Assembly: GCA_030640255.1 (NCBI GenBank)
Contig: DAOWJS010000103.1
Coordinates: forward strand, 1-33,203
Direction: 5' to 3'
DNA from: Dehalococcoidales bacterium
GTDB lineage: Bacteria > Chloroflexota > Dehalococcoidia > Dehalococcoidales > GCA-2688105
DNA length: 33,203 nt
Positions within the stretch are counted from its first letter, which is position 1, and each line of letters starts with the position of its first letter. Shown here in pieces: positions 1 to 33,203 of this stretch. Under the pieces are notes generated by a model. That model was not told the DNA's origin. It did not search any database and saw nothing but the letters and a program-made list of their open reading frames with translations. The translations under genes were made by a program, and so were the position numbers.

Positions 1-14
1 AAAGGAGGAGTAAA

Positions 15-1349
15 ATGAGAAAGATTGATGTAAGGATTATAGGGGGAAGTGCTGCTGGCATTGAGGCAGCGATTATTGCCCAACAACAGTACCCTTCTAA
101 GAAGGTTATTGTTGTTCGAAGGGAAGAAAAGACTCTTGTTCCCTGTGGTATCCCTTATATTATGGGAACTTTGGGGTCTGCAGAGGAGGATGTGATACCT
201 ACCGCCCTTTTAGGCGATGTCGAGTTAATAGTTGATGAGGTTACTTCCATTAATAGGGAAGCGAAGAGTATAACTACCACTGGAGGCAAGACTATTGGCT
301 ATGACAGGCTGGTACTGGCTACAGGCTCACGGCCAACGGTACCTCCCATACCAGGTGCTGATTTGGAGAATGTCTTTACCATCAGAAAGGAGATAGATTA
401 TCTCCAGAAACTGAAGGAGGCTTTAAAGCAGGCTAAGGATGTAGTCATCGTTGGTGGTGGCTTCATCGGGGCCGAATTTGCCGATGAGTGCCGCAAGATG
501 GGAGTTAATGTAACCATTATTGAATTACTAGATCACTGTCTCATGTTAAACTGTGATGAGGATTTATGCATCCGAATTGAGGACAAGATGAGAGAAGTTG
601 GGGTACAAGTGAATACTATGTGCCGGGTAAAATCAATTGTTGGCGATAAGAAAGTTGAGCATGTGGAGTGTGATAAAGGGCTGCGTTTTAAAGCAGGCGT
701 AGTAATTCTAGCCATAGGTGTAGTGCCCAACACTGAGCTGGCTCATGATGCCGGATTGAAGATTGGTGAACAGAGAGGCATATGGGTTGACCAGTATATG
801 ATAACCAGTGACCCTAATATCTTTGCCATCGGTGATTGTGCTGAGAAGTTCTGCTTCTTCACCGGTAAACCCACGGCCACCCGTCTTGCCTCAGTAGCTA
901 CCAGAGAGGCTAGAATCGCTGGGGCTAATCTCTTCCAGACACGGCGGCGTAGAAACCGGGGCACCATAGGTGTATTCGGGACTATGATTACTGATACTGC
1001 CATGGGAGTAGCCGGGCTCACTGAGAGAGCAGCCAAGAATTTAGGCTTTGATTTAGTTACCGGAGAAGCAGCCGCGATGGACAAGCATCCCGGAGCAATG
1101 CCAGGTGCTAGAGAACTGCGTGTCAAGCTTATCTTTGACCGAAGTTCAGGGAAAATGATAGGTGGTGAGGCCTGTGGAGGCATAACTGCAGGTGAGATTG
1201 CCAATGTCATGGCTCAAGCTATCGCTGGTGGAATGACAGCAGATGAGATAGCTGCTGCCCAGATAGGCACCCACCCTGCGCTGACAGCATCACCATTAGT
1301 TTATCAGATTGTAAATGCCGCTGAAGAGGCTGTAGTGAAGCTACGTTAA
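15..1349 (+). CDS. FAD-dependent pyridine nucleotide-disulfide oxidoreductase, CoA-disulfide / NAD(P)H sulfur reductase-like
   Basis: A 444-residue flavoprotein. The N-terminal FAD Rossmann motif (GGSAAG, residues 10-15) is followed by a single redox cysteine at residue 44 in VPCGIPY, the arrangement of CoA-disulfide reductases and NADH oxidases rather than the CxxxxC of lipoamide dehydrogenase. A second nucleotide-binding motif (VGGGFIGAEFA) lies near residue 145, and the FAD-binding IFAIGDCAE segment lies further on. The C-terminal dimerisation domain ends with a THP motif reminiscent of the active-site His-Pro of disulfide reductases. There is no C-terminal rhodanese domain. The start is fixed by a near-perfect Shine-Dalgarno sequence (AAAGGAGGAG) at 1-10. 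It leads a co-directional cluster of Fe-S and metal cofactor genes, so reduction of persulfide, polysulfide or CoA disulfide in support of cofactor assembly is plausible, but the substrate is inferred. Confidence 0.85.
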   Translation: MRKIDVRIIGGSAAGIEAAIIAQQQYPSKKVIVVRREEKTLVPCGIPYIMGTLGSAEEDVIPTALLGDVELIVDEVTSINREAKSITTTGGKTIGYDRLVLATGSRPTVPPIPGADLENVFTIRKEIDYLQKLKEALKQAKDVVIVGGGFIGAEFADECRKMGVNVTIIELLDHCLMLNCDEDLCIRIEDKMREVGVQVNTMCRVKSIVGDKKVEHVECDKGLRFKAGVVILAIGVVPNTELAHDAGLKIGEQRGIWVDQYMITSDPNIFAIGDCAEKFCFFTGKPTATRLASVATREARIAGANLFQTRRRRNRGTIGVFGTMITDTAMGVAGLTERAAKNLGFDLVTGEAAAMDKHPGAMPGARELRVKLIFDRSSGKMIGGEACGGITAGEIANVMAQAIAGGMTADEIAAAQIGTHPALTASPLVYQIVNAAEEAVVKLR

Positions 1350-1363
1350 GGAGGAGGAAAGCT

Positions 1364-1642
1364 ATGCCAATTTATGACTTCAGGTGCCGGGAGTGTGGCA
1401 GAGTCTTGAAGATATTTCTTCGTGATACCAATCAGATGGCTCGCTGCTCTGGCTGTGGGAGTGATAATATGGAGAGGCTTTTCTCAACATCCTATATGAT
1501 AAAGATGAATGCTTCAGCGCCAGGTACCACCTGCTGCGGCAGAACCGAGCGCTGTGAAACGCCCCCTGCTCTACAGAGGGCGTATGCCGCAGAGAGTAAA
1601 GGCATATATATGCAGATATTAGCTCAGGAGGTCTATAAATGA
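1364..1642 (+). CDS. FmdB-family zinc ribbon protein
   Basis: A 92-residue protein with the FmdB-type start MPIYDFRCRECG. Two CxxC pairs at residues 8-11 and 28-31 form a putative zinc ribbon. A cysteine-rich tail follows (TTCCGRTERCETPP, roughly residues 55-70), seen in some FmdB relatives. FmdB was named as a putative regulator of formamidase or formylmethanofuran dehydrogenase genes; its biochemical role is not settled. It begins 14 bases after the flavoenzyme with a GGAGGAGG Shine-Dalgarno sequence, and its stop overlaps the ATG of the next gene by four bases (ATGA), so translational coupling is likely. The cysteine-rich tail could bind metal or an Fe-S cluster, but this is speculation. 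Confidence 0.8.
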   Translation: MPIYDFRCRECGRVLKIFLRDTNQMARCSGCGSDNMERLFSTSYMIKMNASAPGTTCCGRTERCETPPALQRAYAAESKGIYMQILAQEVYK

Positions 1643-1977
1643 GGTATGCAATACCAGTAAGTAGCGGCGGGCTATCAGCACACTTTGGTCACTGCGAGCA
1701 TTTCGCTTTGATTGACGTTGATGAAGAAAAAAAGAAAGTTTTGGGAAAGGAGCTTGTCCCCTCACCGGGGCACCAGCCTGGACTTCTCCCCCAATGGCTG
1801 GCTGAGCAGGGAGTCTCAGTGGTGATTGCTGGTGGGATGGGCTCCCGTGCTCAGAGCCTTTTTAACCAAAACCACATCGGCGTTGTCATTGGCGCTCTTG
1901 AGAGCGACCCGGAGAAGGCAGTCTTGAATTATCTGAATGGCATGCTGGCTATTGGGGATAATATATGTGACCACTAG
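1639..1977 (+). CDS. Dinitrogenase iron-molybdenum cofactor (NifX/NifB-type) domain protein
   Basis: A 112-residue single-domain protein of the family that includes NifX, NafY and the C-terminal domain of NifB. The hallmark HFGHCEHF occurs near residues 15-22, followed by a GGMGSRAQ segment typical of the family near residues 69-76. Family members bind and carry Fe-S or FeMo-cofactor precursors. No nitrogenase structural gene is visible here, so it is more likely a general metallocluster carrier of the kind common in anaerobes without nitrogenase. The ATG overlaps the stop of the FmdB gene, and Mrp and IscU-like genes follow, supporting a metallocluster assembly role. Confidence 0.85.
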   Translation: MRYAIPVSSGGLSAHFGHCEHFALIDVDEEKKKVLGKELVPSPGHQPGLLPQWLAEQGVSVVIAGGMGSRAQSLFNQNHIGVVIGALESDPEKAVLNYLNGMLAIGDNICDH

Positions 1978-2004
1978 GACGGAAACTGAAATGGAGGAAA
2001 GCTT

Positions 2005-3009
2005 ATGGTAACTGAGGAGCAGGTAAGGGAAAGCCTGAGTCAGGTGCTGGTTCCCGGTATCAAGCGAAGTCTAGAAGCTTTGAATCTGGTTCGTAAGGTC
2101 ACTGTGTCTGACCAAGAGGTTAAGGTTACTCTGGCTTCAGCAGCGCTAAGTAGTGGTGCTCAGGACTGGGTTAAGACCAAGACGAAAGAAGTCATAGAGA
2201 AGCTACCTGAGGTAAACAAAGTAGAGGTAGAATTTATTGAGGCTAAGCCGGCAGAGCTGAACAAGATTGGCCACACCTTTGCTGTAATGAGTGGCAAGGG
2301 GGGTGTGGGTAAGTCGTTAGTAGCTAGCCTGGCGGCGGTAGTGCTAAAGCGTCAGGGTTATGAGGTGGGTATCCTTGATGCTGACATCACCGGCCCCAGT
2401 ATTCCCAAGATGTTTGGCATCACTGCCCGACCTGCTGGCAGCGAAAGTGGCATACTGCCGGTGCTGTCAAGGTCAGGCATAGCGGTGATGTCCATCAATC
2501 TTCTTCTACCCAGCGAGGATGATGCCGTTATCTGGCGTGGACCCCTGATTGGGAAAACAATTACCCAGTTTGGGGAAGATGTACTCTGGGGCAAACTTGA
2601 TTATCTAATTATAGACCTGCCTCCGGGCACAGCTGACGCCCCACTTACTGTAATGCAATCATTCTCGGTATCAGGGGTTATTATCGTTTTCACCCCTCAA
2701 GACCTAGTTGAGATGATAGTTAGAAAGGCAATAAACATGACTCAAAAAATGGGAAAACCTATCCTGGGTGTGGTGGAGAATATGAGCTATTTATATGTAC
2801 CTGAAATAGATAAAAAAATTGAACTCTTTGGTAAAAGTCACGGAGAGGAAATGGCACAAGCAGCCCATGCTCCGCTTTTGGGACAACTACCAATAGACCC
2901 AGAGTTGGCTAAGCTGTGTGATGAGGGAAATATTGAGCGTTATGATGCTGAAATTATGAATAGCTTCAGTAAGTCTCTTTCCGAAGCGATATCAGCTAAG
3001 GCAGGCTGA
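2005..3009 (+). CDS. Mrp/NBP35 (ApbC) family P-loop ATPase with N-terminal MIP18/DUF59 domain
   Basis: A 334-residue protein. Residues 1-80 form a MIP18-like (DUF59) domain, and the P-loop ATPase begins with the deviant Walker A motif GKGGVGKS (97-104). DADITGPS and IDLPPGT correspond to the switch and Walker B regions of Mrp proteins. Mrp/ApbC proteins bind and transfer Fe-S clusters. The segment after ENMSYL normally carries a CxxC pair that bridges a cluster between subunits; here it reads YVPEIDKKIELFG with no cysteine. The fold is clear, but cluster bridging by the usual ligands is not expected. It lies 27 bases after the NifX-like gene with a GGAGG ribosome-binding site, and an IscU-like scaffold gene follows. 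Confidence 0.9.
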   Translation: MVTEEQVRESLSQVLVPGIKRSLEALNLVRKVTVSDQEVKVTLASAALSSGAQDWVKTKTKEVIEKLPEVNKVEVEFIEAKPAELNKIGHTFAVMSGKGGVGKSLVASLAAVVLKRQGYEVGILDADITGPSIPKMFGITARPAGSESGILPVLSRSGIAVMSINLLLPSEDDAVIWRGPLIGKTITQFGEDVLWGKLDYLIIDLPPGTADAPLTVMQSFSVSGVIIVFTPQDLVEMIVRKAINMTQKMGKPILGVVENMSYLYVPEIDKKIELFGKSHGEEMAQAAHAPLLGQLPIDPELAKLCDEGNIERYDAEIMNSFSKSLSEAISAKAG

Positions 3010-3025
3010 TACAGGAGGCAATGCC

Positions 3026-3475
3026 ATGACTTCATCATGGGAGCAGTTTGAAGAACTTATCAAAGCCGAGATGAGGAAGGTCTACTCCGAGACAGCTATT
3101 GACCATTCCATGAACCCCAGAAATGTAGGCGATATGAAGGATGCCGATGGCTTTGCTAAGGTAACTGGTCCCTGTGGTGATACTATGGAGATATGGCTCA
3201 AAGTAAAGAACGGCACTGTTGCCAATGCTACTTTCATGACTGATGGCTGTGGAACCAGCATTGCCGCAGGTAGCATAGTTACTGAGCTGGCCAAGGGAAA
3301 GAGCATTAGTGAAGCCCGAAGGATTAACCAGCAGGATGTCTTAAGTGCTTTAGGCGGGCTGCCGGAGGAAAGCGAACATTGTGCTCTTCTGGCGGCAAAT
3401 ACACTGAGGGGAGCAATAAGAGATTACCTGGCGATGAAGAAGGAGCCATGGAAAAGGGCTTACCGCAAACATTAA
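3026..3475 (+). CDS. IscU/NifU-like Fe-S cluster assembly scaffold
   Basis: A 149-residue protein matching the IscU/NifU N-terminal scaffold fold: NPRNVG near residues 30-35 and the three cluster-binding cysteines in GPCGD (C50), DGCG (C75) and EHC (C119). An Asp (D52) follows the first Cys, as in IscU. About 18 extra residues precede the canonical YSE start of the family, and a basic tail follows the usual C-terminal DY. IscU takes sulfur from a cysteine desulfurase and builds 2Fe-2S or 4Fe-4S clusters for carriers such as Mrp. No iscS/nifS is visible in this cluster. Spacing of 16 bases to mrp and 15 to mobB indicates an operon. Confidence 0.88.
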   Translation: MTSSWEQFEELIKAEMRKVYSETAIDHSMNPRNVGDMKDADGFAKVTGPCGDTMEIWLKVKNGTVANATFMTDGCGTSIAAGSIVTELAKGKSISEARRINQQDVLSALGGLPEESEHCALLAANTLRGAIRDYLAMKKEPWKRAYRKH

Positions 3476-3490
3476 GGAGAGGAATAGACA

Positions 3491-4138
3491 ATGCCACCCA
3501 TAGTTTCAGTCATAGGTAAATCAAAATCAGGTAAGACAACCCTTATTGAGAAGCTGATTCCAGAATTAAGGTCGCGTGGTTACCGGGTGGCTACCATCAA
3601 GCATATCCCTCAGGGCGTTAGCTTTGATGAGCCAGGTAAGGATAGCTGGCGCCACATTCAGGCAGGGAGCGAGGCTACAGCTATTAGCTCCCCGGATAAG
3701 ATTGTGATGATAAAGCCTGTTGCTCAAGATGCTAGTCTTGATGAGATAGCACGCCTCTTGGGTGAGGACTACGACATTATCTTAACTGAAGGCTTTAAGC
3801 AGGGAAATGTCCCCAAGATAGAGGCCCACCGTAAGGATGCAGGCTCACCCCTCAAAGATATTAAGAAACTTATTGGCATAGTCACCGATGAACCTCTGGA
3901 AACCAAGGCAAGGCAGTTCCCCCTAGACGGTATTAAGGACATTGCTGACCTTCTAGAGAAAGGCTTTATAAAGCCACAAGCAGAGCGGGTATCTCTTCAC
4001 GTTAATAATACGCCCATAACCTTAACCGCCTTCCCTAAGCAAATCATAAGCAATGTCCTTCTGGCTATGGCCTCCTGCCTGAAGGGGGTGGGAGAAATCA
4101 GGAATCTCCAGATTTTCTTGAAGAAGGGGCGAACATGA
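3491..4138 (+). CDS. mobB: Molybdopterin-guanine dinucleotide biosynthesis protein MobB
   Basis: A 215-residue GTPase-like protein with the P-loop GKSKSGKTT at residues 9-17, then VATIKH and the WRHIQAGSEAT segment characteristic of MobB. The EGFKQG motif lies near residues 98-103. MobB assists MobA in making the guanine dinucleotide form of the molybdenum cofactor. The roughly 55-residue C-terminal extension (VNNTPITLTAFPKQI and following) resembles the extra domain seen in some archaeal and Dehalococcoidia MobB proteins. A GGAGAGGA Shine-Dalgarno sequence sets the start. Its TGA overlaps the ATG of a truncated J-domain ORF. Confidence 0.88.
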   Translation: MPPIVSVIGKSKSGKTTLIEKLIPELRSRGYRVATIKHIPQGVSFDEPGKDSWRHIQAGSEATAISSPDKIVMIKPVAQDASLDEIARLLGEDYDIILTEGFKQGNVPKIEAHRKDAGSPLKDIKKLIGIVTDEPLETKARQFPLDGIKDIADLLEKGFIKPQAERVSLHVNNTPITLTAFPKQIISNVLLAMASCLKGVGEIRNLQIFLKKGRT

Positions 4139-4224
4139 GCCTGAAAGATTACTACCAGATACTTGGTGTAAGCAGAGATGCGAGTGCTGGAGATATAAAG
4201 AAAGCCTTCCGCCGCCAATGTTGA
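4135..4224 (+). pseudogene. DnaJ J-domain N-terminal stub
   Basis: An ATG that overlaps the mobB stop (ATGA) opens a 29-residue frame reading MSLKDYYQILGVSRDASAGD then IKKAFRRQC before TGA. This is an unmistakable J-domain helix I and the start of helix II (DYYxILGVxxxAsxxdIKKAFRR), but it stops before the HPD loop needed to stimulate Hsp70 ATPase. No continuation is visible in other frames before the next gene at 4253. It is therefore the broken 5' end of a dnaJ-type gene that once followed mobB in the operon. Whether the peptide is made is unknown. Confidence 0.8.
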
Positions 4225-4252
4225 CAGGGCTAAGGCATGTGGAGGCAGGATA

Positions 4253-5026
4253 ATGGTAAATTCTATTATCTATGGACCGGTACCATCCTGGCGACTAGGC
4301 AGGTCACTAGGTATAGACCTTTTGTCCACCAAAGGAAAGGCCTGCTCTTTTGATTGTATCTATTGTCAGCTGGGAAGGACTACTCACCCACTGGTGGAGC
4401 GAAAGGAGTTTGTCAGCCTGGATAAGCTTGCCGAGGAACTGAAAGTAGTAAGAGACATTGCTGCCGACTATGTTACCTTCTCCGGGGTAGGAGAACCAAC
4501 ATTGGCTTCTAACCTTGGTGAGGCGATAGCGCTGGTAAGGTCAGTTTTAGAACTACCAGTGGCCGTGATCACCAATTCTTCACTAATGACCAGAGAAGAT
4601 GTGCGCCACGAGCTTGGTTTAGCTCATGTGGTGGTAGCCAAGGTGGACGCCCCAAGTGAAGAGCTGTTTCGGCAAATTAACCGGCCTTCTGTAGGATGCA
4701 GCACTCTTGATGGAATTATCCGCTCTATCCAGCTTTTCAGACAGGAATATGAAGGCAAGCTGGCTCTCCAGATGATGTTCGTTGAGGCAAATAAGAGCTA
4801 CGCACCGGAGATGGCAAACATAGCTGAACAGCTCTTACCCGATGAAGTACAGATTAACACGCCGCTACGCCCTTGTGCCGTTCCACCTCTAGCTCCTGAA
4901 GACATTAGCGCCATACGACAGGCATTCTCCAGTCTCAGGGGTGTAGTGACAGTATACCAAGCATCAAGGCCTGACGTTGTCTCTTTGAATCAGGAGGAGA
5001 CGTTACTGCGTCGGCCGGAGCTTTGA
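4253..5026 (+). CDS. Radical SAM Fe-S oxidoreductase (COG0731-like)
   Basis: A 257-residue radical SAM protein. The 4Fe-4S/SAM motif CSFDCIYC occupies residues 31-38 (CxxxCxxC), preceded by the family signature YGPVPSWRLGRSLGIDLL. The SAM-binding GVGEPTL motif (equivalent to GGE) lies near residues 79-85. The protein is about the usual length of these stand-alone enzymes, which are related to the catalytic domain of TYW1 but whose substrate is mostly unknown. A GGAGG ribosome-binding site precedes the ATG. It lies in the same direction as the cofactor cluster, separated from mobB only by the J-domain stub, so it probably belonged to the same transcript. Confidence 0.82.
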   Translation: MVNSIIYGPVPSWRLGRSLGIDLLSTKGKACSFDCIYCQLGRTTHPLVERKEFVSLDKLAEELKVVRDIAADYVTFSGVGEPTLASNLGEAIALVRSVLELPVAVITNSSLMTREDVRHELGLAHVVVAKVDAPSEELFRQINRPSVGCSTLDGIIRSIQLFRQEYEGKLALQMMFVEANKSYAPEMANIAEQLLPDEVQINTPLRPCAVPPLAPEDISAIRQAFSSLRGVVTVYQASRPDVVSLNQEETLLRRPEL

Positions 5027-5052
5027 CCACCTAGGAACTAGAGCGGGCGTGA

Positions 5053-5300
5053 CTCGAGGTTCAGAACTCTCTATCGGATAGGAAGCTTGATATCGAAGAT
5101 ATGTCGCTTACGCAGAGCTATGTGGCTGTTCTGAAGAGCTTACTGGAATCCGCTCCAATACTCGAGCAAAAAGCATACTTGAAGTCATTTGTCAGAAGTA
5201 TTGAGGTATCCAAATCTGAGGTTACTGTAAACTACTCTCTTCCGATGCCCATATCCAATACCGGTAGGGAAAGTGTTGGAGTTCTTGCTTTTAGATTGAG
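5053..5300 (+). pseudogene. C-terminal remnant of a large serine recombinase (resolvase/integrase family)
   Basis: From the codon after an in-frame TGA (5050-5052) the frame reads continuously: the segment around 5101-5265 includes SLLESAPILEQKAYLKSFVR and SIEVSKSEVTVNYSLPMP. This is the typical C-terminal end of large serine recombinases (a coiled region followed by FVrxIeVxxxxVtvxYtiPMP). The catalytic resolvase domain, recombinase domain and zinc ribbon are missing. The frame runs into the tRNA-Lys gene in antisense, ending at 5370, as happens when a recombinase gene abuts the tRNA used as its attachment site. This is a deletion scar of an integrated element; assignment rests on my recognition of the family C-terminus. 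Confidence 0.65.
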
Positions 5301-5376
5301 TGGTAGGCCGTGCAGGTCTCGAACCTGCGACACCCTGATTAAAAGTCAGGTGCTCTGCCAACTGAGCTAACGGCCC
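5301..5376 (-). tRNA. tRNA-Lys (anticodon TTT)
   Basis: The minus strand folds as a complete 76-nt cloverleaf: acceptor GGGCCGT pairs with ACGGCCT (first pair G-U), D-stem GCTC/GAGC, anticodon stem CCTGA/TCAGG with loop CTTTTAA (anticodon TTT), T-arm GCAGG-TTCGAGA-CCTGC, discriminator A and an encoded CCA (5301-5303). The 3' end points at the serine recombinase remnant, consistent with use of the 3' end as an integration site. A promoter-like sequence lies upstream at 5427-5455. Confidence 0.95.
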
Positions 5377-5426
5377 GTATTTAACCTTAGTGAGTTGTCA
5401 CAGCGATACTTTGTTTATACGCTCCG

Positions 5427-5455
5427 ATTTTAGCAAAGCTGGGATACCAATGCAA
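5427..5455 (-). promoter_or_regulatory. Putative promoter of tRNA-Lys(TTT)
   Basis: On the minus strand TTGCAT (5455-5450) and TAAAAT (5432-5427) are separated by exactly 17 bases, close to sigma70-type -35 and -10 boxes (4/6 and 5/6). The transcript would start about 45 bases upstream of the mature tRNA 5' end. Confidence 0.45.
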
Positions 5456-5488
5456 ATATGACACGTTAGGGCACTGATTCTTTTTAGC

Positions 5489-5700
5489 TTATTTCCTGCC
5501 CATCTTGGTCAGGAGCCAGGAGACCCATTGCTCAATTCCCTGACCAGTGACACAAGAGACTTGAAAAATCTCTACTTTCTTGTTTATCCCCTTGATTGCT
5601 TGAGAAAAAGTCTGAATATCAAACTCCAGGTATGGCAAAAGGTCAATTACTGTCTCCTCACATCCGCCACACGAAGCACACCAATAAAAAGCAAAACAAT
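5489..5700 (-). pseudogene. Deletion chimera: NiFe-hydrogenase small subunit N-terminus fused to HypB C-terminus
   Basis: On the minus strand one open frame reads FAFYWCASCGGCEETVIDL and continues LPYLEFDIQTF, then KKVEIFQVSCVTGQGIEQW and VSWLLTKMGRK to a TAA at 5491-5489. The first part (5695-5640) is the proximal-cluster CxxC region that opens NiFe-hydrogenase or related oxidoreductase small subunits (FYWCASCGGCEE). The second (about 5650-5489) is the end of the hydrogenase nickel GTPase HypB; E. coli HypB has a comparable DLLPYLNFD stretch followed by ISATSGEGMDQW. The families share an I/V-D-L stretch at the join, suggesting deletion at microhomology. No ATG, ribosome-binding site, GTPase P-loop or remaining cluster ligands are present. 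It starts about 30 bases downstream of nadE in the same orientation. Confidence 0.7.
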
Positions 5701-5726
5701 TTCGGGTTGTAATGCGGAGGAGGGGG

Positions 5727-7460
5727 CTATCCCTTGAATCGGTTGGTAATGGGCAATCTCCTATCTCTACCGAATGCCCGGGGAGTTACCTTGACCCCTG
5801 GCGGCGCCTGGCGACGCTTATACTCGCTCGTGTCCACTAACCAGGCAGCCCGCCTGACCACCTCTTCATCAATTCCCATAGCCATAATCTGCTCTACGCT
5901 TTTGTCCTCCTCGACATAAGCGGTTAACACCGGGTCGAGCAGGTCGTAGGGAGGCAGGGTGTCAGTATCCTTTTGTTCCGGCCTTAGCTCAGCCGAGGGC
6001 ACCTTGTCTATGATGGTGGAAGGTATAAGCTCCAACCCGGCTATTGAGTTTCGGTATCTGGCGAGTTTGTAGACCATGGTCTTGTATACGTCCTTTAGCA
6101 CGGCAAAGCCACCGGCCATATCCCCAAACAACGTGGTGTAGCCGGTGGCCATTTCGCTCTTGTTGCCCGTGGTCAGAACCAGCCAGCCGAATTTGTTGGA
6201 TAACGCCATGAGGATATTGCCTCGGACACGAGCTTGAATATTTTCCTCAGTCACATTGGGCTCAGTCCCTTCAAAAGATGGAGCCAGCATCTCAAGGTAG
6301 TCTTGAAAAACCTTCTCAATAGGGATAGTTATCAGCCTGATATCCAGGTTATGAGCCAGCAACTCAGCGTCTGAAATACTGCCCGGAGAAGAGTATCTTG
6401 AGGGCATCGCTACCCCGACCACGCTTGATGGCCCCAGGGCGTCAACGGCAATAGCAGCCACTAAGCTGGAGTCAATGCCTCCAGAAAGACCAATCAGTAC
6501 CTTCTCAAAACCATTCTTGATGATGTAATCGTGCGTGCCCAACACCAGCGCATCATAGACCTCCCCGGGCAGGCCATGCACCTCAAGTTGCCTTGGCGGT
6601 AGCGGTGGTTTTGGAGCTGCCGAAGGCACTTCAGACACCACTAATTTGGTCTCACGCCACCCTTGCTCTTCCAGAAGCGGCGTCCCCTTTCTCCACCTAG
6701 GGTCGTGAAGACGCGCCCGAAAGACAGCCTCAACATCAAGGTCAGCTACTATCAGGTCTTCTTCAAACTGCTTACCCCTGGCTATCAGCCGCCCCTTCTC
6801 ATCCAGCACCAGGCTATTGCCATCAAAGACCAGCTCATCCTGCCCTCCTACCAGATTGTTGTAAGCCACGATAGCTACATTGTCCGAGGCACGGGCTCCC
6901 ATCATTCTTTCCCTGAAGTCTCCCTTGCCAAAATGATATGGCGAAGCACTTATGTTCACTATGACCTCAGCCCCGGAGTAGACTTGTACCGTAGTTGGCC
7001 CGCCCTCGTACCAGAGGTCTTCACAAATGCTGATGCCGACACCAACGCCAGCTATGATATAGACGGGATACTCCTTCCCCGCCTGAAAGTAGCGGTTCTC
7101 ATCAAAGACTCCGTAGTTGGGCAGGTATATCTTGTGATAGACACTAACCAGCTTGCCATCGTGGATGACAGCGGCAGCATTGTAGATGTCACCTTTGGCA
7201 TCAACGAAACCAACCACCAGGGTAAGCCCCGAGGAGTGTTCAACCACCTGGTCAAGAGACCTTAGATTTTCCTCGATAAACCGTGGCTTAAGCAGAAGGT
7301 CCTCCGGCGGGTAGCCGCAGATGGCAAGCTCAGGAAAGGTAAGGAGGTCAACCCCTAAAGACCTGGCTTCGGTGATGGCTTCCAGAATCTTCTGAGTGTT
7401 ACCCTGAAGGTCACCAACGGTAGTATTGATCTGAGCCATACCTATTCGTAGTCTGCGCAC
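5727..7460 (-). CDS. nadE: Glutamine-dependent NAD+ synthetase
   Basis: A 577-residue two-domain enzyme making NAD+ from deamido-NAD+, ATP and glutamine. The N-terminal nitrilase-type glutaminase carries the triad E44 (FPELAICGYPPEDLL), K110 (YHKIYLPNYG) and C146 (ISICEDLWYE). The C-terminal synthetase has the pyrophosphate-binding loop LSGGIDSS near residue 325 and KSEMATGYTTLFGDMAGG further on. The start is GTG at 7460-7458, supported by GGAGGAATTAGT just upstream; an internal ATG at residue 8 has no such site. It is transcribed alone, divergently from the liv genes, with a promoter candidate at 7524-7552. The stop is followed immediately by the hydrogenase/HypB remnant. Confidence 0.95.
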   Translation of the reverse strand: MRRLRIGMAQINTTVGDLQGNTQKILEAITEARSLGVDLLTFPELAICGYPPEDLLLKPRFIEENLRSLDQVVEHSSGLTLVVGFVDAKGDIYNAAAVIHDGKLVSVYHKIYLPNYGVFDENRYFQAGKEYPVYIIAGVGVGISICEDLWYEGGPTTVQVYSGAEVIVNISASPYHFGKGDFRERMMGARASDNVAIVAYNNLVGGQDELVFDGNSLVLDEKGRLIARGKQFEEDLIVADLDVEAVFRARLHDPRWRKGTPLLEEQGWRETKLVVSEVPSAAPKPPLPPRQLEVHGLPGEVYDALVLGTHDYIIKNGFEKVLIGLSGGIDSSLVAAIAVDALGPSSVVGVAMPSRYSSPGSISDAELLAHNLDIRLITIPIEKVFQDYLEMLAPSFEGTEPNVTEENIQARVRGNILMALSNKFGWLVLTTGNKSEMATGYTTLFGDMAGGFAVLKDVYKTMVYKLARYRNSIAGLELIPSTIIDKVPSAELRPEQKDTDTLPPYDLLDPVLTAYVEEDKSVEQIMAMGIDEEVVRRAAWLVDTSEYKRRQAPPGVKVTPRAFGRDRRLPITNRFKG

Positions 7461-7523
7461 ACTAATTCCTCCACCCGTAGCGAACTACACTCGACTCACC
7501 AGCTTGGGTAAGCATCACTCTTT

Positions 7524-7552
7524 ACTATACTCAGCTTCAAGCCGAAAAGCAA
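7524..7552 (-). promoter_or_regulatory. Putative nadE promoter
   Basis: On the minus strand TTGCTT (7552-7547) and TATAGT (7529-7524) lie 17 bases apart. The -10 box matches 5/6 and the -35 begins with the conserved TTG. Transcription would start roughly 57 bases upstream of the GTG. Confidence 0.5.
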
Positions 7553-7619
7553 TGGCTTTACTGTTAAAAACGCCCGTTATCAGCACCAGAATGTAGTCTA
7601 TTTCCAAGAATCGGTTTTT

Positions 7620-7637
7620 TATGATACATTTATAACA
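7620..7637 (+). promoter_or_regulatory. Extended AT-rich -10 region directly before livH, possible near-leaderless start
   Basis: TATGAT (7620-7625, 5/6 match to TATAAT) and TATAAC (7631-7636) sit just upstream of the livH ATG at 7638. No purine-rich Shine-Dalgarno sequence is present. If TATGAT is the -10 box, the mRNA would begin only about 5 bases before the ATG. No convincing -35 box is visible. Confidence 0.3.
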
Positions 7638-8522
7638 ATGGTTAACTGGGCACAAGTTATATTTAATTCCGGCGTCACCGGTAGCCTGTATCTTATTGGA
7701 GCTGTAGGTCTTACCTTAACCTATGGTTTGTCTAAATTCCCAAATTTTGCTCATGCTGAATTTATGACTTTGGGTGCCTATATAGGATATTTTGTGGCTG
7801 AGCAATTAGGATTAGGCTTACCGCTAGCTCTGCTTGTTGCCTTCTTGATTGCTGGGCTAGTGGGGGTTCTATGTTACCGTGGTATTTTTCAGCCCCTAGC
7901 TAAAAGGGGAGCCAGCATCATCCATCTTATGGTGGCTTCTATAGCCCTGGGCTTTATCCTCAGGCATTCCATTGGTGCTGCTTGGACTTGGAAACCCTTG
8001 TATTTTACTGCTACCTGGTCTGCCTTCGATGCAGGTCCACTGAGAATCACTGGCCTTTGGCTCTGGCTTATCTTTGCCGCTCTAGTTTTATCGCTTGCCA
8101 TGCACTTCCTCTTGATGAATACCAAGATAGGCAAAGCCATCAGGGCAAGCTCCAGTAATCCCGAGCTTGCCTTAGCCTCCGGCATCAACGTTGATCGAGT
8201 GATTTGGATAACTTGGTTTATTGGTGCTGGACTCGCTGCCGTTGCTGGCATCTTTCGCGGTGCAGATACTCAGATTTGGCCCATGACAGGCTGGGACATC
8301 ATATTACCCATCTTCGCCGTTGCCATACTTGGTGGCATCGGCAACTTCTATGGGGCAATAGCCGCCGCCTTTATCATTGGATTAGCTGAAAATATCGGGG
8401 TGGTGGGTTTGATAGCCTTGGGGCTTTCTACAACATATCGTACAGGTATAGCTTTCTTGATTCTCATAATAACCTTAATTGTAAGGCCACAGGGACTAGC
8501 TATGTTGTTTAGGAGGGCTTAA
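7638..8522 (+). CDS. livH: Branched-chain amino acid type ABC transporter, permease LivH
   Basis: A 294-residue very hydrophobic membrane protein with about eight predicted spans. The GAVGLTLTYGLSKFPNFAHAEFMTLGAY region near the N-terminus is typical of LivH (normally GLTLxYGxxxxxNFAHGexxxxGAY). The loop with SNPELALASGINVDRV corresponds to the ATPase-coupling EAA-like segment. It heads a five-gene hydrophobic amino acid transporter set. The ATG has no Shine-Dalgarno sequence and lies directly after a -10-like sequence. Substrate is not determinable from the permease; HAAT transporters carry leucine, isoleucine and valine, but also amides or aromatic compounds. Confidence 0.88.
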   Translation: MVNWAQVIFNSGVTGSLYLIGAVGLTLTYGLSKFPNFAHAEFMTLGAYIGYFVAEQLGLGLPLALLVAFLIAGLVGVLCYRGIFQPLAKRGASIIHLMVASIALGFILRHSIGAAWTWKPLYFTATWSAFDAGPLRITGLWLWLIFAALVLSLAMHFLLMNTKIGKAIRASSSNPELALASGINVDRVIWITWFIGAGLAAVAGIFRGADTQIWPMTGWDIILPIFAVAILGGIGNFYGAIAAAFIIGLAENIGVVGLIALGLSTTYRTGIAFLILIITLIVRPQGLAMLFRRA

Positions 8523-8523
8523 T

Positions 8524-9468
8524 TTGGATCCCTTACTTTATGTCTTTGACCTCATCGTCTTTATTGGCATCTTTGGCATTGTCTCTCTAAGCCTTAACTT
8601 GGAGTTTGGCTTCGCCGGACTTGCCAATTTTGGCAAGGTAGCTTTCTTCCTCATCGGTGCTTATACCTATGCCCTTCTCTCTCAAATTGGCCTTCCCTTT
8701 TACCTTTGCCTTATCGCTGGTGGCTTAATCTCAGCTATTTTTGGTTTGCTTGTTTCTTTGCCTGCTCTGAGGCTAAGGGCTGATTACTTGGCCATAGCCG
8801 TCTTGGCCTTTGGAGAAATCTTGAGGTTGATTGTTAAATCTGAGGACTGGCTTGCCGGCGGCGATTGGGGAATAACGGTTTCTTCAGCTATTTCCTTGGC
8901 GGGTGCTTCTCACCGCGTTGATGCTTTGGTAAATATTGCTCTAGTCTATTTCTGTTTGTTTATCTGTTTCACTGTGGCTCAGCTATTGGCCAACTCTCCC
9001 TACGGCAGGGCAATGCGAGCCATAAGAGAAGACGAAATAGCCGCTGAGACACTAGGTAAGAGCAGGGCTAAATTTAAGGCTCAAGCATTAATGTTGGGTT
9101 CGGCTATGGCTGGAGTAGCTGGGGGGCTTTACGCTCAGTATCTCCACTGCGTCCTCCCCGGTATGTTTATGCCTATGATTACCTTTACCGTGTGGATAAT
9201 GGTTCTCTTGGGAGGACCAGCTAATAACTGGGGTGCATTATTGGGTGCTGCTCTGGTAGAGATTTTCGATAGGGGTACAAATATAGTCAAGGACTATTTC
9301 GTTTTGCCTATTGACCCCAGCAACTTGCAGTATATTCTATTTGGCGCTTTGATCATATTTGTGCTACTATATAGACCGCATGGTCTGCTAAAGGAAAGCT
9401 CTATCAAGACAAAGGCACTGAGGTTAGCCTACAATGGAAGACGCTCTATTAAGAATAAGAGAAGTTAG
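8524..9468 (+). CDS. livM: Branched-chain amino acid type ABC transporter, permease LivM
   Basis: A 314-residue membrane protein of the LivM family: SLNLEFGFAGLANFGKVAFFLIGAY near the N-terminus, LRLRADYLAIAVLAFGEILRL in the middle, and the coupling loop SPYGRAMRAIREDEIAAETLG near residues 157-177. It starts with TTG at 8524, two bases after the livH stop, with an AGGAGG Shine-Dalgarno sequence at 8511-8516 seven bases upstream. The last 35 bases overlap livG in another frame. It forms the heteromeric channel with LivH. Confidence 0.88.
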   Translation: MDPLLYVFDLIVFIGIFGIVSLSLNLEFGFAGLANFGKVAFFLIGAYTYALLSQIGLPFYLCLIAGGLISAIFGLLVSLPALRLRADYLAIAVLAFGEILRLIVKSEDWLAGGDWGITVSSAISLAGASHRVDALVNIALVYFCLFICFTVAQLLANSPYGRAMRAIREDEIAAETLGKSRAKFKAQALMLGSAMAGVAGGLYAQYLHCVLPGMFMPMITFTVWIMVLLGGPANNWGALLGAALVEIFDRGTNIVKDYFVLPIDPSNLQYILFGALIIFVLLYRPHGLLKESSIKTKALRLAYNGRRSIKNKRS

Positions 9469-10198
9469 CAAGCACTTTGGCGGTGTTTACGCCGTCAACG
9501 GGGTAAGCCTGGACATCACTCATGGTGGGGTTTGTGGATTGGTGGGGCCTAATGGCAGTGGCAAGACGACCTTGTTTAATACCATCCTTGGCCTTCATAG
9601 ACCTGACCAGGGAGAAATCTACTTCCACGGCGAGTGTATCAATAACCTGGCTCCTCACCAGATTTATGAGTTAGGCTTGGTAAATGCCTTTCAATTACCT
9701 CGACTCTTTTATGACCTCAGCGTACTGGATAATATGCTGGTGGCGGCACGGGGTCACCAGGGCGATAGGCTGTTTAATAGCCTTTTCCTGAGACGGAGAT
9801 GGCAGGAGCAGGAAAAAGGCTTGATTGAGGAGGCTCTGGATATCCTGGAACTTGTGGAGCTGGATAAATGGGTTTCTTCTCCCGCTGGTGAGCTTTCTGG
9901 TGGACAGAGAAAACTTCTTGAAGTTGCCCGGGGGCTTATGGCCAAGCCGACACTTTTGCTCCTAGACGAACCAGCAGCAGGCATAAATCCCGTACTGGGC
10001 AAGAAAATATTTCAGAAATTGGCAGATTTCTCCCATAACGGCATAACCTTTTTCGTTGTGGAGCACCGGTTAGAGATACTGTTCGAGTTTGCCTCCTGGG
10101 TCTATGTTATGGATAAAGGCAGGATAGCAATTGCCGGACAGCCGCAAAACATAATCGGCGACCCCACTTTCTACACAATATATTTAGGGGAAGAATAA
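9434..10198 (+). CDS. livG: Branched-chain amino acid type ABC transporter, ATPase LivG
   Basis: A 254-residue ABC ATPase. Walker A is GPNGSGKTT near residues 35-43, the signature is LSGGQRKLLE, and Walker B is LLLLDEPAAGINP (the AAGxNP form is typical of LivG), followed by the switch histidine in VVEHRLE. The ATG lies 35 bases inside livM, implying translational coupling. It pairs with LivF to power uptake. Confidence 0.92.
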   Translation: MEDALLRIREVSKHFGGVYAVNGVSLDITHGGVCGLVGPNGSGKTTLFNTILGLHRPDQGEIYFHGECINNLAPHQIYELGLVNAFQLPRLFYDLSVLDNMLVAARGHQGDRLFNSLFLRRRWQEQEKGLIEEALDILELVELDKWVSSPAGELSGGQRKLLEVARGLMAKPTLLLLDEPAAGINPVLGKKIFQKLADFSHNGITFFVVEHRLEILFEFASWVYVMDKGRIAIAGQPQNIIGDPTFYTIYLGEE

Positions 10199-10927
10199 AT
10201 GGACCCTATCTTTGTGGCTGAAGACATCAATGCTGGCTATGGCGACGTCATTATTGTTCAAGGTGTCTCTATCCAGTTGGCCGAGGGTGAGACCGTAGCC
10301 ATCGTGGGGCCTAATGGCAGCGGCAAGTCAACTTTGATTAAAAGCTTCCTTGGCTTTGCTAGGTTATTTCAAGGCAGCGTCTTCTATCAAGGGAAGGACA
10401 TCACAGGCATAGCCTCTAATCGAGCAGTGAGCCTGGGAATAGGCTATGTTCCTCAGATAAACAATGTCTTCCTCAATCTTACTACAGCCGAAAATTTGGA
10501 TATGGGAGCCTATCACAGAAAAGGTAAGGCTTCTATTAAAGCTGGGATGGCCGAGATATATGACATGTTCCCTGAGCTTGAAGCTAGGAAAAATGGCTTG
10601 GCAGGAAATTTAAGCGGTGGTGAAAGGCAAATGCTGGCTATAGCCAGAGCTATGATGGCACAGCCTAAAGTTCTGTTCCTCGATGAGCCATTAGCTTCTT
10701 TGTCTCCCAAGCCAGCTTCAGCCATCCTGTCTAAGATGGAAAACATAAGAGAAAGCGGCACTGCTATAATAATAGTAGAGCAAAATGTCAAAAAGGCCTT
10801 GAGCGTATCTAATCGGGGCTATGTTTTGGTTAATGGCACCTGTGCTATAGAAGGAGACGCAGCCTCTCTATTTGCCGAAGACTCCTCCAAACAGCGCTAT
10901 TTGGGATTAGAAGCTAAAAAGGATTGA
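10199..10927 (+). CDS. livF: Branched-chain amino acid type ABC transporter, ATPase LivF
   Basis: A 242-residue ABC ATPase starting immediately after the livG stop (TAAATG). Walker A is GPNGSGKST near residues 35-43, the signature is LSGGERQMLAIARA, and Walker B is VLFLDEPLASLSP, with VEQNVKKAL as the H-loop region; here the usual switch His is Gln, as is common in LivF. GYVPQINNVFLNLT is the Q-loop segment. The LivF and LivG nucleotide-binding domains form the ATPase heterodimer. Confidence 0.92.
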   Translation: MDPIFVAEDINAGYGDVIIVQGVSIQLAEGETVAIVGPNGSGKSTLIKSFLGFARLFQGSVFYQGKDITGIASNRAVSLGIGYVPQINNVFLNLTTAENLDMGAYHRKGKASIKAGMAEIYDMFPELEARKNGLAGNLSGGERQMLAIARAMMAQPKVLFLDEPLASLSPKPASAILSKMENIRESGTAIIIVEQNVKKALSVSNRGYVLVNGTCAIEGDAASLFAEDSSKQRYLGLEAKKD

Positions 10928-11051
10928 CGTAAACCTATCTGGTATTAAATTTAGTATTAAAATTGGGTATGTTAAGAAAGGAGGTGAAGGAATAGTTTAT
11001 TTTCCAGGGTAAATTAGTTTCTAACATTAAACCTTGAAGAAGAGGTGATAC

Positions 11052-12221
11052 ATGATTAAAAGATTATTATTGGTGGCAGCTACCTTAGCTTTGCTTATAC
11101 CAGTTACAGCTTGTGCTCCGGCAGAGGCTGAGACAATCAAGATAGGCTGTATACTGGACCTCAGTGGAGACTTGGCTCCTATGGGGGCTAGGATGCTGGA
11201 CGGCGCAAAGCTAGCAGTTGAGGAGATCAACGCCGCTGGGGGTGTACTGGGAAAACAGGTGGAATTAGTGGCGGAGGATGGCAAGACAGACCCGGCCGCA
11301 GGATTGGACAGAGTCAAAAAGTTAATCGAGATAGACGGGGTACAGGTAATCGCTGGCCCTATGATCTCCGGCTCCTCTAAGCTTGCAATCCCCTATGCGA
11401 AGGAACATAAAGTCCCTCTGATAACGATGTCAGCTACGGCATTTGAACTCTCTGAACTAGAGGGGACAGAATGGTTCTTCCGCGCCTGTCTTATGGATGA
11501 TGCCCAAGGTCGGGTGTTAGCCGACGTCATTATGGACAAAGGCTATACCAGAGTAGCTTCCATAGTACTGGATAACCTATACGGCAAAGGTGTGGAAAAA
11601 GCTCTTATTGAGGGACTTGAAGAGGGGGGGTGGCAAGGAGAGGTAGTAGTAACGGTACACTACGACGAGGCTAAGAAGGATTATCGCACCGAGCTAGGGC
11701 AAATCAAGGATAGCAATCCTGATGTAGTCCTTATTGTTAGCTATGCTGATGACGGCATTATAGTTTTTAAGCAAGCCTTAGAGATGGGCTTGGATAGTAT
11801 CGCCTGGCTTGGCTGTGATGGTAACTATGGCTCAGGCTTATTTAAAGAACCAAGGAGCGCTGAGTTCATGGAAAAGGCCATTGTTGCTGGAACCAGAACT
11901 GTTGGCTCAGGGTCAACCTACGATGAGTTTGTGGCTAAATATACTGAGGAATTCGGCGAGGCTCCCGAAATCTACTGTGATACTACCTATGATGCGGTAT
12001 GGGCAGCAGCCAAGGCAATAGAGGCAGCCGGTGTCTATGACGGCGTAGCCATAAGGACTGCCTTGACCAAACTGGAATTCGAAGGCGCCAGCGGCCCTAT
12101 CAGCTTCAACGAGAAGGGTGACCGCGCTTCCGGTAGCTTTGAGCTCTGGAAAGTGGTGAAGGACCCCACGACTGAAACTGGCTACAAGAATGTGCGAATA
12201 AAGCTGGTTACCCTGGAGTAG
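11052..12221 (+). CDS. livK: Branched-chain amino acid type ABC transporter, substrate-binding lipoprotein LivK
   Basis: A 389-residue periplasmic-binding protein of the Leu/Ile/Val type. A lipoprotein signal is visible: MIKRLLLV, a hydrophobic stretch, then PVTAC (Cys21 as the lipidated residue). The mature part begins IKIGCILDLSGDLAPMG and carries the AVEEINAAGGVLGKQVELVAEDGK region typical of these receptors. A GAAGAGGTG Shine-Dalgarno sequence precedes the ATG. The gap of 124 bases after livF holds an orphan Shine-Dalgarno sequence but no gene. The receptor gene being last in the set is unusual but not rare. A decayed paralogous fragment follows. Confidence 0.92.
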   Translation: MIKRLLLVAATLALLIPVTACAPAEAETIKIGCILDLSGDLAPMGARMLDGAKLAVEEINAAGGVLGKQVELVAEDGKTDPAAGLDRVKKLIEIDGVQVIAGPMISGSSKLAIPYAKEHKVPLITMSATAFELSELEGTEWFFRACLMDDAQGRVLADVIMDKGYTRVASIVLDNLYGKGVEKALIEGLEEGGWQGEVVVTVHYDEAKKDYRTELGQIKDSNPDVVLIVSYADDGIIVFKQALEMGLDSIAWLGCDGNYGSGLFKEPRSAEFMEKAIVAGTRTVGSGSTYDEFVAKYTEEFGEAPEIYCDTTYDAVWAAAKAIEAAGVYDGVAIRTALTKLEFEGASGPISFNEKGDRASGSFELWKVVKDPTTETGYKNVRIKLVTLE

Positions 12222-12226
12222 AAACC

Positions 12227-12355
12227 ACGATTATTTCTCGACTGCTAGCTGCAAAGCAAGCCGCTGAGGGTGTCTATTCCGATTATACATTGGAGATGGT
12301 CGAAGCCGCTGAGTTTATGGAGAAAGCAGTCATCGGCACCAGTCCTAAGGGTAAA
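12227..12355 (+). pseudogene. Possible decayed fragment of a second LivK-type binding protein
   Basis: In a different frame from livK and just after its stop, the sequence reads AAKQAAEGVYSDY and then EAAEFMEKAVIGT. The AEFMEKA stretch is almost identical to SAEFMEKAIVAGT inside LivK (bases about 11858-11895), and the DNA matches there too. There is no start or ribosome-binding site. It looks like the leftover of a duplicated or recombined binding-protein gene. The match is short, so chance is not excluded. Confidence 0.4.
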
Positions 12356-12387
12356 AGTTATCTCATTATAGTCAACGGCAAACTAAT

Positions 12388-12433
12388 AAACAGGGGAGAT
12401 TGGAGTTGGTGCCAGTTTCCCCTGTTTTATTTT
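12388..12433 (+). terminator. Rho-independent terminator of the liv operon
   Basis: AAACAGGGGA (12388-12397) pairs perfectly with TCCCCTGTTT (12418-12427) around a 20-nt loop, and the right arm runs into a T-rich tract TTTTATTTT (12425-12433). This is the strongest intrinsic terminator in the window and closes the liv transcript. The remaining bases to 12503 hold nothing I recognise. Confidence 0.8.
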
Positions 12434-12503
12434 GGCTTGGTCTTTTGTATCTGAGTCAGCACCAATCGTGACTTTGGTCAATACCCCCAGCTACTGACCT
12501 CTC

Positions 12504-12533
12504 TTGCCATCGTCTTCAACTGGGTGTTAGAAT
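12504..12533 (+). promoter_or_regulatory. Putative promoter of tRNA-Lys(CTT)
   Basis: TTGCCA (12504-12509, 5/6) and TAGAAT (12528-12533, 5/6) are separated by 18 bases. The expected start is near 12540, about 19 bases before the mature tRNA. Confidence 0.6.
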
Positions 12534-12558
12534 AAGGAACAGCAGTTACACAAATATG

Positions 12559-12630
12559 GGCCGCTAGCTCAACTGGAAGAGCAGCTGACTCTTAATCAGC
12601 CGGTTGGAGGTTCGAGTCCTCCGCGGCTCA
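12559..12630 (+). tRNA. tRNA-Lys (anticodon CTT)
   Basis: A 72-nt cloverleaf: acceptor GGGCCGC pairs with GCGGCTC (one G-U), D-stem GCTC/GAGC, anticodon stem GCTGA/TCAGC with loop CTCTTAA (anticodon CTT), and T-arm GGAGG-TTCGAGT-CCTCC with discriminator A. CCA is not encoded, unlike tRNA-Lys(TTT) at 5301. A truncated integrase gene begins 62 bases downstream of its 3' end. Confidence 0.95.
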
Positions 12631-12692
12631 CATTCAAATAGGGAACAAAGCTAGGCCTAACAACCTGCACCGGGCGGGCTCCCCAAAACAGC

Positions 12693-13232
12693 ATGGTGCA
12701 AAGTGGAACTTGGGAATGGCTACTGCAGGGCTTCAAGTTTGAGCTGGAGACAGAAGTTAAACCTAGAACCGTTGAATATTACTATAAGCACGCTAGGTTA
12801 TGTGCTAGGTGGGCCCAAAATCAGGGCCTAGATGACCCTTACTTCATTACTAAGCGCCACCTTCAGGCTTTCCTTTATCAGATTGTTCGCAACTCGGAGA
12901 TGTGGATAGGCGGGAACGGCGCTATCTGTAAAGCCCAGCGTAGCGAGCGTACCCGCTGGCATTATTACCGGGCGTTAAAGCGCTTCTTCAGTTGGGCGGC
13001 GAAGGAAGACTATTTTAACCAAAACCCTCTGAATGGCATTAAGCTAAAGGCCCCGAAACCTCCACCTAAGGCATACCAGAGATATGAAGTGCTATCGGCA
13101 TACGAGCTATTCACTCTAACGTTATGCCAACTACCGCCTGACCTCCCCTCTGTAGTGGTTGAGGCTGTTAGGCGAGAGGGCTTTCTATTTATCCCTCAAA
13201 AATGCCCTGCTAGAAATATGATGAAAATATAG
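12693..13232 (+). pseudogene. Truncated tyrosine recombinase (phage-type integrase), N-terminal domain only
   Basis: A 179-residue frame. Residues about 10-125 resemble the SAM-like core-binding domain of XerC/D-type integrases: EVKPRTVEYYYKHARLCARW, then RWHYYRALKRFFSWAAKEDY and FNQNPLNGIKLKAPKPPPK, the usual link to the catalytic domain. The catalytic domain with R, HxxR and Tyr is absent; the last ~55 residues do not resemble it. There is no clear ribosome-binding site. Placement directly downstream of tRNA-Lys(CTT) fits the left end of an element that integrated in the tRNA and was then lost. Confidence 0.72.
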
Positions 13233-13393
13233 GTTCATTCTGAAATTCAACATTTGTTCGAATTGTTACCCCTTTGAAGGAAAGTCCATTATGTGTGATA
13301 AGTAATGAAATGGCTGATTGTTACCTGGATGTGGCGTTTCAAGGTAATTCCATGACAATCCGATGAACTGTTAGTCTCCACATTTATTTATTG

Positions 13394-13421
13394 TTGCCTA
13401 ACCCTAAGCCCCTGTTATATT
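13394..13421 (+). promoter_or_regulatory. Putative htpX promoter
   Basis: TTGCCT (13394-13399) and TATATT (13416-13421) are separated by 16 bases, with the likely start near 13429, some 30 bases before the htpX ATG. The stretch 13233-13393 contains no gene that I can recognise. Confidence 0.5.
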
Positions 13422-13460
13422 ATTAAGCACAGAAAACTACTATTGACAAGGAGGAAAGGT

Positions 13461-14426
13461 ATGTGGCTTCAAACCAGGATGTTCCTGCTAGTCGCCGTTC
13501 TCTTTGGCATCCTTTATGGCGTGATTACCGGCATCGGCACCTGGATGGGAGCCGGAAGTGCTGCGTTCTACATTATCATTGCCTTCGTCTTCCTCGGTAT
13601 CCAGTATCTGATTAGCCCGGCTATAGTGGGTCGGATAATGAAGATAAGGTGGGTTTCGGAAAAAGAGGAGCCAGAGCTACACCGAATAGTTACTGAACTA
13701 GCCAAGGAGGCACGTCTCCCCAAGCCTAAAGTTGGCATCTCCCAGCTGGCTATACCCAATGCCTTTGCTTTCGGTCGAACACAACATGATGGGCGGGTTT
13801 GCGTTACTCAGGGTATCCTGAAGCTACTGAGCCGAGACGAATTGAGAGCTGTCCTCGGGCACGAGCTATCTCACATCAAGCATCGGGACATGGTAATCAT
13901 TACCTTACTTTCGGCTATCCCACTGATAATGTACTGGCTCGCCTGGAGCATGATGTGGGGAGGGGCTTTCGGTGGTCGCCGAGCGGGGGGTGGTTATGCC
14001 GCGCTAATCGGGCTCGGTGCCTTCCTCCTTTACTTCATTACCAACCTATTGGTGCTCTATGGCTCTAGGATACGTGAGTATTATGCTGACCTGGGAAGCG
14101 TTCAGTTGGGGAATATGCCCCATCACCTGGCTTCGGCACTATATAAGTTGACCTACGGAAATGCTCGCCTCAGGGACAAGGAGGAATTGAGGCGGGTTGA
14201 GGGAGTCAAGGCCCTCTTCATTAATGACCCTTCCCGGGCGTGGGGTGAAATTAGAGAGCTATCCCAGATTGACCGTGACATGAGTGGCACTATCGACTAT
14301 GACGAACTCATGGAACTGCGTCAGAAGGAAGTGCGGCTGGGCACTGCCCATAAATTGATGGAGCTTTTCACCACCCATCCTAACATGCTCAAAAGGATAA
14401 AACACCTCTCTACTCTAACCGTTTGA
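13461..14426 (+). CDS. htpX: HtpX-like M48 family membrane zinc metalloprotease with EF-hand loop
   Basis: A 321-residue membrane protease. Two N-terminal membrane spans (about 5-50) are followed by the catalytic zinc motif HELSH (134-138), further spans (about 150-205) and the third ligand Glu206 in EYYAD. HtpX proteases degrade misfolded membrane proteins. I chose the ATG at 13461 because AAGGAGGAAA lies just upstream; an in-frame TTG at 13443 lies within or before that site. Unusually, residues 271-282 read DRDMSGTIDYDE, a textbook EF-hand calcium loop with ligands at positions 1, 3, 5, 9 and 12. The dppA gene follows after 29 bases and may be co-transcribed. Confidence 0.85.
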   Translation: MWLQTRMFLLVAVLFGILYGVITGIGTWMGAGSAAFYIIIAFVFLGIQYLISPAIVGRIMKIRWVSEKEEPELHRIVTELAKEARLPKPKVGISQLAIPNAFAFGRTQHDGRVCVTQGILKLLSRDELRAVLGHELSHIKHRDMVIITLLSAIPLIMYWLAWSMMWGGAFGGRRAGGGYAALIGLGAFLLYFITNLLVLYGSRIREYYADLGSVQLGNMPHHLASALYKLTYGNARLRDKEELRRVEGVKALFINDPSRAWGEIRELSQIDRDMSGTIDYDELMELRQKEVRLGTAHKLMELFTTHPNMLKRIKHLSTLTV

Positions 14427-14455
14427 TGCTTGGGAAGACGGGGGAGATTTAATAG

Positions 14456-16171
14456 ATGGAGAAACTAAAAATCCTCGTTCTTCTCTCAATGATTGCCATC
14501 CTAATAACTGGCTCATGCCAGGTTGCCCAAGAGACCAAGGGAGTTTATATATCGGGAACATCAGCCGGAGATGCCGAAACGCTCAACTGGATTCTGGCCG
14601 CCGATAGTGCCTCATTAGGTTATGTCGGGCATACCCTGGATTCCCTGGCTACCTATGATAATGAGTGGAATATCCAGTTGCGCTGCGCCGCCAGAGACGT
14701 TGAGGTAAGCGAAGACGGTCTGGTTTATACCGTGACCATTAGAGATGACCTAAAGTGGAGCGATGGGTCTCCGGTTACGGCTGAAGATTATGTCTACACC
14801 CTGAAGGATTTGATGTTCTCCGACTGGCTCAATTACACCTACCAGAGCGACTGGCAAGAACAGGTGAATGACGAAACAGTGTTTGTCACCCCTGAAGTAG
14901 TTAATAAGACCACCTTTACCATAACCCGTCAGACGGTTGACCCCGAATTTATATACACGGTGCGCAATCTGACCCCCTACCCCAAATATATCGCCACTAA
15001 ATACGAAGGTGATATTGATGCCTTCACCCAGGCTCCAGAATTTAATAATTTGACCTACACCGGGAACCTGGGACCATATAAGTTCGTGGAATGGATAAGA
15101 AATGACAAGTTTGTCGTCGAGCGAAACCCGGAGTATTATCTCGGCAAAGACATTAGCGCCCCTTATTTTGAGCAGTATATCGTGAAGCTCTTTGGCACTC
15201 CAGCCACCTGCCACGCCGCCCTTGAAGCCGGAGATATCGCTTATGCCGGTATCGACCCCCCTCATGTGGCTAAGTTCAAAGCCATAGAACGGATTAATGT
15301 CTATACTGTGCCTACCACCGGTTATCTGTTACTGGCGTATAACCTGAGAGATAATGGCTGGGAAGGGCTTAAGCAGAAAGAGGTGAGGCAGGCTCTGTCT
15401 ATGGCCATAAGCAAGGAACTGCTGATAGAAAAGGTGCTTTTTGGCTTTGGTGAGCCTGCCTACAGCTTCATACCTAAACCCTCACCCTGGTATGTATACA
15501 TTGCTACCGCCAAATATGGGGTTGAGCCTCTACTGGATGAAGAAAAGGCTAAAGAACGGTTACTTGAGACGGGCTATGCTACCCAGAGAGCTGACGGCAG
15601 CATAGAAGTTGCTGATAAAGAAGGCAAACCGCTCAAACTGACCCTGGTAACTAACTCCGGGAACGATATACGCGAAAATGTAGGGCACCTGGTGAAGGAA
15701 GAGTTGTCAGCTATTGGCATTGAGGTAGAACTCAAATTTGTCCCCTGGGCAACCGAACTGAGAAAATACCTTATGAATAAGGTTCCCGGCACCGAGCAGG
15801 AACTGGGATACAATAATGGCCCCAGAGCCGTAAGTGAAGAGCCCTGGGACTTGATGGTAATGGGCTTCAATACCCACCCCCTATCGCCTTCAGGCCAGGA
15901 TGTCTTTTATGCTACCCAAGGCGGCTTAAACTTCTGGGGCTATTCCAATAGCCGGGTTGATGAGTTGTTCCAAAGGATAAAGTCAGAGGAAGCCCTTGAC
16001 GAAGGGGTGAGGAAGCAATTATATGCTGAGCTATCCCAGCTTGTTGCTGAGGAACAGCCGGTGAATTTCCTCGCTTTTCAGCTGGCCAACGCCGGCTTCC
16101 AGAAGAACGTCAAGGGGATAGAACCGGGCATAAACATGGGGTATAACTATCACCTGTGGTATTTTGAGTAG
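14456..16171 (+). CDS. Peptide/nickel-type ABC transporter substrate-binding lipoprotein (SBP family 5)
   Basis: A 571-residue extracytoplasmic receptor of the DppA/OppA family. A lipoprotein-type signal ends ILITGSC (Cys21), although the lipobox is not perfect. Typical segments follow: RDVEVSEDGLVYTVTIRDDLKWSDGSPVTAEDYVYTLK near residues 80-118, and RQALSMAISKELLIEKVLFGFGEPA near 310-335. The family binds di- or oligopeptides, nickel chelates or other ligands; the ligand cannot be told from sequence alone. A GGGGGAG Shine-Dalgarno sequence lies upstream. It leads the dppA-B-C-D-F set. Confidence 0.9.
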   Translation: MEKLKILVLLSMIAILITGSCQVAQETKGVYISGTSAGDAETLNWILAADSASLGYVGHTLDSLATYDNEWNIQLRCAARDVEVSEDGLVYTVTIRDDLKWSDGSPVTAEDYVYTLKDLMFSDWLNYTYQSDWQEQVNDETVFVTPEVVNKTTFTITRQTVDPEFIYTVRNLTPYPKYIATKYEGDIDAFTQAPEFNNLTYTGNLGPYKFVEWIRNDKFVVERNPEYYLGKDISAPYFEQYIVKLFGTPATCHAALEAGDIAYAGIDPPHVAKFKAIERINVYTVPTTGYLLLAYNLRDNGWEGLKQKEVRQALSMAISKELLIEKVLFGFGEPAYSFIPKPSPWYVYIATAKYGVEPLLDEEKAKERLLETGYATQRADGSIEVADKEGKPLKLTLVTNSGNDIRENVGHLVKEELSAIGIEVELKFVPWATELRKYLMNKVPGTEQELGYNNGPRAVSEEPWDLMVMGFNTHPLSPSGQDVFYATQGGLNFWGYSNSRVDELFQRIKSEEALDEGVRKQLYAELSQLVAEEQPVNFLAFQLANAGFQKNVKGIEPGINMGYNYHLWYFE

Positions 16172-16295
16172 CCTATTCCAATCAAGCTCGTTAAAACCCT
16201 GCTTATCAGGATGAGGTGAACTTTGGGGGTAGAGAAACCGCAAGCGCTTCTGGGTAATTTCTCCCTGCCCATACCTGAAGCCTACTGTAGAACCA

Positions 16296-17273
16296 ATGAA
16301 AAAGACCTGGCTTAGAGATTACATCATTAAAAGGCTACTTTTGGCGATATTTATCGCCTGGGCAGTACTAACCATCACCTTTGTTCTGGTCAGGGTGGGA
16401 CCGACATCACCAGCCGACAAATATCTGGCTAACCTGACCGCCCGGGGGCAGGATGCGGCACAGGTGGTGGCTGCCATAGAGGCTAGATATGGGGTTGATA
16501 TCCCAATATATGAGCAATACATAAATTATATAGTCAACCTGGGACGTGGGGATTGGGGGTGGTCATTAAGCACCTCAATGCCGGTAATGGAGCTAATTAA
16601 AACCCACTGGATTTACTCCTTTCAGTTAATATTTCTGAGCTCCATTTTGGCGGCTTTAATAGGTATCTTAATCGGCATTTATTCTGCTGTCAGGCAATAC
16701 AGTAAGACCGATTACATAGCTACCTTTTTCTCTTTCATTGGTATATCTATCCCCAATTTCTGGCTGGGCGTGATGCTTATTCTCCTCTTTTCGGTGAAGC
16801 TGGGACTATTCAAGACCTATTATGATACCGGTATACCCCTCTTTTCCTTAGCCAATCTCCAGCAGTTAATTTTGCCGGTGATTACCCTTGGTACCGGGAT
16901 GATGGCAGCCTATACCCGGTATACCCGGTCGGCAATGCTGGATAATTTGAGAAAGGAGTTCGTCAGGACCGCCAGAGCCAAAGGACTACCGGAAAGGACA
17001 GTCATCGGCAAGCATGTCTTCAGGAATGCTATTCTGCCTTTAATCACCATCATTATGTTTGATTTGGGCAGCATCGTCTTTGGCGGCGCCTACCTCACCG
17101 AGATTATCTTTGGCATCCCCGGCTTAGGCCAGATATCCTTCAATGCCATCTTTGCCGATGATTATGCGGTAGTCGTCGCCGTAACCGTTATCTCAGCCTT
17201 CTTGATATTGATGATTAACCTCATAACTGATATTACCTATACCTACCTTGACCCGAGGATAAGATATGACTAA
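16296..17273 (+). CDS. Peptide/nickel-type ABC transporter permease, DppB-like
   Basis: A 325-residue membrane protein with an N-terminal span, a large external loop and a C-terminal transport domain. The coupling loop reads EFVRTARAKGLPERTVIGKH near residue 220, the EAA-type motif of the DppB/OppB family, followed by RNAILPLIT. The ATG has no obvious Shine-Dalgarno sequence; the 124-bp gap from the receptor gene shows no gene or terminator. Its last 8 bases overlap the next permease. Confidence 0.9.
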   Translation: MKKTWLRDYIIKRLLLAIFIAWAVLTITFVLVRVGPTSPADKYLANLTARGQDAAQVVAAIEARYGVDIPIYEQYINYIVNLGRGDWGWSLSTSMPVMELIKTHWIYSFQLIFLSSILAALIGILIGIYSAVRQYSKTDYIATFFSFIGISIPNFWLGVMLILLFSVKLGLFKTYYDTGIPLFSLANLQQLILPVITLGTGMMAAYTRYTRSAMLDNLRKEFVRTARAKGLPERTVIGKHVFRNAILPLITIIMFDLGSIVFGGAYLTEIIFGIPGLGQISFNAIFADDYAVVVAVTVISAFLILMINLITDITYTYLDPRIRYD

Positions 17274-18381
17274 CCGACTAAAGAACATCAAGCCTATAGC
17301 CCAAAAAGTCGGCGATGTTAAGAACTCTATTTTTATCACCGTCATCGCTCTTCTGGGCATAACTCTTTTACTGGACATTTTTGTAGTTGAGAAGATTTTC
17401 AACCCACTTACTTACCTCTATATTGTCCTGGGCATATTGTTTGTCCGGTATGGAATACCGCTCCTCTACACCAGCCGGAGATTAATTCAATACTACTGGC
17501 AGAGAGCCAGCCGGAACAAACTGGCTGTTGGTGGATTAGCCTTCATTCTGTTTCTAATCCTGCTGGCTTTAATCGGTCCTTTGTTCACTGCTGACCCAAC
17601 CGCGGTCAACTTTGAGGAGAAAAACCTGCCGCCACCGGGTTTCACCCTTGAGGAATCGGTCTATGACCTCAAGACGGGGCAATTTATCACCAATAGAATA
17701 ACCGGAACCACCCAACACCCCCTGGGCACTGATGATAAGGGGCGGGATTTACTGGCGATGATAATTTCCGGAGCCAGAGTCTCTTTGCAGGTTGGTCTAT
17801 TTGCCACCGGTATCGCTATAGCCCTGGGGACGCTTATTGGTGTTACTGCTGCCTATTTAGGTGGCAAGATGGACAATGTCCTGATGAGATTCACTGATAT
17901 TATGATGACCTTCCCCTTCTTCCTGTTGTTAGTGTTCATCGTTTTTATCTTTGGTCCCAACCTAGCTCTTATCGTCATTGTAATCGGTCTTACCGGCTGG
18001 ACGGGCACCGCCCGGCTAATCAGGAGTGAAACCCTTTCATTAAGGACAAGGGAATTCATTATGGCTTCCAAAGCCTTGGGAGCAAGCGATGGCAGAATCA
18101 TTCTGTCCCATCTTATCCCCAATGTCATTAGCCTGATTATAGTAATAGCCACCTTATCTATCCCCGGGGTAATCTTAGCCGAAGCTGCCTTGAGCTTTAT
18201 CGGTTTAGGTGACCCCACCGTAGCCAGTTGGGGGATGATTCTAAAAGCGGGGCAACAAAATCTGGATACTACCTGGTGGGTAGCCGTAGCCCCGGGCATT
18301 ATGCTCTTCCTCACCGTGCTTGCCTTTAATTTCCTAGGCGATGGGCTCAGGGACGCCTTTGACCCCAGGAGTAACGTTTGA
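17266..18381 (+). CDS. Peptide/nickel-type ABC transporter permease, DppC-like, with extended N-terminus
   Basis: A 371-residue permease, about 70 residues longer than typical DppC/OppC (about 300). The canonical part begins near residue 75 (RASRNKLAVGGLAFILFLIL) and has the GTDDKGRDLLAMIISGARVSL segment and the coupling loop EFIMASKALGASDGRIILSH. The N-terminal extension contributes two additional hydrophobic segments (about residues 16-33 and 43-60), so the total may be eight spans rather than six. The start overlaps dppB by eight bases. It forms the channel with the DppB-like subunit. Confidence 0.9.
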   Translation: MTNRLKNIKPIAQKVGDVKNSIFITVIALLGITLLLDIFVVEKIFNPLTYLYIVLGILFVRYGIPLLYTSRRLIQYYWQRASRNKLAVGGLAFILFLILLALIGPLFTADPTAVNFEEKNLPPPGFTLEESVYDLKTGQFITNRITGTTQHPLGTDDKGRDLLAMIISGARVSLQVGLFATGIAIALGTLIGVTAAYLGGKMDNVLMRFTDIMMTFPFFLLLVFIVFIFGPNLALIVIVIGLTGWTGTARLIRSETLSLRTREFIMASKALGASDGRIILSHLIPNVISLIIVIATLSIPGVILAEAALSFIGLGDPTVASWGMILKAGQQNLDTTWWVAVAPGIMLFLTVLAFNFLGDGLRDAFDPRSNV

Positions 18382-18382
18382 T

Positions 18383-19363
18383 ATGACTGAGACAATTTTA
18401 AGAATTAGAAATCTGAGGACATATTTTTTCACCCGGCGGGGTACGGTTAAGGCAGTAGACGGCATCGATTTTGACCTTCTGAAGAGCAAATGCCTGTGTC
18501 TGGTGGGCGAATCCGGCTGCGGGAAAACAGTGACCGCGCTGTCTATTTTAGGTTTAATTGATAGTCCACCGGGCAGGATAGTCGGCGGCGAAATATACTA
18601 CAACAATCTAAATCTACTGGAATGTCCCCCTGACCAGCTCAGGCGTATCAGAGGCAAAGAAATTGCCATGGTCTTTCAGGATGCGCAATCAGCCCTCAAT
18701 CCAGTATTCACCATAGGTAACCAGATAGTGGAGCAGGTAAAGCTCCACCTCGGGGCGACCACGCGGGAGGCAAAGGAAAAGGCGCTAAGCCTGCTGGAAG
18801 AGGTGGGCATACCAACACCGGAAAAAGTGGCTAACTATTATCCTCACCAGTTATCCGGTGGGATGAGACAGAGAGCCATGATAGCCATGAGCTTGTCCTG
18901 TGACCCGCAAATCCTTATTGCTGATGAGCCAACCACGGCGGTTGATGTAACGGTAAAAGCCCAGATTCTGGACATTTTTAACCAGCTCAAAAATACCCGG
19001 CAGATGTCCCTCCTCTTCATAACTCACGACCTGGGTATAGTTTCCGAAATTGGGGATAGGATTCTGGTCATGTACGGCGGCAGGGTCGCTGAAGCCGCTA
19101 CCGTTTCAGGATTACTCAACAATCCCAAACACCCGTACACCGCTAGCTTGATTAGGTGTTTGCCCGATATAACCCAAGTAAAAGATAGACTTGAGACCAT
19201 ACCCGGAACTGTGCCCAGCCTTATTGACCCCCCTGGTGGCTGTCTTTTCCACCCCCGATGCGATAAAGCTCTGGCTATTTGCCGGGAGGAGACGCCGCCA
19301 CCGTTTATTGTTGCCGAGGGGCATACTGTCTTCTGCCATCTATATTCTCACCTTGAAAGGTAA
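18383..19363 (+). CDS. Peptide/nickel-type ABC transporter ATPase, DppD-like
   Basis: A 326-residue ABC ATPase from the ATG one base after the dppC stop, with AGGAG 11 bases upstream. An in-frame ATG at 18341 inside dppC is less likely. Walker A is GESGCGKT, the signature is LSGGMRQRAMIAMS, Walker B is ILIADEPTTAVDVT, and the H-loop is THDLGIV. The C-terminal oligopeptide-transporter extension ends with the cysteine pattern GGCLFHPRCDKALAIC and later CHLY, which in this family can bind a 4Fe-4S cluster. Confidence 0.92.
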   Translation: MTETILRIRNLRTYFFTRRGTVKAVDGIDFDLLKSKCLCLVGESGCGKTVTALSILGLIDSPPGRIVGGEIYYNNLNLLECPPDQLRRIRGKEIAMVFQDAQSALNPVFTIGNQIVEQVKLHLGATTREAKEKALSLLEEVGIPTPEKVANYYPHQLSGGMRQRAMIAMSLSCDPQILIADEPTTAVDVTVKAQILDIFNQLKNTRQMSLLFITHDLGIVSEIGDRILVMYGGRVAEAATVSGLLNNPKHPYTASLIRCLPDITQVKDRLETIPGTVPSLIDPPGGCLFHPRCDKALAICREETPPPFIVAEGHTVFCHLYSHLER

Positions 19364-19372
19364 AATGGGATA

Positions 19373-20338
19373 ATGTTGAACCATAAGCTACTGGAAGTAG
19401 AGAATTTAAAGAAATACTACCTAATTACCGGCGGGCTACTTGCCCGACAGGTTGGTGAAGTAAAGGCAGTTGATGGGGTATCTTTTTATATTAAAGAGGG
19501 AGAAACCCTGGGGTTAGCCGGTGAATCAGGATGTGGGAAATCCACTCTGGGCAGGATAATATTGAGATTAGAGGAGCCGACCGAAGGGGAAATTATTTAC
19601 CAGGGAATCAATATCACCAGGCTGGGCAAGAAGGAACTACGAAGATTACGAAAGCAAATCCAGATAATATTTCAGGACCCCCAGTCCTCTCTCGACCCAA
19701 GGATGACGGTCAACCAGTCCATAGGCGAGGCTCTACTCATCCACGGTATGAAAGATGAGAAGGAACGGGCAAAAAGAGTGGTAGAGATACTGGAGCGAGT
19801 CGGCTTGGAAGCCCAACACGCCTGGTGCTACCCTCACGAGTTCAGTAGCGGACAGAGGCAACGCATCGGCATTGGTCGAGCGCTGGCGGTAAATCCCAAG
19901 CTTATTATCGCTGATGAGCCGGTAAGCGCCCTGGATGTTTCTATTCAGGCTCAAATCTTAAATCTAATGCTAGACCTGCAGACGGAATTTGGTCTGGCAT
20001 ATTTATTCATTGCCCACGATTTATCGGTGATAAGACAAATCTCCCACCGGGTGGCCATAATGTATCTGGGCAAAATTGTTGAGCTAGCCGAAAAGGGTGA
20101 GATTTTCCAGAATCCCCTTCATCCCTATACCGAGGCGTTACTATCTGCCATCCCCAATATAAGGCAAAGGAAGAAGGCTAGAATCCTGCTCCCGGGTAGT
20201 GTTCCCTCTCCCTTGAACCCTCCCGCCGGCTGCCGCTTCCACACTCGATGCCACCGGGTATTACCAATTTGTGATAAAGAAGAGCCACCGCTCAAGGATG
20301 TCGGGGAGGGACACCTGGTAGCGTGTCATTTGTATTAG
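19373..20338 (+). CDS. Peptide/nickel-type ABC transporter ATPase, DppF-like
   Basis: A 321-residue ABC ATPase. Walker A is GESGCGKS, QIIFQDPQSSLDPRMTV is the Q-loop region typical of DppF/OppF, the signature is FSSGQRQRIGIGRA, and Walker B is LIIADEPVSALDVS. The C-terminal extension has AGCRFHTRCHRVLPIC and a final CHLY, the same Cys pattern as the DppD-like partner. It lies nine bases after the DppD-like gene with a poor ribosome-binding site, probably relying on coupling. It ends the transporter operon; no hairpin terminator is visible before the convergent gene. Confidence 0.92.
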   Translation: MLNHKLLEVENLKKYYLITGGLLARQVGEVKAVDGVSFYIKEGETLGLAGESGCGKSTLGRIILRLEEPTEGEIIYQGINITRLGKKELRRLRKQIQIIFQDPQSSLDPRMTVNQSIGEALLIHGMKDEKERAKRVVEILERVGLEAQHAWCYPHEFSSGQRQRIGIGRALAVNPKLIIADEPVSALDVSIQAQILNLMLDLQTEFGLAYLFIAHDLSVIRQISHRVAIMYLGKIVELAEKGEIFQNPLHPYTEALLSAIPNIRQRKKARILLPGSVPSPLNPPAGCRFHTRCHRVLPICDKEEPPLKDVGEGHLVACHLY

Positions 20339-20394
20339 GCCTAATTTTGCTAATAGCTTACCGTGGCGAGGCGGACTAAATTATAGATGACCTT

Positions 20395-20745
20395 CTAGCG
20401 ACCTTTTATCTCGTAGGAGCTAAAAATGAAGTCCAGGTCGTCCTGCAAAGCCGAAATCTTCTCCCGGGAAAAGAGCTTTTCATCTATATCCAGCATTACC
20501 TTGGTTTCACCTTTAGCTGAGCCTACGATATGGGCTCTGAGGCATTCCTTTTCCGCCTTGCCCGACTCACCTTGAACCTTGAAGGTTAGTGTGCCCCGAG
20601 AGATAAATGATGACGAGTCAGTAGGCAGAGAGTATGTTTCAAATTTTGCCTCACCTATAACCGCTCCTTGCTTGAGGACAAAATCTCTCACCTCATCATA
20701 TAGCAACTCAGGCTTTACATCTTGGTATGTTTTCCTAATCTGCAC
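20395..20745 (-). CDS. Conserved-looking small protein of unknown function
   Basis: A 116-residue soluble protein that I cannot assign. It starts with GTG at 20745-20743 with GGGGAA a few bases upstream. The sequence is mixed alpha/beta: a hydrophilic N-terminal helix (PELLYDEVRDFVLKQG), beta-rich middle segments (FETYSLPTDSSSFISRGTLT, then KGETKVMLDIDE) and a C-terminal helix (REKISALQDDLDFIFSSYE). There are no cysteines beyond one, no signal peptide and no membrane segment. The alternation is reminiscent of small START/SRPBCC-like or polyketide-cyclase-like folds, but this is a guess. A promoter with a perfect -35 box lies upstream. Confidence 0.7.
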   Translation of the reverse strand: MQIRKTYQDVKPELLYDEVRDFVLKQGAVIGEAKFETYSLPTDSSSFISRGTLTFKVQGESGKAEKECLRAHIVGSAKGETKVMLDIDEKLFSREKISALQDDLDFIFSSYEIKGR

Positions 20746-20786
20746 CTGATTCCCCGCATTTATTATACTCTATATCGGAAGTTTAT

Positions 20787-20814
20787 ATAATAGAGCTTTG
20801 CCAATTTTTGTCAA
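20787..20814 (-). promoter_or_regulatory. Strong putative promoter for the 116-residue gene
   Basis: On the minus strand a perfect TTGACA (20814-20809) and TATTAT (20792-20787) are 16 bases apart. A further TATAAT lies at 20767-20762 without a matching -35 box. The gene starts about 35-40 bases downstream. Confidence 0.6.
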
Positions 20815-20873
20815 GGAGATTATTTATTAACCTCACCCCTTTAGATTTTTATTAGGTAACCCCATCCCCTTTA

Positions 20874-20895
20874 TCCTTGCCAAAGCAGGCAAGGA
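20874..20895. repeat. Perfect 8-bp hairpin in the intergenic region
   Basis: TCCTTGCC (20874-20881) and GGCAAGGA (20888-20895) form a perfect stem with loop AAAGCA. There is no T-tract, so it is not a typical terminator. It sits beside the AT-rich dispersed repeat. Confidence 0.6.
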
Positions 20896-20912
20896 CTTTA
20901 TCCCCTTCATTC

Positions 20913-20970
20913 GTGAAATTATAAACTCTAATTTCTAAATCCTAAACAAATTCAAAATTCAAATCCCTAA
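20913..20970 (+). repeat. AT-rich dispersed repeat, copy 1 (forward)
   Basis: A 58-bp stretch starting GTGAAAT and ending TCAAAATTCAAATCCCTA. It matches the reverse complement of 31051-31122 along its whole length except for a short insertion in the other copy. It is built of short words such as TCTAATTTCTAA and TCCTAAAC. No coding potential is apparent. Confidence 0.65.
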
Positions 20971-21005
20971 AGTCTAGAATTTAGTATTTAGTATTTTTAT
21001 TAAAT

Positions 21006-21232
21006 AGGGGCTCCGCCCCTCTAACACCCCTGACTCTTACTCTTGAACAGGGGCTTCGCCTCCCTTTGACTCTCCTTAAAAGGAGAGGGGAAGAGTTTTT
21101 AGCAAAGGGATTTAAAGGGGCGAAGCCCCTTTAAGAATTTCTCTTCCCTCTCCCCTTATGAAGGGGAGAGGGATAAAGGGTGAGGGGTTGTTAAACAATC
21201 TTTTATTAAGGGAAGGGGGGGCAGGGGGATAG
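21006..21232. repeat. GC-rich hairpin repeat cluster, copy A
   Basis: A run of perfect palindromes: AGGGGC-TCC-GCCCCT (21006-21020), CTCTCCTT-AA-AAGGAGAG (21070-21087), AAAGGGGC-GAA-GCCCCTTT (21114-21132), and a 12-bp stem CCCTCTCCCCTT with ATG loop (21146-21172), followed by GATAAAGGGTGAGG. The same parts recur at 24779, 27918, 30215 and 30962. No ORF with coding character is present. The surrounding 20746-21349 gap holds only repeats and promoters. Confidence 0.8.
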
Positions 21233-21262
21233 GTTGCTAAACAACCTAGATAGCAAGCCTTC

Positions 21263-21291
21263 TTGATTTTACCTTCAGCATAAGATATACT
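21263..21291 (+). promoter_or_regulatory. Putative promoter of the rpsB operon
   Basis: TTGATT (21263-21268) and TATACT (21286-21291) are 17 bases apart. The -10 lies in a tandem 8-mer TATACTTG repeated twice (21286-21301). A start near 21298 would give a roughly 50-base leader to the rpsB TTG start. Confidence 0.6.
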
Positions 21292-21349
21292 TGTATACTT
21301 GTTAACAGATTTATTAAACAACAATTAATCATAAGGAAGGGATTCAAGA

Positions 21350-22132
21350 TTGCCAAATAGAGTTACTATTAAGGACCTTTTAGAATCTGGTGCCCACTTT
21401 GGGCATCAGACCAGTCGCTGGCATCCTCGTATGAAGAGCTACATTTTCACTAAGCGCAACGGTATTCATATTATTGACCTAGAACAAACCGTCAGCATGT
21501 TAGACAAGGCTTGCGACTTTATCCAGCAAGTAGTAGAGGAGGGCGGCACTATCCTTTTTGTCGGCACTAAAAAGCAAGCCCAGGAAACTATTGAGGAAGA
21601 GGCTAATCGCTGTGGTATGTATTATGTCAACCAACGTTGGCTGGGAGGAGTGCTGACTAACTTTGCCACTATCCAAGCCCGTATTGACTATCTCGTCCGC
21701 TTGGAGGACCAGCAAACTAGAGGGGAATTTGACTGCCTACCTAAAAAGGAAGCCCTAAAACTAGGGGAGAAAATCTCACGCCTTAATCATCAGATGGGTG
21801 GTTTCAAAGAGATGACCAGCCTGCCCGATGCTCTATTCATTGTTGACCCTACCAAGGAAAGGATTGCTCTAGCTGAAGCCAAGCGTACAGGAATACCAGT
21901 GGTAGCTATAGTAGATACTAATTGTAACCCCGACGATATAGACCACCCCATTCCCGCCAACGACGATGCTATTAGAGCCATAAAACTGATATGTAATAAA
22001 GTTGCTGATGCCGTTATTGAAGGCAAAACCGGTGAGGTAGTGATTCCGACAGAGGAAGGTGAGGAAAGGGGTCTAGAGGAACTTAAAGTTACCGAGACTA
22101 CCGAACCTGCTACTTTCACCCCGAATGAATAA
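21350..22132 (+). CDS. rpsB: 30S ribosomal protein S2
   Basis: A 260-residue S2 protein with [29 protein letters not shown] at the N-terminus, [34 protein letters not shown], and [19 protein letters not shown], all typical. It starts with TTG (21350-21352) preceded by AAGGAAGGG. The acidic C-terminal tail after residue 230 is variable in the family. It heads the operon rpsB-tsf-pyrH-frr-uppS-cdsA-dxr-rseP. Confidence 0.97.
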
Positions 22133-22152
22133 TAAAAACAGAGAGGGAGAAG

Positions 22153-22656
22153 TTGAAAATTCCAACCACCAGAGTAAAGGAGCTAAGAGACCAGTCTGGA
22201 GCCGGGGTTATGGATTGTAGAAATGCCCTACTTGAAGCCGAGGGGGACATAGAAAAGGCGCTCGAAATTCTAAAGCAGAAAGGCTGTCTTCAGGCACAAA
22301 AGAAAGCAGAACGTGCCGCCACTCAAGGAGTGATTGAAGCTTACATCCATACCGGTGGGCAAATAGGAACCATGGTTGAAGTCAACTGTGAAACTGACTT
22401 TGTAGCTCATACTGACGAATTCAAGGAACTGGCTCACCACCTGGCAATGCAAGTAGCCGCCATGCCTCCCCACTTCGTCTCAAAAGAAGAAGTCCCCGAA
22501 GGAGCTGAGATAGAACCTCAATCAGCTTGCCTGCTTCTCCAGCCTTTCATTAAAAACCCCGACAAGACCATTCAGGATATTATAAACGAAACTATTGCCA
22601 AGGTGGGAGAGAATATCAAAGTAAGTAGATTTGCTCGATTTGAAGTAGGCAGTTAG
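22153..22656 (+). CDS. tsf: Elongation factor Ts (short form)
   Basis: A 167-residue EF-Ts, far shorter than the 283-residue E. coli protein and nearer the compact Thermus form, which is normal for Chloroflexi relatives. VKELRDQSGAGVMDCRNAL is the N-terminal UBA-like domain and VEVNCETDFVAHTDEFKELA is the EF-Tu nucleotide-exchange motif (TDFV). It starts with TTG at 22153 after GAGAGGGAGA. It recycles EF-Tu-GDP during elongation. Confidence 0.96.
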   Translation: MKIPTTRVKELRDQSGAGVMDCRNALLEAEGDIEKALEILKQKGCLQAQKKAERAATQGVIEAYIHTGGQIGTMVEVNCETDFVAHTDEFKELAHHLAMQVAAMPPHFVSKEEVPEGAEIEPQSACLLLQPFIKNPDKTIQDIINETIAKVGENIKVSRFARFEVGS

Positions 22657-23391
<735 letters not shown>

Positions 23392-23395
23392 GAAA

Positions 23396-23953
23396 ATGGC
23401 TAGCCGCACTCTATGGACTATTGAAGAAAAAATGCAAATATCTGTTGAGGGCTTGAAGAGGGAGTTAGCCACTATTCGCACCGGGCACGCCACCCCCGCC
23501 TTAATAGAGCATATCAAGGTGGAATATGCTGGCGTTCCCACTCCACTCAATCAAATTGCTGGTATTTCGGCGCCTGAAGCCAGGCTCCTCGTCGTCCAAC
23601 CCTGGGACCCAGGCAGTATACATAACATAGAAAAAGCTATCCTGAAGTCAAACCTGGGGCTAAATCCGACTAGTGATGGGCGTATAATTCGGGTGAATAT
23701 TCCACCACTTACTGAAGAGCGACGACGGGAGCTAATTAAGATGGTGCGAAGTAGAGTTGAGGAAAGAAAGATTGCAATACGCAACCTAAGACGTGAAGCC
23801 ATGGAAGAACTAAAGGGGCTAGAGAAAAATAAGGATATATCACAGGATGAGCTTAAGCGCGTCCTAGACCAGCTACAAAAGCTTACCGATAGCTTCACAG
23901 CCGATACCGAGCAAATTGGACGAGATAAAGAAGCCGAACTTATGGAGGTCTAG
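23396..23953 (+). CDS. frr: Ribosome recycling factor
   Basis: A 185-residue protein with the family length and motifs: LATIRTGHATPALIEHIKVEY, VQPWDPGSIHNIEKAI, SDGRIIRVNIPPLTEERRREL, and the helical RNLRREAMEELK. It splits post-termination ribosomes with EF-G. It starts four bases after pyrH. Confidence 0.97.
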   Translation: MASRTLWTIEEKMQISVEGLKRELATIRTGHATPALIEHIKVEYAGVPTPLNQIAGISAPEARLLVVQPWDPGSIHNIEKAILKSNLGLNPTSDGRIIRVNIPPLTEERRRELIKMVRSRVEERKIAIRNLRREAMEELKGLEKNKDISQDELKRVLDQLQKLTDSFTADTEQIGRDKEAELMEV

Positions 23954-23975
23954 CTAAGGTTAAAGAGGTTTAATA

Positions 23976-24758
23976 TTGAGTGGCAAAACAGTAGGTACTT
24001 CATCAACAATGAAAAGGATTGCTCTACTCCCCAATCATGTAGCCATTGTGCCCGACGGTAATGGTAGATGGGCAGAGCAGCACGGGTTACCCAGGCTTGA
24101 GGGGCATCAGGCAGGGGCAGAAAACATGCGCCGCATGGTCGAATACCTTAATGAATACCCAATAAAATATGTAACCCTTTATGGTTTCTCTACGGAAAAC
24201 TGGAGCCGACCCGAAGATGAGGTTAGAGGTTTATTCCAGCTGCTGGGGGAGTTTATAGATAAATGTGTCTCAGAATTTTATGAGAATGGTATCAAACTCC
24301 GTCACCTTGGTCGCCTTAATGAACTCCCGCAAAATCTGCAACAAACAATAAATAGAGCGGCAGAGCTAACTAAAAACAATACCAGAATGACACTTGGCCT
24401 CGCCTTCAATTACGGAGGACGCGCTGAGATTATAGATGCCGTGCGCTGCCTGGTAGCTGAAGGTATCCCACCCCAAAACATAGACGAAATTTTATTTAAT
24501 AACTACCTTTATACCGCCGGCTTACCCGATGTTGACCTGTTAATTCGCACTGGTGATGAGCTCCGTCTTAGCAATTTTTTAATCTGGCAAACAGCTTACA
24601 GCGAATACTACTTTACCGATGTTCTATGGCCCGACTTTGATAAAAAAGAGGTGGAGAAAGCACTAATAGCCTATAGCCAGAGGAAAAGGCGCTTCGGCGG
24701 ACTACAAAGAGGCAAAAAGGGAAACAGAGTAAACAGCATTACTCCCGGCAACACGTAG
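23976..24758 (+). CDS. uppS: Isoprenyl transferase (undecaprenyl diphosphate synthase)
   Basis: A 260-residue cis-prenyltransferase. The catalytic Asp is D27 in PDGNGRWA, followed by GHQAGAENMRRM, FSTENWSRPEDEV, and the C-terminal RTGDELRLSNFLIWQTAYSEYYF. It makes the C55 lipid carrier for cell-wall or glycan synthesis. The start is TTG at 23976 with AAAGAGG seven bases upstream; the internal ATG at residue 12 lacks such a site. Some Dehalococcoidia lack peptidoglycan, so the lipid may serve glycosylation. Confidence 0.94.
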   Translation: MSGKTVGTSSTMKRIALLPNHVAIVPDGNGRWAEQHGLPRLEGHQAGAENMRRMVEYLNEYPIKYVTLYGFSTENWSRPEDEVRGLFQLLGEFIDKCVSEFYENGIKLRHLGRLNELPQNLQQTINRAAELTKNNTRMTLGLAFNYGGRAEIIDAVRCLVAEGIPPQNIDEILFNNYLYTAGLPDVDLLIRTGDELRLSNFLIWQTAYSEYYFTDVLWPDFDKKEVEKALIAYSQRKRRFGGLQRGKKGNRVNSITPGNT

Positions 24759-24778
24759 CTAAAGTCTATTTAATAACC

Positions 24779-24860
24779 TAACCCCTTGTGTCCCCCTCCC
24801 CCTGATGAGGAGAGGGGGAATCGGTTATGTAAGAGGGGCTTTGCCTCTCGGTAACACTCT
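24779..24860. repeat. GC-rich hairpin repeat, copy B
   Basis: Includes an imperfect TCCCCCT...AGGGGGA stem (24791-24819) and AGAGG-GGCTTTG-CCTCT (24832-24848). Related to copies A, C, D and E. It lies between uppS and cdsA and interrupts an otherwise tight operon. Confidence 0.65.
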
Positions 24861-24888
24861 TTACTCCAGAGAGGTAAAGGGAAATCTC

Positions 24889-25710
24889 ATGCTTAAGAAA
24901 AGGGCCATAACTGCACTATGGGTTATTCCTCTCCTCGTCGCGGCTATTTGGTTTGACCAACCATTGCCCTGGTTCACCATAGTAGTGGCTATCTGGGGAC
25001 TGCTGGCTGCCTTTGAATTCTATAAAATGGTGGCGGTAGCCAAGGTGCCGCCCCTTACCTGCTTCGGGCTAATCTGGACATTGCTATTTATCTTGAGTCC
25101 CCATTTTGATTATGCCACTCTTATACCACTGCTATTAACCTCGGCAGTGATACTACCCCTAATCTACCTTGTAGGACGCCAGCAGAAGGAGGCTTTCACT
25201 AGCTGGGTATGGACAATAGCCGGAATTCTCTACCTAGGGTGGATGCTAAGTCATTTTGTCGCTCTGAGGGGTCTAGATACAGGCAGAAATTGGGTATTTT
25301 TTGCCCTGTTTACCACCTTTGCTTCTGATACCGCTGCCTTCTTCATCGGCAGAGTCCTGGGCAGACACCGCCTTGCCCCGCATATTAGCCCCGGCAAAAC
25401 CTGGGAAGGCGCCATAGCTGGCGTCTTTGGTGCCATCATAATTAGCTTGCTTTTTATCACACCCAATCTCTTTACTGTACCCAATCCCCTCTATCTTCAG
25501 GATTTTAGCTACTGGCAGGCAATACTTTTAGGCTTACTGGTCAGTGTCTTTGGGCAACTTGGCGACCTGATAGAGTCCCTGCTCAAACGCAACATGGGAG
25601 TAAAGGACTCAAGCCAGCTAATACCTGGACATGGTGGCTTCCTTGACCGTATAGACAGCATTGTCTTTGCTGGCGTAGTGGTATATTATTATGTAATATG
25701 GGTGGTATAG
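24889..25710 (+). CDS. cdsA: Phosphatidate cytidylyltransferase
   Basis: A 273-residue integral membrane enzyme making CDP-diacylglycerol for phospholipid synthesis. The C-terminal signature is complete: SDTAAFFIGRVLGRHRLAPH, ISPGKTWEGAIAG, then KRNMGVKDSSQLIPGHGGFL and DRIDSI. I start it at the ATG at 24889 (MLKKRAITALWVIP), preceded by AGAGAGGTAAAGGG. An upstream in-frame ATG at 24805 would translate the hairpin repeat and is unlikely. The end overlaps dxr by 13 bases. Confidence 0.93.
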   Translation: MLKKRAITALWVIPLLVAAIWFDQPLPWFTIVVAIWGLLAAFEFYKMVAVAKVPPLTCFGLIWTLLFILSPHFDYATLIPLLLTSAVILPLIYLVGRQQKEAFTSWVWTIAGILYLGWMLSHFVALRGLDTGRNWVFFALFTTFASDTAAFFIGRVLGRHRLAPHISPGKTWEGAIAGVFGAIIISLLFITPNLFTVPNPLYLQDFSYWQAILLGLLVSVFGQLGDLIESLLKRNMGVKDSSQLIPGHGGFLDRIDSIVFAGVVVYYYVIWVV

Positions 25711-26849
25711 TAAAGCAACTAGCTGTTCTGGGCTCAACCGGCTCCATAGGTCAGCAAACGCTTCAAGTAGTCCGTGCCTTACCTGACCGGTTTCATATAG
25801 TTGGGCTGGCGGCGGGGAAGAACCTTGAGCTACTGACCAAGCAAGTCAATGAGTTCAGACCCAGATTTATCTACTACCAGGATAGAGAGACACGGGTTCG
25901 CCTGACTAACGGGGAATATGAATTCCTATCACCGGAAGACATCGCCCGTCACCCTCAAGTGGACACCGTGGTCATCGCTACCCCCGGGAAGTCAGGGCTG
26001 AGCCCGACACTGGCGGCAGTGAAAGCCGGCAAAAGGGTCGCCCTGGCCAACAAGGAATCGTTAGTCATGGCCGGCGAGATTATCACCGATGAGGCAAACC
26101 TAAATGGAGCCCAGATTCTGCCTATTGATAGTGAACACAGCGCTATATGGCAATGCCTCAGAGGCGAAATGCAACCACCGGTCCAGATTATGCTGACGGC
26201 ATCAGGGGGGCCTTTCCTTCACTATTCACCAGCGCAGCTAAATAAAGTTACCATTGACCAAGCACTAAAGCACCCCTCGTGGCAGATGGGAAGGAAGGTT
26301 ACCATTGACTCGGCTACCCTGATGAACAAGGGGTTGGAGGTAATTGAAGCCCACTGGCTATTTAACCTGCCTTTTGAGGATATCAAGGTTTTAATTCACC
26401 CCCAGAGCATTATACACTCTATGGTAGAATTCGCCGACGGCTCAACTAAAGCCCAGTTAGGTTACCCTGATATGCGCCTACCCATTCAATATGCCCTGTC
26501 CTACCCGGAACGGCTAGCCAACCCCCAGCTCCCCCGGCTTGACTGGAGTCGGATTAATAGCCTCACCTTTGAGTCACCTGACCTGGATACCTTCCCTTGT
26601 CTCAGGTTAGCCATTGAGGCGGGGAGGAAGGGGGAGACTTACCCGGCGGTGCTTGGCGGCGCCGATGAGGTAGCTGTGGAACTCTTCCTATCACAACGCA
26701 TTAAATTTACCGATATTGCCCACCTTGTAGAGCAAGCGCTGGAACAGCATCAAGTTATAGCTTACCCCAATCTGGAGGGAATACTAGCCGCTGATGCCTG
26801 GGCGAGGCGAAAAGTCACGGAACTGGCCACCGGAGATAACCCATGGTAA
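25698..26849 (+). CDS. dxr: 1-deoxy-D-xylulose 5-phosphate reductoisomerase
   Basis: A 383-residue enzyme of the MEP isoprenoid pathway making MEP from DXP. The NADPH-binding motif LGSTGSIGQQTL lies at about residues 10-21, then ANKESLVMAGE, the metal and substrate motif PIDSEHSAIWQCL, and ATLMNKGLEVIEAHWLF. Length is normal. The start overlaps cdsA and the end overlaps rseP by seven bases, giving a coupled cdsA-dxr-rseP block. Confidence 0.96.
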   Translation: MGGIVKQLAVLGSTGSIGQQTLQVVRALPDRFHIVGLAAGKNLELLTKQVNEFRPRFIYYQDRETRVRLTNGEYEFLSPEDIARHPQVDTVVIATPGKSGLSPTLAAVKAGKRVALANKESLVMAGEIITDEANLNGAQILPIDSEHSAIWQCLRGEMQPPVQIMLTASGGPFLHYSPAQLNKVTIDQALKHPSWQMGRKVTIDSATLMNKGLEVIEAHWLFNLPFEDIKVLIHPQSIIHSMVEFADGSTKAQLGYPDMRLPIQYALSYPERLANPQLPRLDWSRINSLTFESPDLDTFPCLRLAIEAGRKGETYPAVLGGADEVAVELFLSQRIKFTDIAHLVEQALEQHQVIAYPNLEGILAADAWARRKVTELATGDNPW

Positions 26850-27901
26850 TTAATATCATAATAGGTGTAGTTGTTCTGTCAGTGATTATCCTTGCCCACG
26901 AACTGGGGCATTTTATTACTGCCAAAGCTTCCGGGGTAAAAGTGGAAGAATTCGGCTTGGGCTTCCCCCCACGATTATTCGGGGTAAGACGGGGGGAAAC
27001 ACTATACTCACTGAATGCGATACCCTTTGGCGGTTTTACCAAGATGGCCGGCGAAGAAGACCCCAAGGCGCCAAGGAGTTTAGCCAGTAAGGGCATCGGC
27101 ACCAGGCTACTGGTGCTCAGTGCCGGCTCACTAATGAATATCCTGCTGCCTCTCCTTCTGTTCTCAATTGCCTTTATGGTTCCCCATAACCTGGTAGTCG
27201 GACAGGTACTAGTAGAAGAGGTAGCCCCGAATTCGCCAGCCGCCAGGGCTGAGATTGAATCTGGAGACTTATTACTCAGCATAAACGGGGAACCACTGCC
27301 CAATAGCGGTGAGCTAAACCGCCTTGTTTACCTCAACCTGGGTAATGAAATTACCATTCTTGTTAAACACCTTGACTCAACTGCCAAGGATGTTCAGTTA
27401 ATACCCCGATGGAAACCGCCAGAAGGTGAGGGAGCGATTGGCATTTGGCACACTACATCAAATCCAACCACTATTAGCCAGCATGAGCCCTTGTGGAAGG
27501 CAATACCTATGGGAGCCAGGGAATGTATAGAAACCTTTGTTCTATATAAGAATGGAATAATCAGCGTGATTATTGGGGCAGCCCCGGCAGTAGTAGCTGG
27601 ACCGGTAGGTATTGCCCAACTAACCGGGGAGATAGCTAGGGTAGGGATAAGCCCGTTACTGGAATTTGCTGCCTTAATTAGCTTAATACTGGGTATATTA
27701 AATCTATTCCCTCTCCCCGCCTTAGATGGTGGTAGAATTGCCTTTGTCCTTCTGGAATGGTTCCGCCGGGGCAAGCGCGTGTCACCCAGAATAGAAGGGC
27801 TGGTGCACTCCATTGGCTTCGCCATGCTAATCGGACTAATGCTGGTAATCACCTACCAGGATATTTTGCGCATCATAAGCGGAGGCAGCCTGATACCATA
27901 A
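26843..27901 (+). CDS. rseP: RseP-like site-2 intramembrane zinc metalloprotease (M50)
   Basis: A 352-residue membrane protease. The zinc motif HELGH is at residues 19-23 in the first membrane span, followed by GxKVEEFGLGFPPRLFG. A single PDZ domain lies at about 120-195 (VAPNSPAARAEIESGDLLLSINGE), and the second active-site motif NLFPLPALDGG lies in the third span. Site-2 proteases cleave anti-sigma factors or leftover signal peptides. One PDZ domain rather than the two of E. coli RseP is usual in Gram-positive and Chloroflexi types. Confidence 0.94.
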   Translation: MVINIIIGVVVLSVIILAHELGHFITAKASGVKVEEFGLGFPPRLFGVRRGETLYSLNAIPFGGFTKMAGEEDPKAPRSLASKGIGTRLLVLSAGSLMNILLPLLLFSIAFMVPHNLVVGQVLVEEVAPNSPAARAEIESGDLLLSINGEPLPNSGELNRLVYLNLGNEITILVKHLDSTAKDVQLIPRWKPPEGEGAIGIWHTTSNPTTISQHEPLWKAIPMGARECIETFVLYKNGIISVIIGAAPAVVAGPVGIAQLTGEIARVGISPLLEFAALISLILGILNLFPLPALDGGRIAFVLLEWFRRGKRVSPRIEGLVHSIGFAMLIGLMLVITYQDILRIISGGSLIP

Positions 27902-27917
27902 ATCAGTCTCATTTATC

Positions 27918-28155
27918 AAGGGAAGCTTGAAGGGGCTTAGCCCCGGCTAATAAGTTAAGAGATTATTTGGTAACCTATCCCCCTGCCCCCCTTCCCTTAA
28001 CCAAGGGAAGGGGGGAGTGCAGGTGAGAGAGGGGCTTTGCCCCTCTCTAAAATCTCTTCCCAATAGGGGTTTAAGGGGCGGAGCCCCTTCAAAAACCACT
28101 CCTCCCCCTCTCCTTTGAAGGAGAGGGGGATAAAGGGGGTGAGGTAGGTAAATAG
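27918..28155. repeat. GC-rich hairpin repeat cluster, copy C
   Basis: Contains four perfect stems: a 13-bp stem CCCCCCTTCCCTT/AAGGGAAGGGGGG (27986-28015), a 10-bp stem AGAGAGGGGC-TTT-GCCCCTCTCT (28026-28048), AAGGGGC-GGA-GCCCCTT (28073-28089), and a 12-bp stem CCCCCTCTCCTT with TG loop (28104-28129). GATAAAGGGGGTGAGGT follows and ends about 10 bases before the ispG ATG. Bases 28041-28089 are nearly identical to part of copy E. Confidence 0.85.
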
Positions 28156-28159
28156 TCCC

Positions 28160-29206
28160 ATGAACCTGCGGAGAAAAAGTAAACCAATTCAAATTGGCAA
28201 GGTAACTGTCGGCGGTGGCGCTCCCATCGTGGTGCAGTCTATGACTAAGACCGACACTCGTGATGTTATGTCAACTATTGCCCAAATCAAGGAGCTTGAA
28301 GATTGCGGCTGCGAACTGGTGCGAGTGGCAGTGCCTGATATTGAAGCCGCCCGGGCGATACGAGATATAAAAAGAGGCGTTTCCATACCCGTAATTGCCG
28401 ACATTCACTTTGATTACCGGCTGGCTTTAGAAGCCCTGAAGGCTGGTTGCGATGGGCTGCGGTTAAACCCGGGCAATATCGGCGAGCCGGAAAAGGTCAA
28501 GGCTATAGCTCAAGCTGCCAAAGAAAGAAACGTCCCCATCCGTGTCGGGGTCAATGCCGGCAGCCTGCCCAGAGCCGCCAATCCTAAATTAACTATCGCC
28601 CGGCAAATGGTAGATGCCGCCTTACACCAGATTCACCTGCTGGAGAGCCTGGACTTTGACCTGATTAAGGTCTCCCTCAAAGCCTTTGATGTCCCGACTA
28701 CCATTGGCGCCTACCAGGATATTGCCCAGAAGATACCCTACCCTCTGCACATCGGTATTACTGAAGCCGGCCCGCCCAGAACGGGCATTATCCGCAGCAC
28801 GGTAGGCATCAGCACCCTGCTCTACCTCGGCATTGGTGATACTATCCGGGTTTCGCTCACCGCCCACCCCCGAGAAGAGGTAATTGCCGCTTATGAAATT
28901 CTGAAGAGCCTGAACCTGCGCCAGCACGGTCCGATATTAGTCAGCTGCCCCTCCTGCGGTCGGGCTGAGGTTGATATTGTAAAATTAGCTGAGGCGGTAG
29001 AGGAAAGATTATTAAAGGTTGATAAGCCGATAAAGGTGGCGGTGATGGGCTGTGTGGTCAACGGACCCGGCGAAGCCAAAGACGCCGATATCGGCATCGC
29101 CTGCGGCAAAGGCAAAGCCGTCCTCTTCAAAAAAGGCAAGAAGCTCAGAACCATAGAGGAAAGGGATTTCGTGACGGCACTAATGGCAGAAGTGGAGAGG
29201 TTTTAG
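28160..29206 (+). CDS. ispG: 4-hydroxy-3-methylbut-2-enyl diphosphate synthase (GcpE/IspG)
   Basis: A 348-residue 4Fe-4S enzyme of the MEP pathway, converting MEcPP to HMBPP. The TIM-barrel part has VGGGAPIVVQSMTKTDTRDV, IPVIADIHFDYRLALEA and GLRLNPGNIG. The cluster ligands are the cysteines of CPSCGR and CVVNGPGE in the C-terminal domain. The only purine-rich element before the ATG is the tail of hairpin repeat copy C (GGGGGTGAGGTAGG), which may act as its ribosome-binding site. The pathway partner dxr lies two genes upstream. Confidence 0.96.
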   Translation: MNLRRKSKPIQIGKVTVGGGAPIVVQSMTKTDTRDVMSTIAQIKELEDCGCELVRVAVPDIEAARAIRDIKRGVSIPVIADIHFDYRLALEALKAGCDGLRLNPGNIGEPEKVKAIAQAAKERNVPIRVGVNAGSLPRAANPKLTIARQMVDAALHQIHLLESLDFDLIKVSLKAFDVPTTIGAYQDIAQKIPYPLHIGITEAGPPRTGIIRSTVGISTLLYLGIGDTIRVSLTAHPREEVIAAYEILKSLNLRQHGPILVSCPSCGRAEVDIVKLAEAVEERLLKVDKPIKVAVMGCVVNGPGEAKDADIGIACGKGKAVLFKKGKKLRTIEERDFVTALMAEVERF

Positions 29207-29208
29207 CT

Positions 29209-30210
29209 ATGGGAGACGGAACAGAACAAAATCCCTTTACCCGCGAAGATGTGCTCAAAGCCATAGAAGAAAATGGCGGAACAGCCGAAGGTCTTGACCT
29301 GTCTGGGGCAGTATTTGAGCAAGGGATTGACCTGCACGGTCTCGACCTTAAAGGGATTATTCTTAATGGAGTGGATTTGCCGAGCGCTCAGCTCCTTCAT
29401 GCTGACCTTCAGTATGCTAAATTTAACCCGCATAATTCCAAGCCTGCAAATCTTGAAGGCGCTGACCTGCGAGGTGCACATTTGGAATATGCCGAACTCA
29501 AGGGTGCTGAGCTTTGCGAAGCAATCTTTGGGTTATCAGGAGAGTTATCGCATATGAAAGCACACCTCGACAATACTGACCTTCGGGGTGCCAAGCTGTT
29601 TCGTGCTGATTTTAATGGTGTGTTTTTCTACGATACAAAACTTGAGGGCACTTTCATTCGTGGTGCTGATATTACCGAAGCTCATTTAGGTGACGCTGAT
29701 TGGGGTAACTATAAAATCGGAGAGGAGATAAAATATAAAGACTACTACAGTGCGGAACACCGATACAGGCAACTAAAGATATGGTATACCCAATCTGGAT
29801 ATTATGACATAGCGGGAGAGTTTTTCTTCAGGGAGATGGAAGCCAAAAGAAAGGGCGTAAAGTGGTGGCCACAACCTTGGCATAGGACATGGTCTGCGTT
29901 TCATTCTTTTGTTTCTGGCTATGGAGAAAGACCGCTAAGAGTTGTAAGATGGGGAGCGCTAGTTCTATTTGTGTCAGCTTTGCTGTACTTCTTTCTTCGT
30001 GGTGTAGCTCCATATAACCTGTCTTTGCAGGCTTTCCTAGGTAGCCTGTACTATAGCGCAGTGTCCTTCACCGCACTAGGATATGGTCCCTGGTTCACCG
30101 GCGCCTCGGTGCGCAGTTGGGTACAGGGTGCTGGATCAGCAGAAGCTTTCATCGGGGTTTTTACAATAGCGCTATTCTTGGTAACTTTTACCAGAAAAAT
30201 GAGAAGATAA
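29209..30210 (+). CDS. Pentapeptide-repeat protein with C-terminal two-span K+-channel-like domain
   Basis: A 333-residue protein. Residues about 35-175 consist of A(D/N)LxG-type pentapeptide repeats (GLDLSGAVFEQGIDLHGLDL, ANLEGADLRGAHLEYAELKG, DNTDLRGAKLFRADF), which form a right-handed quadrilateral beta-helix. A helical linker (about 180-240) leads to a membrane span near 248-263, a pore-helix-like segment and filter-like TALGYG at 288-293, then a second span near 309-328. That is the 2TM ion channel pattern. It begins two bases after the ispG stop, so it is likely co-transcribed. The filter has one residue more than TVGYG, so K+ selectivity is inference. Confidence 0.8.
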   Translation: MGDGTEQNPFTREDVLKAIEENGGTAEGLDLSGAVFEQGIDLHGLDLKGIILNGVDLPSAQLLHADLQYAKFNPHNSKPANLEGADLRGAHLEYAELKGAELCEAIFGLSGELSHMKAHLDNTDLRGAKLFRADFNGVFFYDTKLEGTFIRGADITEAHLGDADWGNYKIGEEIKYKDYYSAEHRYRQLKIWYTQSGYYDIAGEFFFREMEAKRKGVKWWPQPWHRTWSAFHSFVSGYGERPLRVVRWGALVLFVSALLYFFLRGVAPYNLSLQAFLGSLYYSAVSFTALGYGPWFTGASVRSWVQGAGSAEAFIGVFTIALFLVTFTRKMRR

Positions 30211-30214
30211 GGGG

Positions 30215-30308
30215 AAGCTTGAAGGGGCTTCGCCCCTTCATTAACCACCCTCCCCCTCCCTTACAAGGGAGGGGGATAAAGGGGGTAGGTTGCTAACAAA
30301 TTTATAAA
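30215..30308. repeat. GC-rich hairpin repeat, copy D
   Basis: Starts right after the channel gene: GAAGGGGC-TTC-GCCCCTTC (30221-30239) and an 11-bp stem CCCCCTCCCTT-AC-AAGGGAGGGGG (30252-30275), then GATAAAGGGGGTAGG. The opening GGGAAGCTTGAAGGGGCTT is shared with copy C. Confidence 0.75.
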
Positions 30309-30388
30309 GGGGGTGAGGTAGAAAGAATCTAAACTACTAGAATGAACCGGTTCAACATGGTTTAATACTTTGAGTTCTCGTATTGCCT
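30309..30388 (+). promoter_or_regulatory. 80-bp conserved upstream element, copy 1
   Basis: This 80-bp stretch aligns without gaps to 31130-31209 (66 of 80 positions identical by my hand count). It begins GGGGGTGAGG at the end of a hairpin repeat and contains the unchanged core words TAGAAAGAAT and ATGGTTTAATAC. It ends 51 bases before the lipoprotein gene. No convincing -35/-10 pair is visible, so it may be a leader, a regulator site or simply duplicated DNA. Confidence 0.55.
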
Positions 30389-30439
30389 AAAGAAGCGGGT
30401 GGTAAACAATTATCAACTATTTAAGGAGGTTATGAGCTA

Positions 30440-30940
30440 ATGAAAAAAGCTATCGTGGTCGGGCTGGCATTAATTCTGATGCTTTCGTTTGTAATTTCAT
30501 GCGGGATACCTCAGGAAGAATATGACAAGGTAAGCAGTGACCTTGCCGCCGCTCAGACGCAGATTCAATCGCTGCAAGATGACTTGACCGCAGCTCAGGC
30601 ACAAGTTCAATCGCTGCAAGGTGATTTGGCTGAAGCCCAGGCACAAATTCAGCCCCTGCAAGACGACAAAGAGGCTGCCGAGGAAAAGCGTGCCCAAGCA
30701 TTGGCTTATGCCGAGTATTTGGATATACTTCTGTATTCACTTTTTGAGGAAGCTGGGCTTACTCCCCGCTTCGCATTTGAAGATGAAATTGATTGGATGA
30801 TAGAGCTAAAAACTAGAGCCGACGACATAGGAGATGCCGAGCTAAGTAATTACCTTAAGGAACTAGAGCAACGCAGTGAAGCAGCAATGGAGCGGATGTG
30901 GCAGTATTGCTTGGATAGAATAGAGAAAGCCCTAAAGTGA
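30440..30940 (+). CDS. Small coiled-coil lipoprotein
   Basis: A 166-residue protein of unknown specific role. The signal is MKKAIVVGLALILMLSFVIS with Cys21 as probable lipid attachment (FVISC). Residues 33-74 are three near-identical 14-residue units (two heptads each, such as DDLTAAQAQVQSLQ), predicting a coiled coil. The C-terminal part is helical (EEKRAQALAYAEYLDILLYS and beyond). AAGGAGG precedes the ATG. It belongs to the accessory module inserted between ispG and proS and resembles Lpp-like or tail-fibre-like coiled-coil lipoproteins only in general terms. Confidence 0.8.
   Translation: MKKAIVVGLALILMLSFVISCGIPQEEYDKVSSDLAAAQTQIQSLQDDLTAAQAQVQSLQGDLAEAQAQIQPLQDDKEAAEEKRAQALAYAEYLDILLYSLFEEAGLTPRFAFEDEIDWMIELKTRADDIGDAELSNYLKELEQRSEAAMERMWQYCLDRIEKALK
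30536..30661 (+). repeat. Three tandem 42-bp units inside the lipoprotein gene
   Basis: Units at 30536-30577, 30578-30619 and 30620-30661 keep the reading frame and share words such as GCTCAGGCACAA and CAATCGCTGCAA. Each encodes 14 residues, i.e. two heptads. Such in-frame repeats can expand or contract by slippage. Confidence 0.8.
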
Positions 30941-30961
30941 ACGGATTCTCATTGAGTTTTG

Positions 30962-31011
30962 CCTCTCTCTAGAATCTCTTCCTAATAGGGGTTTAAGGGG
31001 CGGAGCCCCTC
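30962..31011. repeat. GC-rich hairpin repeat, copy E
   Basis: About 50 bp nearly identical to 28041-28089 in copy C (CTCTCTAGAATCTCTTCC, then TAATAGGGGTTTAAGGGG). Contains AGGGGC-GGA-GCCCCT (30996-31010). Lies 21 bases after the lipoprotein stop. Confidence 0.75.
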
Positions 31012-31019
31012 TTGTAAAA

Positions 31020-31055
31020 CCCTAAATCCTAAACCCTAAATCCTAAACCCTAGGG
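31020..31055 (+). repeat. Tandem 14-bp CCCTAAA/TCCTAAA repeat
   Basis: CCCTAAATCCTAAA occurs at 31020-31033 and again at 31034-31047, followed by CCCTAGGG (31048-31055). It leads directly into the AT-rich dispersed repeat, copy 2. Confidence 0.8.
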
Positions 31056-31122
31056 ATTTGAATTTTGAGCTTGTTTAGTCCTTCACCTGTGAAGGATTAG
31101 AAATTAGAATTTGTGATTTCAC
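31051..31122 (-). repeat. AT-rich dispersed repeat, copy 2 (inverted)
   Basis: The reverse complement begins GTGAAATCACAAATTCTAAT and ends TCAAAATTCAAATCCCTA, matching 20913-20970. It carries an extra roughly 15 bp that form a hairpin TCCTTCAC/GTGAAGGA (31079-31096). Confidence 0.65.
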
Positions 31123-31129
31123 CAAAAGA

Positions 31130-31209
31130 GGGGGTGAGCTAGAAAGAATCCAAACTACTAGAATAAACTTGCTCACTATGGTTTAATACCTCAAGTTGTC
31201 CTACTGCCT
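31130..31209 (+). promoter_or_regulatory. 80-bp conserved upstream element, copy 2
   Basis: Gap-free match to 30309-30388 with 14 differences. It ends 25 bases before the small membrane protein gene at 31235, the same relative side as copy 1. Both follow a repeat tail reading GGGGGTGAG. Confidence 0.55.
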
Positions 31210-31234
31210 GTAATTTAAAAAGAAGGAGAACAAA

Positions 31235-31573
31235 ATGGAGAGAACATGGAAACCGACCACTGCCGGCATCTTGACCATAGTTGCCGGGGTTTTCAATTTG
31301 ATTGCGGGTATAACTCTTGCCTGTGTAGGCACAGATTGCTTAGGTCCACTTACCGGCTTTACAGTTGCCGGGGTTATGTGGTTCGGGGTAATTGGTACGC
31401 CATTAATTATTATCGGGATAGTCGCCATAGTAGGTGGTATCTTTGCTTTGAGGAGAAGAGTCTGGGGGCTGGCGCTGGCTGGAGCCATTTGCGCCCTCTT
31501 CCCACCGCCTATTATCGCCTTGGGGCTATTGTCTATTATATTCCTAGCCCTATCAAAAGAGGAGTTTGCCTAG
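31235..31573 (+). CDS. Small multi-span membrane protein (DUF4064/DUF4190-like)
   Basis: A 112-residue protein with about three to four membrane segments: ILTIVAGVFNLIAGITLACV (about 12-31), VMWFGVIGTPLIIIGIVAIV (about 47-66), and WGLALAGAICALF with IIALGLLSIIFLAL (about 73-106). The basic FALRRRVWG loop lies between spans. The pattern WKPTTAGILTIVAGV resembles small DUF4064-type membrane proteins; function unknown. GAAGGAGA precedes the ATG. It lies 24 bases before proS. Confidence 0.75.
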   Translation: MERTWKPTTAGILTIVAGVFNLIAGITLACVGTDCLGPLTGFTVAGVMWFGVIGTPLIIIGIVAIVGGIFALRRRVWGLALAGAICALFPPPIIALGLLSIIFLALSKEEFA

Positions 31574-31596
31574 AGTCAATTAGCGGTAAATGAAAA

Positions 31597-33203
31597 GTGC
31601 GGATATCAAAGCTATTTGGTAAGACACAGAGAGAGGTGCCGGCTGAGGCAGAGACAGCCAGCCACCAGCTACTGCTAAGAGCCGGAATGATACATCAGGT
31701 AGCCGCCGGGGTATATTCCTATTTGCCCTTAGCCTGGAGGGTGCTCAAGAAAATAGAGAATATAATCCGTGACGAGATGGATAAAGCCGGCGGGCAGGAG
31801 CTACTGCTCCCCGTTCTCCAGCCTCTAGAGTTGTGGCAGGAAACCGGACGAGACCTCGCCTTTGGCAAAAGCCTGTTTATCCTCTCTGACCGTAGAGACC
31901 GCAAGCTAGCCCTGGGACCAACCCATGAGGAGGTCATCACCCGACTGGTTAGCCACAATGCTAAGAGCTACCGTGACCTGCCCCTACTACTGTATCAGAT
32001 TCAGACCAAGTTTCGTGATGAGCCTCGCCCCAGAGGCGGACTGATACGAGTTCGCGAGTTCACCATGAAAGACCTCTATAGCTTTGATACTGATGAAGAG
32101 GGATTAAGCCAGAGCTACGACAAGATGCTCAAGGCATACCAGAATGTCTACACTCGCTGTGGTCTGCCTACCTTACTCGTTGAAGCCGATAGTGGCGCTA
32201 TCGGCGGCAAGGATTCCCACGAGTTTATGGTTATCACCGAAACTGGTGAGGACGAAATTATCTATTGCCCCGGTTGCCAGTATGCGGCTAATGCTGATAA
32301 GGCTCAGAGCATCAAGGATAAGTTAGCCGACGAGACGCTGTTACCCCTGGAAGAGGTTAACACCCCGGGTATGACCACAATTGAACAGGTATCACGTTTC
32401 CTGGGAGTACCGCAAAGCCACACCCTTAAAGCGGTATTCTATACCGCCGACGGTGAGCTAACCTTCGTGATTATCAGGGGCGACCTTGAGGTAAACGAGG
32501 TAAAGCTGAAAAACACCCTGCACTGTGTCGAGCTCCGCCTGGCTACTGAAGCCAAGGTGATAGAAAGTGGAATAGTCGCCGGCTCAGCCTCTCCTATAGG
32601 GAGCAGTGGTATCAAGATTATTGCTGACGACTCCATAACCTCAGGGGCAAACTTTGTTGCTGGCGCCAATAAACCAGATACCCACTTTAGAAATGTCAAC
32701 TACCCAAGGGATTTTAAGGTTGACCTGGTAATTGATATTGCTCGAGCTCGTGCCGGAGATAAATGCCCTAGATGTGGAGGTAAACTATCATCGGCGCACG
32801 GCATTGAGGTCGGGCACGTCTTCAAACTGGGCACCTTCCTCAGTGAAAAATTGGGTGCCTTCTTCACTAACGACGAGGGCATATCCCATCCGATTGTTAT
32901 GGGGTGCTATGGCATAGGTCTGGGCAGATTGTTAGCTGCTGTCATAGAACAGAACCATGATGATAAGGGCATTATCTGGCCGCTAACTATTGCTCCCTAT
33001 CATATCTACCTTTGTTCGCTGTATGGGGAAGGCTCTAAGGTTTCAGAAGTTGCTGAAAAACTGTATTCTGAGCTTGAGGCTGAGGGTTTAGAGGTGCTTT
33101 TTGACGACCGCCAAGAGTCCCCCGGGGTAAAATTCAACGATGCCGACCTTCTGGGGATACCTATCCGGGTTACCATTAGTCCTCGCACCCTTAAAAGTAA
33201 CAG
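31597..33203 (+). CDS. proS: Prolyl-tRNA synthetase, bacterial type (3' end cut by window)
   Basis: 535 codons are visible and the frame stays open to the window edge, so roughly the last 30-40 residues of a typical ~570-residue bacterial ProS are missing. It carries class II motif 1 (AGVYSYLPLAWRVLKKIENI), motif 2 (KFRDEPRPRGGLIRVREFTMKD) and motif 3 (GCYGIGLGRLLAAVIEQ), with the YbaK-like editing insertion between motifs 2 and 3. Two CxxC pairs (CPGC, CPRC) flank that insertion. The start is GTG at 31597 (MRISKLFGKTQREVPAEAET); an ATG at 31590 is in another frame and stops after ten codons. The ribosome-binding site is weak. Confidence 0.93.
   Translation, partial: MRISKLFGKTQREVPAEAETASHQLLLRAGMIHQVAAGVYSYLPLAWRVLKKIENIIRDEMDKAGGQELLLPVLQPLELWQETGRDLAFGKSLFILSDRRDRKLALGPTHEEVITRLVSHNAKSYRDLPLLLYQIQTKFRDEPRPRGGLIRVREFTMKDLYSFDTDEEGLSQSYDKMLKAYQNVYTRCGLPTLLVEADSGAIGGKDSHEFMVITETGEDEIIYCPGCQYAANADKAQSIKDKLADETLLPLEEVNTPGMTTIEQVSRFLGVPQSHTLKAVFYTADGELTFVIIRGDLEVNEVKLKNTLHCVELRLATEAKVIESGIVAGSASPIGSSGIKIIADDSITSGANFVAGANKPDTHFRNVNYPRDFKVDLVIDIARARAGDKCPRCGGKLSSAHGIEVGHVFKLGTFLSEKLGAFFTNDEGISHPIVMGCYGIGLGRLLAAVIEQNHDDKGIIWPLTIAPYHIYLCSLYGEGSKVSEVAEKLYSELEAEGLEVLFDDRQESPGVKFNDADLLGIPIRVTISPRTLKSN

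Follow-up and report, generated by a model that had tools for sequence, protein, structure and literature searches.

An ORP-type metal-sulfur cofactor locus with a separate IscU subfamily in a Dehalococcoidales genome lacking a detectable cysteine desulfurase

The first seven genes of the window (the whole 33,203-nucleotide stretch of Dehalococcoidales DNA that was analysed) form a genuine cofactor-building cluster that is conserved in strict anaerobes and related to the ORP (orange protein) locus of Desulfovibrio. The cluster is probably, at a probability of roughly 0.55, the Dehalococcoidia variant of an anaerobe-specific ORP metal-sulfur assembly locus in which IscU would act as the scaffold, sulfide would provide the sulfur and a flavoenzyme would be an optional component. 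All seven open reading frames (ORFs) lie on one strand, separated by short gaps or overlapping, as an earlier sequence-only reading of this DNA had described and as inspection of their coordinates confirmed. The families named in that reading were borne out by profile matches to Pfam and NCBIfam, and no cysteine desulfurase is visible among the genes of the window. The features, including a short gene remnant, are as follows.

15 to 1349, plus strand: FAD/NAD(P)H oxidoreductase (the flavoenzyme), Pyr_redox_2/CoA-disulfide-reductase-like, placed in a subfamily of its own within the single-cysteine CoADR/Npsr superfamily; Cys44 in PCGIPYI, His358-Pro359 and Thr419-His420-Pro421.
1364 to 1642, plus strand: FmdB-type zinc ribbon protein; TIGR02605, 43.4 bits (cut-off 31.3).
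1639 to 1977, plus strand: NifX/Di-Nase domain protein (Nitro_FeMo-Co), Orp8-like; PF02579, 75.6 bits; NF041136 positions 265-364, the C-terminal domain of MrpORP, 123.6 bits.
2005 to 3009, plus strand: Mrp/NUBPL, an Mrp/Nbp35-type P-loop ATPase of 334 amino acids; deviant Walker A GKGGVGKS, CXXC missing (ENMSYLYVPEID), one cysteine.
3026 to 3475, plus strand: IscU-type scaffold (NifU_N), assigned to the GPCGD/TDGC subfamily; three cysteines and the aspartate of IscU kept.
3491 to 4138, plus strand: MobB P-loop protein with a C-terminal extension; TIGR00176, 136.5 bits (cut-off 76.2).
4135 to 4224, plus strand: truncated DnaJ domain of 29 amino acids, ending before the HPD motif and overlapping the MobB stop codon; PF00226, 31.0 bits, profile positions 1-24 of 63.
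4253 to 5026, plus strand: radical SAM protein (Pfam).

Base 1 of the window is a contig edge (G000:C85:1), so the sequence upstream is beyond reach. Misbinning of the contig was considered and is unlikely because rpsB, which is single-copy in the genome, shares the contig with the same IscU in G033 and G023 too. The DnaJ remnant (MSLKDYYQILGVSRDASAGDIKKAFRRQC) is placed between the MobB and radical SAM genes, and at the matching position in G020 a complete J-domain protein of 99 amino acids is found beside a GPCGD/TDGC-type IscU. J proteins are also encountered in the neighbourhood of other loci with ORP genes or the flavoenzyme (L068, L107, L149, L179). Further downstream in the window, an ORF of 89 amino acids at 5101-5370 that has no Pfam match and overlaps a tRNA-Lys gene (5301-5376, minus strand) could be what is left of a gene next to the tRNA.

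Related loci were sampled by similarity to the proteins of the window; many contexts end at contig ends, and counts refer to the matches listed. The composite order compiled from relatives is DUF134-DUF364-DUF5320-NifX-MinDFd-MinDFd-[FAD or CoA-binding]-FmdB-NifX-Mrp-IscU-MobB-rSAM, in which two MinD-type ATPases with ferredoxin domains, NifX, DUF5320, DUF364 and DUF134 lie upstream of the block. L117, L118 and L119 have the gene order MinDFd-MinDFd-flavoenzyme-FmdB, as would be expected for the edge of the window, and in G003 too the MinD-ferredoxin pair lies immediately upstream of the flavoenzyme. A search of the window's own assembly, which is 93% complete and where the window starts at a contig edge, did not find the pair, so that the ORP core is incomplete in the genome as assembled. 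The published ORP complex includes Orp3/Orp4, which have ferredoxin motifs, as well as Orp8 and MrpORP (PMC6345978). The Desulfovibrio locus (Orp3, Orp4, Orp5, Orp8, Orp9) resembles the present one in combining NifX/Di-Nase proteins and Mrp within one locus of strict anaerobes and, with regard to the window's relatives, in having MinD-type ATPases that carry ferredoxin motifs. NifX and Mrp correspond to the two halves of MrpORP (NCBIfam match), yet here they are separate genes (1639-1977 and 2005-3009) rather than an Mrp-Di-Nase fusion. The window Mrp also differs in lacking CXXC, and the window-type locus adds IscU, FmdB, MobB, the radical SAM protein, DUF134, DUF5320 and the flavoenzyme. Literature searches found nothing direct on a link between IscU and ORP or on an Mrp without CXXC.

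No second full-length Mrp was found in the assembly of the window, whose Mrp keeps the deviant Walker A motif (GKGGxGK[ST] pattern). In characterised members of the family the CXXC motif binds a bridging 4Fe-4S cluster and is essential in vivo (PMC6345978). The motif is missing at its canonical place in all 30 window-type Mrps of the order Dehalococcoidales at the loci examined, so its loss is a lineage trait that is not tied one-to-one to IscU. IscU adjoins the window-type Mrp in 18 of these 30 loci, usually with NifX before and often with MobB after. A rule by which CXXC is lost exactly where IscU adjoins Mrp was perfect in the first sample and failed the wider check; 12 of the 30 CXXC-less Mrps have no adjoining IscU, and the loss is thus not simply compensated by IscU.

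The IscU of the window shares its fold, three cysteines and aspartate (C50, D52, C75, C119) with the scaffold of the MIS/ISC (IscS-IscU) systems. In contrast to these systems, there is no IscS in the locus or in the assembly (93% complete), and the window protein carries GPCGD and TDGC instead of PVCGD and TFGC and falls on the other side of the IscU tree. Among the 45 sequences of that tree, all 13 IscS-adjacent IscUs are found on one side of one branch (support 92/73; 0/500 shuffles), and the opposite side holds bacterial and archaeal IscUs, the ORP-linked ones included. The cysteines, the aspartate and the histidine are kept in both groups, which are told apart by GPCGD versus PVCGD and TDGC versus TFGC, the second of each being the IscS-adjacent type. 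A further phylum sample gave a similar division: IscUs of the PVCGD/TFGC type stand beside IscS in 19 of 22 cases, versus none of four for the GPCGD/TDGC type, all four of which are next to Mrp (the first motif was unreadable in one). As judged from the tree and these motifs, the window IscU is a member of a separate subfamily (GPCGD/TDGC) that spans bacteria and archaea and was not seen beside IscS. In genomes that have a desulfurase (G024, G033, G041), this IscU might still take sulfur from it. Two complete genomes, G009 and G045, were considered as models and rejected, since IscU identity is no more than 34-35% there and no ORP genes adjoin the gene.

A genome-wide search for desulfurase and SUF genes extended the desulfurase gap, pointed out earlier for the cluster, to the whole assembly. 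A profile search with Aminotran_5 (PF00266) detected no cysteine desulfurase in the 965-kb assembly (103 contigs, 93% complete), where the sole match is below threshold and reads as histidinol-phosphate aminotransferase (HisC). For comparison between genomes, class-V matches of at least 150 bits were counted as strong and as desulfurase-type, on score alone, and by this measure 22 of 61 genomes have none. Weaker Aminotran_5 matches (about 100 and 142 bits) were considered as hidden desulfurases and rejected, since by eye the sequences read as serine-pyruvate aminotransferase and SerC. Among the 39 related genomes that are at least 85% complete, SUFBD is kept in all 13 that have no desulfurase versus 13 of the 26 that have a desulfurase (Fisher p=0.0014; genomes taken singly, kinship ignored). 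The window's own genome encodes smsC overlapping smsB at L077 5317-7354 (G000:C41), separate from the locus described here. Its SmsC has a C-terminal cysteine that is followed about 19 residues on by C-x-x-C (...RISCGGDP...GYEECIKC...), and these three residues closely resemble C218, C239 and C242, which hold the cluster in SmsC of M. jannaschii (PMC12192291). SmsC-SmsB, the minimal SMS system, works without a desulfurase by using free sulfide and rescues E. coli lacking ISC and SUF if sulfide is supplied; in the literature found, SMS is the only system shown to use sulfide (PMC12192291). Because SUFBD is kept in all 13 desulfurase-less genomes and the genome has an SmsCB of its own, its lack of a desulfurase is credible and fits a type already known. 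The sulfide-using SmsCB, and not the flavoenzyme, offers the best explanation for this absence. The likeness to SMS lies in the presence of SmsC-SmsB, with its three SmsC cysteines, elsewhere in the same genome and in the dispensability of a desulfurase, whereas the window's locus is separate and IscU is no part of SMS. Two genomes of one genus appear to differ in their Fe-S systems: G000, the window's genome, has SmsCB and an ORP-type IscU without IscS, and G001 has IscS-IscU pairs and lacks SUFBD, the window-type Mrp and the flavoenzyme.

It is rather unlikely that the window IscU is an ordinary scaffold that works in trans with a desulfurase hidden in an assembly gap, so that the absence would be an artefact of an incomplete genome. 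The division of the assembly into 103 contigs at 93% completeness would allow for such a gap, as would two further absences, namely those of the MinD-ferredoxin pair and of an Aminotran_5 protein that scores about 100 bits in the relatives and was read as serine-pyruvate aminotransferase. However, genomes with the same IscU that are up to 98% complete (G036, G006, G056, G058, G003) have only matches of the serine-pyruvate aminotransferase/SerC type, the well-covered genomes without a desulfurase all keep SUFBD, and residue differences set the window-type IscU apart.

The flavoenzyme (444 amino acids) resembles Npsr, CoA-disulfide reductase and NAD(P)H sulfur reductase in superfamily, in the single redox cysteine within PCGIPY and in the FAD and NAD(P)H folds. 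Among solved structures it is matched best by 6pfz, a persulfide reductase from Archaeoglobus (PMC7969121). Among the 91 relatives listed, Cys44, the single redox cysteine, and His358-Pro359 are invariant, and His420 is kept in 87. The invariant His358, the C-terminal THP motif and the replacement of the Tyr-Tyr of HYYPG in the CoADR alignment distinguish the enzyme from the CoADR/Npsr group, and the C-terminal rhodanese domain of Npsr has no Pfam match in it. Its score against the CoA-disulfide reductase equivalog TIGR03385 is 246.2 bits, less than half the cut-off of 578.8. These characters indicate a distinct subfamily of the CoADR/Npsr superfamily, for which reduction of CoA disulfide, persulfide or polysulfide is a putative activity. 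The subfamily is widespread in anaerobes, Moorella, Thermoanaerobacter and archaea among them. An ORP marker lies within eight genes of the flavoenzyme in 28 of the 47 full-context loci listed, from many phyla, and at least two markers are present in 19 of the 47. A rhodanese-type paralogue, used as a control, has an ORP marker at none of 10 loci (p=0.0008 versus the flavoenzyme; kinship ignored), and the flavoenzyme can therefore be regarded as a real associate of ORP loci. A CoA_binding_2 protein often replaces or follows it between the MinD-ferredoxins and NifX (L068, L117, L118, L255, L256, L269), and a CoA-linked sulfur step is possible there. The flavoenzyme of L116, on a contig binned as Latescibacterota, is 81% identical to that of the window; L116 may belong to Dehalococcoidia and have been binned wrongly, or it may reflect a recent transfer.

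The sequence-only reading had proposed a line of assembly driven by this flavoenzyme, which would reduce CoA persulfide or polysulfide and feed the sulfide to IscU in place of IscS. Parts of that interpretation have stood: the assembly has no detectable desulfurase, IscU is without an IscS partner and the block NifX-Mrp-IscU-MobB is conserved within the order Dehalococcoidales. The invariant catalytic cysteine, the match to a persulfide reductase and the occurrence of the flavoenzyme in or next to such clusters (in the window, G003, L117-L119 and archaea) would also suit it. The proposal is nevertheless quite unlikely. About 26 of the 33 genomes that carry the flavoenzyme have a strong class-V desulfurase-type enzyme, and at three loci (L174, L135, L124) such an enzyme is in or adjoining the flavoenzyme's own cluster, so the flavoenzyme is no stand-in for a desulfurase. 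Within the order its presence has no association with desulfurase loss (p=0.20; kinship ignored), and as a general rule replacement is not supported by these co-occurrence counts. In the order, most loci with this IscU are without the flavoenzyme, which adjoins IscU in only two of about 13 examined (the window and G003). Nor is the flavoenzyme needed to account for the missing desulfurase in a genome that has SmsCB, a system whose studied relative has been shown to use free sulfide directly.

A role in the maturation of a heterometal (Mo/W or Mo-Cu) cofactor or of molybdoenzymes, with IscU as a source of Fe-S precursor and MobB and FmdB as the link to molybdopterin, is improbable. In many loci MobB comes after IscU or Mrp, some flavoenzyme loci adjoin molybdopterin oxidoreductases (L132), and ORP-type proteins bind a Mo-Cu-S cluster, according to work cited in PMC6345978. 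On the other hand, several loci (L063, L065, L067) lack MobB, and the MobB of the window is extended at its C terminus and has no neighbouring MobA.

The preferred reading, a sulfide-fed variant of the ORP locus, can be put in the form of a working scheme. The ORP core would be composed of MinD-type ATPases with ferredoxin domains, NifX and Mrp. IscU would hold or build the cluster that the CXXC-less Mrp can presumably no longer bind by way of CXXC, and this Mrp would act as the ATP-dependent partner of IscU. NifX and the MinD-ferredoxins may receive or insert the cluster. The sulfur source is expected to be free sulfide, as for SmsCB elsewhere in the genome, and the flavoenzyme would be an optional NAD(P)H-driven reductase of persulfide, polysulfide or disulfide that gives sulfide or electrons and does not substitute for a desulfurase. 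More tentatively, and with less than even odds, the locus may belong to a dedicated metal-sulfur machine of anaerobic bacteria and archaea that has an IscU of its own subfamily, ORP-type ATPases, no desulfurase, a supply of sulfide and the flavoenzyme as an accessory reductase; in Dehalococcoidia the ATPase partner would, as part of the same tentative claim, be the Mrp without CXXC.

These findings bear on the way in which strict anaerobes build iron-sulfur clusters when they have no cysteine desulfurase. If the GPCGD/TDGC subfamily of IscU does work from sulfide, IscU scaffolds would not depend on desulfurases as a matter of course, and ORP loci, which are poorly understood, would acquire a defined scaffold along with a function open to testing. 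The occurrence of the single-cysteine flavoenzyme subfamily in cultured Moorella and Thermoanaerobacter provides a handle for experiments.
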